Below, in pieces: positions 1 to 64,000 of a stretch of 64,000 nt of DNA. Below the pieces are notes generated by a model that worked only from the letters and a program-made list of their open reading frames with translations, did not search any database and was not told where the DNA came from. A program made the translations under genes and the position numbers. Position 1 is the first letter of the stretch. Each line of letters starts with the position of its first letter. Source of the DNA: an uncultured Pseudokineococcus sp. (GTDB taxonomy: Bacteria; Actinomycetota; Actinomycetes; Actinomycetales; Quadrisphaeraceae); the NCBI RefSeq assembly GCF_947495735.1, contig NZ_CANMAA010000002.1:62001-126000 (forward strand), in the 5' to 3' direction.

Positions 1-367
1 CGAGCAGCGGGACGTCCTCGAGGGCGGCGAGGACGTCCTCGTCGTAGTACGCCGGCGGGAAGGCGCCCGCTCGGGCGACGGCGCGGTCCAGGGCGCCGAG
101 CTCGGCGAGGTAGGGCACCCAGGAGCTGCCCAGGAGCACCATCCGCTCGGGCGGCGCCTCCAGCTCCACCTCGACACCGCAGTTCTCGACGACGAGCGGG
201 AAGCCCGGCGCCGCGGCCGTCGCAGACGCGCCGGTGCCCGGTCCCGCGGCGGTGGGCGCGCAGGCGGTCAGGACGAGCAGCGCCGTCGCCGAGGCGACGA
301 CGGGCGAGACCGGGGAGCGTCGGGCGGGCGCACGCCGAGCAGGGGCGCGTCGAGCAGGAGCGGGCAC
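1..367 (-). CDS. ABC transporter substrate-binding lipoprotein, FecB/BtuF-like (3' end cut by window)
   Basis: This is the N-terminal 122 residues of an exported metal-chelate binding protein; the gene runs off the left edge. A basic stretch of repeated Ala-Arg-Arg-Ala-Pro motifs and a hydrophobic core end in the lipobox LTAC, so the mature protein should be anchored to the outer face of the membrane. The mature start (ENCGVEVELEAPPERMVLL, then a Tyr-Leu-Ala-Glu-Leu-Gly segment) is typical of the siderophore/cobalamin periplasmic-binding superfamily. I chose the GTG at 365-367 because GGAGGA lies five bases before it. The FecCD permease gene ends 34 bases upstream on the same strand, so the two are almost certainly one importer; an ATPase gene would be expected past the edge. 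Whether the ligand is ferric siderophore, another metal chelate or B12 cannot be told from this fragment. Confidence 0.85.
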   Translation of the reverse strand, partial: MPAPARRAPARRAPARRSPVSPVVASATALLVLTACAPTAAGPGTGASATAAAPGFPLVVENCGVEVELEAPPERMVLLGSSWVPYLAELGALDRAVARAGAFPPAYYDEDVLAALEDVPLL

Positions 368-401
368 GTGGGTCCTCCGTGGGGAGCGCGGCGGCTCGGG
401 G

Positions 402-1565
402 TCAGGTGGTGGCGTGGTGGCGGCGCACCAGGTGCAGCAGGAAGGGGGCGCCGACCAGGGCCGTGACGATGCCGATGGGCAGCTCCTGCGGCGCCAGGAC
501 GGTGCGGGCCGCCAGGTCCGACCAGATCAGCAGCACGGCCCCGAGGAGCGCCGACGCGGGCACGAGCCGGCGGTGCGCGGCTCCCACCAGGCGCCGCGCG
601 AGGTGGGGCACCACGAGCCCGACGAAGCCGATGGACCCCGAGGACGCCACGAGGACGCCCACGCACAGCGACACGAGGACGACGAGCTGGACCCTCAGGA
701 CGGCCGGCACCACGCCCAGGGCCTGCGCCGTCTCGTCCCCGATGGCCAGGGCGTCCAGCCTCGGCCCGAGCAGGAGCAGCACCGCCGCGGTGAGGGCGCT
801 GACGACCAGCACGACCGCCAGCGGCAGGCCCCAGCCCGCGAGGGCCAGCGAGCCCAGCAGCCAGAACATCACCGAGCGGGCGCCCTCGGCCGAGCCGGAG
901 GCGAAGACCAGGAAGCTGGTCGCCGCCGACAGCGCGTACCCGACCCCGACGCCGGCCAGGAGCAGCCGCAGGGACGTCACCACCCCTGATCCGCGCGCCA
1001 CCACCAGCACCAGCACCGACGCGCCCAGAGCACCGGCGAACGCAGCGGCGGGCAGGGCGAGCTGTCCGGCTCCGGCCAGCGCGCCGAGCAGGATCGCGGC
1101 TGCAGCGCCCAGGCTCGCGCCCGAGTTCACGCCCAGGACGTAGGGGTCGGCGAGCACGTTGCGGACCATCGCCTGCAGGGCCGTCCCGCAGACCGCGAGA
1201 CCGGCGCCGACCGCAGCCGCCAGCAGCACCCGGGGAGCCCGGACGTCCCAGACCACGGCCTGCTCCTGCACCGACCAGGTGGGTTCGACCGGCCACCCGA
1301 GCAGCTGGTGGCCCACCACCGCGGCCGTCGTGGCCGGGGGCACGGCCACCGCGCCCAGCCCGGCCGCGACGAGCGCGCTGAGCAGCAGCAGGACGGCGAG
1401 ACCCCACAGGACCAGCGCGTGCCGCCGCTGACGAGCCCGCAGCCCGAGCGGGTCGCCTCCCCGGCTGCGACGGCGCGGCACGGGGCGCGCCGGGTGGTCC
1501 CCGAGCGGACCTGCCGCGGAGGGGACGTCGAGCGACAGGTCGTGGGCCGGCGCCGGCGCGCTCAC
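402..1565 (-). CDS. FecCD-family ABC transporter permease
   Basis: Integral membrane subunit of an importer for iron-siderophore, cobalamin or another metal chelate. The 387 residues are longer than the usual ~340 because of an Arg/Pro-rich cytoplasmic N-terminus of about 50 residues before the first membrane helix; about ten hydrophobic segments follow. Family landmarks include the VRAPRVLLAAAVGAGLAVCG segment after the second helix and the late IGFVGLVVPHLAR loop, which is the contact site for the ATPase. It precedes the binding-protein gene in the same orientation. The GTG start at 1563-1565 has no convincing Shine-Dalgarno sequence, so a start somewhat downstream is possible. I looked for a cobalamin riboswitch upstream and found no clear B12 box. 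Confidence 0.93.
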   Translation of the reverse strand: MSAPAPAHDLSLDVPSAAGPLGDHPARPVPRRRSRGGDPLGLRARQRRHALVLWGLAVLLLLSALVAAGLGAVAVPPATTAAVVGHQLLGWPVEPTWSVQEQAVVWDVRAPRVLLAAAVGAGLAVCGTALQAMVRNVLADPYVLGVNSGASLGAAAAILLGALAGAGQLALPAAAFAGALGASVLVLVVARGSGVVTSLRLLLAGVGVGYALSAATSFLVFASGSAEGARSVMFWLLGSLALAGWGLPLAVVLVVSALTAAVLLLLGPRLDALAIGDETAQALGVVPAVLRVQLVVLVSLCVGVLVASSGSIGFVGLVVPHLARRLVGAAHRRLVPASALLGAVLLIWSDLAARTVLAPQELPIGIVTALVGAPFLLHLVRRHHATT

Positions 1566-1955
1566 GAGGGGGTGGTCGCGCGCGTCGACGCAACGGGCTC
1601 GACGAGGGACCCGGCGGGCCTCTCGCGGTCGCGCGGGGTCGTCGGGCGTCCATCCATGCCCGGACCGTATGCCGCCGAGCCCGGCGCGACCGACACCACG
1701 AGGGACCGCGAGGTGAACCGCCCGTGAAGGGGCGGTGACGAGGACGCGGGAGGGCGGCCACCGGGCGGGCCCGCGTCGCGGACGGCCGGTGGCGCCCGGA
1801 GCTCGTGCCGCGGACGGTGTTCACCGGAGTTCTGCGCCCTCGTCACCCGCCCGCTCCAGAGTGGTCGCGGCACTCGTTCCGGGAGGAGCACCGATGCCGC
1901 CGACCCCCGGCCCCAGGCCGCCTGGACCTGGGCCGTCGCACGAACGGAGACCCCG
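1566..1955. other. Divergent intergenic region, no supported gene
   Basis: This 390-base gap separates the importer operon from the PHP hydrolase gene and should carry both promoters. I see no tRNA, no clear riboswitch and no convincing operator. Open frames here are Arg/Pro-rich and look non-coding. One of them ends in a GTGA overlap with the permease start, but it has no recognisable composition. Confidence 0.5.
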
Positions 1956-3752
1956 ATGACCGGTGCACACCACGGCGCTCACGGCCACACGCACGGCCAC
2001 GACCACCTTGCTGAGAACCATACTCACCCGCACACGCACGAGGCAACGGCTGTGGAGGGCGGGATCCTCGGCGAGGCCGTGGACCTGTCCGTCCCCGACG
2101 CCGAGCTGAGCCCCGGTGCGCTGAGCCGTCGCGGGGTCCTGCGCGGCGCGGGCCTCCTGGGCGCCGGGCTGTCGGCGTTCGGCGCGGCCGCCGGCGCGAG
2201 CCCGGCCGCGGCGGCCGGCGCCCCCGCCGGCGACCGCCGGGGCACCCGGTACCAGTGGCTCGCCGGCGACCACCACATCCACACCCAGTACAGCCCCGAC
2301 GGGATGTACCGGGTCAGCGACCAGGTCCGCGCCGCCGGCCAGTACGGCCTGGACTGGATGGTCATCACCGACCACGGCGGCGAGACGCACTCCCGGATCG
2401 GCGTCGAGAAGACCAACCCCGACGTGCGCGAGGCCCGCCAGGACAACCCCGACATGCTCGTGTTCCAGGGCCTGGAGTGGAACATCCCCGCCGCCGAGCA
2501 CGGCACCGTCTTCGTCGCCCCCGGGCCGCACGAGGTCTCCGTCCTGCAGCAGTTCGAGCAGGGCTACGACGGCGTCGTGCAGCGGGCGAGCGCGGACGAG
2601 GCCCTCGCCGTCGCCGGGCTGACCTTCCTCGCCCGCCAGGTCAGCGACGGGCGCACCCCGGACGCGCTGATGCTGGCCAACCACCCGGCCCGCAACGGCA
2701 TCGACTCCCCCCACGAGATCCGGGGCTGGCGCGACGCCCCCGGGCGCATCGCCATCGGCATGGAGGGCGCCCCCGGGCACCAGGCCGCCGGCATCCCCAC
2801 CGACTCCCTCGGGCCCGGCTCGGCGCGCGGCTACTACGGCAACTCCCCCCGCGCGGACTCCTTCGCCGGCTACCCCCTGGAGAGCTACCGCACCTGGGGC
2901 GGCTTCGACTGGATGACCTCCACCGTCGGCGGCCTGTGGGACAGCCTGCTGGCCGAGGGCCTGCCCTGGTGGGTCACCGCCAACTCCGACAGCCACTCCA
3001 ACTACGGCGACTGGTCGGTCAACCCGACCGGCAACGACCGGAACGCCACCGGCCCGGACGGGCGCGTCTTCGAGGTCGACGGCCTCTACAGCGACCCCGT
3101 CTACGGCGGCCAGATCCAGACCGGCCGCGGTGACTTCTGGCCCGGCTACTACAGCCGCACCCACGTCGGCGTCGCGCGCGGCGGCTACCGGCAGGTGATG
3201 TCGGCCATGCGCGACGGCCGCGTGTGGGTCGACCACGGCGGCCTCGTCGACGGCGTCGACGTGCGCGTGCGCGCGCTGTCGGCGACCTCGCGCGAGTCCA
3301 CGCTCGGCGGCTCGCTGCGCGTGCGGCAGGGCGACGACGTCGAGGTGAGCATCACGGTCGCCCTCGCCTCGGGGCCCAACTACGCGACCTTCCGCCCCGA
3401 GCTCGCCCGGGTGGACCTGGTCCTCGGGCAGGTCACCGGCGCGGTCACCGACCGGGACGTCTTCACCACGCCCAGCACCCGCGTCGTCGAGTCCTTCGAC
3501 ACCACCGGCGTGCGGGCCCGGGGCGGCACGGCCACCTTCACGCACACCGTGCGCGACGTCGGCGGCCCGTTCTACGTCCGCTTCCGCGGCACCGACGGCA
3601 AGCGCTCCCAGGTCGGCATCTACGGGGCCTCGATCGACCCGCAGGGCCCCGCCCTGGACGTCGAGGGCGACGCCGACCCGTGGGAGGACCTGTGGTTCTA
3701 CACGAACCCGGTCTTCGTGGTGCCCGAGGGCCGCACGCGCGGCAGCCGATGA
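1956..3752 (+). CDS. Exported PHP-domain metallohydrolase with His-rich N-terminus (CehA/McbA-like)
   Basis: Predicted metal-dependent phosphoesterase/hydrolase of the polymerase-and-histidinol-phosphatase fold. Residues 105-109 (DHHIH) are the classic first metal-binding motif, and a TDHGG motif follows near residue 138. A twin-arginine signal (SRRGVLRG, Arg58-Arg59, then an Ala/Gly-rich hydrophobic stretch) points to export by Tat, usual for a protein that folds with its metal. Unusually, the Tat signal is preceded by about 55 residues containing 11 histidines between residues 5 and 28, which looks like a metal-binding segment. Codons in that segment are less GC-rich than the rest. A start downstream (GTG near 2052) cannot be excluded; it would turn the His-rich stretch into promoter DNA. 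The substrate is unknown. The gene overlaps the next one by four bases. Confidence 0.85.
   Translation: MTGAHHGAHGHTHGHDHLAENHTHPHTHEATAVEGGILGEAVDLSVPDAELSPGALSRRGVLRGAGLLGAGLSAFGAAAGASPAAAAGAPAGDRRGTRYQWLAGDHHIHTQYSPDGMYRVSDQVRAAGQYGLDWMVITDHGGETHSRIGVEKTNPDVREARQDNPDMLVFQGLEWNIPAAEHGTVFVAPGPHEVSVLQQFEQGYDGVVQRASADEALAVAGLTFLARQVSDGRTPDALMLANHPARNGIDSPHEIRGWRDAPGRIAIGMEGAPGHQAAGIPTDSLGPGSARGYYGNSPRADSFAGYPLESYRTWGGFDWMTSTVGGLWDSLLAEGLPWWVTANSDSHSNYGDWSVNPTGNDRNATGPDGRVFEVDGLYSDPVYGGQIQTGRGDFWPGYYSRTHVGVARGGYRQVMSAMRDGRVWVDHGGLVDGVDVRVRALSATSRESTLGGSLRVRQGDDVEVSITVALASGPNYATFRPELARVDLVLGQVTGAVTDRDVFTTPSTRVVESFDTTGVRARGGTATFTHTVRDVGGPFYVRFRGTDGKRSQVGIYGASIDPQGPALDVEGDADPWEDLWFYTNPVFVVPEGRTRGSR
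2012..2026. promoter_or_regulatory. Zur-box-like palindrome inside the His-rich codons
   Basis: TGAGAACCATACTCA is a 15-base near-palindrome with arms TGAG/CTCA in an AT-rich island inside otherwise extremely GC-rich DNA. It agrees at 10 of 15 positions with the actinobacterial zinc-uptake regulator box TGAAAATGATTTTCA as I remember it. It lies within the annotated coding sequence, so it would act as an operator only if the start is further downstream or if a repressor can act inside the gene. This is an inference from similarity only. Confidence 0.3.
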
Positions 3753-4357
3753 CCACGACCCCCACCACCGCGGCGGCGGCCTCCACCTCGACGGGGGCCG
3801 CCGCCGCGGTCGCGCCCGCGACGCCAGGTCCGCGCCACGTCCTGGGTCTGGCCACGCCGCACCTGCGCACCCCGGCCGAGGTCGACCACGCCGCCGCCCG
3901 CGTGGCGCAGGTGGCGGGCTTCCCCGTGGGCGCCCTCGTGGCGAGCACCCTCGTCCCCGGGCCGCCCCAGCACCTCGGGCTCGTCGTGCTCACCGCCGAA
4001 CCGCTGCCCGAGCAGGTCGCCGCAGCGGTGGCGGCGGCCGCCGGCGCGACCGGTCCCGGCGAGGAGGTCGCCCGCCGGGCCGCGGCCGGGGACGCGGACC
4101 GGGTGGCGCGCTACCCGGGCCTCGACGTCCTCCTCGGCGTCCTGCCCGTCGCCGAGGTCCTGCGCTCCGGCGCCGTCGAGGCGCTCGTGGGCCTCGGGGG
4201 CCTGGTCGTCCCCGACGACGCCGAGCTGGACACCCGCGACCACGTCCGGCCGCGCCTGGCCGGCGGGCGGATGGTCCTCGACGTCCAGCCCTCCCGCGGG
4301 GGGCGCTGGGTGCCGTTCGAGCCCCCCGTCCAGCACGCCTGCTGCAGCAACCACTGA
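3749..4357 (+). CDS. Uncharacterised protein with Cys/His C-terminal tail
   Basis: I do not recognise the family. The ATG overlaps the stop of the PHP hydrolase gene (ATGA), so the two are translationally coupled. The 202-residue product has an Ala/Thr-rich low-complexity first 25 residues, then alternating hydrophobic strands and helices (for example HLGLVVLTAEPLPEQ) and a region predicting an alpha/beta fold. It ends with HACCSNH, two adjacent cysteines flanked by histidines, which could bind a metal. There is no signal peptide or membrane segment. The coupling to a His-rich metallohydrolase and the nearby metal importer suggest a role in metal handling, but that is inference. Confidence 0.7.
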   Translation: MTTTPTTAAAASTSTGAAAAVAPATPGPRHVLGLATPHLRTPAEVDHAAARVAQVAGFPVGALVASTLVPGPPQHLGLVVLTAEPLPEQVAAAVAAAAGATGPGEEVARRAAAGDADRVARYPGLDVLLGVLPVAEVLRSGAVEALVGLGGLVVPDDAELDTRDHVRPRLAGGRMVLDVQPSRGGRWVPFEPPVQHACCSNH

Positions 4358-4411
4358 CCACGGCGCCCGCGTGCGCACGCCGCAGCGCCTCGGGGTTGAG
4401 CACCGAGACCC

Positions 4412-5389
4412 TCAGCCGCGGAGCAGGTCGCGCTCGATCCCCCCGGGCAGGCCGTGGGTGGCGCGGTCCGGGCGCTGCGGCGGCAGCGGCTCCTCCTGCA
4501 TCCACGCCCAGGTGTCGGCGACGGTGTCCTCGACGGGGCGGCACACCAGGCCGGAGCGAGCGGCGCGGGTGGTGTCGGCCTCCAGGAAGCCCGCGAAGTC
4601 GCCGCGCTCGGGCACCCAGCACGGCAGGTGCGTCCACGGCTCGGCGCCGGCGGCCGCGAGGTCCTCCTCGCCGACCCACACCAGCTCGGCGTCGGACCCG
4701 GTGGCCTCGACGCAGGCCTGCAGGAGACCGGCTGTCGTGGTGTGGCCAGACCGGCTGATGACGTCGACCGGACCGCGGACCCCCTCGACCAGGCCGGTGA
4801 GCAGGAAGGCGGCGAGGTCGCGGGCGTCGACGTGCTGCAGGGGTCGTCCCGGGCGTCCCGGCGCCACGACCCGCCCGCCCCGAGCGATGCGGCTCAGCCA
4901 CCACGGCAGGCGCCCGATGTCCTCGTGCGGCCCCAGGACCAGACCCGCGCGGGCGAGCAGCGCCTCGGGGAACACCTGCCGGACACCGAGCTCGGCGCCT
5001 CGCTCGAGCGCCGGGTAGTCACCCGTCTCGGCGCGGGGGTCGCCGTCGACGAGCGGCGAGGTCTCGTCGACGTGCTGGCCCCACCGGTACACCGACCCGC
5101 TGGAGACGTAGGCGCACCGCTCCACCCGCCCGGCGAGCAGCCGAGCGGCGTCGGTGGCGACCCTCGGTGCGCCGGACCAGGTGTCGACCACGCCGTCCCA
5201 TCGCGCGCCGGCCAGCGCGGCCTCGAGCGCCGCGCCGTCGGTGCGGTCGGCGTGCAGCACCGTGACCTCCGGCGGCAGCTGCCCGGTCACGCCGCGGTGC
5301 AGGGCCGTGACGTCCCAGCCCCGCGCGAGCGCGTCGGCCACCACGGCGCGGCCGACGAAGCGCGTCCCACCCAGCACCAGGAGCCTCAT
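4412..5389 (-). CDS. NAD-dependent epimerase/dehydratase family protein (extended SDR)
   Basis: Extended short-chain dehydrogenase-like protein of 325 residues. The N-terminus MRLLVLGGTRFVGRAVV is a Rossmann nucleotide-binding strand-loop-helix with the GGTRFVG variant of the glycine motif. A YVSSGSVY strand follows near residue 93. In place of the usual Tyr-x-x-x-Lys catalytic pair there is YPALERG, with Glu where Lys is normally found, so it may bind NAD without classical dehydrogenase chemistry or act on an unusual substrate. ATG start. It is convergent with the upstream unknown gene (54-base gap) and divergent from recQ. The substrate is unknown. Confidence 0.85.
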   Translation of the reverse strand: MRLLVLGGTRFVGRAVVADALARGWDVTALHRGVTGQLPPEVTVLHADRTDGAALEAALAGARWDGVVDTWSGAPRVATDAARLLAGRVERCAYVSSGSVYRWGQHVDETSPLVDGDPRAETGDYPALERGAELGVRQVFPEALLARAGLVLGPHEDIGRLPWWLSRIARGGRVVAPGRPGRPLQHVDARDLAAFLLTGLVEGVRGPVDVISRSGHTTTAGLLQACVEATGSDAELVWVGEEDLAAAGAEPWTHLPCWVPERGDFAGFLEADTTRAARSGLVCRPVEDTVADTWAWMQEEPLPPQRPDRATHGLPGGIERDLLRG

Positions 5390-5586
5390 GCGCCGACCCT
5401 GCCCCCTCCGGGCCGGGTCCTCCCGCTCGTCCGCGCTCGGCGAACGCCCCGGCAGCCGTGCCCGCGGGACGGTCGCCGCACCTCTCGCCCGCCGCGCGGC
5501 GGGTCACGTCCGAGGGCTGCCCGTGCCGTCGGAGCGGCACGACGGCCGCCTGGGGACGAGCGCAGCGGGCCGTCGGCGGCGGCCCG

Positions 5587-5592
5587 TAGCGT
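5587..5592 (+). promoter_or_regulatory. -10 box of the recQ-like gene (leaderless)
   Basis: TAGCGT is followed by seven bases and then the GTG start at 5600, so transcription should begin at or next to the start codon. No Shine-Dalgarno sequence is present. Confidence 0.55.
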
Positions 5593-5599
5593 CGCCGTC

Positions 5600-7780
5600 G
5601 TGGACACCCCCGTCGTCGCCCCCTCCCCCAGCACCGCCAGCACGGCCGACGCCGCGGCCGAGGTCCTGCGGCGCCTCGTCGGCCGCGACGACGCCGTCCT
5701 GCGGGACGGCCAGGGCGAGGCGGTCGAGGCGCTGGTCGACCGGCGGGCGCGCGCTCTCGTCGTCCAGCGCACCGGCTGGGGCAAGTCGGCCGTCTACTTC
5801 GTCTCCACCGCGCTGCTGCGCGCCCGCGGTGCCGGTCCGACGCTGCTGGTCTCCCCGCTGCTGGCCCTGATGCGCGACCAGGTCGCCGCGGCCGCCCGCG
5901 CGGGCGTCCGGGCGGTGGAGATCAGCTCCGCCACGGCGCACGAGAACGACCTGGCGCTGCAGGCGCTCGCAGCCGACGAGGTCGACGTCCTGCTCATCTC
6001 CCCCGAGCGGCTGGTGAACCCGGCCTTCGCCGAGCAGGTGCTGCCGGACCTCCTGGCGCGCACGGGCCTGCTCGTCGTCGACGAGGCGCACTGCATCTCC
6101 GACTGGGGCCACGACTTCCGCCCCGACTACCGGCGCATCCGTGACCTGCTCGGCCGTCTGCCCGAGGGCACCCCGGTGCTCGCCACCACCGCGACCGCCA
6201 ACGAGCGGGTCGTGGCCGACGTCGCCGAGCAGCTGTCCGCGCCGGCGCCGGGCAGCTCCCAGCCGGTGGAGGTGCTCACCGTCCGCGGCCCGCTCGCCCG
6301 CGACTCGCTGCGCCTGGGCGTGCTCGACCTGCCCGACGACGCCGCGCGGCTGGCCTGGCTGGCCGCGCACCTGCCCGACCTGCCGGGCTCCGGCATCGTC
6401 TACACGCTCACGGTGGCCGCGGCCGAGGACACCGCCGCGGCCCTGCGCGCGTCCGGCCACGAGGTCCTCGCCTACACCGGGCGCACCGACGACGCCGACC
6501 GCCGCGAGGCGGAGGCGGCGCTGCGGGAGAACCGCGTCAAGGCCCTCGTCGCCACGTCGGCGCTCGGCATGGGCTTCGACAAGCCCGACCTGGGCTTCGT
6601 CGTCCACCTCGGGGCGCCGTCCTCGCCGGTGAGCTACTACCAGCAGGTGGGCCGTGCGGGGCGCGCGGTCGAGCGGGCCGACGTCCTCCTGCTGCCGGGG
6701 CGCGAGGACCGCGCGGTGTGGTCGTACTTCGCCACGGCCAGCATGCCGCGGCAGGAGGACGCCACCGCGGTGCTCGACGCCCTGGAGGGTGCCCAGCGCC
6801 CCGTCAGCGCGGCCGCGCTCGAGGCCGTCGCCGACGTCCGGCGCACCCGCCTGGAGCTGCTGCTGAAGGTGCTGGCCGTCGACGGCGCCGTCGAGCGCGT
6901 GCGCGGCGGGTGGACGGCCACCGGGCGGCCGTGGGTCTACGACGCCGACCGCTACGCCCAGGTGGCGGCGACGCGCACCGCCGAGCAGGAGTCGATGGTC
7001 GCCTACGAGCGCACCCCCGAGTGCCGCATGGCCTTCCTCCAGGAGGCCCTCGACGACGCCACGGCGGCGCCCTGCGGCCGGTGCGACCGCTGCGCCGGTC
7101 CCTGGTACCCCGTCGACCTGCCTGACGACGCCCGTGAGGCGGCCTCCGCCGCCCTGCGGAAGGCGGGCACCACCCTCGACGCACGCGCCCAGTGGCCCAC
7201 CGGGGCAGACCGGCTCGGCGTGCCCGTCAAGGGGAAGATCTCCGCGGACGAGCAGGTCGGGACGGGCCGAGCACTCGCCCGCACCAGCGACCTCGGCTGG
7301 GGCTCGCGCCTGCGCGACCTGCTCGGGGACGTCTCGGGCGACCCCGAGCGGGTGCGCGACGTCGCCGTCCCCCCGGACGTGCTGCAGGCGTGCATCCCCG
7401 TCCTCGCCGCCTGGGACTGGGCGCGGCGTCCGGTCGCGGTGGTGGCGATGCCCTCGCAGAAGCGCCCGACGCTCGTGCAGAGCCTGGCCACGGGTCTCGC
7501 CGAGCTGGGGCGGCTGCCCTACCTCGGTGTGCTGCCGGCGACGCCGGGGCACCCGCCGGCGCGGGCGGGCTCGGGCAACAGCGCCTTCCGGCTGGCCGGC
7601 GTGTGGGGCGCCTTCGGCGAGGCCGACGAGCTCGTGGCCCAGCTGCCCGCGGGCAGCGACGGACCGGTCCTGCTCGTCGACGACGTCGTGGACACGCGCT
7701 GGACGATGACCGTCGCCGGCCGCCAGCTCCGACGGGCCGGCGTCCAGGTGCTGCCGTTCGCCCTGGCGGTCGTGGGGTGA
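5600..7780 (+). CDS. recQ: RecQ-family ATP-dependent DNA helicase with phosphoribosyltransferase-like C-terminus
   Basis: 3'-5' superfamily 2 DNA helicase acting in recombination and repair. Walker A is TGWGKS near residues 58-63 (Trp in place of the usual Ser), the DEAH box is at 161-164 in VVDEAHCISDWGHDFRPDY, and motif VI is QQVGRAGRA. A zinc-binding cysteine set (ECRM...CGRCDRC) lies near residues 475-500. The last ~200 residues are not part of classical RecQ. They hold a conserved block and end with LLVDDVVDTRWTMTVAGRQLRRAG, matching the PRPP-binding loop of phosphoribosyltransferases (Asp-Asp-x-x-Asp-Thr). RecQ-like proteins with such a tail are, to my knowledge, common in actinobacteria, but the tail's function is not established. 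The GTG start is supported by the leaderless -10 box; the open frame upstream is not coding. Confidence 0.93.
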   Translation: MDTPVVAPSPSTASTADAAAEVLRRLVGRDDAVLRDGQGEAVEALVDRRARALVVQRTGWGKSAVYFVSTALLRARGAGPTLLVSPLLALMRDQVAAAARAGVRAVEISSATAHENDLALQALAADEVDVLLISPERLVNPAFAEQVLPDLLARTGLLVVDEAHCISDWGHDFRPDYRRIRDLLGRLPEGTPVLATTATANERVVADVAEQLSAPAPGSSQPVEVLTVRGPLARDSLRLGVLDLPDDAARLAWLAAHLPDLPGSGIVYTLTVAAAEDTAAALRASGHEVLAYTGRTDDADRREAEAALRENRVKALVATSALGMGFDKPDLGFVVHLGAPSSPVSYYQQVGRAGRAVERADVLLLPGREDRAVWSYFATASMPRQEDATAVLDALEGAQRPVSAAALEAVADVRRTRLELLLKVLAVDGAVERVRGGWTATGRPWVYDADRYAQVAATRTAEQESMVAYERTPECRMAFLQEALDDATAAPCGRCDRCAGPWYPVDLPDDAREAASAALRKAGTTLDARAQWPTGADRLGVPVKGKISADEQVGTGRALARTSDLGWGSRLRDLLGDVSGDPERVRDVAVPPDVLQACIPVLAAWDWARRPVAVVAMPSQKRPTLVQSLATGLAELGRLPYLGVLPATPGHPPARAGSGNSAFRLAGVWGAFGEADELVAQLPAGSDGPVLLVDDVVDTRWTMTVAGRQLRRAGVQVLPFALAVVG

Positions 7781-7836
7781 GCCGTCCCGCACCGGCCGCG
7801 GCAGCTCGCGAGGGCTGCGCCGCGCCGGTCGAGACC

Positions 7837-8928
7837 TCACCCCCCGCCGAGGGACCCCTCGCTGGGGGGCTTGCGGGCGCTGAGCAGCCCGCGCGGTCGC
7901 AGCGGCGGCGTCGCCGCGCCGTGCCCGCGGCCCAGGGCGTCGACGAGCTCGACGAGCGCCTCCTGGGAGGGCACGCGCGGCTCCCACCCGAGCTCGTGCC
8001 GGGCGAGCGCCGAGGAGAGCAGGGGCACCTGGGTGAGCAGGTCGACCCAGCCCGCCTCGGTCGGCTGCAGCCGGGCGCGCCAGGTCGCCGCCGCGAGGGC
8101 GCGCAGGACGCCCACCGGCAGGCGGGGCACGCGCTGCACGCGCAGGGCCGCCGCGACGTCCATGCGGTCGACGACCGGCGAGGTCACGAGGTTGAAGGGT
8201 CCCTGCGCCCGCGTGCGGAGCATGCGGAGCACCGCCTCGGCGACGTCGTCGGCGTGCACGACCTGGAAGACGATCTCCTCCGGCAGCGGCAGCACGGGCA
8301 GGACCACGCGCCGCACGAGCGAGAGCGGCAGGAGCGCCCCGATGAAGTAGCGCCCGATCTCGGACCCGGCGTCGGCCTGGAGCACCAGGCCGGGACGCAT
8401 CCGGGCGATGCGCGCGTCGGGGTGCGCGCGCTGGACCTCGTCGAGCACCCGCTCCGCGGCCACCTTGTGCCGGCTGTAGGAGGAGGACTCGATGCCGGTG
8501 GTCGGCCAGTCCTCGCCGACGGCGTCGCGCGGGTCCGCCCCCTCCCCCGCGGCGCCGTCGGGCACGGGTGTCGCCCGGGGCGCGTAGGTGCCCACCGACG
8601 AGGCGTGCACGAGGTGGACGCCCGCCGCGGCGGCGGCCGTGGCCACGCGCCGCGTGCCGTCGACGTTGGCGGCGCGCAGCACCGCCTCGTCGTGGCTGGG
8701 CTGCAGCAGCCACGCGAGGTGCACCACGGCGTCGGCGTCGGCGAGCTCGCGCTCCAGCACCGGCACGGACGCCGGCGAGGCGAGGTCGGCCTCCACCCAC
8801 CGCACGCCACCGGCCTGCCGGGGTGGACGGCGCACCAGGCCGACGACCTCGACGTCCTCCTCGCGCTCCAGCCGGCGCCGGAGCGCGGTCCCGAGGTTGC
8901 CGCTGGCGCCTGTGACGAGGACCTTCAT
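7837..8928 (-). CDS. SDR-type NAD-dependent epimerase/dehydratase
   Basis: Extended SDR protein of 363 residues. It begins MKVLVTGASGNLGTALRRRL, a Rossmann motif TGASGNLG. A VVHLAW strand and SSVGTYAPR region follow, then the catalytic pair SYSRHKVAAE (Tyr-x-x-x-Lys) near residue 160. A short substrate-binding C-terminal domain and a low-complexity tail complete it. This resembles NAD-dependent epimerases/4,6-dehydratases acting on nucleotide sugars or sterol-like substrates, but the substrate cannot be assigned. The ATG at 8926-8928 was chosen because it opens directly with the nucleotide-binding strand; the longer open frame upstream overlaps the divergent fabG-like gene and is not coding. 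Confidence 0.88.
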   Translation of the reverse strand: MKVLVTGASGNLGTALRRRLEREEDVEVVGLVRRPPRQAGGVRWVEADLASPASVPVLERELADADAVVHLAWLLQPSHDEAVLRAANVDGTRRVATAAAAAGVHLVHASSVGTYAPRATPVPDGAAGEGADPRDAVGEDWPTTGIESSSYSRHKVAAERVLDEVQRAHPDARIARMRPGLVLQADAGSEIGRYFIGALLPLSLVRRVVLPVLPLPEEIVFQVVHADDVAEAVLRMLRTRAQGPFNLVTSPVVDRMDVAAALRVQRVPRLPVGVLRALAAATWRARLQPTEAGWVDLLTQVPLLSSALARHELGWEPRVPSQEALVELVDALGRGHGAATPPLRPRGLLSARKPPSEGSLGGG

Positions 8929-9034
8929 GACCCCACCCTGCGGGCTCCGGCGCCGCGGGACCACCAGGACACGCACGACGGGGACCCCCGGCGGCGCGGG
9001 GACGGCCACCCGTCCGGGCGCCCGCGCCGCACCG

Positions 9035-9066
9035 GCACGGGCACCAGCACGGGCACCAGCACGGGT
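9035..9066. repeat. 12-bp short tandem repeat
   Basis: About two and a half copies of GGCACGGGCACCA-like sequence (period 12, core GCACCAGCACGG) lie between the divergent SDR and fabG-like genes, just upstream of the fabG-like -10 box. No function is evident. Confidence 0.5.
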
Positions 9067-9078
9067 CGGGGCCCCGGA

Positions 9079-9084
9079 TAGCGT
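9079..9084 (+). promoter_or_regulatory. -10 box upstream of the fabG-like gene
   Basis: TAGCGT lies about 76 bases before the ATG at 9161, implying a leader of roughly 70 nucleotides that includes the strong GGGAGAGG ribosome-binding site just before the start. Confidence 0.45.
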
Positions 9085-9160
9085 GCACGGCGGCGGTCGC
9101 GCGCCCCCGGGCGCCCGACCACCGCACACGCAGCGACCCGCGACGGAGCAGGGAGAGGTC

Positions 9161-9922
9161 ATGGCAGGCGTGCAGGACAGGGTGGCGGTCGTCACCGGCG
9201 GCGGTCGCGGCATCGGCGCGGCCATCGGGGCGCGGCTGGCCGCCGGCGGGGCGGCGGTCGCGCTGCTGGACCTCGACGGGGAGCGCGCCGAGGCGACGGC
9301 GGCCGACCTCCGCAGCACCGGGGCGCGCGCCCTGGGGCTGGCGGTCGACGTCACCGACGCCGACGCCGTGGCCCGCGGCGTCCAGCGCGTGGTCGACGAG
9401 CTCGGCGGCGTGGACGTCGCCGTCAACAACGCGGGCGTGACGCGCGACAACCTGCTGTTCAAGATGAGCGAGCAGGACTGGGACGTGGTGATGGCCGTGC
9501 ACCTGCGCGGCGCGTTCCTCGTCTCCCGCGCCGTGCAGGCGCCGATGGTCGCCCAGGGGAGAGGCCGGATCATCAGCCTCTCGAGCGTCAGCGCCCTGGG
9601 CAGCCGGGGCCAGGCCAACTACTCGGCCGCCAAGATGGGCCTGCAGGGCTTCACGCGCACGCTCGCCGTCGAGCTCGGGCGCTTCGGCGTCACCGCCAAC
9701 GCCGTGGCCCCCGGCTTCGTCCAGAGCGACATGACCGACGCCACCGCCCGGCGGCTCGGGATGACGCCGGAGGCCTACCGCGAGGCGGTCGCCGAGCGCA
9801 CGCCCGCGGGGCGCATCGGCCAGCCGGAGGACATCGCGGAGGCCGTGGCGTTCCTCGCCTCCGACGAGGCCTCCTTCGTCACCGGCCAGACGCTCTACGT
9901 GGACGGGGGCCAGACCCTGTGA
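9161..9922 (+). CDS. fabG: 3-oxoacyl-ACP reductase-like SDR
   Basis: Classical SDR of 253 residues, the size of FabG, which reduces 3-oxoacyl-ACP with NADPH in fatty-acid elongation. TGGGRGIG near residue 14 binds the cofactor, NNAG near residue 88 is the structural motif, Ser in SSVSALGS and the YSAAK pair (Tyr~154/Lys~158) are catalytic, and FVQSDMTDA matches the FabG substrate loop. The ATG is preceded by GGGAGAGG. The stop overlaps the next start (GTGA), so it is coupled to a DinB-like protein. Stand-alone FabG-like enzymes outside fatty-acid clusters often have other substrates, for example in polyhydroxyalkanoate or steroid metabolism, so the symbol is tentative. Confidence 0.88.
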   Translation: MAGVQDRVAVVTGGGRGIGAAIGARLAAGGAAVALLDLDGERAEATAADLRSTGARALGLAVDVTDADAVARGVQRVVDELGGVDVAVNNAGVTRDNLLFKMSEQDWDVVMAVHLRGAFLVSRAVQAPMVAQGRGRIISLSSVSALGSRGQANYSAAKMGLQGFTRTLAVELGRFGVTANAVAPGFVQSDMTDATARRLGMTPEAYREAVAERTPAGRIGQPEDIAEAVAFLASDEASFVTGQTLYVDGGQTL

Positions 9923-10689
9923 GCCAGGACGCCGCGGAGTCGACCGGGGGCGCGGCCGACCCGGCGGCCGCCCCCCTCAGCGCCACCGGACCCACCGCCC
10001 GGGGCCCGGTGGACCCGGCGGCCGCCCCGCTGAGCGCCACCGCGACGACCTCGCGCGGGGCGGTGGACCCGGCCGCCGCGCCGCTCGTGGCCACCTCCGG
10101 CGACGAGCGGACGCCGGCCTCGGCCTCGGCGAGGGCGCTGCTCCCGGACGCCCTGCGCGGCTTCACCGCGGCCGTGGACGCCGCGGCCCGGCACGACGGG
10201 TGGGGCCTGCCCACGCCGTCGAGCGGCTGGGACGTCCGCGCCGTCGTCGGGCACGTCGCGGCGCAGCACGGGCGCGTGCCGGCCCTGCTCGGCCGCGGGC
10301 CGTCCCGGCTCGCCCCGGACGGCGACCCGCTCGGGCCGGACCCGCGGCCGACCTGGCGCGCGCTCGTCGCGGCCTCGACCGTCGCCTGGGCCACGGCGCC
10401 CGAGGACGCGCGGGTGGTGATCGCCGGGGAGGACGCCCCGGCGTCCGAGCTGGCCGAGCGCCTGCTCCTCGACCTCGTGGTGCACGCCTGGGACGTCCGC
10501 CGCGCCCTCGCGGTGGCGGGCGCCGACGTCGACGAGCGCCTGGACACCGCGTGCGCGGAGCACTGCCTGGGCTGGGTGCGCAGCCACCAGCGGCTGCTCG
10601 CCGACTCCGGGCGCTTCGGCACGCCGCAGGACACCGAGTCCGCCGACCCGCAGGCCCAGCTCCTGGGCCTCGTCGGCCGTCGGGCGTGA
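9919..10689 (+). CDS. Maleylpyruvate isomerase-N/TIGR03086-like metal-binding protein with N-terminal repeats
   Basis: Probable DinB-fold protein (mycothiol-dependent maleylpyruvate isomerase N-terminal domain family). From about residue 72, a four-helix bundle pattern contains WGLPTPSSGWDVRAVVGHV, with the conserved Trp and the first metal-ligand His, and LLLDLVVHAWDVRRAL with the second His-Ala-Trp-Asp motif; both are hallmarks of the family. The first 60 residues are three diverged copies of an 18-residue unit built on VDPAAAPLSAT, which is not part of the fold. The GTG start overlaps the fabG-like stop by four bases, and its own stop overlaps the next start in the same way. The biochemical role is unknown. 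Confidence 0.78.
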   Translation: MSQDAAESTGGAADPAAAPLSATGPTARGPVDPAAAPLSATATTSRGAVDPAAAPLVATSGDERTPASASARALLPDALRGFTAAVDAAARHDGWGLPTPSSGWDVRAVVGHVAAQHGRVPALLGRGPSRLAPDGDPLGPDPRPTWRALVAASTVAWATAPEDARVVIAGEDAPASELAERLLLDLVVHAWDVRRALAVAGADVDERLDTACAEHCLGWVRSHQRLLADSGRFGTPQDTESADPQAQLLGLVGRRA

Positions 10690-11231
10690 CCGCCCTGGAC
10701 GACCGCGGCGCGGCGGAGGTGGCCCTGCGCCTCGTCGCGCCGGAGGACGCCGCGGTGCTGACCGCGCTGGCGGTGTCCAACCGCGACTTCCTGGCGCCGT
10801 ACGAGCCGGAGCGCGACGAGGACTTCTACACCGTGGACGTGCAGCGCCGTGCGCTCGAGGGAGCCCTGGAGCGGCACGCCGCGGGCCGCACCGTGCCCCT
10901 CGTCGTCCTGAAGCACGGCGAGGTCGTCGGCCGGCTGACCGTCAACGACGTGGTGCAGGGCGCCCTCCAGTCCGCCTCCCTCGGCTACTGGGTCTCCGAG
11001 CACGCCGGCGGCCGGGGCGTCGCGACCGCCGCCGTCGCGCTGGCTGTGCGCCTGGCCGGCGAGGAGCTCGGTCTGCACCGCCTCGAGGCGAGCACCCTGC
11101 CGGACAACGCGCGCTCCCAGGCGGTGCTGGCCCGCAACGGCTTCGAGCGCATCGGCCACGCCCCGCGCTACCTGCGCATCGCCGGTCGCTGGCGCGACCA
11201 CGACCTCTTCCAGCGGGTCCTCGACGACTGA
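10686..11231 (+). CDS. GNAT N-acetyltransferase, RimJ/RimL type
   Basis: 181-residue acetyltransferase using acetyl-CoA to modify an amine, perhaps a protein N-terminus. LRLVAPEDA near the start, LGYWVSEHAGGRGVATAAV with the acetyl-CoA pyrophosphate loop (Gly-Gly-Arg-Gly-Val-Ala) near residue 105, and LHRLEASTLPDNARSQAVL are typical of the RimJ/RimL branch. The C-terminal YLRIAGRWRDHDLFQRVL also matches. GTG start in a GTGA overlap with the preceding gene, making fabG-like, DinB-like and GNAT one transcription unit. Confidence 0.9.
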   Translation: MTALDDRGAAEVALRLVAPEDAAVLTALAVSNRDFLAPYEPERDEDFYTVDVQRRALEGALERHAAGRTVPLVVLKHGEVVGRLTVNDVVQGALQSASLGYWVSEHAGGRGVATAAVALAVRLAGEELGLHRLEASTLPDNARSQAVLARNGFERIGHAPRYLRIAGRWRDHDLFQRVLDD

Positions 11232-11253
11232 CCACTCCCGAGGACCTCCCCGC

Positions 11254-11274
11254 CGAGCCGGGCGGGGCGGCTCG
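11254..11274. terminator. Hairpin between convergent GNAT and racemase genes
   Basis: CGAGCC at 11254-11259 pairs with GGCTCG at 11269-11274 across a nine-base GC-rich loop, 22 bases after the GNAT stop and just before the racemase stop. There is no T-tract, as is usual in such GC-rich genomes. Confidence 0.4.
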
Positions 11275-11287
11275 TGCGCAGGGGTCG

Positions 11288-11992
11288 TCAGCGGGTCGGC
11301 GCGCCCGCGCCGGCGGCCTCGAGCGCGGCCTCGACGTGCAGCCGCGCGGACGGCAGCAGGGGCACGGCGGCGTCCTGCGGCCGCAGCAGCAGCTCGAGCT
11401 CGGTGCAGCACAGCGCCAGCGCCTGCGCCCCGGTGCCGACCAGGCCGGCGGCGACCCGGCGCAGGTCCTCGCGCGTCGCCTCGGAGAAGACGCCGCGGCA
11501 GAGCTCGCCGAAGACCGCCCCGTCCACCCGGGAGACGTCCTCGGCTCCCGGGACCACGACGCGCAGCCCCGAGCGGCGGAGCCGGTCGACGTAGAAGTCC
11601 TCCGTCATCGTCGCCCCGGTCCCGAGCAGGCCGACCACCTCCACCCCCCGGCGCCGGGCCGCCGCGGCCACGACGTCGGCGAGGTGCAGGAACGGCACGT
11701 CGAGCGCCGCCTCGAGCGGTCCGGCCGCCTTGTGCATGTAGTTGGTCGCGAGGACGACGAGCCCCGCCCCGGCTGCCTGCAGCGCCAGCCCCTCTCGCTG
11801 CAGCAGGGCCCCGGCCTCGTCCCACCGGCCGTCCAGCTGCAGCTCGCGCACGGCGGCGAAGTCGACGCTGCGCACGAGCAGGTCGGCGCTCGCCAGCCCG
11901 CCGCGCCGCTCGCGGACCAGCTCGTTCGCCAGTCGGTAGTACAGGGCGGTGGACTCCCAGCTCATGCCGCCGAGGACACCGATCGTGGTCAT
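11288..11992 (-). CDS. Aspartate/glutamate racemase family protein (YgeA-like)
   Basis: 234-residue cofactor-independent amino-acid racemase. MTTIGVLGGMSWEST is the family start, LATNYMHKAAG near residue 80 carries the first catalytic position as Thr, and LALCCTELELLL near residue 198 carries the second as Cys. The Thr/Cys pair is what is known from the E. coli YgeA broad-specificity racemase, rather than the Cys/Cys pair of classical aspartate and glutamate racemases. It is therefore probably a broad-range amino-acid racemase involved in D-amino-acid turnover. The ATG at 11990-11992 begins directly with the conserved motif. It is monocistronic or follows the SDR gene upstream after a terminator. 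Confidence 0.87.
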   Translation of the reverse strand: MTTIGVLGGMSWESTALYYRLANELVRERRGGLASADLLVRSVDFAAVRELQLDGRWDEAGALLQREGLALQAAGAGLVVLATNYMHKAAGPLEAALDVPFLHLADVVAAAARRRGVEVVGLLGTGATMTEDFYVDRLRRSGLRVVVPGAEDVSRVDGAVFGELCRGVFSEATREDLRRVAAGLVGTGAQALALCCTELELLLRPQDAAVPLLPSARLHVEAALEAAGAGAPTR

Positions 11993-12058
11993 GGGGCCAC
12001 CCTGCCCGACCGAGGGCGCCCGGCGGTCGGGTCGAGTCCGCTCCGGCCCCGGACGCAC

Positions 12059-12091
12059 GTCGGCCCCGCCCCCGGGAGGGACGGGGCCGAC
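12059..12091 (-). terminator. Terminator hairpin of the SDR gene
   Basis: A perfect ten-base stem (GTCGGCCCCG with CGGGGCCGAC) encloses a 13-base loop, starting 14 bases after the stop of the atypical SDR gene. Confidence 0.6.
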
Positions 12092-12105
12092 GAGGCGGAC
12101 GGCTC

Positions 12106-12777
12106 TCAGGCGAGAGCGGCCACGGCCTGCTCGACGGGGACGTCGCCGGAGACGAGCTCGAGGGTCTGCCCCGCGGTGCCCGGCGCCTGCAGCAGCGCCA
12201 CCAGGACGGCCGCGACGTCGGCGCGCGGGACGCCACCGACCTCGAGCGTGCTGCGCGACAGGGTGACCGAGCCGGTGCCCTCGTCGTCGAGCAGATGGCC
12301 GGGGCGCAGGACCGTCAGGTCGAGCTCGGGGCGCGAGCGCAGGGCGTCCTCGGCCTCGAGCTTGGCGCGCAGGTACTCCACGAAGCCGGGCTCGACGCCG
12401 TCCGGGGTGGCGCCGTCGACGACCGCCTGCAGGCCCATGGCGGAGACGAGCAGGTAGCGGCGCACGCCGGCGACCGAGGCGGCGTCGGCGAGCTTGAGCG
12501 CCCCGTCGCGGTCGACGTGCTGCTTGCGCTCGGAGCCGCCCTTGCCACCGGCGCCGGCGGCGAAGACGACCGCGTCGGCCCCGCGGACGTGCGGGGAGAG
12601 GTCCGCCGAGGTGGCGGTCTCGATGTCGAGCACGACGGGGGCGGCGCCGTCGGACTCGAGGTCCGCGACGTGGTCGGGGTTGCGCACGAGCCCGACGACC
12701 TCGTGCCCGCCCTCGACGAGACGGGGGGTGAGGTGGCGGGCGACCTTGCCGTGGGCTCCGACGATGAGGACCTTCAC
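12106..12777 (-). CDS. NAD(P)H-binding atypical SDR (NmrA/YwnB-like)
   Basis: 223-residue atypical short-chain dehydrogenase. MKVLIVGAHGKVARHLTPRL is the Rossmann motif (GAHGKVA), ADAVVFAAGAGG the second cofactor-binding strand, and a YLLVSAMG strand follows. The usual Tyr-x-x-x-Lys pair is replaced by FVEYLRAKLEAEDAL, in which the Lys is retained. Proteins of this group are often NAD(P)H sensors or flavin-reductase-like enzymes. The GTG start at 12775-12777 has GGAGGT eight bases upstream. The long open frame further upstream is an antisense shadow of the selD region. Confidence 0.87.
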   Translation of the reverse strand: MKVLIVGAHGKVARHLTPRLVEGGHEVVGLVRNPDHVADLESDGAAPVVLDIETATSADLSPHVRGADAVVFAAGAGGKGGSERKQHVDRDGALKLADAASVAGVRRYLLVSAMGLQAVVDGATPDGVEPGFVEYLRAKLEAEDALRSRPELDLTVLRPGHLLDDEGTGSVTLSRSTLEVGGVPRADVAAVLVALLQAPGTAGQTLELVSGDVPVEQAVAALA

Positions 12778-12960
12778 GGGACTACCTCCAGGGGTGGGGC
12801 GTGAGCTGCGATGGCGCGCCGGGTGGGGCGCGGGTGCGTCGTCGTCGCGAGGACGACCTACGGGGCCCAGCGGTCCGCACCGGCCATCTGTTCCATCGCC
12901 TCCCGGCCGCACGAGAGTCGTCGCGGGACGACGGCTGTGCGACGAGCAGCCGTGCGAGAC

Positions 12961-13013
12961 GCCCGTCGGGCGCGGGCGCCTGACCGACCGCGCGAGACGA
13001 GCGCCCGACGGGC
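12961..13013 (-). terminator. Hairpin downstream of selD
   Basis: GCCCGTCGGGCGC (12961-12973) and GCGCCCGACGGGC (13001-13013) are perfect 13-base inverted repeats separated by 27 bases, starting 31 bases past the selD stop. The position suggests a terminator for selD; the rest of the 265-base gap holds nothing I recognise. Confidence 0.5.
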
Positions 13014-13043
13014 CGACCCCACGCCGGTCGAGCGGTCGGGCGG

Positions 13044-14105
13044 TCAGCGGACGAGCACCTCGGCGGCCCCGCCGCGGCGGGGCACGAGCTCGCCGACGAC
13101 CGGCGCGCCGGGCACCTCGCCGACGACGAGCAGGCCGCCGGAGGTCTGGGCGTCGGCGAGCAGCAGCAGCTCCTCCTCCGCGCCCGCGGCGAGGTCGCAG
13201 CGCAGGTGGGGGCGCACCCAGTCGAGGTTGCGGCGCGTCCCGCCGGAGACGTAGCCGTCGCGCAGCGCCTCGCGGGCGCCGTCGAGGTAGGGCACGGCGG
13301 CGGCGTCGACCACGGCGTCGACGCCGCTGGCGCGCGCCATCTTGAACAGGTGGCCGAGCAGGCCGAAGCCGGTGACGTCGGTGGCCGCCCGCGCCCCGGC
13401 GGCGACCGCGGCGCGGGAGGCCTCCGCGTTGAGGGTCGTCATCGCGTCGACGGCCTGGGGGAAGACCTCGCCGGTCGCCTTGTGCCGGCTGTTGAGCACC
13501 CCGACGCCGAGGGGCTTGGTGAGCGAGAGCGGCAGCCCGGCCGCGCCCGCGTCGTTGCGCAGCAGCCGGTCGACCTCCACGAGGCCCGTCACGGCCATGC
13601 CGTACTTCGGCTCGGGGTCGTCCACGCTGTGGCCGCCGGCCACGTGGCACCCGGCCAGGCGGCCGACGTCCGCGCCGCCGCGCAGCACCTCGGCCGCGAG
13701 CTCCATCGGCAGGAGGTCGCGCGGCCAGCACAGCAGGTTCACGGCCACCAGCGGCGTCCCGCCCATGGCGTAGACGTCCGAGAGCGCGTTGGCGGCGGCG
13801 ATGCGGCCCCAGTCGTAGGGGTCGTCGACGACGGGCGTGAAGAAGTCCGCGGTCACCACGACGCCGTGCCCCGGGGTGGCCGGCGACGTGACGACCGCGG
13901 CGTCGTCGCCGTCGTCGAGCCCGACCAGGAGCGTCCCGGCGCCGTCCACGGCCTCCCCGCGGCCGGGCAGACCGGCGAGGACGGCCTCCAGCTCACCGGG
14001 CGGGATCTTGCAGGCGCACCCGCCCCCGTGGGCGTAGCTCGTCAGGCGTCCCGGCGCAGCCGCGCCGTTCCCCGTCGTGCCGTCCGGAGCCCGCGTCGTC
14101 GTCAC
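13044..14105 (-). CDS. selD: Selenide, water dikinase
   Basis: Makes selenophosphate from selenide and ATP, the selenium donor for selenocysteinyl-tRNA. The 353-residue length is normal. The N-terminal SYAHGGGCACKIPP is the signature loop, with Cys (not selenocysteine) at the catalytic position and the essential Lys two residues after the second Cys. VVTADFFTPVVDDPYDWGRIAAANALSDVYAMGG carries the metal-binding Asp and the ATP-site helix; TDVTGFGLLGH is the second metal site. The GTG at 14103-14105 opens MTTTRAP. It is divergent from the tRNA-Sec/selA/selB unit, with only about 95 bases between its start and the tRNA, completing the selenocysteine synthesis set. Confidence 0.96.
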   Translation of the reverse strand: MTTTRAPDGTTGNGAAAPGRLTSYAHGGGCACKIPPGELEAVLAGLPGRGEAVDGAGTLLVGLDDGDDAAVVTSPATPGHGVVVTADFFTPVVDDPYDWGRIAAANALSDVYAMGGTPLVAVNLLCWPRDLLPMELAAEVLRGGADVGRLAGCHVAGGHSVDDPEPKYGMAVTGLVEVDRLLRNDAGAAGLPLSLTKPLGVGVLNSRHKATGEVFPQAVDAMTTLNAEASRAAVAAGARAATDVTGFGLLGHLFKMARASGVDAVVDAAAVPYLDGAREALRDGYVSGGTRRNLDWVRPHLRCDLAAGAEEELLLLADAQTSGGLLVVGEVPGAPVVGELVPRRGGAAEVLVR

Positions 14106-14200
14106 GCGCGGGAGTCTGCCTCGTGGGTGCGGCGAGCGCCGCCCCGCCCGGGGCCCGGCGGGACCGCCGGCTCGCCATGGGGCATGCTGGCCGCGCGCGT

Positions 14201-14296
14201 GGAGGCGTCTGGGTTCCTGGTGGGCCCCGCGGTCTTCAACACCGACGAGGCCGAGCACCTCGGTCTGGCGGGTTCGATTCCCGTCCGCCTCCGCCA
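14201..14296 (+). tRNA. selC: tRNA-Sec (anticodon UCA)
   Basis: 96-nucleotide selenocysteine tRNA, the adaptor that reads UGA. The 5' GGAGGCG pairs with CGCCTCC before discriminator G and encoded CCA. The eighth acceptor position of the long Sec-type stem is a U-C mismatch. The D arm folds as GGGTTC/GGGCCC, the six-base stem typical of tRNA-Sec, with a five-base loop. The anticodon loop is CTTCAAC with TCA at 14236-14238. A long variable arm follows (CGAGG/CCTCG), then a T arm GCGGG-TTCGATT-CCCGT. Length, extended variable arm and location between selD and selA leave little doubt. Confidence 0.95.
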
Positions 14297-14388
14297 CGCG
14301 CCCTCCCGCAGCGGCCCCTGCTGGGACCGGGTCCCGACGGCGCCCTCGCGGGCCCCGCCCGCCCCGGCGCCGGCCGCGCACGGCGACC

Positions 14389-14394
14389 TACAGT
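14389..14394 (+). promoter_or_regulatory. -10 box of selA (leaderless)
   Basis: TACAGT lies six bases before the selA GTG, 93 bases past the tRNA-Sec 3' end. selAB therefore probably has its own promoter besides any read-through from the tRNA gene. Confidence 0.5.
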
Positions 14395-14400
14395 CGGGGC

Positions 14401-15777
14401 GTGAGCACCCCGGGCCGGTCCGACCAGCGCTCCCCCGCCCGCCGGGTGCCGAGGACCGACGCCGTCCTCGCCGCCGAGGAGCTGGCCGGCCCGCAGCAGC
14501 GGCTGGGGAGCCCCCTGGTCAAGGAGGCCGTCGTCGCCGCGCAGCAGCGCGTGCGCGCCGGCGAGGTGGCGCCCGAGGACGTCGTCGCCGAGGTGCTGGC
14601 CGCGCTGCCCGGCAGCGCGTCCAGCCTGCGCCCCGTCCTCAACGCCACCGGGGTCCTGCTCCACACGAACCTCGGACGGGCCGCGCTGTCCCGCGCCGCC
14701 GTCGAGGCGCTCGCCGCGGCCGCCGGCACGACCGACGTGGAGCTCGACCTCTCCACGGGCGCGCGCGGACGGCGGGGCCGCGACGCGATGGCGGCGCTCG
14801 CGGCGGCGGTGCCCGACGCCGGCGGCGTGCACGTCGTCAACAACGGCGCGGCGGCGCTCGCGCTGGCCGCCACCGCGCTGGCCGCCGGGCGCGAGGTCGT
14901 CGTGAGCCGGGGCGAGATGGTGGAGATCGGCGACGGCTTCCGGCTGCCCGACCTCATCACCTCGACCGGCGCCCGGCTGCGCGAGGTCGGCACCACCAAC
15001 CGGACGGCGCCGGCCGACTACGCCGACGCGCTCGGCCCCGAGACCGGCATGGTGCTCAAGGTCCACCCCTCCAACTTCGTCGTGCAGGGCTTCACCGCGG
15101 ACGTCGACGTCGCGGGCCTGTCCCGCGTCGTCGACGACGCCGCGGAGCGCCTCGGCCGGCGCGTGCCCGTCGTCGTCGACACCGGCTCGGGGCTGCTCGC
15201 CCCCCACCCGCTGCTGCCGGGCGAGCCCGACGCCGCGAGCGCCCTGCGCGCCGGCGCCGACCTCGTGACCTCCAGCGGCGACAAGCTGCTCGGCGGCCCG
15301 CAGGCCGGTCTGCTGCTGGGGCGCGCCGAGCTGGTCGGGCAGCTGCGCCGCCACCCGCTCGCCCGGGCGATGCGCGTGGACAAGCTCGTGCTCGCCGCGC
15401 TCGAGGCCACGCTGCGCGGGCCCGCCGCCCCGGTGCGCGCCGCCCTCGAGACCCCCGTCGAGCAGGTGCGCGCCCGCGCCGAGGCGGTGGCCGCCGCGCT
15501 GGTGGCCGAGGGCCACGACGCGCGGGTCGTCGCGAGCGACGCCGCCGTCGGCGGGGGCGGCGCCCCCGGGCTCGCCCTGCCGAGCGCCGCCGTGAGCCTG
15601 CCCGCGGGCGCCGCCGCGGCGCTGCGGGCGGGCTCACCGCCCGTCGTGGCGCGCGTGGAGGCGGGCCGGTGCCTGCTCGACCTGCGCTCCCTGGCCCCCG
15701 AGGACGACGACGCGCTGCGGGCCGCCGTCCTGCGCGCGCTGCGCGCGGGGGCGCCGTCCCCCGGCGCGGAGGGCTGA
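14401..15777 (+). CDS. selA: L-seryl-tRNA(Sec) selenium transferase
   Basis: PLP enzyme that converts Ser-tRNA(Sec) to Sec-tRNA(Sec) using selenophosphate. 458 residues, close to the family norm. The N-terminal tRNA-binding part (SPLVKEAVVAAQQRVRAG) is followed by LRPVLNATGVLLHTNLGRA, then VNNGAAALALAA, and the PLP lysine at residue 295 in SSGDKLLGGPQAG, the same number as in E. coli SelA. The GTG start is supported by the leaderless promoter and avoids the long in-frame extension through the tRNA gene. selB starts three bases after its stop. Confidence 0.96.
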   Translation: MSTPGRSDQRSPARRVPRTDAVLAAEELAGPQQRLGSPLVKEAVVAAQQRVRAGEVAPEDVVAEVLAALPGSASSLRPVLNATGVLLHTNLGRAALSRAAVEALAAAAGTTDVELDLSTGARGRRGRDAMAALAAAVPDAGGVHVVNNGAAALALAATALAAGREVVVSRGEMVEIGDGFRLPDLITSTGARLREVGTTNRTAPADYADALGPETGMVLKVHPSNFVVQGFTADVDVAGLSRVVDDAAERLGRRVPVVVDTGSGLLAPHPLLPGEPDAASALRAGADLVTSSGDKLLGGPQAGLLLGRAELVGQLRRHPLARAMRVDKLVLAALEATLRGPAAPVRAALETPVEQVRARAEAVAAALVAEGHDARVVASDAAVGGGGAPGLALPSAAVSLPAGAAAALRAGSPPVVARVEAGRCLLDLRSLAPEDDDALRAAVLRALRAGAPSPGAEG

Positions 15778-15780
15778 GCG

Positions 15781-17970
15781 GTGCACGTCCTCGCCACCGC
15801 CGGCCACGTCGACCACGGCAAGTCCGCTCTCGTCCGCGCGCTGACCGGTCGCGAGCCCGACCGCTGGGCGGAGGAGCAGCGCCGCGGCCTCACCCTCGAC
15901 CTCGGCTTCGCGTGGACCGACGTGGCCGACGGCGAGGGGGGCTCCGAGCGCGTCGCCCTCGTCGACGTCCCGGGCCACGAGCGCTTCGTGCCGACCATGC
16001 TGGCCGGCGTGGGCTCGGTGCCCGCCGTCCTGCTGGTGGTGGCCGCGGACGGCGGGTGGATGCCGCAGTCCCAGGAGCACCTGGACGCCCTGGACGCGCT
16101 CGGCGTCCGGGCCGGCCTCGTCGTCGTCACCCGGGCCGACCTCGTCGACGACGCCGCCGCCGCGGCCACCGCGCGGGACGTGGCGGAGCGCCTGCGCGGC
16201 ACCACGCTGGAGGGGTCGCCGTCGGTCGTCGTGAGCGCCCGCACCGGGGCGGGGATGGACGCGCTGCGGGCGGGCGTCGTCCGCCTGGTGCGCGGGCTGC
16301 CGCCGGCCGACCCGCGGGCGCCGGTGCGGCTGTGGCTCGACCGCTCCTTCTCCATCCGCGGCGCGGGCACGGTCGTCACCGGCACGCTCCCCGACGGCGC
16401 GGTGCGCGCCGGGGACGAGCTGGAGGCCTTCACGCCCGACGGCGAGCGCCGGTCGGCGCGCGTGCGCGGGCTGCAGTCGCTCGAGGAGCCGCAGCCGGAG
16501 GTCAGCGGCCCGGCGCGCGTCGCGGTGAACCTGCGCGGCGTCGCCGCCGAGGACGTGCCCCGGGGCAGCGCGCTCGTCGCGCCGGGCACGGCGCGCCTCA
16601 CCGACGAGGTGGACGTCGTCCTCACCGGCGCCGTGCGGGCGCGCGCGCTCGCCGACGACAGCGCCTCTGCGGCAGTCAGGTCCGCCGACCGCAGCGCTCT
16701 GCCCGGCGAGGCGCTGCTGCACGTCGGGGCGGCGCAGGTCAGCGCGCGCCCCCGCGCGCTGGGACGCGCAGGGCGCGAGGACGGCCCCGAGGTGGTCCGC
16801 CTGCGCCTGCGGACGCCGCTCCCCCTGCGCGTCGGCGACCTCGCCCTGCTGCGCGACCCGGGGCGCCGGGCCGTCCTGGCCGGCGTGCGGGTCCTCGACG
16901 TCGACCCGCCGGCGCTCGAGCGGCGCGGCGCCGCCCGCGCCCGGGCGCTCGACCTCGGCACCGCCGCGGACCTCGTGCTCGAGAGCGCTCCCACCGCAGC
17001 GCCTCTCGGTGAGGTCCGGGGACCGGTCGCCGCGGGCGCGGCGGGCGGCGCGAGCGCCGCGCGCCTGCTCGACGACGAGGTGCGCCGTCGCGGCGTGGTG
17101 GCCGCCGCGGCGCTCGTGAGCGCCGGCCATCCCACCGCCCTCGTGCGGGAGCGACTGCGCGGCAGCGGGACCGGCTCCTGGCTGCTCGACGCGACCCGCG
17201 CCCGCGCACTGCGCGAGGAGCTCGTCGCGCTCGTCGCCGAGGACGCCGTCCGGGACCCGCTCGCCGGCGGGACGCCGCTGGAGTCCGCCCGGCACCGGCT
17301 CGCCCTGCCGGACGCCGACGTCGTCCGGCACCTGGCCGCGGGGGTGCTCGCCGAGCGCGACGGGCGCCTGCGCGCCGTCCCGGCTCTTTCGGCGCCCCCG
17401 GCCCCGGCCCCCCCTCCGGCCCGGGTGCCCGGGCGTCCCGGCCCGGCCGCCGCACGCCCCGGCCCCGCCGCCGCACGCCCCGGCCCCGCCGCCGCACGCC
17501 CCGGCCCCGCCGCCGCACGCCCCGGCCCGGCGCCCGCGCGTCCGGGGGCTCCAGAGGCTCCGGCCCCGGCTGCTCGACCCGTCTCGCCCGCCACCGCCGC
17601 GGCACCCGGGCCCGTCGACCAGCTCCCGCCGCCGGTGGCCGCCGCGGTGCGCCAGGTGCTGGCGGACCTGCGGGCCGAGCCGTTCCGCGCGCCGGACGCC
17701 GAGCGCCTGCGCGGTCTCGGGCTCGGCCCGCGCGAGCTGGGCGCAGCGGTCCGCGTCGGCGCGCTGGTCCGCGTCGGCGACGTCGTGCTGGCGCCGGGCG
17801 CCCTGGAGGCCGCGGCTGCAGCCCTGGCACCCCTGCCGTCGCCGTTCACGACCAGCGAGGCGCGCCAGGCGTGGGGCACGAGCCGCCGCGTGGCCCTGCC
17901 CCTGCTCGAGGCGCTGGACGCGAGCGGGCGGACCGCGCGCCAGCCGGACGACCGGCGCCGCCTGCGCTGA
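15781..17970 (+). CDS. selB: Selenocysteine-specific translation elongation factor
   Basis: GTPase that delivers Sec-tRNA(Sec) to the ribosome at UGA codons followed by a SECIS hairpin. G1 is GHVDHGKS (8-15), G2 lies in RRGLTLDLGF, G3 is DVPGHE (62-67), and G4 reads TRAD (117-120) where NKxD is usual, a variant common in SelB. Beta-barrel domains follow, then C-terminal winged-helix domains for SECIS binding. At 729 residues it is over 100 longer than E. coli SelB, largely because of a Pro/Ala/Arg linker (about residues 538-600) containing four near-identical seven-residue units. That linker separates the winged helices from the elongation-factor body or splits the winged-helix region. GTG start. 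Confidence 0.95.
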   Translation: MHVLATAGHVDHGKSALVRALTGREPDRWAEEQRRGLTLDLGFAWTDVADGEGGSERVALVDVPGHERFVPTMLAGVGSVPAVLLVVAADGGWMPQSQEHLDALDALGVRAGLVVVTRADLVDDAAAAATARDVAERLRGTTLEGSPSVVVSARTGAGMDALRAGVVRLVRGLPPADPRAPVRLWLDRSFSIRGAGTVVTGTLPDGAVRAGDELEAFTPDGERRSARVRGLQSLEEPQPEVSGPARVAVNLRGVAAEDVPRGSALVAPGTARLTDEVDVVLTGAVRARALADDSASAAVRSADRSALPGEALLHVGAAQVSARPRALGRAGREDGPEVVRLRLRTPLPLRVGDLALLRDPGRRAVLAGVRVLDVDPPALERRGAARARALDLGTAADLVLESAPTAAPLGEVRGPVAAGAAGGASAARLLDDEVRRRGVVAAAALVSAGHPTALVRERLRGSGTGSWLLDATRARALREELVALVAEDAVRDPLAGGTPLESARHRLALPDADVVRHLAAGVLAERDGRLRAVPALSAPPAPAPPPARVPGRPGPAAARPGPAAARPGPAAARPGPAAARPGPAPARPGAPEAPAPAARPVSPATAAAPGPVDQLPPPVAAAVRQVLADLRAEPFRAPDAERLRGLGLGPRELGAAVRVGALVRVGDVVLAPGALEAAAAALAPLPSPFTTSEARQAWGTSRRVALPLLEALDASGRTARQPDDRRRLR
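17434..17542. repeat. 21-bp tandem repeat inside selB
   Basis: Four to five copies of a 21-base unit containing GCCGCACGCCCCGGCCC encode repeated PGPAAAR heptapeptides in the SelB linker. The middle copies are almost identical at the DNA level, so copy number may vary by slippage. Confidence 0.85.
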
Positions 17971-18004
17971 CGACCGCCGACCCCTCGGGCGCCCGCGGCG
18001 TCAG
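17967..18004. terminator. Imperfect hairpin over both stop codons
   Basis: GCTGACG-A-CCGC and GCGG-CGTCAGC pair with a one-base bulge. The structure spans the selB stop and the stop of the convergent permease gene and could terminate both. Confidence 0.4.
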
Positions 18005-19617
18005 CGCACGACGTCGCGGGCGCGGTCGCTGACGAGGTCGACGGCGAGGGTCAGGAGCACCAGCACCACGAGGGTGGTGGTCACCGCGGGCCAGTCGAAG
18101 ACCTGCAGCGAGGTGGCGAGCAGGGCGCCCAGCCCGCCGGCGCCGAGGAGGCCGACCATGACCGTGTCGCGGATCGCGACCTCCCAGCGGTAGAGGGCGT
18201 AGGCCAGCACCGGGCCCACCGCGCGGGGGGCCACCCCGTACAGCCAGGTGGCCGCCGGTCGGGCGCCGAGCGCCGTGAGCGCCTGCGCGGGACGAGGCTC
18301 CAGCTCCTCGAGGGCCTCGGCGGTCAGCCGGCCGAGCACCCCGAGGGTGTAGACGCCCAGCGCCAGGGCGCCCGGCAGGATCCCGGGCCGCAGGACGAAC
18401 AGGAGCACCAGCGCCCACACGGGCGGGGGCACGGCCCGCAGCAGGAGCAGGCCGAGCCGCACGACGACGCCGGCCGCCCACGGCACCGGCCGGGCACGGC
18501 GCGCCGGGCGGGCGGCCACCGGCGCGAGCAGCACCGCCCCGGCCGTCGCGACGGCGACGGCGATGACCGACATCTGCACGGTGTCGACCGCGGCGGCGCC
18601 CAGCGAGACCAGCAGGGAGCCGGACAGCTCGGGCGGCAGGGCCTCCGCGAGCAGGTAGGACAGCTGCTGCCGGGTGCGCTCGGCCAGCAGCGCGGCGGGG
18701 GTGACCGCCAGGTACCACCACGACCAGACGACGAGGGCGGCGGTCGTCAGCCCCGCTCCCGTGAGGACGAGGTCGCGGCGCGGCCGGTCGCCCGCGGCGG
18801 CGGGCGGGTCGGCGAGGCGGCGGCGCACCGCGCGCCCGGCCACGACCGCGGCCACGCACAGCAGCGTCAGGGCGTAGACGCAGCTCCACACCTGCTCCCA
18901 GCGCAGGGAGGTGAACGACAGCGACAGCTCGTACCCCAGCCCGCCGGCGCCGATGAGCCCCAGGACCACCGCGGAGCGCACGGCGCACTCCAGGCGGTAG
19001 GCGGAGTAGGCGAGCAGCCCCCCGGCGGCCGGCGGCAGCAGCCCGTAGAGGGCCGCGGCGCCCCGGCCGGCGCCCGCGGCCAGCAGCGCGTCGTGGGCGC
19101 CGCGCGGCACCTCGTCGAGCAGGTCGGCGAAGACCTTCGCCGTCACCGCCCCGTAGGGGATGCCGATGGCCAGCACCCCCACCCACGGGTCGAGCCCGAG
19201 GACGTTGAGCAGCAGCAGCCCCCACACCACCTCGTGCAGCCCCCGGGGCACGGCGACCACGCCCCGGGCCACCAGCCAGCCGCCCCGGCGCCGTCCCCAC
19301 GTCGTGCGGGCCAGGGCGACCGCGCCGACCGCGCCCAGGAGCACCGCGAGGGCGGTGCCGAGCGCGGCGTAGGCGACGGTCACCAGCGCGCCCCTCAGGA
19401 GCACCTGCCGGAAGTCGCCGGACAGGTCGGGCGCGAGCGCACCGGCGGCGAACCGGGAGAGCTGCCGGGCGCCGGCGGGGTTGAGCACCTCCCCGGAGAA
19501 GAGGCCGGCGCCGGCCAGGGACCACAGGACGACGACGGAGGCGCCGAGACCCCACGCCCACCGGGCGCGCGAGCGGCGCAGCACCGGCGTCGCGGGCCGG
19601 TCGACGACGGCGCTCAC
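18001..19617 (-). CDS. PhnE-like ABC permease, two permease domains fused (putative selenium oxyanion importer)
   Basis: 538-residue membrane protein made of two PhnE-type halves, where most relatives have one ~270-residue domain per chain. Each half has about six hydrophobic helices and its own cytoplasmic coupling loop: LLDEVPRGAHDALLAAGAG in the first half and ALEELEPRPAQALTALGAR in the second. Each is followed by a matching block, YRLECAVRSAVVLGLIGAGG and YRWEVAIRDTVMVGLLGAGG. It therefore forms the whole pore as one polypeptide. The GTG start overlaps the ATPase stop (GTGA). It is the third gene of a binding-protein, ATPase, permease operon convergent on selAB. The family imports phosphonate, phosphite or similar oxyanions; selenate or selenite is inferred from context. 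Confidence 0.88.
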   Translation of the reverse strand: MSAVVDRPATPVLRRSRARWAWGLGASVVVLWSLAGAGLFSGEVLNPAGARQLSRFAAGALAPDLSGDFRQVLLRGALVTVAYAALGTALAVLLGAVGAVALARTTWGRRRGGWLVARGVVAVPRGLHEVVWGLLLLNVLGLDPWVGVLAIGIPYGAVTAKVFADLLDEVPRGAHDALLAAGAGRGAAALYGLLPPAAGGLLAYSAYRLECAVRSAVVLGLIGAGGLGYELSLSFTSLRWEQVWSCVYALTLLCVAAVVAGRAVRRRLADPPAAAGDRPRRDLVLTGAGLTTAALVVWSWWYLAVTPAALLAERTRQQLSYLLAEALPPELSGSLLVSLGAAAVDTVQMSVIAVAVATAGAVLLAPVAARPARRARPVPWAAGVVVRLGLLLLRAVPPPVWALVLLFVLRPGILPGALALGVYTLGVLGRLTAEALEELEPRPAQALTALGARPAATWLYGVAPRAVGPVLAYALYRWEVAIRDTVMVGLLGAGGLGALLATSLQVFDWPAVTTTLVVLVLLTLAVDLVSDRARDVVR

Positions 19618-20360
19618 GCCTCACCCGCGTAGAAGGCCGTCAGGTCCGCGACGGACAGCGACCCCGCGGGGGCGTCCAGCGCCACCCGCCCGTCGACGAG
19701 GCCGACCACCCGGCTGCAGTGCCGCAGGGCCAGCGCCGGGTCGTGCAGCGAGGCGACCAGCGCCCCGCCCCGCTCGGCGGCGACGCCGGTGAGCAGCGCC
19801 ATCGTGCGGTCGGTCAGCACCGGGTCCAGCGCCGACGCCGGCTCGTCGGCGAGGACGAGCTCGGGGCGCTGCACCAGCACGCGAGCCACCGCGACCCGCT
19901 GCTGCTGGCCGCCGGACAGGCGCTCGGTGCGCTCGTGCAGCCGCGTCTCCAGGCCGACCTCGGCCAGCGCCGCGGCCGCCTCCGGCACCCCCTGCGGCCG
20001 CAGCAGCGACCAGGCCGACCGCCACGCCGGCCACGTCCCGAGCCGGCCGGCGTTGACGTTGTGGACCACGCGCAGGGGCCCGACGAGCTCCAGGTGCTGG
20101 TGGACGGTGCCCACCCGCGCGCGCAGGCGCCGCGCCCGTCCGGGAGGCAGGGCGGCGAGGTCGTGGCCGAGCACCTCGACCGACCCGGCGGTCGGCGCCA
20201 CCGAGCCGTTGGCGAGGCCGAGGAGGGTCGACTTGCCCGCGCCGGAGGGCCCGACCAGCCCGACACGCTCGCCGGCCCCGACCACGAGGTCGAGGCCGGC
20301 GAGCGCCCGGGTGCCGCCGAAGCGGACCTCGACGCCGGACAGCCGCAGGACCGCGGTCAG
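19614..20360 (-). CDS. PhnC-like ABC transporter ATPase (putative selenium oxyanion importer)
   Basis: ATP-binding subunit of the importer. Walker A is GPSGAGKST (near residue 35), the ABC signature is LSGGQQQRVAVAR, Walker B is LVLADEPASALDP, and the H-loop is SLHDPALAL; the layout is that of PhnC. No ATG, GTG or TTG codon precedes the first core strand (LRLSGVEVRFGG) in frame close to the preceding gene. The most sensible start is the CTG at 20358-20360, which overlaps the binding-protein stop as CTGA, mirroring the GTGA overlap at the other end. A GTG 17 codons or so further in would remove the first strand. I therefore place the start at CTG with caution. Confidence 0.87.
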   Translation of the reverse strand: MTAVLRLSGVEVRFGGTRALAGLDLVVGAGERVGLVGPSGAGKSTLLGLANGSVAPTAGSVEVLGHDLAALPPGRARRLRARVGTVHQHLELVGPLRVVHNVNAGRLGTWPAWRSAWSLLRPQGVPEAAAALAEVGLETRLHERTERLSGGQQQRVAVARVLVQRPELVLADEPASALDPVLTDRTMALLTGVAAERGGALVASLHDPALALRHCSRVVGLVDGRVALDAPAGSLSVADLTAFYAGEA

Positions 20361-21349
20361 CTGAGCACGCCCAGCTGCTCGCCGATCTGCTCGATCTGGT
20401 CGTGGTCGCCGGGCTCCGCGGCGACGAAGCTCCCGGCCCCGAAGAGCTCCAGCACCTGCGCGTCGTCGGGGTCGTCGGCCGACAGCCCCAGGAGGTAGTC
20501 CGTCATCCGGTCGGGCAGGTCCTCGCCCAGCCGCTCCACGGCCGCGGGCCCGAGGAGCCAGTGGTAGTCGTGGTAGGCCGGGGTGCGGGAGTGCAGCTGC
20601 ACGGCGGGGTCCACCTCCCCGGCCTCGGTGCGGGCGAGGCACACCTGCTCGTTGAGCACGCCCGCCTCGTAGGTGCCGGAGGCGACCAGCTGCAGGGTGG
20701 CGTCGTGCGAGCCGCTGAAGCCCGGGTCGCCGGGGAACCCGCGCGGGTCCACCCCCTGCTCGGCGAGGAAGTAGGCCGGCATGAGGAAGCCGGACGTGGA
20801 CGTCTGGCTCCCGTAGGTGAACCGCAGCCCGGCGAGCTCCGTGAGGTCCTCGGACGGCGCGAGCCCGGTGGCGGCGTTCACCACGAACACCGAGCGGAAG
20901 TCCTCGTCGATGTCCCGCTGGGCGATGACGCGGGCACCGGGGGTCTGGCGCCGGGCCTGGACGCCGGTGAGCCCGCCGAACCAGACCATGTCCAGGTCCC
21001 CGGTGCGGAAGAGGGAGACGGCGGCGCCGTAGTCGGTGACGGGGCGGTAGGTGACCTCGAGGCCCGTGGCCTCGGCCATCGACCCGGCGAGGACGCCGTA
21101 GAGGCGCTGCAGGACCTCGGGGTCCTGGTCGGGGATGGCGCCGATGGTCAGCGACCCGCCGGCGCCCCCGCCCGCGGACGACGACCCGGAGGGCTCGGCG
21201 GCCGGGGAGACCGGCGAGGGGCGACCGCTGCAGGCGGCGAGCCCGGCGGCCGCGGCGGCGGTGGCGGCCGCGCTCAGGAAGCCGCGCCGGCCGAGGTGGC
21301 GCGTCGGTGCTGCGGAGCCGCCCGACCGGACGGCGGAGGGGCGCCTCAT
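20357..21349 (-). CDS. Putative selenate/phosphonate-type ABC substrate-binding lipoprotein
   Basis: PhnD-family binding protein of 330 residues. A twin-arginine motif (GRRGFLSAAA) and lipobox (GLAACSG) indicate Tat export and lipid anchoring. The mature part opens LTIGAIPDQDPEVLQRLYG, then TYRPVTDYGAAVSLFRTGDLDMVWFGGLTGVQAR. These match, as I recall it, the profile named putative selenate ABC transporter binding protein (TIGR04553), a PhnD subgroup noted for sitting beside selenium genes. Here the neighbours are selA and selB. I chose the ATG at 21347-21349 because it begins the Tat n-region; an ATG 26 codons upstream would add an Arg-rich stretch. Confidence 0.85.
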   Translation of the reverse strand: MRRPSAVRSGGSAAPTRHLGRRGFLSAAATAAAAAGLAACSGRPSPVSPAAEPSGSSSAGGGAGGSLTIGAIPDQDPEVLQRLYGVLAGSMAEATGLEVTYRPVTDYGAAVSLFRTGDLDMVWFGGLTGVQARRQTPGARVIAQRDIDEDFRSVFVVNAATGLAPSEDLTELAGLRFTYGSQTSTSGFLMPAYFLAEQGVDPRGFPGDPGFSGSHDATLQLVASGTYEAGVLNEQVCLARTEAGEVDPAVQLHSRTPAYHDYHWLLGPAAVERLGEDLPDRMTDYLLGLSADDPDDAQVLELFGAGSFVAAEPGDHDQIEQIGEQLGVLS

Positions 21350-21456
21350 GTCGTGGCGCCGGAGTCGAGGACGAGGACGAGGACGGGCACGGTGGCCTCC
21401 TGGGACGGTGGGATCGGACGCCGCCATCGTGTCCTACGGCCCGGCCCCCGCCGCTC

Positions 21457-22443
21457 CTACGCGTCGGTGCGGGCCGCCGCCCGGGCCACCGACTGGCCGA
21501 GCCACCGCGCGCGGCTGCCGGCTGCCCGCCGGGCCAGCGGCCGCAGCACCCTCCCGCGGAGCGTGCGCGAGGACGTGGCCGTGTCCACCCGCAGCCGGCT
21601 GCCCGCGCCGGCCGGGACCACGGCCAGGTGCAGGACGGCGGTGACGTGCTCGTCGTCGTGCCACATCTCGCGCCACAGCACGCTGCGCGGCCCCGTGCGC
21701 TCGGTCAGCACCCGCACCGAGCGAGTCGTGCGGCCGCTGTCGTAGACCAGGCGCAGGACGCCGTCGTCGTCGCTCAGGCCGGTGACGGCGGGGTCCCACT
21801 CCGGTCGGCGCCGCACGTCGCCGACCAGCGCCCACACCGCGTCCGCGGCCACCGGCACCTCGTGCGTCGTCGAGGCCGAGGTCCGCCGGTGCGCCGGTCC
21901 GAGCGCGGCCAGCGCGGCGGTCACCTCGACCGGCAGGTCCGGGTCTCCCGCGGCCGTCGTGGTCGCCAGCGAGGCGCGCAGGTCCTCGACGTCGACGCCG
22001 GCCCCCGCCAGCACCCGCTCGACACGACGCCCCTCGTCGTCCAGCAGCGCCCGCAGCAGGGCGCGGTCGTCCTGGCCGTGGTCGGCCGAGCGCATCACGG
22101 CCAGCGCCCTGCTGCCCCAGGGGACGCCGGCGCTCGTCCGGGCAGTCCGGTCCGGTGACACCGCGGGAGGTGCCGGCGCGTGCACGCCGAGGGCTCGGGC
22201 GTCGGTCTCCTGCAGCCGCTGGACGGCCCCGCGCAGCGACGGCAGGTCCGCGCCCGCCGCCACGAGGCAGGACGCGCTCGGGCCCCCCGTGACCAGCAGA
22301 CCGACGAGCAGGTGGTCGACGTCGAGCTCGGGGTGACCCAGCTCGGCGACCTCCTCCATCGCCGCCGCGCTGATGTACCGCGACTGGCGCAGCAGCGAGC
22401 GCCCTCCACGGCGCCGCGCCCGGCCCTGCCCCTGACTCGTCAT
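21457..22443 (-). CDS. Clp N-terminal-like domain fused to SRPBCC domain
   Basis: 328-residue cytosolic protein. The first half (about residues 20-180) has the double helical repeat of the ClpA/ClpC N-domain, with HPELDVDHLLVGLL and LLRALLDDEGRRVERVL units, the part of Clp chaperones that binds substrates and adaptors. There is no AAA domain. The second half (about 195-315) looks like an SRPBCC/START-type ligand-binding domain: THEVPVAADAVWALVGDVRRRPEWDPAVTGL, later SVLWREMW and TAVLHLAVVPAG. It overlaps the upstream HTH regulator gene by four bases (ATGA). Small HTH genes coupled to Clp_N proteins are recurrent in actinobacteria. The ligand and client are unknown. Confidence 0.78.
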   Translation of the reverse strand: MTSQGQGRARRRGGRSLLRQSRYISAAAMEEVAELGHPELDVDHLLVGLLVTGGPSASCLVAAGADLPSLRGAVQRLQETDARALGVHAPAPPAVSPDRTARTSAGVPWGSRALAVMRSADHGQDDRALLRALLDDEGRRVERVLAGAGVDVEDLRASLATTTAAGDPDLPVEVTAALAALGPAHRRTSASTTHEVPVAADAVWALVGDVRRRPEWDPAVTGLSDDDGVLRLVYDSGRTTRSVRVLTERTGPRSVLWREMWHDDEHVTAVLHLAVVPAGAGSRLRVDTATSSRTLRGRVLRPLARRAAGSRARWLGQSVARAAARTDA

Positions 22444-22685
22444 GACCGCTCCCCCTGGTCCGCACCGACGTCCCGCAACCGCTTGGCGTACTTCTTGTGG
22501 ACGGCCTGACGGGTGACCCCGAGGTCGGCGGCGATCTCCGACCACGACGCCCCCGACCGCAGCGCCGCCTCGACCTGGCGCAGCTCGAGCGTCTCCAGCA
22601 GTCGTCGCAGCGCCGCCACGGCCCGCAGACCGCGGGAGTGGTCAGCGGTGTCGGCGGCTGCGCCGGCGAGCTGGGTCGCGTCCAC
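22440..22685 (-). CDS. Small helix-turn-helix regulator
   Basis: 81-residue DNA-binding protein. The C-terminal half has WSEIAADLGVTRQAVHKKYAKRL, a canonical helix-turn-helix preceded by a helix (LETLELRQVEAALRSG). The GTG at 22683-22685 is preferred over the TTG three codons upstream: that TTG falls inside a good promoter, and GTG lies exactly seven bases after the -10 TACGTT, so the message should be leaderless. It is translationally coupled to the Clp_N-SRPBCC gene. Two similar inverted repeats sit on its promoter, so it probably represses itself; the Clp_N partner may modulate it. I infer this from layout only. Confidence 0.8.
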   Translation of the reverse strand: MDATQLAGAAADTADHSRGLRAVAALRRLLETLELRQVEAALRSGASWSEIAADLGVTRQAVHKKYAKRLRDVGADQGERS

Positions 22686-22691
22686 AGATGT

Positions 22692-22703
22692 CAACGTAGG
22701 TTG
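22692..22703. promoter_or_regulatory. Operator 1 (CAAC-N4-GTTG) over the -10
   Basis: CAACGTAGGTTG is an inverted repeat that includes the minus-strand -10 TACGTT at 22693-22698. Together with operator 2 it forms a direct repeat of the pattern GTCAACNTNNGTTGC with 28-base spacing. Confidence 0.55.
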
Positions 22704-22716
22704 CTAGAGCGAGCGA

Positions 22717-22722
22717 CGTCAA
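22717..22722 (-). promoter_or_regulatory. -35 box of the HTH operon
   Basis: On the minus strand TTGACG, an 18-base spacer, TACGTT (22693-22698), seven bases and then the GTG form a near-consensus housekeeping promoter. Confidence 0.6.
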
Positions 22723-22731
22723 CCTCAGTTG
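22720..22731. promoter_or_regulatory. Operator 2 (CAAC-N4-GTTG) over the -35
   Basis: CAACCTCAGTTG is the second inverted repeat and overlaps the -35 TTGACG. A regulator bound to both would block both promoter elements. Confidence 0.55.
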
Positions 22732-22872
22732 CGCACCTGGGCTCGCCCCACGGGTGACCCGAAGGCCTCCGCCCTCCCGAGACCCGCTGACCGGCGGGCC
22801 GATCCGCGCTCCCCACGTCCACCGACCGGACCCGTGGTCCGCGCTGCGCGCCGCCTCGGCGATGATCGCCGC

Positions 22873-24069
22873 ATGGCTCGCGCGCTCCTGCTGGAGAACC
22901 TCCACCCCCAGGCCTCGACGATCCTCGCCGGCTCCGGGGTGACGCCCGTCGAGCACAGCGGGGCCATGGACGAGGACGAGCTGATCGCCGCGCTCCAGGG
23001 CGTCTCGGTGCTCGGCATCCGCTCCAAGACCACCGTGACCGAGCGGGTGCTCGAGGCCGTCCCCGACCTCCAGGCCATCGGCGCCTTCTGCATCGGCACC
23101 AACCAGATCGACCTCGACGCCGCGGCGGCCCGCGGCGTCGTCGTCTTCAACGCGCCCTTCTCCAACACGCGCAGCGTCGTCGAGCTCGCGATCGCGGAGA
23201 TCATCGCCCTCACGCGCCGCCTGACCGTCAAGGACTCCACGCTGCACGCCGGCGTGTGGGACAAGTCCGCCGAGGGCAGCCACGAGGTGCGCGGGCGCAC
23301 CCTCGGGATCGTCGGCTACGGCAACATCGGCAGCCAGCTGTCCGTGGTCGCCGAGGCGCTCGGCATGTCGGTCCTGTACTACGACACCGCCGAGAAGCTC
23401 GCCCTGGGCAACGCGCGCCGCTCCCCCGACCTGGAGAGCCTGCTGCGCCACAGCGACGTCGTGACGCTGCACGTGGACGGCCGCTCGGGCAACGCCGGCT
23501 TCTTCGGCCGCGAGCAGCTGGCCCAGATGCGCGAGGGCTCCGTCTTCCTCAACCTCTCGCGGGGCTTCGTCCTCGACCACGACGCGCTCGCCGACGCCAT
23601 CACGAGCGGCCACCTCTCCGGCGCGGCGATCGACGTCTTCCCCGAGGAGCCGAAGAAGCGCGGCGACGCCTTCGCCTCGCCGCTGCGCGGCCTGCCCAAC
23701 GTCATCCTCACGCCGCACATCGGCGGGTCCACCGAGGAGGCGCAGGAGGACATCGGCCGATTCGTCGCCACCAAGCTGCGCGACTACCTGCGCACCGGCA
23801 GCACCAGCCTGTCCGTCAACGTCCCCGCCGTCGCCCTCGAGCGGGTGCCCGGGTCGGCGCGGCTGGCGCACCTGCACCAGAACGTCCCCGGCGTCCTCGC
23901 CACCGTGAACCGGGTGCTCGCCGAGCACGGGGTCAACGTCGACGCGCAGCACCTGACGACCCGCGGCTCCTTCGGCTACTCCGTCACCGACGTCTCCGAG
24001 GGCGTGGGGACGGAGGTCGTCGAGGCGCTGCGTGCGATGCCCGAGACGGTGCGCCTGCTCGTCGTGTGA
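22873..24069 (+). CDS. serA: D-3-phosphoglycerate dehydrogenase
   Basis: First enzyme of serine synthesis, oxidising 3-phosphoglycerate with NAD. The 398-residue, E. coli-like form has the catalytic domain split around a Rossmann domain: GIVGYGNIGSQL near residue 145 binds NAD, FLNLSRGFVLDHDAL holds the catalytic Arg, and TPHIGGSTEEAQ holds the active-site His. The C-terminal ACT domain (HLHQNVPGVLATVNRVLAEHG) gives feedback inhibition by serine. It is the short type without the extra intervening domain found in mycobacterial SerA. The ATG at 22873 opens MARALLLENL. Serine is also the precursor loaded on tRNA-Sec, but no regulatory link is visible. Confidence 0.94.
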   Translation: MARALLLENLHPQASTILAGSGVTPVEHSGAMDEDELIAALQGVSVLGIRSKTTVTERVLEAVPDLQAIGAFCIGTNQIDLDAAAARGVVVFNAPFSNTRSVVELAIAEIIALTRRLTVKDSTLHAGVWDKSAEGSHEVRGRTLGIVGYGNIGSQLSVVAEALGMSVLYYDTAEKLALGNARRSPDLESLLRHSDVVTLHVDGRSGNAGFFGREQLAQMREGSVFLNLSRGFVLDHDALADAITSGHLSGAAIDVFPEEPKKRGDAFASPLRGLPNVILTPHIGGSTEEAQEDIGRFVATKLRDYLRTGSTSLSVNVPAVALERVPGSARLAHLHQNVPGVLATVNRVLAEHGVNVDAQHLTTRGSFGYSVTDVSEGVGTEVVEALRAMPETVRLLVV

Positions 24070-24120
24070 GTCCGTGCGGGGCACGGACGGCGGCTGCAGC
24101 GCCTGGGGGCTGCAGCCGCC
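24070..24120. terminator. Tandem bidirectional terminator hairpins
   Basis: Two perfect hairpins fill the gap between convergent serA and amidase genes. GTCCGTGC/GCACGGAC has a three-base loop (24070-24088), and GGCGGCTGCAGC/GCTGCAGCCGCC has an eight-base loop (24089-24120). Confidence 0.8.
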
Positions 24121-24127
24121 GCGCCGG

Positions 24128-25810
24128 TCAGGGCGGGCAGGACCCCTCGTAGGCGGAGCTGGTGTCGACCGCCGTGCAGCGGAACGCCGACGGGTTGACC
24201 TCGGTGGGCGGCAGCCACGCGTCCGCAGCCTCCTCGTAGTCGGACGCCAGCCCGATGAGCGGGGCCTCCTCCCACGCGGCACCCAGGAAGACGAGGCCCA
24301 CGGGGTCGCGGCCGACGTCCTCGGTGTAGCCCGCCGGGACGATGACGGACGGGTACCCGGCGCGGGCGCCCACCCCGGTCGTGCGCGACGCGGAGACGAC
24401 GGCGTCCAGGTCGTCCGCCGGGTCGGCGTCGGTGCGCCGCAGGGCCGTGTCGATGGCGGCCCGGGTCTCCTGGAGCCCCTGGTCGCGCGCCGCCTCGTAG
24501 GCGGCCGCCGTCGCCGGGTCGGAGAGGTCCACCTCGGCGGACGCCTCGAGCAGCCGCTGGCCGAACTTCAGCGCCTCCCGGGGGTGCGCCTCGTCGTACG
24601 CGATGACGTCCTCCAGCGAGCGGACAGGCCCGTCGGGCAGCCGGGAGAAGTAGGCGTCGAGGTCGCGCTCGAACTCGTACGTGAGGATGCTCGGCGCGCT
24701 GGTGCCGCCGACCTCCACCTCGACCAGCTCGGCCCCCTCCGCCCGGAGCACGTCGAGGGCGTCGAGGTAGACCTGGTCCGCCGCGCTCGGAGGGGTCGTG
24801 GTGACGGGCACGTACCCCAGGCGCGCACCGTCCAGCGCGTCCGTGGACAGGGCGTCGGCGTAGTCCGTGCCCGCGTACGGCCGGCTGGCCGTGGTCGCGG
24901 GGTCCTCCGGGTCGACCCCCGTCATGCCGGTGAGCAGGGCCGCGGCGTCCGCGACCGAGCGCGCCATCGGGCCGGCGGTGTCCTGCGACGCGGAGATCGG
25001 CACGATGCCGCTGCGGCTGACCAGCCCGACGGTCGGCTTGATCCCGACGACGCTGCTCGCCCGCGCCGGGGACAGGATCGACCCGGACGTCTCCGTGCCC
25101 ACGGTCGCGGCGGCCAGCCCGGCGCCCGCGGCGCTGCCCGAGCCGGCGCTGGAGCCGCTCGGGGTGTCCGCGAGGTCGTAGGGGTTGAGCACCTGGCCGC
25201 CGAGCGAGCTGTACCCGCCCGGCATCCCGGTGGTCATGAAGTTGGCGAGCTCCGTGAGGTTCGTCTTCCCCAGGACGATCGCGCCCGCGGCCTCGAGCTG
25301 CGCGGTCACGAACGCGTCCCGGTCGGGCGTGCTCCCGGCCAGCGCGACGGAGCCGGCCGTCGTCGGGATCCCCGCCACGTCGATGTTGTCCTTCAGCAGC
25401 ACCGGGACGCCGTGCAGGGGGCCGCGCGCTCCTCCGGTGCGGCGCTCCCGGTCCAGGTCGCGGGCCTGCGCCAGGGCGTCGGGGTTGAGCGAGCGCACGG
25501 CGTTCAGGCCCGGGCCGCGGCTGTTGAGCGCGTCGATGCGCAGCAGGTAGGCCCGCACCAGACGGGCGGACGTCGTCCGGCCGCCGTCCAGCGCGGCGCT
25601 GACCTCGGTGAGCCCCGCGGTGTCGAGGTCGAGACCGCCCAGCGCCGGCGGTCGGGCGGGCGCCGAGGACTCCGCGGGGGCTGCGAGCGTCGCCGCCCCC
25701 GCGACGAGGACGGCGGCGACGGCGAGCGCGGCACCCGCACGGCGGACGCCGGGCGATCCGGGGCCGAGGGCACCGGCGGGTGGGACGGCGGTGGGCGATG
25801 GACGGGGCAC
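24128..25810 (-). CDS. Secreted amidase (amidase signature family)
   Basis: 560-residue serine amidase that hydrolyses an amide, outside the cell. A signal peptide (Arg-Arg then AGAALAVAAVLVAGAATLAAPA) precedes the amidase signature domain. The Ser-cisSer-Lys triad is visible: Lys in VLLKDNIDV (near residue 157), Ser in SGSSAGSGSAAG and the nucleophile in GTETSGSILSPA. Length is normal for exported amidases. It is single-gene, with terminators between it and serA. The substrate (peptide amide, cell-wall amide or xenobiotic) cannot be inferred. Confidence 0.92.
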   Translation of the reverse strand: MPRPSPTAVPPAGALGPGSPGVRRAGAALAVAAVLVAGAATLAAPAESSAPARPPALGGLDLDTAGLTEVSAALDGGRTTSARLVRAYLLRIDALNSRGPGLNAVRSLNPDALAQARDLDRERRTGGARGPLHGVPVLLKDNIDVAGIPTTAGSVALAGSTPDRDAFVTAQLEAAGAIVLGKTNLTELANFMTTGMPGGYSSLGGQVLNPYDLADTPSGSSAGSGSAAGAGLAAATVGTETSGSILSPARASSVVGIKPTVGLVSRSGIVPISASQDTAGPMARSVADAAALLTGMTGVDPEDPATTASRPYAGTDYADALSTDALDGARLGYVPVTTTPPSAADQVYLDALDVLRAEGAELVEVEVGGTSAPSILTYEFERDLDAYFSRLPDGPVRSLEDVIAYDEAHPREALKFGQRLLEASAEVDLSDPATAAAYEAARDQGLQETRAAIDTALRRTDADPADDLDAVVSASRTTGVGARAGYPSVIVPAGYTEDVGRDPVGLVFLGAAWEEAPLIGLASDYEEAADAWLPPTEVNPSAFRCTAVDTSSAYEGSCPP

Positions 25811-25962
25811 GGGTCCTCCTCGAGGGCGTCACGCGGTCGGGCGACACGCGGTTCGCCCGACATGGTGCGTCTGCCCGGTCGTGTGCGGGAGGGCTGAGCG
25901 CGAAGTGGGGCACGACTCGCGTCCGGACGTGGGAGACCGGTCACCACCGCGCGTCCCGGAGG

Positions 25963-25968
25963 TAGCGT
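25963..25968 (+). promoter_or_regulatory. -10 box of the GAF regulator gene
   Basis: TAGCGT sits 40 bases before the chosen GTG, which itself has AGGAGG (25996-26001) seven bases upstream. A GTG overlapping this box (25967) is therefore unlikely to be the start. Confidence 0.45.
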
Positions 25969-26008
25969 GCGGGCACCCGCGACGGTGCGGGCTGCAGGAG
26001 GTGCGCTG

Positions 26009-27199
26009 GTGGCGACGGTGCAGGACGCCCGCGAGCGCCGGGCCGCGCTCGTGCGGGCCCGCCAGCGCGCGCTCGTGGAGGCCGCCCCCGGCGAGGCCGG
26101 GTCGATCCCCGTGCGCGACGTCATCCGCGCCAGCTGGCGCCGCAGCCTGCGCTCGGTCGACGACGACCTGGCCTCGGCGCCGCTGGCGGACGAGTCGGCG
26201 ACCGCCGAGGCCTGGCGCGCCTCGCCCCTGCAGCGGGCGGTCGGCGCGCTGGAGGAGGAGCTGCGCCACGTCGCCGACGACGGCGACCTCGTCGTCGCGG
26301 TGACCGACCCCAGCGCCCGCATCCTGTGGACGTGCGGCGGGCGCGTGATGCGCGAGCGGGCCGAGCGCGTCAACTTCGTGGCCGGAGGACGCTGGGACGA
26401 GGCCAGCGTCGGCACCAACGCCCTCGACCTCGCGCTGCGCACCGCCGGACCGGCGACCGTCTGGTCGGCCGAGCACTTCGCGCCCGCGGTCCAGGGGTGG
26501 GTGTGCTGGGCCGCTCCCGTGCGCGACCCCCGCGGCGTCCCGCTCGGGGTGCTGGACCTGTCGACGACGTGGGAGCGCTCGCACCCCCTGGGCCTGACGA
26601 CGGCGAGGGCGCTGGCGGCCCTGCTCGCGCACGAGGTCGCAGCGGCGGCCCGCGAGGGACGGACGCCCGGGCCGGCGGCGCCCGGTGCCCTGCACCTGCG
26701 GCTGCTGGGCGCCTGCTCGGCCGAGCTCGACGGGGAGGAGCTGCGCCTCACCCGGCGCCAGCTCGAGCTGCTCGCGGTGCTGTCGCTCTCCCCCGCCGGG
26801 CTCGCGGCCGACGCCCTCCACGACGCCGTCTACGGCGACGCGCCGGTGACGCGCTCGACGCTCAAGGCGGAGGTGAGCCACCTGCGGACCCTGCTCGGCG
26901 GCGGCATCGGCTCTCGCCCGTACCGGCTGCTCCTGCCCTGCACGACCGACGTGGACGTCGTGCGCCGGCGGCTGCGCGCCGGGGACGCGGCGGGGGCCGC
27001 CGAGGCCTGGGGCGGTGAGGTGCTCGCCGGCGCGGGCGGGACCGACTCCCCCGTGCTGCGCCGGGTCGACGCGGAGCTCTCGGCGGGGCTGCGCGACGCC
27101 GTCCTCGCGACCGGCGACCGCGCCGTCGCCCTGACCTACGCCGCCACCTCGGGCGCCGACCCGCACGTCGTGCGCCGCGTCCTGGGCGCGACGCGCTGA
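26009..27199 (+). CDS. GAF-domain transcriptional regulator of aldehyde dehydrogenase
   Basis: 396-residue regulator, likely controlling the downstream aldehyde dehydrogenase. The N-terminal region resembles the sensor half of AcoR-type activators: VIRASWRRSL, then a GAF-like domain with DGDLVVAVTDPSARILW and RWDEASVGTNALDLAL. There is no AAA sigma-54 domain. The C-terminus instead has LRLTRRQLELLAVLSLSP and STLKAEVSHLRTLLGGG, a winged-helix DNA-binding domain of OmpR/SARP type. Such GAF regulators typically neighbour acetaldehyde/aldehyde dehydrogenase genes in actinobacteria. The start was selected by its strong Shine-Dalgarno sequence; the ALDH gene follows after 113 bases with its own promoter. 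Confidence 0.85.
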   Translation: MATVQDARERRAALVRARQRALVEAAPGEAGSIPVRDVIRASWRRSLRSVDDDLASAPLADESATAEAWRASPLQRAVGALEEELRHVADDGDLVVAVTDPSARILWTCGGRVMRERAERVNFVAGGRWDEASVGTNALDLALRTAGPATVWSAEHFAPAVQGWVCWAAPVRDPRGVPLGVLDLSTTWERSHPLGLTTARALAALLAHEVAAAAREGRTPGPAAPGALHLRLLGACSAELDGEELRLTRRQLELLAVLSLSPAGLAADALHDAVYGDAPVTRSTLKAEVSHLRTLLGGGIGSRPYRLLLPCTTDVDVVRRRLRAGDAAGAAEAWGGEVLAGAGGTDSPVLRRVDAELSAGLRDAVLATGDRAVALTYAATSGADPHVVRRVLGATR

Positions 27200-27223
27200 G
27201 GCGGCCCCGCTCTCGGACGGGGA

Positions 27224-27242
27224 CCAACCTCCGGCCAACCTC
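27224..27242 (+). promoter_or_regulatory. Direct-repeat operator candidate upstream of aldehyde dehydrogenase
   Basis: CCAACCTC occurs twice (27224-27231 and 27235-27242), 11 bases apart, one DNA turn, over the expected -35 of the TAGCGT promoter. It is a plausible binding site for the adjacent GAF regulator. Confidence 0.45.
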
Positions 27243-27249
27243 GCCCTCC

Positions 27250-27255
27250 TAGCGT
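27250..27255 (+). promoter_or_regulatory. -10 box of the aldehyde dehydrogenase operon
   Basis: TAGCGT lies 58 bases before the ATG. The leader of about 50 bases ends with GGAGGG nine bases or so before the start. Confidence 0.5.
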
Positions 27256-27312
27256 CGGGGCACGGCGCTCGTCACCGACGACGGGCGCGCACGACGCTGG
27301 AGGGCGAACGTC

Positions 27313-28829
<1,517 letters not shown>

Positions 28830-28830
<1 letters not shown>

Positions 28831-29312
28831 TGCCGGCCGGGGACGGCCGCGGGGGCGCCGGCGCTGCCGTCGCCCCCGCGGGGGGCGGCGCGGCGGTCCC
28901 GGACGAGGTGCAGGTGCTGGACGCCGCCGAGCTCGAGGGGCGCACGGCGTCGCGGGTGGACATCACCCCCGGGGCGGCGGCACTGCTCGAGCGGCTGAGG
29001 AGCCGGCACGGGCCGCTGATGTTCCACCAGTCCGGCGGCTGCTGCGACGGCAGCTCGCCCATGTGCTTCCCGCAGGGGGACTTCCTCACCGGCACCGGTG
29101 ACGTCCTGCTCGGCGAGGTGGCCGGCGCCCCGTTCTGGATGTCGGCGTCCCAGTACGGCTACTGGCGGCACACGCACCTGACCGTCGACGTCGTCCCGGG
29201 CCGCGGCTCGGGTTTCAGCGTCGAGGCCCCCGAGGGCGTGCGCTTCCTGATCCGCTCCCGCCTGCTCACCGAGGCCGAGCAGGCGCTCCCCGAGGTGGTC
29301 GCGGGCGGCTGA
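28830..29312 (+). CDS. DUF779 family protein
   Basis: 160-residue protein of the DUF779 family, nearly always found with acetaldehyde dehydrogenase genes; molecular role unknown. After an Ala/Gly-rich start, residues ~60-135 contain MFHQSGGCCDGSSPMCFPQGDF, with three cysteines that could bind metal, then FWMSASQYGYWRHTHLTVDVV and RFLIRSRLL. The start overlaps the dehydrogenase stop, so it is translated with it. The 3' end overlaps the convergent metallophosphoesterase gene by 47 bases. Confidence 0.88.
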
Positions 29313-29862
29313 CCCGGGGGCCGGCCAGCGGGAGGTCGTGCAGGACGACGTCCTCGAGACGGCCGCCGTCGGCCGTCGCCGTCAGGTACGTGCAGCGGGG
29401 CTGGCGGCGGCGGTCGGTGGGCGAGCCGGGGTTGAGCAGGCGCAGACCCCGTGGCGTGCTCGTGTCCCAGGGGATGTGGCTGTGGCCGAAGAGCAGCACG
29501 TCGGCGTCGGGGTGTGCTGCCTCGCAGCGCCTCTCGCGCCCGTCCTTGCCGCCGGTCTCGTGGACGACCTCCACCCGCAGGCCCGCCAGCCGTGCGCGGG
29601 CGACCTCGGGGAGGCGGGCTCGCAGGCCGTCCCCGTCGTTGTTGCCCCAGCAGGCCAGCAGGAGCGCGCTGCGCTCCAGGAGGTGGTCGAGCGTCGCCTC
29701 GTCCACCCAGTCGCCGGCGTGGACGACGACGTCGGCGGCGGCCAGCGCCTCCTCCACCTGCTCGGGGAGCTGCTTCGCGCGCACGGGCAGGTGGGTGTCG
29801 GCGAGGGCCACCAGGCGCACCGGGCCCGGCAGGACCTCGCCCTGGTCGAGGAGCCGCCCCAC
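29266..29862 (-). CDS. YfcE/MJ0936-like metallophosphoesterase
   Basis: 198-residue calcineurin-like phosphoesterase, cytosolic, dimetal. DTHLP (near residue 22), HAGDWVD, CWGNND and LLFGHSHIPW supply the metal and catalytic ligands in the family's order. LLNPGSPTDRRRQP is the family's conserved tail. The YfcE group hydrolyses phosphodiesters with little specificity in vitro; the natural substrate is unclear. GTG start at 29860-29862. Its 3' end overlaps DUF779 in the antisense direction, both reading frames being well supported. Confidence 0.9.
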   Translation of the reverse strand: MGRLLDQGEVLPGPVRLVALADTHLPVRAKQLPEQVEEALAAADVVVHAGDWVDEATLDHLLERSALLLACWGNNDGDGLRARLPEVARARLAGLRVEVVHETGGKDGRERRCEAAHPDADVLLFGHSHIPWDTSTPRGLRLLNPGSPTDRRRQPRCTYLTATADGGRLEDVVLHDLPLAGPRVSRPRPPRGAPARPR

Positions 29863-29965
29863 GCCTCAGGCGCTCCCGTGCGAGGCGTCGGGCGCGGCCG
29901 CCCGAGCCCGCGGTGCGCCGGTGCGTCCGGATCGCCTCGTCATGCCCCGACGCTAGGTCAGACAC

Positions 29966-30003
29966 CGACGGCCGGCACCCCCCCGGAGGGGCACCGGCCG
30001 TCG
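29966..30003 (-). terminator. Terminator hairpin of the superoxide dismutase gene
   Basis: CGACGGCCGG pairs perfectly with CCGGCCGTCG. An inner CCCC/GGGG extension makes a long stem 33 bases past the sod stop. Confidence 0.7.
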
Positions 30004-30035
30004 ACAGACGCGCTGGTCGCGCGAGAGCCGCTGCG

Positions 30036-30668
30036 TCAGAGCGCAGTCGGCGTGATGAGCCCCGAGGTCTGCGTGCGGGCGCGCGAGAAGCGCTCGGTGA
30101 CGTCGGCCCAGTTGGCGACGCCCCACCAGGCCTTGACGTAGTCGGCCTTGACGTTGCGGTACTGCAGGTAGAAGGCGTGCTCCCACATGTCGAGCATCAG
30201 CAGCGGCACGATGCCGACCGGCACGTTGCCCTGCTGGTCGTACAGCTGGACGATGATCAGCTTCTGGCCGATCGAGTCCCACGCGAGGATCGACCAGCCC
30301 GAGCCCTGGATGCCCATCGCGTTGGCCGTGAAGTGCGCGCGGAAGCCGTCGAAGGAGCCGAAGTCCGCGTCGATGGCGGCCGCGAGCTCGCCCTCCGGCT
30401 TGTCGCCGCCGTCCGGGCTCATGTTGTTCCAGAAGACCGAGTGGTTCGTGTGGCCGCCGAGGTTGAACGCGAGGTTCTTCTCGTAGAGGTTCACGGCGCC
30501 GAGCGAGTCCGTGGAGCGGGCCTCGGCCATCTGCTCGAGCGCGGTGTTGGCGCCGGTGACGTACGTCTGGTGGTGCTTGGAGTGGTGCAGCTCCATGATC
30601 TCGCCGCTGATGGCGGGCTCGAGCGCGGAGTAGTCGTACGGAAGGTCGGGCAGGGTGTACTCGGCCAT
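30036..30668 (-). CDS. sodA: Superoxide dismutase (Fe/Mn family)
   Basis: 210-residue cytosolic enzyme that dismutates superoxide. Metal ligands are in [11 protein letters not shown] (His near 28), [10 protein letters not shown] (His near 76), and [12 protein letters not shown] (Asp and His near 161-165). The sequence is close to mycobacterial SodA. At the position where the M. tuberculosis iron enzyme has His145 (VYDHQ), this protein reads LYDQQ with Gln, which in mycobacterial relatives goes with manganese. ATG with a GAGGA-type ribosome site. A monocistronic gene with its own terminator. Confidence 0.95.
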
Positions 30669-30878
30669 GGGTCCTCCTCAGGGGCTCCGGGCGTGCGTCC
30701 TGCCGGCGCTGGGGCCGACGAAGATCACCCTGCTCCCTCGTCCCGGGGGCTGCAAGCGCTCCGCCGTCGGCTCGACGGGCGCGCGGGCCCTCCGCCCGCT
30801 GCTGCGGGGAGCGCGACGCCCGCCCAGGATGGGCCTCCCGCCGCAGCGCCGAGCCGCGGCCCCGCCCCGGGAGCACCG

Positions 30879-31295
30879 ATGGCCGCGAAGGACCCCGGCG
30901 ACGTCCCCGACGTCGACCTGCCCAGCACGCTCGAGCGCTCGGGCGCCAAGGCGCAGCGCACCTACGCCAGGGCGAAGGCCTCGGCCGAGGAGTCCTACGG
31001 CGACGGCGAGCGCGCGAACCGCGTCGCGTGGTCGGCGCTCAAGCACACGCACGAGAAGGTCGGCGACCACTGGGAGCCCAAGGAGGAGAAGGGGCCCTCG
31101 GACGCCCAGGCGGAGGGCGGCGCGCAGACGGACCGGGGCACCGCGGGCGGCGTCGACGCGAACGCCAGCAAGGAGCACCTGCTGGACCTGGCGCGGCGCC
31201 TCGACGTGCACGGCCGCTCGTCGATGAGCAAGGACGAGCTGGTCGAGGCGCTGCAGAGGGCCAACGACGCCAGCACGCGGCGCAGCCGCGGCTGA
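30879..31295 (+). CDS. ChaB-like protein with C-terminal Rho-N/SAP-like helix
   Basis: 138-residue small acidic-basic protein. The N-terminal half (LPSTLERSGAKAQRTYARAKASAEESYGDGERANRVAWSALK) is the ChaB fold; the family was first linked to cation transport but is of uncertain function. The C-terminal part, SKEHLLDLARRLDVHGRSSMSKDELVEAL, resembles the Rho N-terminal or SAP helix-extended-loop-helix motif that binds nucleic acid. ATG at 30879 in a short GGGAGCACC leader. Neighbours are other small stress-type genes. Confidence 0.85.
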   Translation: MAAKDPGDVPDVDLPSTLERSGAKAQRTYARAKASAEESYGDGERANRVAWSALKHTHEKVGDHWEPKEEKGPSDAQAEGGAQTDRGTAGGVDANASKEHLLDLARRLDVHGRSSMSKDELVEALQRANDASTRRSRG

Positions 31296-31349
31296 CCCCG
31301 GGGCGGGCGGGCCCGACGGGGTCGACGCGCCGCTGTCGCACCCCCCGCC

Positions 31350-31355
31350 TACGCT
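31350..31355 (+). promoter_or_regulatory. -10 box of the DUF3072 gene (leaderless)
   Basis: TACGCT is followed by seven bases and the ATG at 31363. Confidence 0.55.
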
Positions 31356-31362
31356 CGAACAC

Positions 31363-31677
31363 ATGACCGAGCAGAGCAGCCAGCAGCCCCCCGCCGACGA
31401 CGCGGACCAGGCCCTCCGAGACGCGCAGGACGCCGAGGACACCCGCGGCGCCCACGGCGACGGCCGCCCCGAGGGCCAGGAGCCCGGGTCGACGACGGCC
31501 GACGCCGAGAAGGACCCGGAGACCTGGGTCACCGGTGACCAGCCCGCCACCGGCCCGCAGCGCAGCTACCTGAGCACGCTGGCCCAGGAGGCCGGGGAGC
31601 AGGTGCCGGACGACCTCACCAAGGCCCACGCGTCCGAGGAGATCGACCGCCTGCAGGACAAGACGGGTCGCGGCTGA
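31363..31677 (+). CDS. DUF3072 family small protein
   Basis: 104-residue acidic, hydrophilic protein. The first 45 residues are disordered in character (Gln, Asp, Gly, Glu). The conserved DUF3072 part follows: DPETWVTGDQPATGPQRSYLSTLAQEAGEQ and ASEEIDRLQ. Function unknown; I recall relatives near stress genes in actinobacteria and proteobacteria. It has a leaderless promoter and its own strong terminator, so it is transcribed alone. Confidence 0.85.
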   Translation: MTEQSSQQPPADDADQALRDAQDAEDTRGAHGDGRPEGQEPGSTTADAEKDPETWVTGDQPATGPQRSYLSTLAQEAGEQVPDDLTKAHASEEIDRLQDKTGRG

Positions 31678-31697
31678 ACCGTCCCCTGCACCACCCG

Positions 31698-31730
31698 CTG
31701 CGCCCCGGGACCCCACGTCCCGGGGCGCAG
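31698..31730 (+). terminator. Terminator hairpin of the DUF3072 gene
   Basis: A perfect 14-base stem (CTGCGCCCCGGGAC with GTCCCGGGGCGCAG) and a five-base loop start 21 bases after the stop. Confidence 0.8.
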
Positions 31731-31919
31731 CACGTCGTGGGGGCGCAGCACCGCTCGGGCCGCAGCGCCTCGACGTCGCCGGAGGCGGAGGCGCCGGGTG
31801 GCGAGGACGCCCCGGGGAGCGTGGACTCCTCGGGGGCAGCGGCGCACGCCGCGCTCCCGACGGTCGCGCCCGCAGGGGCGCGCCACCACGGCCTCGACGG
31901 CCCGACCGGAGGAGCACCC

Positions 31920-32429
31920 ATGAGCCCCGCACCCCAGACCCCCGACCAGCCGCGCGACGAGGGCGTCGCCAAGGTCGCCGAGCTGATCGCCGGCACGAAG
32001 ATCTGCATGCTCACGACGACCGACGACGACGGTCGCCTCGTCAGCCGCCCGATGGCCGTGCAGGAGGTCGAGTTCGACGGCGACCTGTGGTTCTTCTCCG
32101 ACGGGGACTCCCGCAAGGTCGACCAGGTGCGCCACGGCGCCCACGTCAACGTCGCGTTCGCCTCCGGCGACTCCTGGGTCTCCGTCGCAGGGGACGCGGA
32201 GGTCGTGCGCGACGTGGACAAGGCGAAGGAGCTCTGGAACGAGGGCGTGAAGGCCTGGTTCCCCGACGGCCCGGAGGCCCCGGGGCTCGTGCTCGTGAAG
32301 GTCCACGCGGACAGCGCCGAGTACTGGGACACGCCCGGGGGACGCGCGGCGACCCTCCTCTCCTACGTCAAGGCGCGGGCCACCGGCGAGCGCTACAGCG
32401 GTGGCGAGAACGAGACCGTCAGCCTCTGA
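31920..32429 (+). CDS. Pyridoxamine 5'-phosphate oxidase-like (general stress protein 26 type) protein
   Basis: 169-residue split-barrel flavin-binding protein. KICMLTTTDDDGRLVSRPMAVQ, DLWFFSDGDSRKVDQVR and VNVAFASGDSWVSVAGDAEVV follow the FMN-binding barrel. The C-terminal WFPDGPEAPGLVLVKVHADSAEYWD is typical of the general stress protein 26 group, not of true PdxH. Members bind FMN, FAD or F420; the reaction is unknown. ATG with GGAGGAG upstream. Confidence 0.9.
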   Translation: MSPAPQTPDQPRDEGVAKVAELIAGTKICMLTTTDDDGRLVSRPMAVQEVEFDGDLWFFSDGDSRKVDQVRHGAHVNVAFASGDSWVSVAGDAEVVRDVDKAKELWNEGVKAWFPDGPEAPGLVLVKVHADSAEYWDTPGGRAATLLSYVKARATGERYSGGENETVSL

Positions 32430-32478
32430 GGTGCTCCGGCGCAGGGGCGGCCGCCGCGCGAGGCCCGGGAGCCGCCCC

Positions 32479-32484
32479 TAGCGT
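32479..32484 (+). promoter_or_regulatory. -10 box of the FAD oxidoreductase gene (leaderless)
   Basis: TAGCGT lies six bases before the ATG at 32491. Confidence 0.55.
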
Positions 32485-32490
32485 CGGAGG

Positions 32491-33597
32491 ATGAGCACCT
32501 CCACCTCCGCCGGCCCCCCGGCGTCCTCCGCCCCCCGGCCCTCTCCGCGCTCCGGTGACGCCCCTGCCTGGGACGCCGGCGCCGTCGTCGTCGTGGGGGC
32601 GGGCATCGCCGGGCTGGCGTGCGCGCGCTCCCTCCGGGACGGGGGCCTCGACGTCGTCGTGCTGGACCGGGGCCGCAGCCCCGGCGGCCGGCTCGGGCTG
32701 CGCCGCACGGGGAAGGGCACCGACGCCGAGCGCGTCGTGGACGTCGGGGCCTCTTACGCCGTCCCGCGGGCCACGTCCTTCACCGCCCTGGCGGAGTCCT
32801 GGCGCGCCCGGGGCGTCACGGGCCCCTGGACGGACACGCTCCTCGCCGTCAGCCGCGACGACGGCGGCCGGGTCACCAGCACCCCGAAGCCGGGCCCGGT
32901 GCGCTGGTCGGCGCCGGGTGGCCTCCGGTCCCTGACCGACGACCTCGCCGAGGCGCTCGCCGGCGACGGCGTCCCCGTGCGCGAGCACGACGTGCGCCGG
33001 GTCGACCGCGACGCCGCGGGCGCGCTCTCGGTCGACGGCCACCCCTGCCGCGCCGTGGTGCTCGCGATGCCCGAGCCCCAGGCCGTGCGCCTCGTGGGTC
33101 CCGGCCTCTCCGAGGAGACGGCCGACCTCCGGGACCGCGCGTGGACGCCCGTCATCACCGTGTGGGCCCGCTGGGACGAGGCCTGGTGGCCGGCGATGGA
33201 CGGCGCTTTCGTGAGCGGCTCCCCCGCCGTCGAGTTCGTCGCCGACGACGGCCGCCGGCGCGGCGACGGCGCCCCCGTGCTCGTCGCGCACTCCACCCCG
33301 CAGCTGGCCCGCGACCACCTCGGCGACCCGCCGGCGGCCGTCGCGCCGGTCCTCGCCGAGCTGGGTGCGCTGCTCGGCCGCGGGGAGGCCCCCGCCCCGG
33401 TCGAGACGGGCGCGCAGCGGTGGACCTTCGCCCGCCCCGACGGCGGCCGGCCGGAGACCTCCCGACTCTCACGCGGCCTCGGCGTGTGCGGCGACGGGTG
33501 GGGCGAGCGCCCCGGTGTCGAGCAGGCCTGGCTGTCCGGCACCGAGCTCGGCGGTCGCCTCGCGGCCGAGGTCGCAGGTGCCTCCCCCCGGACGTAG
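32491..33597 (+). CDS. NAD(P)/FAD-dependent oxidoreductase (renalase-like)
   Basis: 368-residue flavoprotein. [17 protein letters not shown] (near residue 33) is the FAD dinucleotide-binding motif and [13 protein letters not shown] the second FAD contact typical of amine-oxidase/renalase-like proteins. [12 protein letters not shown] segment and the C-terminal [22 protein letters not shown] motif close the FAD site. The substrate is unknown. The first ~28 residues are Ser/Pro-rich and not conserved in type. The promoter of the next gene overlaps its stop codon. Confidence 0.9.
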
Positions 33598-33600
33598 CGT
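33595..33600 (+). promoter_or_regulatory. -10 box of the aldo/keto reductase gene (leaderless)
   Basis: TAGCGT starts within the preceding stop codon (TAG) and stands seven bases before the ATG at 33608. Confidence 0.55.
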
Positions 33601-33607
33601 CCCGGCC

Positions 33608-34597
33608 ATGGAGACGCGACGGCTGGCCGGGCTCGAGGTCAGCGCCCTCGGGCTGGGCTGCATGGGGATGAGCGAGTTCTACGGCACGTCGGGCGACGAC
33701 GACGCGGCCGTCGGGGTGATCCGGCGGGCGCTGGACCTCGGCGTCACGCTGCTCGACACGGCCGACATGTACGGCCCCTTCACCAACGAGCGCCTCGTCG
33801 GCCGGGCGCTGGCCGGGCGCCGCGACCAGGTGGTCGTGGCGACCAAGTTCGGCAACGAGCGCGGCCCGGGCGGCGAGCGGCTCGGCGTCAACGGCCGGCC
33901 CGAGTACGTGCGCTCGGCCTGCGACGCCTCGCTGGAGCGCCTCGGCGTCGACGTCATCGACCTCTACTACCAGCACCGCGTGGACCCCGACGTCGCCGTC
34001 GAGGAGACCTGGGGCGCCATCGCCGAGCTCGTGGAGGCCGGGAAGGTCCGCTGCGCCGGTATCTCCGAGGCCGCTCCGGAGACCATCCGACGGGCGCACG
34101 CCGTGCACCCGGTCGCCGCGGTGCAGACCGAGCTCTCCCTGTGGACCCGGGACCCGCAGGAGAACGGGGTGCTGGACGCCGTCCGCGAGGTCGGTGCCGG
34201 GTTCGTGGCCTACTCCCCGCTCGGGCGCGGCTTCCTCACCGGCGCGATCCGCAGCGAGGAGGACTTCGGCGAGGACGACTTCCGCCGGAAGAACCCCCGC
34301 TTCCAGGGCGAGAACCTCCGGCGCAACCTCGAGCTGGTCGACCGCGTCCGCGAGATCGCCGACCGCAAGGGCGTGACGTCGGCCCAGCTGGCGCTGGCCT
34401 GGGTGCTGTCGGTCGGCGCCGAGCGCGGCGACGTCGTCGCCATCCCCGGCACGACGAAGGTCTCGCGGCTGGAGGAGGACGTCGGCGGGGCGGACGTCGA
34501 GCTCGACGACGAGGACCTCGCCGCGATCGACGCCGCCGCCCCGGCCCTGGCCACGGCCGGGGACCGCTACCCGGACATGAGCCCCGTCCACCGCTGA
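33608..34597 (+). CDS. Aldo/keto reductase
   Basis: 329-residue NADPH-dependent TIM-barrel reductase. [13 protein letters not shown] is the family opening. The catalytic tetrad is visible: Asp and Tyr in [14 protein letters not shown], Lys in [11 protein letters not shown], and His in [23 protein letters not shown] and the C-terminal VVAIPGTTK bind NADPH. This is the AKR13/YajO-like branch, broad on aldehydes and ketones. Its last codons and stop are part of a 17-base triplication. Confidence 0.94.
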
Positions 34598-34631
34598 GCC
34601 CCGTCCACCGCTGAGCCCCGTCCACCGCTGA
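34578..34631 (+). repeat. 17-bp triplication over the aldo/keto reductase stop
   Basis: Three exact tandem copies of TGAGCCCCGTCCACCGC (34578, 34595 and 34612), followed by a further TGA. The first copy codes for the end of the protein (SPVHR) and each boundary places a TGA stop. It looks like a recent slippage duplication. Confidence 0.9.
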
Positions 34632-34705
34632 CCGACCTCGGGCCCGGACCCTGCCCGCCGCTCCCACCGCAGGCACCTCACGCACGAGACCACTGGAGGA
34701 GAACG

Positions 34706-34915
34706 ATGGCTGACGAGTACAAGAAGGGTGACGACGTCACCTGGTCCTCGCACGGGAACACCGTCCACGGCACGGTCGAGAAGAAGATCACCGAGGACAC
34801 CGAGGAGGCCGGCCGCACGGTCCGAGCCAGCAAGGACGAGCCGCAGTACCTCGTCGAGAGCGACAAGACCGGCAAGGAAGCCGTCCACAAGGGCACGGCG
34901 CTCGACGCGGACTGA
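34706..34915 (+). CDS. DUF2945 / hypervirulence-associated TUDOR-domain small protein
   Basis: 69-residue protein. YKKGDDVTWSSHGNTVHGTVEKKITEDTE begins a small SH3/TUDOR-like barrel, and DEPQYLVESDKTGKEAVHKGTAL completes the DUF2945 pattern. The family is widespread in bacteria and fungi; function unproven, sometimes stress-linked. ATG with GGAGGAG nine bases upstream. A strong terminator follows, so it is a single-gene unit. Confidence 0.92.
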   Translation: MADEYKKGDDVTWSSHGNTVHGTVEKKITEDTEEAGRTVRASKDEPQYLVESDKTGKEAVHKGTALDAD

Positions 34916-34947
34916 CGCAGTCCCCGGCCGAGGGCCGGACGAGCGGA

Positions 34948-34976
34948 GGAGCGGCGGACCGGTGGTCCGCCGCTCC
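34948..34976 (+). terminator. Terminator hairpin of the DUF2945 gene
   Basis: A perfect 13-base stem (GGAGCGGCGGACC with GGTCCGCCGCTCC) and a three-base loop lie 33 bases past the stop, followed by a pyrimidine run. Confidence 0.8.
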
Positions 34977-35012
34977 CTCTGCACTCCCCCGGTGCGCTGC
35001 GCGGGTGGCGCG

Positions 35013-36353
35013 TCAGCGAGCGGAAGAGCCCGCCGTGGCCCGTCCGACGCCGGGCTCCTGCGCCACCGGGACCCGCTCGTCCCCGGCCCCGCCGGCCCGC
35101 CCGGCGCCTGGCCGCCCGGGCGCACGGGTGCTCGCGCCGGAGCGCCGCTCGGCGCGCACGGCCAGGGCGAGCACGACCAGTCCCAGCGCCGACGCACCGA
35201 CGCCCACCCACATGGGGGCCGTGAGCCCGAGGCCGGCCGCCAGCACCGCGGCCCCCGCGGAGGCGCCCAGGGCGTTGGCCAGGTTGAAGGCGCTCTGGTT
35301 GGCCGCGGCGACCATGCTCCCGCCGGCACCTCCGGCGCGGATGATCCTGTCCTGCAGGCCCGGTGACGCGCCGAAGGTGACGACGCCGAGGAGGAACAGG
35401 GTCGCCACCGCAGCCGGGCGCGACTGCGAGGTCACGGTGAAGACGGCGAGCAGGAGCGCCGTCGAGGTCATGCCGCCCACGAGCACGCCCGTGGGCGCCC
35501 GGTCGGCGAGCGGGCCCCCCAGGAGGGTCCCCACGACGGAGCCGACGCCGAAGACGGCGAGCACGACCGACATCTGCCCCGGGGTGAAGCCGGCCCGCTC
35601 CGTGAGCACGGGGGCGATGAACGAGTAGACGGCGAACAGGGCGCTGAAGCCCGTCAGGGTGACGCCGAGCAGCAGCCACACGGCCGGGACGCGGAAGGAC
35701 GCCAGCTCGGCGCGCAGGCTCCCGCGGTCGACGCCGGTGCGCGGCACCAGGGCCAGCACCGCGACGGCCGTGACGACGCCGAGCGCAGCCACCACCGCCA
35801 TCGGCAGCCGCCAGCCGAGCGCCTGGCCGAGCGCCGTCGCGGACGGCACGCCCACGACGTTGGCCACGGCGAGGCCCGCGAGGACGAGGCCGATGGACTG
35901 GGCGGCGCGCCGCGGCGGCACCACCGCGCGGGCCACGACGGCGGCCAGCCCGAAGAAGGCGCCGTGCACGAGCGCGGTGACGAAGCGGGCCACGACCAGC
36001 GCCCGGGCGTCCGGGGCCAGGGCGCACGCCAGGTTCCCGAGCACGAAGACGGCCATGAGCACGACCAGCGCGGTGCGCGGCGGGACCCGGGTGCCGGCCG
36101 CCGTGAGCAGGGGCGCGCCCACGACCACCCCGACGGCGTAGGCGGTGATGGTGGCGCTCGCCGCCGGCAGGGAGATCCCGAGGTCCGCGGCCACGAGCGG
36201 CAGCAGGCCCATCATCATGAACTCCGCGGTGCCGACGGCGAAGGCGCCGACGGCCAGCGCCACGAGCGTGTGGCGGGCGCGCAGCGGTCGGCGGCCCCGT
36301 CGTGGACGCAGGCGGGGCGGACCGACGCGGGTCGGGGTGGGCGGCGGGGGCAC
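35013..36353 (-). CDS. MFS transporter, AraJ/Cmr-like efflux protein
   Basis: 446-residue proton-driven exporter with 12 hydrophobic helices. FAVGTAEFMMMGLLPLVAADLGIS is the first helix and conserved loop of the arabinose-efflux/chloramphenicol-efflux subgroup. A GLVLAGLAVANVVGVPSATALGQ segment carries motif C-like antiporter glycines, and the second half repeats the pattern. I placed the start at GTG 36351-36353; an ATG 37 codons upstream would add an Arg/Pro-rich stretch without hydrophobic character. The substrate cannot be inferred. Divergent from the RNA ligase-like gene. Confidence 0.88.
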   Translation of the reverse strand: MPPPPTPTRVGPPRLRPRRGRRPLRARHTLVALAVGAFAVGTAEFMMMGLLPLVAADLGISLPAASATITAYAVGVVVGAPLLTAAGTRVPPRTALVVLMAVFVLGNLACALAPDARALVVARFVTALVHGAFFGLAAVVARAVVPPRRAAQSIGLVLAGLAVANVVGVPSATALGQALGWRLPMAVVAALGVVTAVAVLALVPRTGVDRGSLRAELASFRVPAVWLLLGVTLTGFSALFAVYSFIAPVLTERAGFTPGQMSVVLAVFGVGSVVGTLLGGPLADRAPTGVLVGGMTSTALLLAVFTVTSQSRPAAVATLFLLGVVTFGASPGLQDRIIRAGGAGGSMVAAANQSAFNLANALGASAGAAVLAAGLGLTAPMWVGVGASALGLVVLALAVRAERRSGASTRAPGRPGAGRAGGAGDERVPVAQEPGVGRATAGSSAR

Positions 36354-36526
36354 GGGGCGGCTCCGGTGTCGGGGCCGGACGGTCCCCTGCGGGCGTCCGG
36401 GGGACGGGTCTCGCCGACCCCGTCGTCGCCGTCCCGGCGCGGGCCGGGAGCGCCAGTCCACCACGGGCGGCGCCCGCGCGTCACGCCGCTCGGCGCGCTC
36501 CGACGACGTGGGGCACCATCGCGCGC

Positions 36527-37075
36527 GTGGCGCAGACGGCGGAGCTCCTGCTCGACGCGGCGACCGAGGACGCCGTGCTGGCCCAGTGGCGGGCCCTGGT
36601 CGAGGCGGACCTGCCGAGCCAGGCCCGGCACACCGGGGAGACGAACCGCCCCCACGTCACGCTCGCCGTCGCCGGCGCCCTGCCGGACGACCTCGACGAG
36701 CCGCTGCGCCACGCCGCGGGAGACCTGCCCCTGCCGGTCCGGCTGGGCCCGCTCGTCGTCCTCGGCGGCCGCCGGCACGTGCTGGCCCGGCTGCTCGTCG
36801 CGACCCCCGACCTGCTCGCCCTGCACGCCCGCACCGCCGAGGTCGTGCGCGGGTGCCCCGACCGCAGCGAGCTCGTGGAGCCCGGAGCGTGGACGCCGCA
36901 CGTGACGCTGGCGCGCGGGCTGAGCGGCGAGCAGGTGGCCGCGGCCCTGGCCGCCCTCGGCCGCCCCGCCGACCTGACCGCGAGCGTGACGGGGGTGCGG
37001 CGCTTCGACGGCGACGCCCGGGCCGTGCGCCTCGTGGCCGGGCGGGACGAGCGCGGGCTCAGCCCAGGCGGGTGA
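36527..37075 (+). CDS. 2'-5' RNA ligase-like (2H phosphoesterase) protein
   Basis: 182-residue two-histidine phosphoesterase. The paired HxT motifs are HVTLA near residue 44 (RPHVTLAVAG) and again near residue 124 (TPHVTLARG), about 80 residues apart as in ThpR/LigT. Members hydrolyse cyclic phosphates or ligate RNA; ATP is not needed. The GTG start follows a weak CACCAT -10 with seven-base spacing. The 3' end overlaps the convergent sirtuin gene by 17 bases. Confidence 0.88.
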   Translation: MAQTAELLLDAATEDAVLAQWRALVEADLPSQARHTGETNRPHVTLAVAGALPDDLDEPLRHAAGDLPLPVRLGPLVVLGGRRHVLARLLVATPDLLALHARTAEVVRGCPDRSELVEPGAWTPHVTLARGLSGEQVAAALAALGRPADLTASVTGVRRFDGDARAVRLVAGRDERGLSPGG

Positions 37076-38003
37076 CCAACGAGGTGAGGACCGGCGTCAG
37101 GGGTGCGTCGAGGCGCAGGGTCGCGGTGGCGTCCGCGCGCGAGGGCCCCTGCGTCAGGACGGCGACCGGGATGCCGGCGCGCCGGGCGTGCAGCACGAAG
37201 CGGTAGCCCGACATCACCGTGAGGGACGAGCCCAGGACGACGAGGCTGCGGGCGGCGTCGACCCGCGCGAAGCAGTCGTCCACCCGGGCCCGCGGCACGG
37301 TCTCGCCGAAGAAGACGACGTCCGGCTTCAGCGGACCGGCCCCGCAGCGCTCGCAGGGCACGACGACGAAGCGGCCGACCGCGGCCTCGGGCAGGTCGAC
37401 GTCGCCGTCCGGGTTGACCTCGCCCGCCGGCGGCTCGGGCGCGAAGCCCGGGTTGGCCTCGCGCAGGCGCCGGTCGAGCCGCTCGCGCGGCGAGACGTCG
37501 CGGCAGGAGAGGCAGACGACGCGGTCGAGGCTGCCGTGCAGCTCCACGACGTCGCGCGCGCCGCCGGCCTGGTGCAGGCCGTCGACGTTCTGGGTGATCG
37601 TGCCCCGCACGAGCCCGAGCGCCTCCAGCGCCGCCACGGCGCGGTGGCCCTCGTTCGGCCGCGAGCGCGCGATGACGCGCCAGCCGACGTGGCTGCGCGC
37701 CCAGTAGCGCTGCCGGGCCGTCGGGCCGTCCTCGCTGGCCCCGGTGAAGGCCTGGTAGGTCATCGGGGTGTGCCGCCGCAGGGAGCCCTGCGGGCCGCGG
37801 TAGTCGGGGATGCCGGAGTCGGTGGACAGCCCCGCCCCGGAGAGCACGAGCGCTCCCCCGCGACCGACGACCTCGGCCAGCTGCCGCGCCGACTCCTCGA
37901 CGTCGCGGACCACCGGGGGCGCCTGCTCGCCCGGCAGCGGCCGAGCCGGACGCAGCGCCAGCGACGGGCGCACGAGCGGCTGCGCGGGCGGCGGCGTCGG
38001 CAC
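37059..38003 (-). CDS. cobB: NAD-dependent protein deacetylase, Sir2 family
   Basis: 314-residue sirtuin that removes acyl groups from lysines using NAD. GAGLSTDSGIPDYRG binds NAD, TQNVDGLHQ and the catalytic His in VVELHGSLDRVVC follow, and two zinc-binding pairs are CLSC and CERC. GSSLTVMSGYRFV is the conserved late loop. It carries a long N-terminal extension of about 45 residues rich in Pro/Arg. The GTG start lies six bases after a TACCGT -10 box, so the message is probably leaderless. It likely controls acetylation of acyl-CoA synthetases as in other actinobacteria, which is inference. Confidence 0.93.
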   Translation of the reverse strand: MPTPPPAQPLVRPSLALRPARPLPGEQAPPVVRDVEESARQLAEVVGRGGALVLSGAGLSTDSGIPDYRGPQGSLRRHTPMTYQAFTGASEDGPTARQRYWARSHVGWRVIARSRPNEGHRAVAALEALGLVRGTITQNVDGLHQAGGARDVVELHGSLDRVVCLSCRDVSPRERLDRRLREANPGFAPEPPAGEVNPDGDVDLPEAAVGRFVVVPCERCGAGPLKPDVVFFGETVPRARVDDCFARVDAARSLVVLGSSLTVMSGYRFVLHARRAGIPVAVLTQGPSRADATATLRLDAPLTPVLTSLVTRLG

Positions 38004-38009
38004 GCCACC

Positions 38010-38015
38010 ACGGTA
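38010..38015 (-). promoter_or_regulatory. -10 box of the sirtuin gene (leaderless)
   Basis: On the minus strand TACCGT is followed by six bases and the GTG start. Confidence 0.5.
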
Positions 38016-38076
38016 CGTCCGGGCCCGGCCGGCGGACTCTCCGGCCGGGCCCTCCGGCTGGTCGGGGGCGGGCTGG

Positions 38077-39255
38077 TCAGGGGCGGGGGTCGTCCGGATC
38101 GGAGTCGGCGAAGGTCTCGTGGCGCGCGGCCACCGCGACGTCGGGGTTGTCGCTGAAGACGGCGTCGACCCCGGCCTCGTAGAAGGCGCGGTGCTCCTTC
38201 GCCGACTCCCCGGTCGCCCGCGCGTAGAGAGGGCTCGCCGGGTCCCCGCCGCGCAGGTCGGTCGGCAGGAAGGCGTTCTCGCGGCGCAGCGTGTAGACGG
38301 CCACCTCCAGGCCGGCGCGGTGCGCCCGCGCCACGAGGTCGGTCGGCTCGCCGAGGGACCCGTCCGCCTCGCGGGGGATCACGTACCCCTTCTCCGCGCC
38401 GATGACGTCGACGAAGCGGGACAGGCGGCGGAGCTGGCCCGAGCCGGTGAGGTCGCCGTAGGTCGTCCGGCGCCCCTGCGCCGCGTAGTCCGGCGGCACC
38501 GACGTCGGGCCGGCGAGGTTGAGCGAGGTGCGCACGTCGCTGACCGCGTCGACCTCCTGGAGCGGGGTGACGTCGAAGGACTGCACCACGACGGGGTCGT
38601 CCTCGTCGTCGAGCCCGTAGGAGGCCAGCTCGTCCACGAGCCGCTGCGGCATGGGCAGCCCGATGCTCGCGAAGTACGTGGGGTGCTTCATCTCCGGGAT
38701 GACGCCGACGCCCGCGGCCTGGGCGAGCTCGACGACCTCGGCCAGGGTCGGGACGGGCTCGACGCCGTCGTAGGCCGTGTTCTCCGGGCGCAGCTCGGGC
38801 AGCCGCTCGCGGGCGCGCAGGGTCCGGAGCTCCGCGGCGGTGAAGTCCTCGGTGAACCACCCGGTCAGCTCGACCCCGTCGACCGTCTTGGTCGTGCGCC
38901 GGTCGGCGAACTCGGGCCGGTCGGCCACGTCCGTGGTGCCGGAGATCTCGTTCTCGTGCCGCACGAAGAAGACGCCGTCCTGGCTCAGCACGAGGTCGGG
39001 CTCGATGTAGTCGGCGCCCATGGAGATCGCCATCTCGTAGGCGGCCCCGGTGTGCTCGGGCGCGTAGCCGCTGGCGCCGCGGTGGGCCAGCACGAGCGGG
39101 ACGTCGCGGCCCTCGCCGCGACCGGTGGCCGTCCCGACGGCGGGACGGGTCTCGTCCACCGCCGCGTCGACGGCCACGCGCTGCAGCGCGGGTGTGCTCG
39201 CGCCGGCCAGCGCGACGACGGTGGCGGCGCTGACGACCAGGCGGTTCCAGGACAT
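38077..39255 (-). CDS. glpQ: Secreted glycerophosphodiester phosphodiesterase
   Basis: 392-residue exported TIM-barrel enzyme hydrolysing glycerophosphodiesters to glycerol-3-phosphate and an alcohol. An N-terminal signal (VSAATVVALAGASTPA) is followed by VLAHRGASGYAPEHTGAAY with the first catalytic His and Arg, then DYIEPDLVLSQDGVFFVRHE with the metal-binding Glu/Asp and the second catalytic His. GVIPEMKHP supplies the remaining Glu and Lys. Length fits periplasmic GlpQ rather than the short cytosolic UgpQ form. It may release phosphate from lipid head groups or teichoic acids. Confidence 0.93.
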   Translation of the reverse strand: MSWNRLVVSAATVVALAGASTPALQRVAVDAAVDETRPAVGTATGRGEGRDVPLVLAHRGASGYAPEHTGAAYEMAISMGADYIEPDLVLSQDGVFFVRHENEISGTTDVADRPEFADRRTTKTVDGVELTGWFTEDFTAAELRTLRARERLPELRPENTAYDGVEPVPTLAEVVELAQAAGVGVIPEMKHPTYFASIGLPMPQRLVDELASYGLDDEDDPVVVQSFDVTPLQEVDAVSDVRTSLNLAGPTSVPPDYAAQGRRTTYGDLTGSGQLRRLSRFVDVIGAEKGYVIPREADGSLGEPTDLVARAHRAGLEVAVYTLRRENAFLPTDLRGGDPASPLYARATGESAKEHRAFYEAGVDAVFSDNPDVAVAARHETFADSDPDDPRP

Positions 39256-39454
39256 GCGTGCTCCTCAGGGGCGTACCGGTGCAGACGCTCCTCATCATGG
39301 CGCTCGCCCGTCCCGCGGCGCGGGACTTCTCGGCGACGGCAGACCCACGAGCCCGCGACGGCTCGGTGACGGGCCGGGGAGCGCGGATGCCACCGCGACG
39401 CGGCCCGCACCGGCGCGCCCGTCGTCCAGGTGACCGCGGAGCGCCTCCGGCGCC

Positions 39455-39460
39455 TAGGCT
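39455..39460 (+). promoter_or_regulatory. -10 box of the RsbW-like gene (leaderless)
   Basis: TAGGCT lies six bases before the GTG at 39467. Confidence 0.55.
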
Positions 39461-39466
39461 GCACCG

Positions 39467-39898
39467 GTGAGCGAGGCGAGCAGCACCCCGACCGGTGCCC
39501 CGAGCGTCCCGGCCCCCGCCGGCACGACCGAGGAGCTGCGCCTGGAGCCGCACCCGCGGGGCGCCTCGGCGGCCCGCGCCCTCGTCGCGCAGCTGCTGTC
39601 GCCGGTGGCCCCGCCGTCGGTGGTGGAGACCGCCGTCCTGCTCACCAGCGAGCTGACCACCAACGCCGTCCTGCACGCGCGGGGCGAGGTGGTGGTCCGC
39701 GTCGAGATCGAGGGTCGGCTCGTGCGCGTCGAGGTGACCGACCACTCCTCGCAGACCCCGGCCCTGCGCGTGCCCCGGCTCGACGCGTCCGGGGGGCGCG
39801 GGCTCGTCCTCGTCGAGGCGCTGAGCTCGCGGTGGGGCAGCAGGCTCGTGCGGGGCGGCAAGGCCGTGTGGTTCGAGCTCGCCCTCAGCGCGCCCTGA
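39467..39898 (+). CDS. RsbW-like serine kinase / anti-sigma factor (HATPase_c_2)
   Basis: 143-residue single-domain ATPase of the GHKL fold. LLTSELTTNAVLHARGEVVVRVEIEG contains the N-box (Glu-Leu-x-Thr-Asn-Ala), VRVEVTDHSSQTP the G1-like Asp, and GGRGLVLVEALSSRWG the G2 box. Actinobacteria encode many such proteins that bind sigma factors or phosphorylate anti-sigma antagonists. No STAS antagonist or sigma gene lies beside it, so its partner is elsewhere. Confidence 0.88.
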   Translation: MSEASSTPTGAPSVPAPAGTTEELRLEPHPRGASAARALVAQLLSPVAPPSVVETAVLLTSELTTNAVLHARGEVVVRVEIEGRLVRVEVTDHSSQTPALRVPRLDASGGRGLVLVEALSSRWGSRLVRGGKAVWFELALSAP

Positions 39899-39975
39899 CG
39901 CCCCTCCCCTGGCGCGCCTGCCGGGCGCACCTCCCGGGCGCCCGTCCCGCGGACGCGCCCGGCGCGGCGTCCCGG

Positions 39976-40028
39976 CCCAGACGCACGAGACCCCCGGCAC
40001 CTCGTGCCGGGGGTCTCGTGCGTCTGGG
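39976..40028. terminator. 25-bp perfect bidirectional terminator hairpin
   Basis: The first 25 bases (39976-40000, beginning CCCAGACGCACGAGA) are exactly complementary to 40004-40028, with only three bases (CTC) between. It sits midway between the convergent RsbW-like and DUF1540 genes. Confidence 0.92.
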
Positions 40029-40044
40029 CGGGTGGGGGCCGGGG

Positions 40045-40341
40045 TCAGCCCGCGGTGTAGGTGAGGCAGTTGGCCTGGAGGTCGTGCCCGGGGCCGACCC
40101 GGACCGACTGCGCGGTGCAGGTGAGGTCCTTGTTGAAGGAGCAGTCGGTGCGCTCGCACGCGCCCACTTGACCGACGACGCGGTCCAGACCGCCCTTCGT
40201 CGAGATGTCGAAGAAGGTTCCGCAGCCCGCGGTGCCCTGCTCGCTGCGGACGGTGATGGCGGGCGCGTGGCACCCGTCGTGGTTGAACGCGCAGCCGTCG
40301 ACCGCGCACTCGCTGACCTGGGGCATCTCGAGCAGGGACAT
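40045..40341 (-). CDS. DUF1540 protein, two Cys-rich modules
   Basis: 98-residue protein built of two DUF1540 modules: ECAVDGCAFNHDGCHAPAITV (residues 11-31) and ACERTDCSFNKDLTCTAQSV (about 62-81). Each has a Cys-x4-Cys-x(5-6)-Cys pattern with an Asn-His/Lys pair, plus further cysteines (AGCGTFF, ANCLTY). Metal binding is likely; function unknown. ATG start with an AGGAGA-type ribosome site. The upstream DNA is unusually AT-rich for this genome and carries three similar palindromes. Confidence 0.9.
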   Translation of the reverse strand: MSLLEMPQVSECAVDGCAFNHDGCHAPAITVRSEQGTAGCGTFFDISTKGGLDRVVGQVGACERTDCSFNKDLTCTAQSVRVGPGHDLQANCLTYTAG

Positions 40342-40427
40342 GGGGGGTCTCCTCGGGGTCGGCCACCTCGGCGGCAGCGCTCTGCAGTGGGGCGACCGTA
40401 GCCCTCAGAATGCCGGGCGCGCACCGA

Positions 40428-40442
40428 AGGGAAGCCTTTCTT
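40428..40442 (-). promoter_or_regulatory. IdeR/DtxR-box-like site 1
   Basis: Read on the minus strand: AAGAAAGGCTTCCCT. It matches the conserved positions of the iron-dependent regulator core AGGTTAGGCTAACCT at about 10 of 15 bases. It is about 90 bases upstream of the DUF1540 start. Confidence 0.35.
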
Positions 40443-40476
40443 GAGCGCTTCTCGGGGCTTTGTCGACAGGCGAAGC

Positions 40477-40491
40477 AGGAAAGGCATCCCT
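40477..40491. promoter_or_regulatory. IdeR/DtxR-box-like site 2
   Basis: AGGAAAGGCATCCCT shares the AGG-N2-AGGC-N3-CCT pattern with the iron regulator core and with sites 1 and 3. Confidence 0.35.
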
Positions 40492-40510
40492 CACCTCGCG
40501 CGATGTCCTG

Positions 40511-40525
40511 AGGAAAGGCGTTCCT
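40511..40525. promoter_or_regulatory. IdeR/DtxR-box-like site 3
   Basis: AGGAAAGGCGTTCCT is a clean inverted repeat (AGGAA/TTCCT) of the same pattern, 34 bases from site 2. It lies between the endonuclease pseudogene and the DUF1540 gene, both on the minus strand. Confidence 0.35.
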
Positions 40526-40582
40526 ACCTGACAGGCCGTTCTGGGGGCGCCGCCACCTGGCTCGGCCCCGCGCGGCGCCGCG

Positions 40583-41502
40583 TCAGCGCCCGAGCGCCAC
40601 CTCGTCCAGCGACCCCAGCTCGCGCCACCGGCCGCGCCGCCCCGGCGCGGGATCCCCCGCCGGCAGGACCAGCACGTCCGCGGCGACGAGCGGGCCGAGG
40701 TCGAGCCCGGTCAGCCCGGCGACGTCCTCGACCGGCACCGCGAAGGTGCGGAAGGGCCCCAGCGGCGGCGGCTCGTCGACCAGCGCGGCGCGGGCAGCGG
40801 CGACCTGCAGGTCCACGGAGCCCAGCTGCGGCGCCTGGTCGAGGACGTGCGCGACAGCGGCCAGGTGCAGCCCGTCGGGGCCGGCCGCCGCCACGCGACG
40901 ACCTTCCAGAAGAGCCAGGGCACCTGGACGCCCCGGTAGGACGGGTCGTCCGCCGCGAGGACGGGACCCGTGAGCACGGCCATCCGCAGGTCGAGCACCT
41001 CGGCGCGGGACAGGACGTGGTCCTCCAGACCGAGCCACAGCTCGCGCGACTGGTTGAACGCCGAGGCCTGGGGCGCCGCGTTGGGGTAGGTGGAGGTGTC
41101 GGCCTCCGCCCGGGCGGCCTCCTCGGCAGAGCCCCACACCGGGTCGCTCCGGCGCACGAGGTGCCCCCGGTCCAGGTCGTTGCGGGCGTACAGCTCCGGG
41201 CCCGCCTGCGCCTCCTCGGGCACGCGCGGGTCGAGCCGCCAGTCGCCCGAGCGCCGCAGGTCGCGCAGCTGCGCCCCGTCGACGACCACGGCCGTCGCCG
41301 CGGCGAGCCGTCGCCGCGGGTCCAGGAGCACGGTGAAGTGCGTGCTGGGCAGCTCCACGAGGCGCTCGCGCGCAACCGGCTCCTCCGGTCGTGGCAGCGG
41401 CACGGCCACCCCGAGGAAGGCGGGGTCGTAGCCGTCGGGCTGCGGCGGCCGCCGGCCCGGCTCGCCGGCGCCGCGGGAGGTCGCCTCGCTCTCGTCGTCC
41501 AC
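40583..41502 (-). pseudogene. DNA/RNA non-specific endonuclease, frameshifted
   Basis: Relative of the NUC1-type DNA/RNA non-specific endonucleases. From the GTG at 41500-41502, the frame contains TVLLDPRRRLAAATAVVVDG, the active-site block YARNDLDRGHLVRRSDPVW (Asp-Arg-Gly-His), NAAPQASAFNQSRELWLGLE with the metal-binding Asn, and VPWLFWKVVAW. After that (around 40880-40890) the sense continues in another frame: DGLHLAAVAHVLDQAPQLGS and a coherent C-terminus ending at 40583. A one-base deletion, or two-base insertion, in the run of C and G there explains it. There is no signal peptide. It may be a true pseudogene or a sequencing error; the sequence elsewhere is well preserved. Confidence 0.8.
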
Positions 41503-41691
41503 GCCGCGAGCACAGCACGGACCACCGACGGCCGGGGTGGACGAGCGCCGGGGGCCGGCCCTCGACGCGCGCGTCCACGGCGGCGCGCCGCTCTCGTCGG
41601 CGGTCGGGTCCAGACTTCCGACGTCGACCAGTGACGAGCACAGACGCACCGTCACCACCCCTGAGGGTGGCGCGGTGCACGAGGAGGGTCC

Positions 41692-42711
41692 GTGGACATC
41701 CAGGCAGCGCGGGAGAGCAAGCGGGAGCTGCTGCGGACGGCAGCCACCGCCCAGGCCGCGGCCGCCGCGCCGGCGGGCGGCCTCGTCGTGGGGGTGCGCG
41801 TGTACGGCGGCGGTCGGTACGGGCTCGCCGTGCGCCACGACGGCAGCGCGGGCGCCGAGCTGGGCGCCCGGGCGCGCGAGCTGGCGGGCGAGGACGCCGA
41901 CGTGCTGGACGTCGGTGCCGTCCGCGCCCTGGTCGGCCGGGCCCAGCGGCTCGACCCCGGCGCGCCGCCCGCGGTCGAGCGCGCGCTCGCCGGCACCCCC
42001 ACCCCGGAGGAGCCCGGTCGCTGGGCGGCCGAGGTGCTCCAGCAGCGCGAGCGGCCGCTGCGTCCCGGCCTCTCGGTGGCCCAGCGCGCCGTCACGGCCG
42101 GCACGATCGGCGCCTTCGTGGTGCTCGCGGGCGACGAGCGGCGGTACGTGCTGTCGAACAACCACGTGCTGGCCGACTCCGACCGCGCTGCGCCCGGCTC
42201 GGAGGTGCTGCAGCCCGGCAGCGCCGACGGCGGCACGGCGGCCGACGTGGTCGGCGACCTCGCCGTGGCGCTCCCCCTGCAGCTGGCGACGCCGAACGTC
42301 GCCGACGCCGCCCTCGCGCGGCTGGCCGACGACGTCGACGTCGAGGCGCTGTACCCGGTCGGGGCCATCGCCACGACCGCTCCCGCCGACGACGACCTGG
42401 TCGTCGAGAAGGTCGGGCGCACGACCGGTCTCACGCGCGGCGTCGTCACCGCCGTCGAGCTCGACGGCGTGGCGGTCGGCTACCCCGGCGGCGCCGTCGT
42501 GTTCGACGACCAGATCGAGGTGACGGGCTCCGCGGGGGCCTTCTCGGCCGGCGGTGACAGCGGCTCGCTCGTCTACGACCCGGTCGCCCGCGCCGCGGTG
42601 GGCCTGCTCTTCGCCGGCAGCGAGCGCGGCGGACCGGCCGGCACCGGGCTCACCTTCTGCAACCCGGTGGACCGCGTGCTGGAGGCGCTGGGGGCGCGCC
42701 TGCTCGGCTGA
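41692..42711 (+). CDS. Trypsin-like serine protease, cytosolic (Nal1/VGVG-type)
   Basis: 339-residue protein with a chymotrypsin-fold protease domain. GAFVVLAGDERRYVLSNNHVLADSD carries the catalytic His, DAALARLADDVD the likely Asp, and AFSAGGDSGSLVYD the nucleophilic Ser in Gly-Asp-Ser-Gly. The N-terminal ~110 residues contain GGLVVGVRVYGGGRYGLAVRHDG, a beta-rich domain common in this protein group, and EPGRWAAEVLQQRERPLRPGLSV before the protease. No signal peptide, so it acts inside the cell or is released by lysis. The GTG start has GAGGAGG five to ten bases upstream. The small gene after it encodes a stand-alone version of the N-terminal domain. Confidence 0.85.
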   Translation: MDIQAARESKRELLRTAATAQAAAAAPAGGLVVGVRVYGGGRYGLAVRHDGSAGAELGARARELAGEDADVLDVGAVRALVGRAQRLDPGAPPAVERALAGTPTPEEPGRWAAEVLQQRERPLRPGLSVAQRAVTAGTIGAFVVLAGDERRYVLSNNHVLADSDRAAPGSEVLQPGSADGGTAADVVGDLAVALPLQLATPNVADAALARLADDVDVEALYPVGAIATTAPADDDLVVEKVGRTTGLTRGVVTAVELDGVAVGYPGGAVVFDDQIEVTGSAGAFSAGGDSGSLVYDPVARAAVGLLFAGSERGGPAGTGLTFCNPVDRVLEALGARLLG

Positions 42712-42768
42712 GACCGCCTCCGGTCCGCGCCCGTGGTGCGGGGGCGTGCGGCGGTGCACACTGCCCGG

Positions 42769-43026
42769 ATGAGCCAGACGCCCCCCGACGGCGGGCCCGG
42801 CGCCAGCCGGGACGCCGCTCGCGCCGCCAAGACCCGCCTCGCCTCGAGCCTGGCCGGTGACCGGCGCGTCAACGGGGTCGGGGTGGTCCGGCGGGCGCAG
42901 GCCTACGCGGTGCGCGTCAACGTCGTCGCCGACGACGACCGGCCCGAGCTGCCCGCCGAGGTGGACGGCGTGCCCGTGCAGGTGGACGTCGTGGGAGCCA
43001 TCACCGCGACGCGAGCCGCGCGATGA
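42769..43026 (+). CDS. Small stand-alone VGVG-domain protein, protease companion
   Basis: 85-residue protein. RLASSLAGDRRVNGVGVVRRAQAYAVRVNVVAD and LPAEVDGVPVQVDVVGAITATRA follow the pattern seen in the N-terminal domains of Nal1-type trypsin-like proteases (a VNGVGV strand, then a strand ending before Leu-Pro-x-x-x-Asp-Gly-Val-Pro-Val). Here the domain is alone, 57 bases after a protease gene. It may be a chaperone, inhibitor or duplicated propeptide; this is inference. It overlaps the next gene by four bases (ATGA). Confidence 0.75.
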   Translation: MSQTPPDGGPGASRDAARAAKTRLASSLAGDRRVNGVGVVRRAQAYAVRVNVVADDDRPELPAEVDGVPVQVDVVGAITATRAAR

Positions 43027-44378
43027 GCGACGGCGCGTCCCCGCGCGACGGGGCCTCCGACGGGGTGCGGGACCTCGACGTGCTGGTGCTCGGGGCCACC
43101 GGCTTCACCGGGCGCCTGGTGGCCCAGCAGCTGGCCGAGCGCGCCGCCCTCACCGGCGTCCGCTGGGCCGTCGCGGGGCGCAGCCCGGACAAGCTCGCGA
43201 TGCTGCTCACCCAGCTCGGGGTGCCGCACGTGCCCTCGGTCGTCGTCGACCTCCAGGACGGCGCGGCGCTCGAGCGCGCCGCTCGTCGCACGCGCGTGCT
43301 GCTCGACCTCGCCGGGCCCTACTCGACCACGGCGGACGCCGTCATCGAGGCGTGCGTGCGGGGCGGCGCCTCCTACGTCGACCTCAGCGGTGAGATCCCG
43401 GCCGTCGCCCGCTCGGTGCGGGCCTGGCACGAGCCGGCACGGCGCGCGGGCGTCCGCGTCGTGCAGGTCAGCGGCTACGAGGCGCTCCCCGCCGACCTCG
43501 CGGTCCTGGTCGCCTGCTCCCGGGCCGCCCGGACCGACGCCTCCGCCGCCTCCGACGGCACCGCGGGCGCGCTCGGGGACGGACCGGGCGCCGGCGGGCC
43601 GGTCGTGGCCGTCTCGGTCACCACGACGGCCAGGCCGCCGCGCCGGCGGATGGGTCTGTCCGACGCCGTCTCGGGAGGCACGCTGCAGAGCATCGCGGAG
43701 GTCCTCGCCGACGACGACGCGCGCGCCGCCGGCGACCCGGCCGCGCTCGTCCCGGACGAGCGCGCCGCCCGGCGGGTGCGGCGGACGAGCCCGCTGTCGC
43801 TGCGGCCGCGCGTGGTCCGCGGTCGCGTGCTCGGCCCCCTCGTGCCCGCGGGGTTCATCGACCCCCCCGTCCTGCACCGCACCGCAGCGCTGCTGGCCGC
43901 CGAGCGGGGGGTGCCGCACTCCCCCGCCGCGCTGGCCGAGGGCATGGACATTGGTCCCGCGCGCCTGCCGGTGGGCGCGCTGGCCCTCCTGGCGGCGACC
44001 GCGTCCGCCGCGCTCCAGCGGGCCGTGCTGGGCCTGACCCGGCTGCCGTCCCCCGTCCGGGCGCGGGTCGCGAGCGCGCTGGCGAGGGTGCTCCCAGGCT
44101 CGGGCACCGGCCCGCGGGGCGAGGTCCTCGACGGGTGGACGTGGAGCGTGCGCGCCGACGCCCTGACCCGCTCCGGCGCCCGGGCGTCGGCCGTCCTGGA
44201 CGGCGTGGGTCACCCCGGGTACCGGGCGACGGCGCGGATGGTGGCCGAGGTCGGGCTGCTGCTGGCCGCCAGCGCCGACGACCCGCCCCGCACGGGGCAC
44301 CTGACGCCCGCGCTCGCGGTGGGCCTGGAGGGCCTGCCCGCGCTCGCCGCCGCCGGGCTCGTGCTGCGCGAGGACTGA
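43023..44378 (+). CDS. Saccharopine dehydrogenase-like / trans-acting enoyl reductase family protein
   Basis: 451-residue oxidoreductase with an N-terminal NADP-binding Rossmann domain: VLVLGATGFTGRLVAQQL near residue 20, then VAGRSPDKL, LLDLAGPYSTTADAVIEAC and ASYVDLSGEIP. This is the actinobacterial trans-acting enoyl reductase/saccharopine dehydrogenase NADP-binding family; Rv2953, for example, acts on phthiocerol and phenolphthiocerol lipids. A Ser/Gly/Ala-rich insertion near residue 180 is disordered in character. The substrate here is unknown, with no lipid-synthesis cluster in sight. The start overlaps the preceding stop (ATGA). Confidence 0.87.
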   Translation: MSDGASPRDGASDGVRDLDVLVLGATGFTGRLVAQQLAERAALTGVRWAVAGRSPDKLAMLLTQLGVPHVPSVVVDLQDGAALERAARRTRVLLDLAGPYSTTADAVIEACVRGGASYVDLSGEIPAVARSVRAWHEPARRAGVRVVQVSGYEALPADLAVLVACSRAARTDASAASDGTAGALGDGPGAGGPVVAVSVTTTARPPRRRMGLSDAVSGGTLQSIAEVLADDDARAAGDPAALVPDERAARRVRRTSPLSLRPRVVRGRVLGPLVPAGFIDPPVLHRTAALLAAERGVPHSPAALAEGMDIGPARLPVGALALLAATASAALQRAVLGLTRLPSPVRARVASALARVLPGSGTGPRGEVLDGWTWSVRADALTRSGARASAVLDGVGHPGYRATARMVAEVGLLLAASADDPPRTGHLTPALAVGLEGLPALAAAGLVLRED

Positions 44379-44395
44379 GCCGGGTCGTCGGCCGC

Positions 44396-44401
44396 TACCG
44401 T
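44396..44401 (+). promoter_or_regulatory. -10 box of the GNAT gene (leaderless)
   Basis: TACCGT is followed by seven bases and GTG at 44409; this supports that start over a GTG nine bases upstream. Confidence 0.5.
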
Positions 44402-44408
44402 GCCGGGC

Positions 44409-44942
44409 GTGGGGGCTGGAGTGCGCGCGGGCGGTGCCGGACGTCCGGAGGCCGACCTGGCCCTCAGGACGGCGACCGCTGAGGACTGGCCGGCGATCGA
44501 GCCGATCTTCCGGGCCGTCGTGGAGGCCGGGGAGACCTACGCCTACCCGGACGAGCTGACCTCGACCGAGGCGCAGGGCCTGTGGCTCGAGCCGGCCCCG
44601 GGGTGGGCGCTCGTCGCGCTGTTGGACGGGAAGGTGGTGGGGACGGCCAAGGCCGGCCCCAACCGGCCGGGACGCGGCGCGCACGTCGGCACGGCGAGTT
44701 TCATGGTGGCGCCGGGCTCCTCCGGCCGCGGGGTCGGTCGGGCGCTCGGGGAGCAGGTGCTCGCCCGGCTCGCCGCCGAGGACTACCGCGCCGTGCAGTT
44801 CAACGCCGTCGTCGAGACCAACGTGCGGGCGGTCGCGCTGTGGCGCTCCCTGGGCTTCGACGTCGTCGGCACCGTGCCGGAGGCGTTCGACTCCCGCGCG
44901 CACGGGCTCGTCGGCCTGCACGTGATGCACCGCCCGCTCTGA
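44409..44942 (+). CDS. GNAT N-acetyltransferase
   Basis: 177-residue acetyl-CoA-dependent acetyltransferase. LALRTATAEDWPAIEPIFRAVV opens the fold, TASFMVAPGSSGRGVGRALGEQVL is the acetyl-CoA loop (Gly-Arg-Gly-Val-Gly), and FNAVVETNVRAVALWRSLGFDVVGTVPEAF is the C-terminal signature of the small-molecule and antibiotic branch. The first ~20 residues are Gly/Ala-rich. Substrate unknown. Convergent with an MFS gene 40 bases away. Confidence 0.9.
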   Translation: MGAGVRAGGAGRPEADLALRTATAEDWPAIEPIFRAVVEAGETYAYPDELTSTEAQGLWLEPAPGWALVALLDGKVVGTAKAGPNRPGRGAHVGTASFMVAPGSSGRGVGRALGEQVLARLAAEDYRAVQFNAVVETNVRAVALWRSLGFDVVGTVPEAFDSRAHGLVGLHVMHRPL

Positions 44943-44982
44943 CGCGCCCCGGCGCCTCGGGCGCCCCCCTCGCGCCGCCGGC

Positions 44983-46239
44983 TCACTCTTCCAGCGGCCG
45001 CCGACGCAGCACCAGCAGTGCGGCCACGGCGAGCAGGCCGACCGCGGCGCCGAGCACCTCGGCGGCGGTGCTGAGGTCGGTGGCCAGCGCGAGGGCGCCC
45101 ACCGCCACGACGGGCAGCGAGATGGCCACGTAGAGGACGACGAACAGGGTGGACACCACCTCCCCGGTCTGGCCCGGCGGGGCGGCCGCGCGCACGGACG
45201 CGACGCCGGCCCGGAAGGCGGTGCCGTGCCCGAGCCCGAGCAGGACCGCCGCCGTGACGAACACGGCGAGGTGCTCGGTCGCCAGGCCGGCGACGAGCAG
45301 CGCGGCGCCGACGGCCAGCACCGCGCTGCCGGAGGGCAGCGCCCGGCGCGCGGAGACGGGCCCGGTGGCCACCTGCGCCACGACGGACGCCAGGAAGGGC
45401 AGGCCCACGAGCGCGTTGGCGACGACGACGTCCCGGACGCCGAGCCCCTCGACGACCAGCCGCGGCGCGACCGCCGTGAAGAGACCGAAGACGGCGAAGC
45501 CGGCGAACCCGGCCGTGGCCGCGGGGACGAAGGCCCGGCGGACGGGCGGCGGCACCGACGGCCGCAGCAGGTGCGGCCGCCACGCCGCCACGGGGGCACG
45601 GCCCCGCGCGCTGCCCGCCGGGCGCTGCGACCCGGCGGTCTCCGGCTGCCACCACGTCACCAGGGCCGCGGGGACGAGCAGCAGGAGGTGCACGAGGTAC
45701 GGCGCCCGCAGCGGTGCCAGCGAGGCCTCGGCGACCACGGCGGAGGCCACCGGCCCCAGACCGAGGCCGAGCACGTTGACGGCGGTGGCGGCCGACGTCG
45801 CCGCTCGCGACCAGGGGCGAGGGGCGACCTCGACGACCGCGGCCGTGGCCGTCCCCGTGAAGATCCCCGCGGACAGGCCCGAGAGGAGCCGCCCGGCGAA
45901 CAGCAGCGCCAGGCCGTCGGCGACCAGGAAGCAGACGCCGCTGAGCGCGGCCGCCCCGATGCCGAGGAGCAGGAGCGGTCGGCGCCCCACCCGGTCGGAC
46001 AGCTCGCCGAGGACGACCAGCGCCACCAGGACGCCGACGGCGTAGGAGGCGAAGAGCGTCGTCTGCACGAGGGGGCCGAAGCCGAGCTCCTCCTGGTAGC
46101 GCCCGTAGAGCGCCGTCGGCAGGGTCGCCCCCGCCATCACCAGCCCGAACACCAGCGCGGCGCCGACCAGCCGGGCGACCTGCGCGGGGGCCACGGCGTC
46201 CGTCGTCCCGCTGGTGCGCCCCGGGCTGCCGCTCGTCAC
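44983..46239 (-). CDS. MFS transporter
   Basis: 418-residue multidrug-type exporter with 12 hydrophobic helices. YAVGVLVALVVLGELSDRVGRRPLLLLGIG is the hallmark loop between helices 2 and 3 (Gly-x-x-x-Asp-Arg-x-Gly-Arg-Arg). The mid-loop is Arg/Pro-rich. The GTG start overlaps the vsr stop (GTGA), which supports both starts and implies coupled translation, an odd pairing with a mismatch endonuclease. Substrate unknown. Confidence 0.9.
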   Translation of the reverse strand: MTSGSPGRTSGTTDAVAPAQVARLVGAALVFGLVMAGATLPTALYGRYQEELGFGPLVQTTLFASYAVGVLVALVVLGELSDRVGRRPLLLLGIGAAALSGVCFLVADGLALLFAGRLLSGLSAGIFTGTATAAVVEVAPRPWSRAATSAATAVNVLGLGLGPVASAVVAEASLAPLRAPYLVHLLLLVPAALVTWWQPETAGSQRPAGSARGRAPVAAWRPHLLRPSVPPPVRRAFVPAATAGFAGFAVFGLFTAVAPRLVVEGLGVRDVVVANALVGLPFLASVVAQVATGPVSARRALPSGSAVLAVGAALLVAGLATEHLAVFVTAAVLLGLGHGTAFRAGVASVRAAAPPGQTGEVVSTLFVVLYVAISLPVVAVGALALATDLSTAAEVLGAAVGLLAVAALLVLRRRPLEE

Positions 46240-46796
46240 GGGTCCACTGTGCGGCACGGGGCCGCCCCGGACGCACGGAGCCGGGCGCAGGCCGCCTCCA
46301 GCGGACCGGTGCGCCCGCTCGCCTCGCGGTGCCGCAGCACCGCGAGCACGCGGGCGGCGGCGACCTGCGCAGGCTCGTGCTCCCAGACGCGCAGCGGCAG
46401 CCAGCCCGCGGCCTGGAGGCCGAGGTCGGTGTCGCGGTCGCGCGCCACCACGCTCGCCAGCTTCTGCCGCCACCACTCACGGTTCGCGCGCGGCAGGTGG
46501 AGGTGCTGGGGGCAGGAGTGCCAGAAGCACCCGTCGACGAAGAGGGCGACGCGCTCGCCGCGCAGCAGGACGTCGGCCCGACGCCGGCGGTTGGTGCCCG
46601 GCGGGGCGGCGTCCACGACGAAGCGCAGACCGCGCCGGTGCAGCTCGCGCCGCAGCGCCACCTCGCAGCGGGTGTCGCGCCGCCGGTTCGCCCGCATCGT
46701 GCGCCGCGCCGCGGGGCTGGAGGGCGGCGGCGCCGCCGGGAGGACCTGCGTGCGGTACCCGACCGGTCGGGCGGCGGCGGCGTCCACGGCGGTCAT
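46236..46796 (-). CDS. vsr: Very short patch repair endonuclease (Vsr)
   Basis: 186-residue mismatch endonuclease of the Vsr family, which nicks at T:G mismatches formed when 5-methylcytosine deaminates. TMRANRRRDTRCEVALRRELHRRGLRF matches the DNA-contacting start, RRRADVLLRGERVALFVDGCFWHSCPQHLHLP carries the catalytic Asp and zinc-binding Cys/His residues, and WWRQKLASVVARDRDTDLGL ends the core. No DNA cytosine methyltransferase gene lies in this window, although Vsr usually accompanies one. The C-terminal ~40 residues are an Ala/Arg-rich extension. ATG start. Confidence 0.93.
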   Translation of the reverse strand: MTAVDAAAARPVGYRTQVLPAAPPPSSPAARRTMRANRRRDTRCEVALRRELHRRGLRFVVDAAPPGTNRRRRADVLLRGERVALFVDGCFWHSCPQHLHLPRANREWWRQKLASVVARDRDTDLGLQAAGWLPLRVWEHEPAQVAAARVLAVLRHREASGRTGPLEAACARLRASGAAPCRTVDP

Positions 46797-46832
46797 CCGA
46801 GCACCGACCACCGACAGCGCGTGGAGCGTCGC

Positions 46833-46874
46833 CCCGGGGCAGGCATCCCGGGGCAGGCATCGCGGGGCAGGCGC
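46833..46874. repeat. 14-bp tandem repeat between vsr and the esterase gene
   Basis: Three adjacent units of 14 bases (CCGGGGCAGGCATC pattern, the last diverged) in the divergent promoter region, about 30 to 70 bases upstream of the esterase -10 box. Confidence 0.7.
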
Positions 46875-46900
46875 CCGGGGAGCAGGCCGGGCGGACCGTC

Positions 46901-46906
46901 TACGGT
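46901..46906 (+). promoter_or_regulatory. -10 box of the esterase gene (leaderless)
   Basis: TACGGT, seven bases, then the GTG at 46914. Confidence 0.55.
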
Positions 46907-46913
46907 CGCCGCC

Positions 46914-47954
46914 GTGGAGCGCTCCCCGACGACAGCGCAGCGGCGGCGCGCCGCCGCTGCGGCCGCCGCCCTGGCCGCCTCGGCCGCCGGTCGCGCGACG
47001 TGGGAGCAGGCCCGTGCGCTCCGCGACGTGCCCCCGGAGCTGCGGCGCGCGGCGATGCTCGTGTCGTTCGTCCTGCCCCCTCCCCCGCTGCTGGCGCTGG
47101 TCTCCTCCCTCCCGGTGCCCGCGGCGCCGGTGGTGGACGGCGTCGTCGTCGAGCGCCGGTCCGTGCCGGGCGCCGGCGGTCGGGACCCGGTCGAGGTCTG
47201 GGTCTACGAGCCCGTCGGGCGGACCCGGCCCTCGGGGGCCCTGCTCTGGATGCACGGCGGCGGCTACGTGCTCGGCCATCCGGTGATGGACCACGGCACC
47301 TGCAGCCGCGTCGCCCGCGACCTCGGCGTCCTCGTGGTGAGCGTGCGGTACTCCCTCGCCCCGGCGCGCCCCTTCCCCGCCGGGCTGGACGACGCCCGGG
47401 GGGTCCTGCGCTGGCTGCAGGAGAGGTCCGGCGACCTGGGCGTGGACCCCCGCCGCGTGGCGGTCGGCGGGGAGAGCGCCGGCGGGGGCCTCGCGGCCGC
47501 GCTGGCGCAGCAGGCCCGCGACACCGGCTCGCCGGTGGCGTTCCAGCTCCTCGTCTACCCCATGCTCGACGACCGCACCGCCCTCGACCGCGGGCGCTCG
47601 CGCACGCTCGTGTGGACGCCGCAGAGCAACCGCGTCGCCTGGGGCGCCTACCTCGGGCACCCGGTGGAGGACGGCGAGGACCGCCCGTACGCGGTAGCCG
47701 CCCGGCGCGAGGACCTCTCCGGTCTCCCGCCGGCGTGGATCGGCGTCGGGACGCCCGACCTCTTCCGCGACGAGGACGTCGCCTACGCCCACCGCCTGGA
47801 GGCAGCGGGGGTGCCGTGCCGGCTCGAGGTCGTGCCGGGCATGTACCACGGCGCCTGGTCCCTCGCCGCGGACGCCCCGCCGGTCGCCGCGCTGCGCGAG
47901 AGCGCGACCCGGGCCCTCGGACGCGCCCTGGGCGCACCGACGAGCGCCGGCTGA
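46914..47954 (+). CDS. Alpha/beta hydrolase, hormone-sensitive-lipase type esterase
   Basis: 346-residue esterase/lipase. LLWMHGGGYVLGH supplies the HGGG oxyanion hole (near residue 115), VAVGGESAGGGLAAAL the nucleophile Ser (GESAG), a PDLFRDED segment the catalytic Asp and MYHGAW the His. The order and spacing are those of the HSL family. The first ~60 residues are Ala-rich, partly hydrophobic (LVSFVLPPPPLLALVSSLP) and may attach it to the membrane. The GTG is fixed by the leaderless promoter. Confidence 0.92.
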   Translation: MERSPTTAQRRRAAAAAAALAASAAGRATWEQARALRDVPPELRRAAMLVSFVLPPPPLLALVSSLPVPAAPVVDGVVVERRSVPGAGGRDPVEVWVYEPVGRTRPSGALLWMHGGGYVLGHPVMDHGTCSRVARDLGVLVVSVRYSLAPARPFPAGLDDARGVLRWLQERSGDLGVDPRRVAVGGESAGGGLAAALAQQARDTGSPVAFQLLVYPMLDDRTALDRGRSRTLVWTPQSNRVAWGAYLGHPVEDGEDRPYAVAARREDLSGLPPAWIGVGTPDLFRDEDVAYAHRLEAAGVPCRLEVVPGMYHGAWSLAADAPPVAALRESATRALGRALGAPTSAG

Positions 47955-47991
47955 GCCACCGCGGACCGTCCGAGCCGCCCTGAGGACGCAC

Positions 47992-48023
47992 GTCGCCCCG
48001 GCCCCCTCGGGGACCGGGGCGAC
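47992..48023. terminator. Bidirectional terminator hairpin
   Basis: A ten-base perfect stem (GTCGCCCCGG/CCGGGGCGAC), continued by CCC/GGG inside, lies between the convergent esterase and nrdJ genes. Confidence 0.8.
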
Positions 48024-48036
48024 CTGTCGGGCGGCC

Positions 48037-50922
<2,886 letters not shown>

Positions 50923-51036
50923 GGGTCCTTCTTCCATCGCTGGGGCTCGTCGGTCGGGGCTCCTCGGGGGAGCCCGGGTGCATCGAGTTCTGGGAGGGCT
51001 GCGGGGCCTGGTGGGGGCGCCGCGCTTCCGTGGCGG

Positions 51037-51555
51037 TCAGGTCGCCTGGTCGGCTGTCGGCCGGTCGGGCACCTCGGGGGCGTGGTCGTCCGGGGCGGCC
51101 CCGGCGGCGTCGCGCTCGGCGCGCAGCACCGCGATGGCGGCCGCGAAGTCGTCCAGGGTGTCGAAGGCCTGGTAGACGGACGCGAAGCGCAGGTAGGCGA
51201 CCTCGTCGAGCTGGCGGAGCGGCTCGAGCACCGCCACCCCCACCTCGTGGGCCTCGACCTCCGCCGCCCCGGCGGTCCGGATCGACTCCTCGACCTGCTG
51301 CGCCAGCAGCGCCAGGCGGTCCTCGGTCACCGGTCGGCCCTGGCAGGCCTTGCGGACCCCGGAGAGGACCTTCTCGCGGCTGAACGGCTCGGTGGTGCCC
51401 GACCGCTTGACGACGGTGAGGCTGGCGGCCTCCATGGTGGTGAAGCGACGCCCGCACTGCGGGCACTGGCGACGCCGACGGATGGCCGTGCCGTCGTCGG
51501 TGGCACGCGAGTCGACGACCCGCGAGTCGGGGTGCCGGCAGAAGGGGCAGTGCAC
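51037..51555 (-). CDS. nrdR: Transcriptional repressor NrdR
   Basis: 172-residue ATP/dATP-sensing repressor of ribonucleotide reductase genes. [16 protein letters not shown] and [15 protein letters not shown] form the zinc ribbon (Cys3, Cys6, then CPQC). The ATP-cone follows: [24 protein letters not shown], ending [17 protein letters not shown] short disordered tail completes it. The GTG at 51553-51555 is preceded by GGAGGAG. The gene sits just upstream of nrdJ (114-base gap), and two palindromes further upstream look like its own binding boxes. Confidence 0.96.
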
Positions 51556-51657
51556 GACGCGCCTCCTCCCGCGCCCGGCGCACCGGGGCGGACCTGCGCA
51601 CGCGCGCGGGCACCGCGGCCCGGCCTCTCCAGCACGGGAGACCGTCGACCTCGGCAC

Positions 51658-51670
51658 CCACAACCTGTGG
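51658..51670. promoter_or_regulatory. NrdR box candidate 2
   Basis: CCACAACCTGTGG is an inverted repeat about 105 bases upstream of the nrdR start. It resembles the CNACAN-type NrdR boxes of streptomycetes as I remember them. Confidence 0.4.
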
Positions 51671-51689
51671 ACGAACCACAGCCGTGCGA

Positions 51690-51703
51690 CCACCAGATGT
51701 TGG
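51690..51703. promoter_or_regulatory. NrdR box candidate 1
   Basis: CCACCAGATGTTGG is a second, weaker inverted repeat centred about 32 bases from the first, roughly three helical turns. That is the paired arrangement NrdR needs. A minus-strand TAGCGT (51709-51714) lies just upstream as a possible -10. Confidence 0.4.
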
Positions 51704-51949
51704 GGTTAACGCTATGTCGACGCGGACGCGCACGCAACCACCGGGCGTGTCGGCGTGGCACACCGGACCAGCCGGCCGCGCGGTCGCAGCTCGAGGCACG
51801 AGAGGTCGAGGGAGCACGTGCCCGAGCCTGGCGCCGACCACCGACAGCGGTGCCGACGAGCCGCGGTCGACGGGCCGGGGCCGACCCGCGTCGGACCCCG
51901 GCGCTGCAGCACGGGGGTCCGCACGCGGGGATCCGACGCGGGGGGTGCC

Positions 51950-53452
51950 TCAGCCGGTCAGCGCGTCCTGGACGGGGCCGATGGTGAAGTACAGGACGAA
52001 GGCTGCAGCCACCACCCACAGCAGCGGGTGGACGGTGCGCGCCCGCCCGCGGGCGACGGCGAGGAGCACGTAGGTGAGGAAGCCGGCCCCGATGCCCACC
52101 GTGATCGAGTAGCTGAACGGCATGAGCACGATGGTGAGGAAGGCGGGCAGGGCGATGCCGATGTCGTCCCACCGGATGCCCGTCACCTGGCTCATCATGA
52201 GGAAGCCGACGACGACGAGCGCCGGGCTGGCGGCCTCGTAGGGCACCAGGGAGACGAGCGGCGACGCCACCACGGCGACGAGGAAGGCAGCCCCCGTCAC
52301 GACGCTGGCCAGCCCGGTGCGGGCGCCGTCCCCGACGCCCGCCGCCGACTCGACGAAGCTCGTGGCGCTCGAGGCGCTCGCCGCGCCGCCCGCGACCGCC
52401 GCCAGGGAGTCCACCAGCAGGATCCGCTGGCTGCCGACCGGGTTGCCCTCCTCGTCGAGCAGCCCGCCCTCGGCGCCGACGGCGACCATCGTGCCCATCG
52501 TGTCGAAGAAGTCGGCGACCACGAGCGTGAAGACGACCAGCACGGCCGTCACGACGCCCACCGCCGCGAAGGCGCCCAGGGGGTTCACCTGCCCCAGGAG
52601 GCTCAGGTCGGGCAGCCCCAGCCACTGCGCGGGCACCTGGGGCACCGAGAGCCCGAAGCCCGTGGGGTTGGGCTCGTCGCCGCCCGACTGGCCCCCGATG
52701 TCGAAGGCCGCCTGGAGGGCGAGGGCGAGCGCCGTGGCGACGACCACGCCGACGAGCAGGGCGCCGGGCACCCCGCGCGCCACGAGGACGATCGTGAGGA
52801 GGAGGCCGACGACGAAGACCACCGTCGGCCAGCCCCGCAGCGAGCCGCCGATGCCCAGCTCCAGGGGCGTGCCCCCGCCGACCGGGGAGCGGACGAAGCC
52901 GGCGTTGACGAGCCCGACGAGGGTAAGGAACAGGCCGATGCCGACGCTGGTGGCGATCTTCAGCTGGGCCGGCACCGCGCGCAGCACAGCGCGTCGGAAG
53001 CCCGTCAGGACGAGGACCAGGATGACGAGCCCCTCGAGCACCACCAGGCCCATGGCCATCGGCCACGTCATCCCGGGCAGGCTCGCGACCCCGTAGGCGA
53101 TGAACGCGTTGAGGCCGAGCCCGGCCGCCAGCCCGAGCGGGAAGCGCGCGACGACGCCCATGAGGGCCGTCATGACGGCGGCGACGAGCGCGGTGACGGC
53201 CGCGACCGCCGGCAGGTTCGGCGCGTCGCCCCCACCGAGGTAGGTGCCGGTGGAGTCGGGCACCGTCCCGATGATGAGGGGGTTCAGCACGACGATGTAG
53301 GCCATCGCGACGAACGTCACGAGGCCACCGCGCACCTCGCGGGGCACCGTCGAGCCGCGTGCCGTGATCTCGAAGTACCGGTCGACCCGACCGAGGGGTC
53401 GCCCCGGTCCTCCGTCACGGTCGGTCGCGGCGTGCGGGTCGGTGCGGCTCAT
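51950..53452 (-). CDS. NCS2 family purine permease (AzgA/PbuG-like)
   Basis: 500-residue proton symporter for hypoxanthine, guanine or adenine. After a 40-residue cytoplasmic start, VRGGLVTFVAMAYIVVLNPLII is the AzgA-type first helix and GLAAGLGLNAFIAYG the conserved helix-3 loop. VADFFDTMGTMVAVGAEGGLLDEEGNP is the substrate-site segment, and SATSFVESAAGVGDGARTGLASV is the family signature. About 12 to 14 membrane segments. The ATG at 53450-53452 has GGAGG seven bases upstream; the longer open frame upstream is not needed. Purine salvage fits with the neighbouring nucleotide-reduction genes, but they are separate units. Confidence 0.93.
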   Translation of the reverse strand: MSRTDPHAATDRDGGPGRPLGRVDRYFEITARGSTVPREVRGGLVTFVAMAYIVVLNPLIIGTVPDSTGTYLGGGDAPNLPAVAAVTALVAAVMTALMGVVARFPLGLAAGLGLNAFIAYGVASLPGMTWPMAMGLVVLEGLVILVLVLTGFRRAVLRAVPAQLKIATSVGIGLFLTLVGLVNAGFVRSPVGGGTPLELGIGGSLRGWPTVVFVVGLLLTIVLVARGVPGALLVGVVVATALALALQAAFDIGGQSGGDEPNPTGFGLSVPQVPAQWLGLPDLSLLGQVNPLGAFAAVGVVTAVLVVFTLVVADFFDTMGTMVAVGAEGGLLDEEGNPVGSQRILLVDSLAAVAGGAASASSATSFVESAAGVGDGARTGLASVVTGAAFLVAVVASPLVSLVPYEAASPALVVVGFLMMSQVTGIRWDDIGIALPAFLTIVLMPFSYSITVGIGAGFLTYVLLAVARGRARTVHPLLWVVAAAFVLYFTIGPVQDALTG

Positions 53453-53638
53453 GCGTCCTCCGCGGGACGGGCCCGGGCCGCAGCGGAGCCGCGACCCGCG
53501 GCGGTGCTGGCGCTGGGCGGCGCTCACCTTGGCAGACGCCTGCCGCGTTCGGTCGCCCTGCCCGCCAGGTGGCGCGCGCCCCGCCGTCCGAGCTGCCCGT
53601 CACCGGCGTCGACACCTCCCGCGGGAGGAGGAGACGTC

Positions 53639-54097
53639 TCAGGCGGGGACGAGCAGCGAGTCCCCCACCGAGACCGCCGCCGACGACATCTCGTTCATCT
53701 CCTGGATGACCAGGACGACGTCGCGGACGTCCTCCCCGGGCACGGCCACCTCGTCCGCGATGGACCACAGCGTGTCGCCCGGGAGGACGACGACCTCGGC
53801 CTGCGTGGACACCGCCACCGCGGGAGCCCCGGAGGTGACGGGCGCCCCGGACGCGGCGGGCGCGGCGAGCGCCGCGGCGAGCAAGACCGTGGCCCCGACG
53901 AGCAGGAGCGTCGACACACCAAGGGTGGCGGCCAGCCGACCGCGCCGGGTCACGTGCAGCGGCCCCGGCACGGCCCTCTGCCGGCGGGCGGGGCGGGCAC
54001 GACGCTCGGGAGCGGCCACGCGGGCGGGGGGCACCAGGACGAGATGCCGACGCCGGGTCGGTGCGCTCAGCGGCGGCAGCAGGACGAGTGCGCTCAT
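53639..54097 (-). CDS. LysM-domain protein, SOS-linked cell division control candidate
   Basis: 152-residue membrane-anchored protein. An Arg-rich cytoplasmic start is followed by one membrane helix (LGVSTLLLVGATVLLAAALAAP, residues ~60-82), a short Ala/Ser/Val linker and a C-terminal LysM domain (VVLPGDTLWSIADEVA...VGDSLLVPA). Gene position, divergent from lexA, and topology match the SOS-induced division inhibitors YneA of Bacillus, DivS of Corynebacterium and ChiZ (Rv2719c) of Mycobacterium, which delay septation after DNA damage. Two tandem LexA boxes lie upstream (54189-54220). ATG with GGAGG six bases before. Confidence 0.85.
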   Translation of the reverse strand: MSALVLLPPLSAPTRRRHLVLVPPARVAAPERRARPARRQRAVPGPLHVTRRGRLAATLGVSTLLLVGATVLLAAALAAPAASGAPVTSGAPAVAVSTQAEVVVLPGDTLWSIADEVAVPGEDVRDVVLVIQEMNEMSSAAVSVGDSLLVPA

Positions 54098-54188
54098 GGA
54101 GACCTCCGGTGTGACCGCGGGCGGCGCCCGGCGGACGTGCGGGTCGAGGACGAGCCCGGCCGACAGGCGGGCGAGGAGCCCCGCTCTG

Positions 54189-54204
54189 TCGAACGTGCTT
54201 TCGA
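54189..54204. promoter_or_regulatory. SOS (LexA) box A
   Basis: TCGAACGTGCTTTCGA matches the actinobacterial LexA operator TCGAAC-N4-GTTCGA with one mismatch, 92 bases upstream of the LysM gene. Confidence 0.8.
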
Positions 54205-54220
54205 TCGAACGTCTGTGCGA
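54205..54220. promoter_or_regulatory. SOS (LexA) box B
   Basis: TCGAACGTCTGTGCGA directly abuts box A and matches the operator with two mismatches in the right half. The pair forms a 16-base-period tandem site. Confidence 0.6.
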
Positions 54221-54427
54221 TGTCTACCAGGGTGCCGGGCCGCCGTCCAGGTCGACGGCGCCGTCGGCCGTGCTCCCCGGGCGGCAGCACCTGCTCCTGC
54301 CCGACGTGCACACGCAAGCAGCGACCACCGACGACGACCGCTCTCCGGGCTCCTCGACCCGCCGCCCCTGGACCTGGAGGTCGCGGGCAGCCCCCCGCGA
54401 CGCGTCACCCGCACGGCCGCGACACGC

Positions 54428-54443
54428 TCGAACAGGTGTTTGA
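54428..54443. promoter_or_regulatory. SOS (LexA) box C at lexA
   Basis: TCGAACAGGTGTTTGA matches the operator with one mismatch and lies 20 bases before the lexA -10 box, over its -35 region, so LexA should repress its own gene. Confidence 0.85.
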
Positions 54444-54462
54444 TCACGGTGGTGTCCGTCCC

Positions 54463-54468
54463 TAGGCT
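54463..54468 (+). promoter_or_regulatory. -10 box of lexA
   Basis: TAGGCT lies 56 bases before the GTG, leaving a leader of about 50 bases with AGGAGG close to the start. The rest of the 426-base divergent gap (54098-54524) holds no gene I can support. Confidence 0.6.
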
Positions 54469-54524
54469 CGACGGGCACGGCGCGCGCAGGAGGGTGCACG
54501 CCGGCGCAGAGCTCAGGAGGCCAC

Positions 54525-55352
54525 GTGGCGCGGCGCAGGGACGACGAGGACCAGGACCGCTCGCAGGCCCGGGGCGGGAGCGCTCCGGGCGGGGACGGCG
54601 GGAGCGCCGACGCGGCCGACGAGCGCGGCGGTGAGGTGGTCGAGCTGCCGGACGCCCCGGCGGTGGACGGGCTGACGCCGCGCCAGCGCAAGGTCCTGGA
54701 GTGCATCAGCGAGGCCGTGAGCCGTCGCGGCTACCCGCCGAGCATGCGCGAGATCGGCGAGGCGGTGGGCCTGACCAGCCCCTCGAGCGTCTCCCACCAG
54801 CTGGCGACGCTGCAGCGCAAGGGCTTCCTGCGCCGCGACCCGCGCAGGCCCCGGGCGATCGAGGTCGTCGTGCCGGGCACGCCGGCGGAGGTCTCCCCCG
54901 GCCCCTCCGACGGGCCCGGTCTGCACGTGGTCGGCAGCGCCGGGGTGGACGAGACGGGGTCGGGCGACGCGCGGCCCGCGGCGACGTACGTCCCCGTCGT
55001 CGGACGGATCGCCGCCGGCGGGCCGATCCTGGCCGAGCAGGCCGTCGAGGACGTCTTCCCCCTCCCCCGCCAGCTCGTCGGCGACGGCCAGCTCTTCCTC
55101 CTCAAGGTGGCCGGCGACTCGATGGTGGACGCCGCGATCTGCGACGGGGACTGGGTCGTCATCCGCCAGCAGCCGGTCGCCGAGAACGGCGAGGTCGTGG
55201 CCGCCATGATCGACGGCGAGGCCACGGTGAAGGTCTTCCAGCGCCGGGACGGCCACGTCCGGCTCCTCCCCCGCAACGACGCCTACGAGCCCATCCCGGG
55301 TGACGAGGCCGTGGTCCTGGGCCGCGTGGTGGCGGTCCTCCGCAGCGTCTGA
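54525..55352 (+). CDS. lexA: SOS repressor LexA
   Basis: Represses DNA-damage genes until RecA filaments trigger self-cleavage. [51 protein letters not shown] is the LexA winged helix (about residues 47-97). The cleavage site is Ala164-Gly165 in RIAAGGP; the catalytic dyad is Ser199 (GDSMVDA) and Lys236 (ATVKVF). At 275 residues it is longer than E. coli LexA (202), with an acidic/Gly-rich N-terminal tail of ~45 residues and an extended linker, as in other actinobacteria. GTG start with AGGAGG four bases upstream. Confidence 0.97.
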
Positions 55353-55393
55353 GGAGGTCCCTCCACCGGATCGCGCGACGGGCGCCGAGCCGA

Positions 55394-55423
55394 CGGTCGT
55401 CACCGACGACCGGGTGACGACCG
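55394..55423 (+). terminator. lexA terminator hairpin
   Basis: CGGTCGTCACC and GGTGACGACCG pair perfectly over 11 bases with an eight-base loop, 41 bases after the lexA stop. Confidence 0.7.
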
Positions 55424-55575
55424 CTCAGGGGGGTCGTGCGCGCCAGGGGCACGTCAGGCCCGTCGGCGCCGCGGGGCGTGAGCCCCGCGCGTCGACGGAG
55501 CCAGCGGCCCCGGCGCACGCGACCCACCCGTCCCAGCCGGAGCCCCGGCCCGAGCTGCCGCCCGATCGGCGAGGA

Positions 55576-56244
55576 CTACGCGGCGCCCAGCGCCTCAGCC
55601 GCGACCTGGAGGTCTGCCACGAGGCCGGCGCGGGCCTCCTCGCGCTGGTCGTCCGGCGTCCGCAGGACGGCCGAGGGGTGGACGGTCGCGACGAAGCGCT
55701 TGAGCCCCCGGGAGGTCTCGCGCTCGAGGACGCGGCCCCGCTCCTTGGTCACGCGGAAGGCCGGGCCGAGCAGCGCTCGGCCGGCGGTGGCGCCGAGCAC
55801 GACGACCACGTCGGGGTCGACGGCCGCCAGCTCGGCGGTCAGCCACGGCCGGCAGGCGGTCACGTGCCCCGCGTCCGGCGTGGCGTGGATGCGGCGGTTG
55901 CCCGGCGCCGTCTGGGTGAAGCGGAAGTGCTTCACGGCGTTGGTGACGTAGACGTCCTCGCGGGCGATGCCCGCCTCCTCCACCGCAGCCTGCAGCAGCC
56001 GCCCCGCGGGTCCGACGAAGGGGACGCCGCGCCGGTCCTCCTGGTCCCCGGGCTGCTCGCCGACGAGCGCCATGCGCCCGGTGGTCGCGCCGGCGGAGAA
56101 CACGACCTGCGTGGCCGGCTCCCACAGCTCGCAGCCGCGGCACTCGCGGGCGGCCGAGCGCAGGTGCTCGACGTCGCGCTGCGCCGGGTCGTCGGGCACC
56201 CACTGGGCGGCGCCGGGGCGGTCGGGACGGGCGGCTGCGGGCAT
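55576..56244 (-). CDS. udgX: Uracil-DNA glycosylase of the UdgX type
   Basis: 222-residue family 4-related glycosylase. CRGCELW and the later Cys residues fit the 4Fe-4S cluster set, GEQPGDQEDRRGVPFVGPAG is the active-site water-binding motif, and VTNAVKHFRFTQ follows. NRRIHATPDAGHVTACRPWL contains the extra Arg-Arg-Ile-His loop that distinguishes UdgX, in which that His bonds covalently to the abasic site after uracil removal. HPSAVLRTPDD is the conserved C-terminal motif. A leaderless promoter sits directly before the ATG. It lies beside lexA in a repair-rich block. Confidence 0.93.
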   Translation of the reverse strand: MPAAARPDRPGAAQWVPDDPAQRDVEHLRSAARECRGCELWEPATQVVFSAGATTGRMALVGEQPGDQEDRRGVPFVGPAGRLLQAAVEEAGIAREDVYVTNAVKHFRFTQTAPGNRRIHATPDAGHVTACRPWLTAELAAVDPDVVVVLGATAGRALLGPAFRVTKERGRVLERETSRGLKRFVATVHPSAVLRTPDDQREEARAGLVADLQVAAEALGAA

Positions 56245-56250
56245 GTCGGC

Positions 56251-56256
56251 ACGCTA
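56251..56256 (-). promoter_or_regulatory. -10 box of udgX (leaderless)
   Basis: Minus-strand TAGCGT, six bases, then ATG. Confidence 0.55.
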
Positions 56257-56344
56257 GGTCCGGCCCCGCCCTCGCGCGCGTCGCCGGCCCGCGCCGTGCG
56301 CCGGCCCCCGTCCCTGCCACGGGCGGTCCCTCCCACGGGCGGTC

Positions 56345-57025
56345 TCAGCGCAGGGAGCCCGGCGCGCTCGACGTCCGCCTCGTCGTCCCGCAGGTGGGAG
56401 GGGCGCCGCACGGCTCCGGCGTGGCCGACGGCGGTCACCCCGGCTGCGCCAGGGCGGTGCCGTGGGGTCGGGCACCGTGGCGGCGGCCCGCCCGGCCGGC
56501 GGGAGTCCCAGTCCCTCGAGCACCGCGTCGGCGAGCACGGCGTCGTGGTCGTCGCGGACCTCCGCCACGTCGAGACCCTCGGAGAGCTCCGGCGCCGGCA
56601 CGGCCCCGGCCCACGCCAGCCAGGTCGGCGAGACGTCGGGGCGCCGCGCGTCCCCGGCGAGGTGCGTGCCCGGCCCGCGGCAGGACGACGCGCGCTCCGT
56701 GGGGCGGCGACGCCGTCCCGGCTCCGACCGTCAGCGACCCCTGGGACCCGACCGCGACGCGCCCGACGGGGACGCCCACGAGGTCGGCGAACAGCGCCCG
56801 TGCCCGCGCCACGACGGCGTCCTACCCCGGCGCGCTCGCGCGACCGGCGACCCGGTCGTCGGGCGACGCCGCGAGCGCCGCGGGGACGGCGCGGCTGGGC
56901 AGTCCCGCGGTGGCGGCGTCGCAGCAGCCGGGGACGAAGGCGGCGCCTGCGGTGGCGAGGTGCGCGCGGCGATGCTGCCGCGCGCGCACCGGGCCGGGCT
57001 CACGGGCGGGGAGCCGCGCCGGCAC
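56345..57025 (-). pseudogene. Decayed class V aminotransferase-like gene
   Basis: Remains of a PLP-dependent class V aminotransferase (kynureninase/cysteine desulfurase-like). Starting from the GTG at 57023-57025, one frame gives GLPSRAVPAALAAS and RVAGRASAPG, then a TAG stop (56822-56824) where relatives have Tyr. The same frame continues DAVVARARALFADLVGVPVG and AVGSQGSLTV. A second frame then gives APELSEGLDVAEVRDDHDAVL and LEGLGLPP, and the third frame gives GAVRRPSHLRDDEADVERA, the family's C-terminal motif. So there is one nonsense codon, two frameshifts and a shortened middle with no PLP lysine segment. About 680 bases remain of an expected 1,050. Confidence 0.75.
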
Positions 57026-57064
57026 GGGGCCGGCTCCCGCGGAGCGGGTCGCCGGACGTGGACG

Positions 57065-57655
57065 ATGACCCCCGTGTCGACCGACCTGCGCACCTCACGC
57101 CTGCTCCTGCGGCGGTGGGCGCCCGCGGACCGGGCGCCCTTCGCGGCGCTGAACGCCGACGCCCGCGCCATGGAGCACTTCCCGGCTCCGCTGGACCGGA
57201 CGGCCAGCGACGCGCTGGCCGACCGCGCTGACGCGCACCTCGCGGAGCACGGGTGGGGCCTGTGGGCCGTCGAGGTCGCCGACGGCGAGGACGCCGGGCG
57301 CTTCGCCGGCTTCACCGGCCTCGCGGTGCCGCGGTTCGAGGCCGCCTTCACCCCGTGCGTCGAGATCGGCTGGAGACTCACGCCCTGGTCCTGGGGCCGC
57401 GGCTACGCGACCGAGGCGGCACGCGCGGCCCTGGGCGTCGCGTTCGAGGACGTGGCGCTCGAGGAGGTCGTGTCCTTCACCGCGGCGACCAACACCCGCT
57501 CCCGCGCGGTCATGGAGCGGCTCGGCATGCGCCGGGACCCCGACGACGACTTCGACCACCCGAACCTGCCGCCCGGGCACCGGCTGCGCCGACACGTCCT
57601 CCACCGTCTGCCCGCCGGGGCCTGGCGCGCCCAGCAGCCGGGCCCCGCCCGCTGA
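57065..57655 (+). CDS. GNAT N-acetyltransferase, RimJ/RimL type
   Basis: 196-residue acetyltransferase. LRTSRLLLRRWAPADRAPFAALNADARAMEHFPAPLDR is the family opening, EIGWRLTPWSWGRGYATEAARAAL the acetyl-CoA site, and FTAATNTRSRAVMERLGMRRDPDDDFDHP the C-terminal signature. The closest group acts on protein N-termini or small amines; substrate unknown. ATG at 57065; the in-frame sequence upstream runs antisense to the pseudogene and has no coding character. Confidence 0.9.
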   Translation: MTPVSTDLRTSRLLLRRWAPADRAPFAALNADARAMEHFPAPLDRTASDALADRADAHLAEHGWGLWAVEVADGEDAGRFAGFTGLAVPRFEAAFTPCVEIGWRLTPWSWGRGYATEAARAALGVAFEDVALEEVVSFTAATNTRSRAVMERLGMRRDPDDDFDHPNLPPGHRLRRHVLHRLPAGAWRAQQPGPAR

Positions 57656-57745
57656 CGGGACGCCCGAGGCCGCCAGGGACCCGCGAGGCCTCGCCGGCTC
57701 CCGCGAGGGCACGGCCCTGGCGCCGGGACGGTGCAGGATCCCGGG

Positions 57746-59932
57746 TCAGGAGTCGCCGTCCTCCGCCTCCCGTGCGGCGGCGTCCAGGCGCCGCAGCGCG
57801 CCGAGGACGACCTCCTTGTCGCTCGTCGCCCACAGCGGCGGCAGGCTCGCCCGCAGGAAGCCCGCGTACCGCGCGGTCGCCAGCCGCGGGTCGAGCACCG
57901 CCACGACGCCCCGGTCGGCGGTCGAGCGCACGAGCCGGCCCGCGCCCTGGGCCAGCCGCAGGGCCGCGTGCTGCGCGGACACGGCGAGGAAGCCGTTGCC
58001 GCCGGCGCGAGCGACCGCCTCGGCGCGCGCCGAGAGCAGGGGGTCGTCCGGGCGCGGGAAGGGGATCCGGTCGATGGTGACGAGCTGGCACGACGGGCCC
58101 GGCACGTCGACGCCCTGCCACAGCGAGAGCGTGCCGACGAGGACGCTGCTCGGGTCGGCCGCGAACTCGCGCACCAGCGTGGGCGTGACGTCGTCCCCCT
58201 GGCACAGGACCGGCACGTCGAGGCGCTCGCGGAGCACCTCGGCGGCGGCCTCGGCAGCGCGGCGCGAGGAGAAGAGCCCGAGCGTGCGGCCGCCGGCGGC
58301 CCGGACCAGCTCGGTGACCTCGTCGACGACGGGTGTGCCCGCCCCCTCGCGCCCGGGCGCGGGCAGGTGCTTCGCGAGGTAGAGGATCCCCTGCCGGGGG
58401 TAGTCGAAGGGGCTGCCGACGTCGAGGCCGTCCCAGCTCGGGCCGGGCCCGGCCGCCTCCCCGTCGGCGGGCGGCTTCCCCAGGCCCACCGACTGGGCCG
58501 CTCCCGTGAACGTGCCGCCCGTGGTGAGGGTCGCCGAGGTGAGCACGACGGTCCGCTCGGCGAACAGCGCCTCGCGCAGCAGGCCGGCCACCTGCAGCGG
58601 TGCGACCTGCAGCATCCGCCGCCCCGCGGACGGCGTCGAGGACAGGTCCGAGACCGAGAGCCAGAGCACGTCGTGCTCGGAGCCCGCGGTCATGCGCTCG
58701 GCGACCTCGTGCACCTCGCCCACGGCCGCCTTGGCGACGGCGAGGGCTCCGGCGAGCGCCTCGGTCGGTCGCTCCCCCGGGGGCGGCTTGAGCTGCCCGA
58801 CGAGCTCGCGGGCGGCGTCGCGCACGGAGCCGACCGCCAGGTGGACGAGCTCGGGCAGGCCGCGGGGGAAGCGCCCCTCCGGCACCTCGGCGAGCGCGAC
58901 CCCCAGGTCCTCCCCCGCCGCGTCCAGGCGCGCGGTGTCGGACCCGGCCTGGCGCGCCCGGGTGGCCGCCGCCGCCACCGACGCCGCGGTCAGCTGGGCG
59001 GAGACCACGGAGGTCACCCGGTCGGCCAGCTCGTGCGCCTCGTCGACGACCAGCACCTCGTGCTCGGGCAGGATCGAGCGCCCCTCGAAGGCGTCGATGG
59101 CCAGCAGCGCGTGGTTGGTGACGACGACGTCGACCTCCCGGGCGCGCTCCCGGGCCCTCTCGCTGAAGCAGTCCTCCGCCTGCGGGCACCGGCTGGCGCC
59201 CAGGCACTCCCGCGCCGTGACGGCCAGCTGGCGCCAGGCGGTCTCGCTGACGCCGGGCACGAGGTCGTCGCGGTCGCCGGTCTTCGTGGTCGTGGCCCAC
59301 TCGCGCAGCCGGACCACCTCGCGGCCGAGCCGGCTGGAGGCGCCTCCCGCGTTCACCGAGCGGCCGGGCAGGGGGGCGGGGGCGTCGAAGAGCGCGTCGT
59401 CCTCGGGGAAGCCCCCGTCGAGCTTGTGCACGCACAGGTGGTTGCCGCGGCCCTTGACGACCTGCCAGGTCAGGCGCCGCCCCAGCAGCGGCTCGAGGGC
59501 GTCCGCCAGGCGGGGGAGGTCGCGCGCCGCGACCTGGTTCTGCAGCGCCAGCGTGGCCGTCGAGACGACGACCGGCCGACGCGACTCGACCGCCCGCCGG
59601 GCCAGCGGCACGAGGTAGGCCAGGGACTTGCCGGTGCCGGTGCCGGCCTGGACGAGCAGGTGCTCCTTCGTGCGCAGCGCGGCGTCGACCGCGCGGGCCA
59701 TCACGTGCTGGCCCTCCCGACGGCTGCCCCCCAGCGCCGCCACCGCCGAGGACAGGAGCGCGTCGACCTCGGCGGGCCCCGTGCCCTCCGACCCGCGAGC
59801 GCCCTCCGACCCGCGAGCGCCCTCCGACCCGCGAGCGCCCTCCGACCCGCGAGCGCCCTCCGACCCGCGAGAGACGCCCGTCCCCGCGGCGGCGGGCGCT
59901 GACGTCGGGGCCGACGGAGGTGCGCTGCTCAC
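57746..59932 (-). CDS. dinG: DinG-like ATP-dependent DNA helicase
   Basis: 728-residue 5'-3' superfamily 2 helicase of the XPD/DinG group. Walker A is AGTGTGKSLAYL (near residue 85), the iron-sulfur cluster cysteines fall in LCVHK, ECLGASRCPQAEDC, the DEAH box is VVDEAHELAD, and C-terminal motifs include LVGTLSLWQGVDVPG and AQGAGRLVR. It unwinds forked and R-loop structures. The N-terminus carries five copies of a six-residue unit (RGSEGA). The GTG at 59930-59932 is fixed by a leaderless -10 box six bases upstream, and avoids overlap with hflX. In E. coli dinG is SOS-induced; I see no LexA box here. Confidence 0.93.
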   Translation of the reverse strand: MSSAPPSAPTSAPAAAGTGVSRGSEGARGSEGARGSEGARGSEGARGSEGTGPAEVDALLSSAVAALGGSRREGQHVMARAVDAALRTKEHLLVQAGTGTGKSLAYLVPLARRAVESRRPVVVSTATLALQNQVAARDLPRLADALEPLLGRRLTWQVVKGRGNHLCVHKLDGGFPEDDALFDAPAPLPGRSVNAGGASSRLGREVVRLREWATTTKTGDRDDLVPGVSETAWRQLAVTARECLGASRCPQAEDCFSERARERAREVDVVVTNHALLAIDAFEGRSILPEHEVLVVDEAHELADRVTSVVSAQLTAASVAAAATRARQAGSDTARLDAAGEDLGVALAEVPEGRFPRGLPELVHLAVGSVRDAARELVGQLKPPPGERPTEALAGALAVAKAAVGEVHEVAERMTAGSEHDVLWLSVSDLSSTPSAGRRMLQVAPLQVAGLLREALFAERTVVLTSATLTTGGTFTGAAQSVGLGKPPADGEAAGPGPSWDGLDVGSPFDYPRQGILYLAKHLPAPGREGAGTPVVDEVTELVRAAGGRTLGLFSSRRAAEAAAEVLRERLDVPVLCQGDDVTPTLVREFAADPSSVLVGTLSLWQGVDVPGPSCQLVTIDRIPFPRPDDPLLSARAEAVARAGGNGFLAVSAQHAALRLAQGAGRLVRSTADRGVVAVLDPRLATARYAGFLRASLPPLWATSDKEVVLGALRRLDAAAREAEDGDS
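59783..59872. repeat. 18-bp tandem repeat inside dinG
   Basis: Five consecutive copies of GCCCTCCGACCCGCGAGC (the last ending GAGA), coding on the minus strand for repeated Arg-Gly-Ser-Glu-Gly-Ala in the DinG N-terminal tail. Near-perfect identity suggests recent expansion, and copy number is likely to vary. Confidence 0.92.
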
Positions 59933-59938
59933 CGGTCG

Positions 59939-59944
59939 AGGGTA
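59939..59944 (-). promoter_or_regulatory. -10 box of dinG (leaderless)
   Basis: Minus-strand TACCCT, six bases, then GTG. Confidence 0.5.
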
Positions 59945-59960
59945 GGCGTCCGGCGAGCGC

Positions 59961-59999
59961 GACGACGCCCGCTCTCCACAGGGGGGAGCGGGCGTCGTC
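59961..59999 (-). terminator. hflX terminator hairpin
   Basis: GACGACGCCCGCTC pairs perfectly with GAGCGGGCGTCGTC over 14 bases, 31 bases past the hflX stop and just upstream of the dinG promoter. Confidence 0.85.
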
Positions 60000-60029
60000 A
60001 GCCGCGGTCGGGCCGCGGTGCGGTGAGCC

Positions 60030-61601
60030 TCAGACGGCCGCGCCGTGCAGCTCGGCCGCCAGGTGCTCACCGACGCGGGCGCGCAGGTGCGTGCCCTCCC
60101 CGGTGTGCTCCTCGACGAGCACCTCGCCCGCGCTGTGCACCCTCGAGACGAGGTCTCCGCGCGTGTACGGGACGACGACGTCGACGTCGACGTCGGGGCG
60201 GGGCAGCCGCTCGGCGACCACGTCGAGGAGCGCGGTCAGCCCCTCCCCGGTGCGCGCGGACACCACCACGGCGCCCGGGAAGCGCGAGCGCAGGCGCGCG
60301 ATCGCCTCGGGCGTCGCCGCGTCGCACTTGTTGAGCACGACGAGCTCGGGCACGTCGAGCGCGTCCACGTCCGCGAGCACCGTCCGCACCGCGGCGATCT
60401 GCCCCTCGGGGTCGACGTCGGAGGCGTCGACGACGTGGAGCACGAGGTCGGCGCCCCCGACCTCCTCCAGCGTCGAGCGGAAGGCCTCGACGAGCTGGGT
60501 GGGCAGGTGCCGGACGAACCCGACCGTGTCGGCGAGGACGTAGTCGCGCCCGTCCGGGGTCTGCGCCCGGCGCACGGCCGGGTCCAGGGTGGCGAACAGC
60601 GCGTCCTCGACGAGCACCCCGGCACCGGTGAGCCGGTTCAGCAGGCTGGACTTGCCGGCGTTGGTGTACCCGGCGATGGCGACCGACGGCACGCCGCCGG
60701 CCAGGCGCCGCGAGCGCTTGGTCTCCCGCGCGGGCGCCATCTCGCGGATCTGGCGGCGCAGGCGGGCCATCCGGGTGCGGATGCGCCGGCGGTCCAGCTC
60801 GATCTTCGTCTCACCGGGGCCGCGGGAGCCGATGCCGGCACCGGCGGCCACGCGGCCACCCGCCTGGCGGGACATCGACTCGCCCCAGCCGCGCAGGCGC
60901 GGCAGCAGGTACTCCAGCTGCGCCAGCTCGACCTGGGCCTTGCCCTCCTTGGACTTCGCGTGCTGGGCGAAGATGTCGAGGATCAGCGCGGTCCGGTCGA
61001 TGACCTTGACCCCGACGATGTCCTCGAGCCCGCGCCGCTGGGACGGGGAGAGCTCGCCGTCGCAGATGACGGTGTCGGCCTCGGTCGCCGCGACGATGCC
61101 CTTGAGCTCGCCCGCCTTGCCCGAGCCCAGGAAGGTCGCGGGGTCGGGCGTCGGGCGACGCTGCAGGACGCCGTCGAGGACGGCCGAGCCAGCGGTCTCG
61201 GCCAGCGCCGCCAGCTCGCGCAAGGAGGCCTCGGCCTCCTCCGCGCTGGCCGACGTCCACAGGCCGGCGAGGACGACGCGCTCGAGGCGCAGCTGCCGGT
61301 ACTCGACCTCGGTGACGTCCTGGAGCTCGGAGGAGTGGCTGCCGAGCCCGCCGACGCGGCGCAGGGCCTGGCGCTCGGCGAGGTCCAGCTGGTCGCCGTC
61401 GAAGGTCGACTCGGTCGGCGCCGAGGACGAGCCGTGGCGCGAGAGGATCCGCGTGACGGCGTCGGCGCGGGAGGTCGGCGACCCCTCGGCGCCGCCCTCG
61501 ACCGCCGGCGGGAGCTCGCGCTCGCGCTCGACGGCGGCCTCGCTGCGGACGTCGGTGTCGGTGGCGGGTCGGGCGGGCGTGGTCGACGTGGTGGGGGTCA
61601 T
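60030..61601 (-). CDS. hflX: Ribosome-associated GTPase HflX
   Basis: 523-residue GTPase that splits or rescues stalled 70S ribosomes. The HflX N-domain includes RPTPDPATFLGSGKAGEL and QVELAQLEYLLPRLRGWG, then a coiled region rich in Arg (RIRTRMARLRRQI). G1 is GYTNAGKSSLLN, G3 DTVGFVRHLP, and G4 NKCD. An N-terminal acidic, Thr/Glu-rich extension of ~60 residues is typical for actinobacteria. ATG with AGGAGA nine bases upstream. Gene order dapF, methyltransferase, hflX, lexA, nrdR, nrdJ resembles that of other actinobacteria. Confidence 0.96.
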   Translation of the reverse strand: MTPTTSTTPARPATDTDVRSEAAVERERELPPAVEGGAEGSPTSRADAVTRILSRHGSSSAPTESTFDGDQLDLAERQALRRVGGLGSHSSELQDVTEVEYRQLRLERVVLAGLWTSASAEEAEASLRELAALAETAGSAVLDGVLQRRPTPDPATFLGSGKAGELKGIVAATEADTVICDGELSPSQRRGLEDIVGVKVIDRTALILDIFAQHAKSKEGKAQVELAQLEYLLPRLRGWGESMSRQAGGRVAAGAGIGSRGPGETKIELDRRRIRTRMARLRRQIREMAPARETKRSRRLAGGVPSVAIAGYTNAGKSSLLNRLTGAGVLVEDALFATLDPAVRRAQTPDGRDYVLADTVGFVRHLPTQLVEAFRSTLEEVGGADLVLHVVDASDVDPEGQIAAVRTVLADVDALDVPELVVLNKCDAATPEAIARLRSRFPGAVVVSARTGEGLTALLDVVAERLPRPDVDVDVVVPYTRGDLVSRVHSAGEVLVEEHTGEGTHLRARVGEHLAAELHGAAV

Positions 61602-61730
61602 GGTCTCCTGCGGAGGGGTCGGGCGGCTCGGAGGACACCGGGCCGGAGCGGCACGAGGGCCACTGTCGCAGTCAACGGCGGCGCCGACGAGGGGATTCCG
61701 CGCGGTACGGGCGCAGGCGCGCCCGCCGGG

Positions 61731-61736
61731 TAGCGT
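61731..61736 (+). promoter_or_regulatory. -10 box of the RsmC-like gene (leaderless)
   Basis: TAGCGT, seven bases, then GTG at 61744. Confidence 0.55.
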
Positions 61737-61743
61737 CCGGCGG

Positions 61744-62445
61744 GTGAGCGGCGCCCAGCAGGACCCGGACGACCAGGAGCCGACCCCGGCGGAGTCGGCC
61801 CAGCACTACTTCACCGGCCGGCTGGCGAGCCGGCCCGCCGGCGAGGACGAGCGGGAGCTGCGCGAGGTCCGCCTGCGCGGTCGCGAGGTGGAGGTCGAGA
61901 CCGCGCCGGGGGTCTTCAGCGCCGGTCGCCTCGACCTCGGCACCCGCGTCCTGCTGCGGGAGGCGCCCACCCCGCCCGCCTCGGGGGACCTGCTGGACCT
62001 GGGCTGCGGCTGGGGCGCCCTGTCCCTGGCGATGGCGACCGAGGCGCCGGACGCCGTGGTCTGGGCGGTGGACGTCAGCGCCCGGGCCCTGGACCTGACC
62101 CGCCGCAACGCCGAGCGCCTCGGGCTCCCGGGGGTGCGGGCGGTCCTGCCCGAGGACGTCCCCGACGACGTCGTCCTCGCGGCGCTGTGGTCGAACCCGC
62201 CGATCCGCGTGGGCAAGGACGCGCTCCACGAGCTGCTGTCGACCTGGCTGCCCCGCCTCGCGCCGGGCGCCGACGCCCACCTGGTCGTCCAGCGCAACCT
62301 CGGCGCCGACTCACTCCAGGCGTGGATGTCCGCCCACCTCGGCTCGGTCGTGACCACGTCCCGCGCGGGCAGCGCCAAGGGCTTCCGCGTGCTGCGCTCC
62401 CACCGGCTCCCCGGCGCGGCGACGGACGGCGCGCCCGTCGGCTGA
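61744..62445 (+). CDS. RsmC/RlmG-like class I methyltransferase
   Basis: 233-residue SAM-dependent methyltransferase, probably methylating a guanine in rRNA. AQHYFTGRLASRPAG and ETAPGVFSAGRLDLGTRVLL are the family's opening; GDLLDLGCGWGALSLAMA binds SAM, WAVDVSARALDLTRRNAERLGL follows, and WSNPPIRVGKDALHELL carries the Asn-Pro-Pro-Ile catalytic motif of N2-guanine methyltransferases. It is a single-domain form, shorter than E. coli RsmC (343 residues). The GTG is fixed by the leaderless promoter. Confidence 0.92.
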   Translation: MSGAQQDPDDQEPTPAESAQHYFTGRLASRPAGEDERELREVRLRGREVEVETAPGVFSAGRLDLGTRVLLREAPTPPASGDLLDLGCGWGALSLAMATEAPDAVVWAVDVSARALDLTRRNAERLGLPGVRAVLPEDVPDDVVLAALWSNPPIRVGKDALHELLSTWLPRLAPGADAHLVVQRNLGADSLQAWMSAHLGSVVTTSRAGSAKGFRVLRSHRLPGAATDGAPVG

Positions 62446-62489
62446 CCGGCTCCCCCGTCGGCCGGGGCCCGAGCCCTGCGGAGAGGTGG

Positions 62490-62516
62490 CCGCGTCGTCA
62501 GCGCCCGACGACGCGG
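62490..62516. terminator. Hairpin after the methyltransferase gene
   Basis: CCGCGTCGTC and GACGACGCGG form a perfect ten-base stem with a seven-base loop, 45 bases past the methyltransferase stop. The loop contains the stop codon of the small minus-strand frame. Confidence 0.6.
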
Positions 62517-62860
62517 CGCCGCCGGCGCGAGAGCTCCAGCGCGTGCAGCAGGGCGTCGCGGCGAGCAGCCCGGTCGCTGCCGTCGCGCGGTGCCGGGACC
62601 TCCGCAGTGACGGTCCGCACGAGCTCGCGACGGACCACCTGGGTGCTGCGCCCGGGAGCGACGACGCGGCGTCCCACCGGCGGAGCCGGCGGCGCCAGGA
62701 CCGGCCCGCCTCCCGCGACCCCGACCGCGCGAGACCTCTCCTGCACCACGCCGACCACGCCCCCTCTGCTGCTCGCACCGGCCCCCCCGGTGCGGCGACG
62801 CCCTGCGCCTGGAGACACCTCAGCACCTCTGGGTGACGTTCCGTGGCAGATCGTCATCAC
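62498..62860 (-). CDS. Possible hypothetical protein
   Basis: A 120-codon frame in the 550-base gap between the methyltransferase and dapF. I recognise no family. The C-terminal ~60 residues (VRRELVRTVTAEVPAPRDG, then RRDALLHALELSRRRRRVVG) have codon use and amino-acid make-up like real genes of this genome. The first ~50 residues are Gly/Arg-rich and doubtful, and a GTG near residue 14 could be the true start. No signal peptide or membrane helix. It would be a very basic small protein. It is not contradicted by any gene on the other strand. The rest of the gap (62861-62998) shows nothing I can identify. Confidence 0.4.
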   Translation of the reverse strand: MMTICHGTSPRGAEVSPGAGRRRTGGAGASSRGGVVGVVQERSRAVGVAGGGPVLAPPAPPVGRRVVAPGRSTQVVRRELVRTVTAEVPAPRDGSDRAARRDALLHALELSRRRRRVVGR

Positions 62861-62998
62861 GATCTGGTCACTCCCCGGAGACGTGCCGCGGTCGTCGCCC
62901 GTTCGGGTGACCGGGGGCAGGACGGGCCGGCGTGCGCCGGGTGGACGCGCCGTCCCGGGGGCGACCGACGGGGCGGGTGCGGCGGTGGCGGGGTCTGC

Positions 62999-64000
62999 TC
63001 AGGCGAGGACGCCGTCGGCGACGAGCTCCGCCGGCCCCGCCAGCTCGACGCGCCCGCCGGGCAGCGCCCGCACGCGCAGGCGCCCACCGGGCACGGCCAC
63101 CTGCCACACGTCCGGGGAGTCGGCCCCGGCCCAGAGGCGGACGGCGAGCGCGGCGGCGCACGCGCCCGTCCCGCAGGAGCGGGTCTCGCCGACGCCGCGC
63201 TCGGAGACGCGCATCAGCAGGGCCCCGACGCCCGGCTCGGGCGCGTCGAGGGGGACGACGATCTCGACGTTGGCGCCCTGCTCGGGCACCGGCTCCACGA
63301 CGGGCGCCTCGACCAGGTCGGCGGCCTCCAGCTCGGCGCGCCCGGTCAGCGCGACGACGACGTGGGGGTTGCCGAGGTCCATCGACAGGCCGGGCCGCGG
63401 CACGCCGTCCAGGCCGCGCACCCCCACGGTCGTGTCGAAGCCGTCGGCGACCGCGGCGTCCCCGCCGGGCACCGTCCACGGGCCCATGTCGACCGCGAAC
63501 CAGCCGGGCCGGCCCTCGTCGTCGAGGGCGGCGCTCACGCGCTTGACGCCGGAGCGGGTGCCCACGGCGAGCTCGCGCCCGTCGGCGAGCTCGGCCGCGT
63601 CCACGAGCCCCTCGCGCAGCAGGTGCGCCACGAGGACGCGGACGCCGTTGCCGCACATCTGGGCCGCGGTGCCGTCGGCGTTGCGGTAGTCCATGAACCA
63701 CGTGGCCGCCGGGTCCTCCGCGAGCGCCGCCGCCCCCTCGGGCAGGGCGTCGCTGCGCACAGCGCGGATCAGCCCGTCGCCGCCGACGCCGGCCCGGCGG
63801 TCGCAGAGCCGGCGGACGTCGGCGTCGGAGAGCGCCAGGGCGCCGTCGGGGTCCGTGACGAGGACGAAGTCGTTCTCCGTGCCGTGGCCCGTGGTGAAGC
63901 GCAGGCCCGCCAGGCGTCCTGCGCCCGGCGCCTCGGGACCCCGCGCAGGGGGCTGCGGGGCGCTGCGGGACGTGGCCTGGGGGTCCGCCGGGGTGCTCAC
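62999..64000 (-). CDS. dapF: Diaminopimelate epimerase (5' end at window edge)
   Basis: Converts LL- to meso-diaminopimelate for lysine and peptidoglycan synthesis, without cofactor. 333 residues visible. FTTGHGTENDFVLVTDPDG is the N-terminal signature, RRAGVGGDGLIRA follows, and the two catalytic cysteines are in AQMCGNGVRVL and ETRSCGTGACAAA. GNPHVVV lies between them. The first GTG is the last codon of the window, so an earlier start outside cannot be excluded, but this one gives a full-length enzyme with a ~30-residue Pro/Ala-rich lead. Confidence 0.95.
   Translation of the reverse strand: MSTPADPQATSRSAPQPPARGPEAPGAGRLAGLRFTTGHGTENDFVLVTDPDGALALSDADVRRLCDRRAGVGGDGLIRAVRSDALPEGAAALAEDPAATWFMDYRNADGTAAQMCGNGVRVLVAHLLREGLVDAAELADGRELAVGTRSGVKRVSAALDDEGRPGWFAVDMGPWTVPGGDAAVADGFDTTVGVRGLDGVPRPGLSMDLGNPHVVVALTGRAELEAADLVEAPVVEPVPEQGANVEIVVPLDAPEPGVGALLMRVSERGVGETRSCGTGACAAALAVRLWAGADSPDVWQVAVPGGRLRVRALPGGRVELAGPAELVADGVLA

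Follow-up and report, generated by a model that had tools for sequence, protein, structure and literature searches.

What does an ABC importer assembled from phosphonate-transporter-like parts carry into the cell when its genes converge on a complete set of genes for selenocysteine (Sec)? The question is raised by the window, the 64,000-nucleotide stretch of an uncultured Pseudokineococcus sp. contig analysed here, and it reaches beyond this organism: passages of two reviews state that a specific, high-affinity transport system for selenium has yet to be identified in prokaryotes (PMC9312934, 2022; PMC13188914, 2026). Since the importer follows selenium genes across phyla, by profile, co-occurrence, tree and partial linkage, we believe that the operon at 18001-21349 quite probably encodes an importer of some inorganic selenium oxyanion; this judgement covers any such oxyanion, selenate included.

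A complete selenocysteine locus with an adjoining importer

The features concerned are as follows.

13044-14105, minus strand: selD, selenide water dikinase, Cys form (GGGCACK); TIGR00476, 371 bits, cut-off 125
14201-14296, plus strand: tRNA-Sec, anticodon TCA; ARAGORN, and Rfam RF01852 at 66.1 bits
14401-15777 (start approximate), plus strand: selA, L-seryl-tRNA(Sec) selenium transferase; TIGR00474, 408 bits, cut-off 268
15781-17970, plus strand: selB, Sec-specific elongation factor; TIGR00475, 247 bits, cut-off 242; SelB-wing_3
18001-19617, minus strand: fused permease, 538 aa, two PhnE-like halves in a single chain; TIGR01097, 311 bits in two stretches; BPD_transp_1 in two stretches
19614-20360 (start uncertain, about 20360), minus strand: PhnC-like ABC ATPase; TIGR02315, 198 bits, below the cut-off of 266; ABC_tran
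20357-21349, minus strand: substrate-binding lipoprotein, TIGR04553 member; 272 bits, cut-off 250

The cluster of selD, tRNA-Sec, selA and selB, and the convergent three-gene operon beside it, were thus recovered by profiles, ARAGORN and Rfam in every part that the initial annotation had described, and with selA, selB, selC and selD all present the Sec system of the window is complete. By eye, selD likely starts at a GTG near 14105; three bases separate the selA stop from selB, which contains a Pro/Ala linker repeat at 17437-17528. The ends of selB and the permease gene lie 30 bases apart, and a simple scan found no terminator between them. The permease, which exceeds the PhnE cut-off (311 versus 216.7 bits), has a GTG start that overlaps the ATPase stop by four bases, while the lipoprotein N-terminus, LGRRGFLSAAATAAAAAGLAAC, reads by eye as a Tat-like signal with a lipobox.

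A candidate user of Sec lies elsewhere in the same genome (G000:C7, about 101988), where an FdnG-like formate dehydrogenase gene carries an in-frame TGA (NQARI-U-HS) followed on its 3' side by a predicted hairpin. This TGA falls at what we take, from E. coli FdnG, to be the Sec position, and the enzyme likely uses Sec.

The binding protein belongs to a predicted selenium family

The initial annotation had associated two motifs of the binding protein, TDYGAAV and WFGGLTGVQAR, with a profile called putative selenate transporter, and the association holds: the protein scores 272-273 bits against TIGR04553 (cut-off 250) and 86.5 bits against the PhnD profile TIGR03431 (cut-off 261). Having passed TIGR04553, it is by profile a new member of a predicted family whose name, "putative selenate", already existed in NCBIfam. 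The nearest members with solved structures, the PhnD1 proteins of Prochlorococcus and Synechococcus, score 301 and 337 bits.

A tree of 60 of the 112 binding proteins and four PDB chains, computed in quick mode with no bootstrap, gathers the members above the TIGR04553 cut-off, the window protein among them, into a single clade of 50 rows (SH-aLRT 100). The PtxB phosphite-binding proteins fall outside that clade, and the window protein is not among the characterised PtxB. Matches below the cut-off were considered as family members and rejected, because those of genomes G388 and G540 group with PtxB. The window protein also passes the broad phosphate/phosphite/phosphonate subfamily profile TIGR01098 (125.8 bits, cut-off 112), as do both PhnD1 chains.

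A structure model of the protein (pLDDT 91) finds its best structural matches in PhnD1 (5lq8, 5lq5, 7s6g), the top matches being phosphite, phosphate and methylphosphonate complexes, and the ligand residues, identical to those of PhnD1, are D100, Y133, T154, STS210-212, H241, N259, D287 and Y288 (numbered from the open reading frame at 20357-21427). Together with the pass on TIGR01098, these are the grounds for reading the operon as a phosphite or phosphate importer whose sel neighbourhood is incidental, and the nearest characterised relatives do bind phosphite best according to the passages available of both structural studies (PMC5700983, PMC10284923). Passages of the latter give affinities of 0.05-4.3 uM for phosphite and 7-182 uM for phosphate among family members, describe phosphate co-purified in 7S6G, and report induction in P-deficient medium in Synechococcus WH8102.

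Against this reading, the same passages report that two tested strains could not grow on phosphite and that four studied strains have no ptxD, phnY/phnZ or C-P lyase, and the presence of the transporter is there termed paradoxical (PMC10284923); the portion consulted of the other study calls the in vivo function of PhnDCE unknown (PMC5700983). Proven PtxB proteins sit in a separate clade, and a phosphite dehydrogenase adjoining the window's importer was considered and rejected: the upstream gene at 22729-24069 is by profile a phosphoglycerate dehydrogenase (590 bits, cut-off 404) with an ACT domain. The family also tracks selenium genes, as set out below, and we regard a phosphite or phosphate importer as improbable here. 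The main text of PMC10284923 contains no word starting with "selen"; in the literature searched we came across no test of a selenium compound with a family member, and among the titles and abstract openings listed none joins PhnD1 with selenium. Two of the papers listed, PMC7580907 and PMC7332688, do mention picocyanobacteria, phnD and selenium.

The family keeps company with selenium genes

Among 146 genomes of the cyanobacterial phylum, requested at 95% completeness or more (as for the class sample below) and carrying no completeness figures, TIGR04553 was exceeded in 14, MnmH (2-selenouridine synthase) in 16 and SelD in 22, and all 14 importer genomes had both SelD and MnmH (importer-MnmH association, Fisher p ~1e-17, uncorrected for kinship). 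Genomes with only sub-cut-off relatives serve as an internal control: MnmH was found in 1/46 and SelD in 7/46, and the MnmH contrast of 14/14 versus 1/46 gives p ~9e-13, again uncorrected for kinship. The importer is missing from two genomes with MnmH, namely G430 and G388, the match of the latter grouping with PtxB. In picocyanobacteria SelD takes the form of a divergent fusion, which carries the NCBI name "not SelD". Strict E limits applied to SelD and MnmH in the 146 genomes, to the class sample, and to MnmH and SelA in the locus set described next, and at most 14 MnmH candidates per genome were scored in the 146 genomes and at most 36 in the locus set, so an absence of SelD, SelA, MnmH or importer may be a miss.

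The locus set comprises the best 80 of 547 relatives and consequently leans towards the window's close kin. Fifty of its loci were taken for genome searches (the other 30 were Geodermatophilaceae plus a single record with the label Bacillus), and 49 genomes were searched, L118 being left out; three of them (G253, G262, G276) also belong to the 146-genome sample. Within this set, drawn from the best 80 of 547, SelD exceeded its cut-off in 45/49 genomes, MnmH was present in 30 of the 31 cyanobacterial genomes, SelA in 17 of the 18 non-cyanobacterial importer genomes, and at least one of the three in 48/49. The exception, G290, is a draft whose importer contig has 3.8-fold coverage; it has the importer and no SelD, SelA or MnmH over cut-off.

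In Actinomycetota all six importer genomes of the phylum sample have SelD and SelA, which proves little because SelD is so common there (162/246 genomes; p 0.08), and we dropped this phylum-wide co-occurrence as proof. The three importer genomes of the class sample all have SelD; the window's genome is in both samples. Many selenium users lack the importer, which turned up in 3 of the 80 class-sample genomes with SelD; the window's order contributes 13 further SelD genomes to that sample, and none of these has it. E. coli and M. jannaschii, the two controls in which SelD exceeded its cut-off, gave no TIGR04553 match over cut-off.

Overall, the link between importer and selenium, as read from profile, tree, co-occurrence and some linkage, is well supported, and the selenium use served would be selenocysteine for Actinomycetota, Chloroflexota and a single genome of Gemmatimonadota, and 2-selenouridine for Cyanobacteria. 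What such company reveals is a use of selenium and not its chemical form, which leaves some room for a different compound of selenium or sulfur, such as a seleno-organic one, in place of an inorganic oxyanion. The ligand shell is nonetheless the one with which PhnD1 holds small oxyanions (STS, His, Asp and a capping Tyr), retained in 95-99 of 100 relatives, and most of the larger phosphorus compounds screened with one Synechococcus PhnD1 failed, according to the passages available (PMC10284923); we think such a substrate very improbable.

Physical linkage to sel genes recurs in separate lineages

The same gene order as in the window is seen again in Pseudokineococcus (L043) and in a different family of the class (L175/G475), where the binding protein is 54% identical, and importer and sel genes are linked in separate lineages (the window with L043, L175, L099, L101, L118 and L119). 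Conservation of the neighbourhood is otherwise uncommon. A sel gene lies within the examined stretch at 5 of the 80 loci, these being the best 80 of 547 relatives and several stretches ending early at contig ends; in unselected samples linkage was seen in 2 of the 8 actinobacterial genomes that exceed the cut-off and in none of the 14 such cyanobacterial genomes. The neighbourhood search listed ATPase matches of at least 110 bits and SelB matches of at least 150 bits. Among weaker relatives 6/12 are SelD-linked, a biased rate because three of the six (L177, L179, L180) were chosen after SelD had been seen nearby.

The fused permease that the initial annotation singled out does hold both PhnE halves in one chain, but it is the family rule: permease reading frames of at least 500 aa occur in 80/81 of the family set versus 0/12 weaker relatives, with 93 of 112 loci yielding a permease reading frame and starts assigned mechanically. 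The 81 permeases, like the 100 relatives used for ligand residues, combine over-cut-off matches with loci from the best 80 of 547 relatives, the latter lacking individual profile scores; both sets count a few proteins twice because G259 is apparently the same genome as G100 (identical coordinates and scores).

Frequent occurrence of the operon in genomes lacking selA/selB had been named beforehand as evidence against the proposal. The operon does occur without selA, which is present in 0/31 cyanobacterial importer genomes of the locus set, but the operon is accompanied there by selD and mnmH, which argues against a Sec-only role and not against a selenium role. Of the proposed dedicated, self-contained unit the selenium part is supported, and the dedication to Sec falls away; we conclude that the importer would serve selenium use generally.

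Which oxyanion?

Hydrogen selenite is a mono-anion of pyramidal shape similar to mono-anionic phosphite, and selenate is unprotonated at neutral pH. At the D203 position of the binding site, 97 of 100 relatives have Asp, two have Asn and one has a gap; P. stutzeri PtxB has Gln there, and the six weaker relatives linked to SelD have Gly. Since this hydrogen-bond-accepting Asp is conserved, selenite appears the more likely substrate: the site favours a protonated oxyanion, "selenate" being merely the name of the profile. In the portion consulted, D205, the equivalent residue, was likewise taken as a sign of mono-anionic phosphite binding (PMC5700983).

A selenate importer in the sense of the NCBIfam name, capturing the ionised tetrahedral dianion in competition with sulfate, is contained within the selenium reading as a special case. 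Oxidised selenium commonly occurs as selenate, tetrahedral phosphate occupies the site in 7S6G, and the arsenate-binding relative ArrX was solved with sulfate and arsenate. The acceptor Asp203 suits a protonated ligand, however, and in the passages available the published screen gave shifts with P sources alone although S sources were included (PMC10284923), so that we judge selenate unlikely, if less so than phosphite or phosphate.

The preferred reading, selenite import, suggests the following pathway. A lipid-anchored, two-lobed binding protein would capture the oxyanion, most likely hydrogen selenite (HSeO3-), and pass it to the double permease, with the PhnC-type ATPase driving high-affinity transport. 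Intracellular reduction would yield selenide, from which SelD would make selenophosphate; SelA would use this to form Sec on tRNA-Sec, and SelB would deliver Sec at UGA, for example in the FdnG-like formate dehydrogenase. What we observe are the genes, the family membership, the ligand residues in common, the co-occurrence and, in some lineages, the linkage; selenium as substrate, selenite over selenate, and the reduction step are what we infer. The transporter family would be wide, serving selenocysteine or 2-selenouridine use and including picocyanobacterial PhnD1CE.

Discussion

That TIGR04553 might be a selenate family was already predicted; what is new is the company the family keeps, namely its PhnD1 membership and its co-occurrence with selenium genes. 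PhnD1CE has long been classed as an importer of phosphonate, phosphite or phosphate, and every one of the 97 picocyanobacterial genomes (Prochlorococcus, Synechococcus) in one database is reported to carry it. We lean, with moderate confidence, towards viewing it as an importer of a selenium oxyanion, probably selenite, that provides for 2-selenouridine in tRNA and forms with the actinobacterial operon a dedicated prokaryotic selenium uptake system. Its in vitro affinity for phosphite would then be mimicry, hydrogen phosphite being a mono-anion that resembles the mono-anion hydrogen selenite in shape. In this context two puzzles, the missing selenium importer and the role of PhnDCE, are joined by one family that tracks selenium use across phyla; if this is true, a transporter of the surface ocean's commonest phototrophs had been given the wrong element.

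Among known systems, YedE, an earlier candidate selenium transporter, was likewise predicted through gene context in selenium users; it is, according to the passages available, a membrane protein of ten helices that has no relation to ABC importers and was proposed as transporter or exporter (PMC5322559). The E. coli PhnD/PhnC/PhnE phosphonate importer shares fold and kinds of component with the window operon, but the window's binding protein reaches 86 of 261 bits on the PhnD profile at about 22% identity, and its ATPase stays below the PhnC cut-off. PtxB phosphite-binding proteins (5O2J, 5LV1, 5JVB) have the same fold and the STS, His and Tyr ligands, but form a separate clade (5O2J and 5LV1 in the tree), with Gln where the family has Asp203 in 5O2J and, at the two loci examined from their clade, single-length permeases in place of the fused one. 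From NCBIfam TIGR04553 itself the window protein shows no departure (272 of 250 bits), although the family's name says selenate and the site suggests selenite. The picocyanobacterial PhnD1 proteins (7S6G, 5LQ5, 5LQ8) share 45-53% identity, the listed ligand residues, the TIGR04553 pass and the fused permease, and five sampled genomes carry MnmH and a SelD-like fusion; these proteins differ in having been published as phosphite-binding proteins or a constitutive phosphate transporter, and in being accompanied by genes for selenouridine rather than Sec.

Selenocysteine genes and the importer operon

The window contains a complete selenocysteine (Sec) set, and an importer operon encoding a binding protein, an ATPase and a double permease is convergent on selB, with the gene ends 30 bases apart:

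13044-14105, minus strand: selD (profile match)
14201-14296: tRNA-Sec
ending at 15777: selA
15781-17970: selB

Profile searches, ARAGORN and Rfam tRNA predictions and coordinate checks confirm the initial annotation in its observation of a Sec set with an adjoining importer operon. The ATPase and permease genes overlap by 4 bases, and the binding protein carries a twin-arginine-like signal and a lipobox, as judged by eye. A likely user of the Sec set is encoded elsewhere in the genome (L187, G000:C7, near 101988): an FdnG-like formate dehydrogenase gene whose motif NQARI-U-HS contains an in-frame TGA, with a predicted hairpin 3' of it. Its product is a likely selenoprotein of this genome. We also observed a 21-base tandem repeat within selB (17437-17528, 4.4 copies) that codes for a Pro/Ala-rich linker (PGPAAAR), and a class II (B12-dependent) ribonucleotide reductase (48037-50937, minus strand; Pfam).

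Family membership

The binding protein (20357-21349) exceeds the cut-offs of TIGR04553, the putative selenate profile (272 bits against 250), and of the broad subfamily TIGR01098 (126 against 112), and fails the PhnD profile (86 against 261). The tie to the putative-selenate profile that the initial annotation drew from sequence motifs therefore proves right, and the selenate-transporter prediction is itself already present in NCBIfam. No mention of the accession TIGR04553 was found in the literature searched; the phrase "selenate ABC transporter" occurs in three papers there, and is used as an annotation in two of them, PMC9426549 and PMC13077682, the latter adding a guess at selenite export. 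In our tree, the window protein groups with Pseudokineococcus and Kineococcus. The fused permease is a mark of the family, because 80 of 81 family permease ORFs (including loci from the best 80 of 547 relatives) span at least 500 residues, whereas all 12 examined in weaker relatives, below the TIGR04553 cut-off, are shorter (269-455 residues); at one family locus (L034) the permease is present as two adjacent halves. Within this predicted family, the window locus is typical.

Linkage to sel genes

The idea of a self-contained selenium supply unit, put forward in the initial annotation, survives in part: gene order is conserved in some relatives, but linkage is not general. Pseudokineococcus (L043) shows the window's arrangement, and so does a genome from another family of the class (G475), which has the same order of importer, convergent selB-selA, tRNA-Sec and selD and a binding protein 54% identical. 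Divergently oriented selD adjoins the importer in two Moorena loci (L118, L119; fused SelD) and a Thermoflexales genome (L101), and in Lyngbya (L099) a SelD fusion and mnmH lie within 7 kb. In total, a sel gene was present in the stretch examined for 5 of 80 loci (the best 80 of 547 relatives; many stretches short). In unselected samples, with stretches of at most about 10 kb on each side, two of the eight actinobacterial genomes over the cut-off (those of the window and G475) show linkage, as do none of the 14 cyanobacterial genomes.

Scores below the cut-off and a shorter permease mark a second, weaker clade, in which selD lies within about 13 kb at 6 of 12 loci examined (L037, L041, L042, L177, L179, L180); the last three of these were chosen after SelD had already been seen nearby. 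These six members have Gly at the Asp203 position (7S6G numbering), and a LysR gene stands beside several loci of the clade, which is possibly a second selenium importer lineage. At L177 (G651:C1), selB, selA, selD and the weaker importer of PhnD type are all found within 15 kb, and Rfam identifies a tRNA-Sec (9034-9127, 66.8 bits) whose anticodon, ACA, would pair with UGU, a Cys codon; there are earlier reports of tRNA-Sec for sense codons.

Co-occurrence with selenium genes

Among 146 genomes of the cyanobacterial phylum, profile searches place TIGR04553 over its cut-off in 14, MnmH (2-selenouridine synthase) in 16 and SelD in 22, and all 14 importer genomes encode both SelD and MnmH (p ~1e-17 for MnmH, kinship ignored). 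Of a further 46 genomes that carry weaker relatives only, one has MnmH (p ~9e-13, kinship ignored) and seven have SelD. Five of the 14 are small (1.7-2.6 Mb), with MnmH at 327-370 bits, and their binding proteins form one clade with the picocyanobacterial PhnD1 chains 7S6G and 5LQ5 (SH-aLRT 100). In the 49 genomes reached through importer loci (from the best 80 of 547 relatives), SelD is over cut-off in 45, MnmH is found in 30 of the 31 cyanobacteria and SelA in none of them, SelA is found in 17 of the 18 other genomes, and a draft (G290) is the only genome with none of the three. Among the five small genomes, the MnmH gene of G422 (L143), which lacks SelA, is interrupted by a single in-frame TGA, reflecting a sequencing error or a broken gene.

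The presence of ybbB (mnmH) in cyanobacteria, and of fused SelD in Prochlorococcus and Synechococcus, was already noted in 2005 (PMC1273633). The picocyanobacterial SelD domain is divergent, passing TIGR00476 at 135-149 bits yet TIGR04369, named "fusion_not_SelD", at 940-1020 (three genomes tested), and it retains the C-x-x-K motif. The oxidoreductase-SelD fusions at L182, L183 and L184 (G390, G397, G420) pass TIGR04369 although MnmH is present and C-x-x-K is kept, and "not SelD" may be a misnomer for them.

In Actinobacteria, the importer occurs in 6 of 246 genomes, all with SelD and SelA, and in 3 of 295 in a second sample, all with SelD (one genome is shared). SelD, with or without the importer, is common there (162/246; 80/295) and the importer uncommon, so selenium use in this group can do without it. 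Of the genomes with SelD in the window's order, none of the 13 besides the window's has the importer (295-genome sample), and the two controls that encode SelD, E. coli and M. jannaschii, have none over cut-off. An ABC transporter ATPase was already listed as one of the genes close to orphan selD in several phyla (PMC5029168).

Comparison with PhnD1 and PtxB

Among solved structures, the window protein is closest to two PhnD1 proteins, one from Synechococcus MITS9220 (7S6G, E 7e-82) and one from Prochlorococcus MIT9301 (5LQ5, 9e-65), both over the TIGR04553 cut-off (337 and 301 bits). Its predicted structure (mean pLDDT 91) aligns with PhnD1 5LQ8, 5LQ5 and 7S6G at VIA-align Z of 36.0, 35.9 and 35.3 (rmsd 2.5-2.6, 267-270 residues), against 28.4 for PtxB 5O2J (rmsd 2.8, 252 residues); structural matches were also ranked by Foldseek. 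The 7S6G ligand residues reported in PMC10284923 (D11, Y44, T65, STS124-126, H156, N174, D203, Y204) are all present in the window protein, where S123 is Thr, and each is kept in 95-99 of 100 relatives, D203 in 97 (including loci from the best 80 of 547).

PhnD1 is described as holding its oxyanion by STS, Tyr, His and Asp203, with Tyr as a cap (PMC10284923, PMC5700983), and a phosphite mono-anion was inferred as ligand from the equivalent Asp205 (PMC5700983). The Asp203 position is Asn in two picocyanobacterial members (L151, L152), and Asp is therefore not absolute. Selenite at pH 7-8 is largely HSeO3-, pyramidal with three oxygens, and selenate is a bare dianion. Selenite would therefore be the favoured candidate, roughly twice as likely as selenate, given selenium as the substrate.

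PMC10284923 reports binding of phosphite at 0.67-4.3 uM and phosphate at 7-88 uM by Synechococcus PhnD1, and quotes 0.05-0.12 and 55-182 uM for Prochlorococcus. These phosphite affinities are real and may have a physiological role. The same paper finds PhnD1 in 97 of 97 picocyanobacterial genomes examined; neither of the two strains it grew used phosphite, and its four study strains carry none of the known genes for phosphite or phosphonate. Of the studies it cites, one (WH8102) found the transporter induced by P limitation and others did not. PMC5700983 states the in vivo function of PhnDCE as unknown, the main texts of both papers contain no word beginning "selen", and in the literature searched no family member was reported to bind or take up selenium. 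Overall, most of the co-occurrence data fit a family that probably imports selenium for general use, with selenite the probable substrate and picocyanobacterial PhnD1CE included, and this reading can be tested with proteins that already exist.
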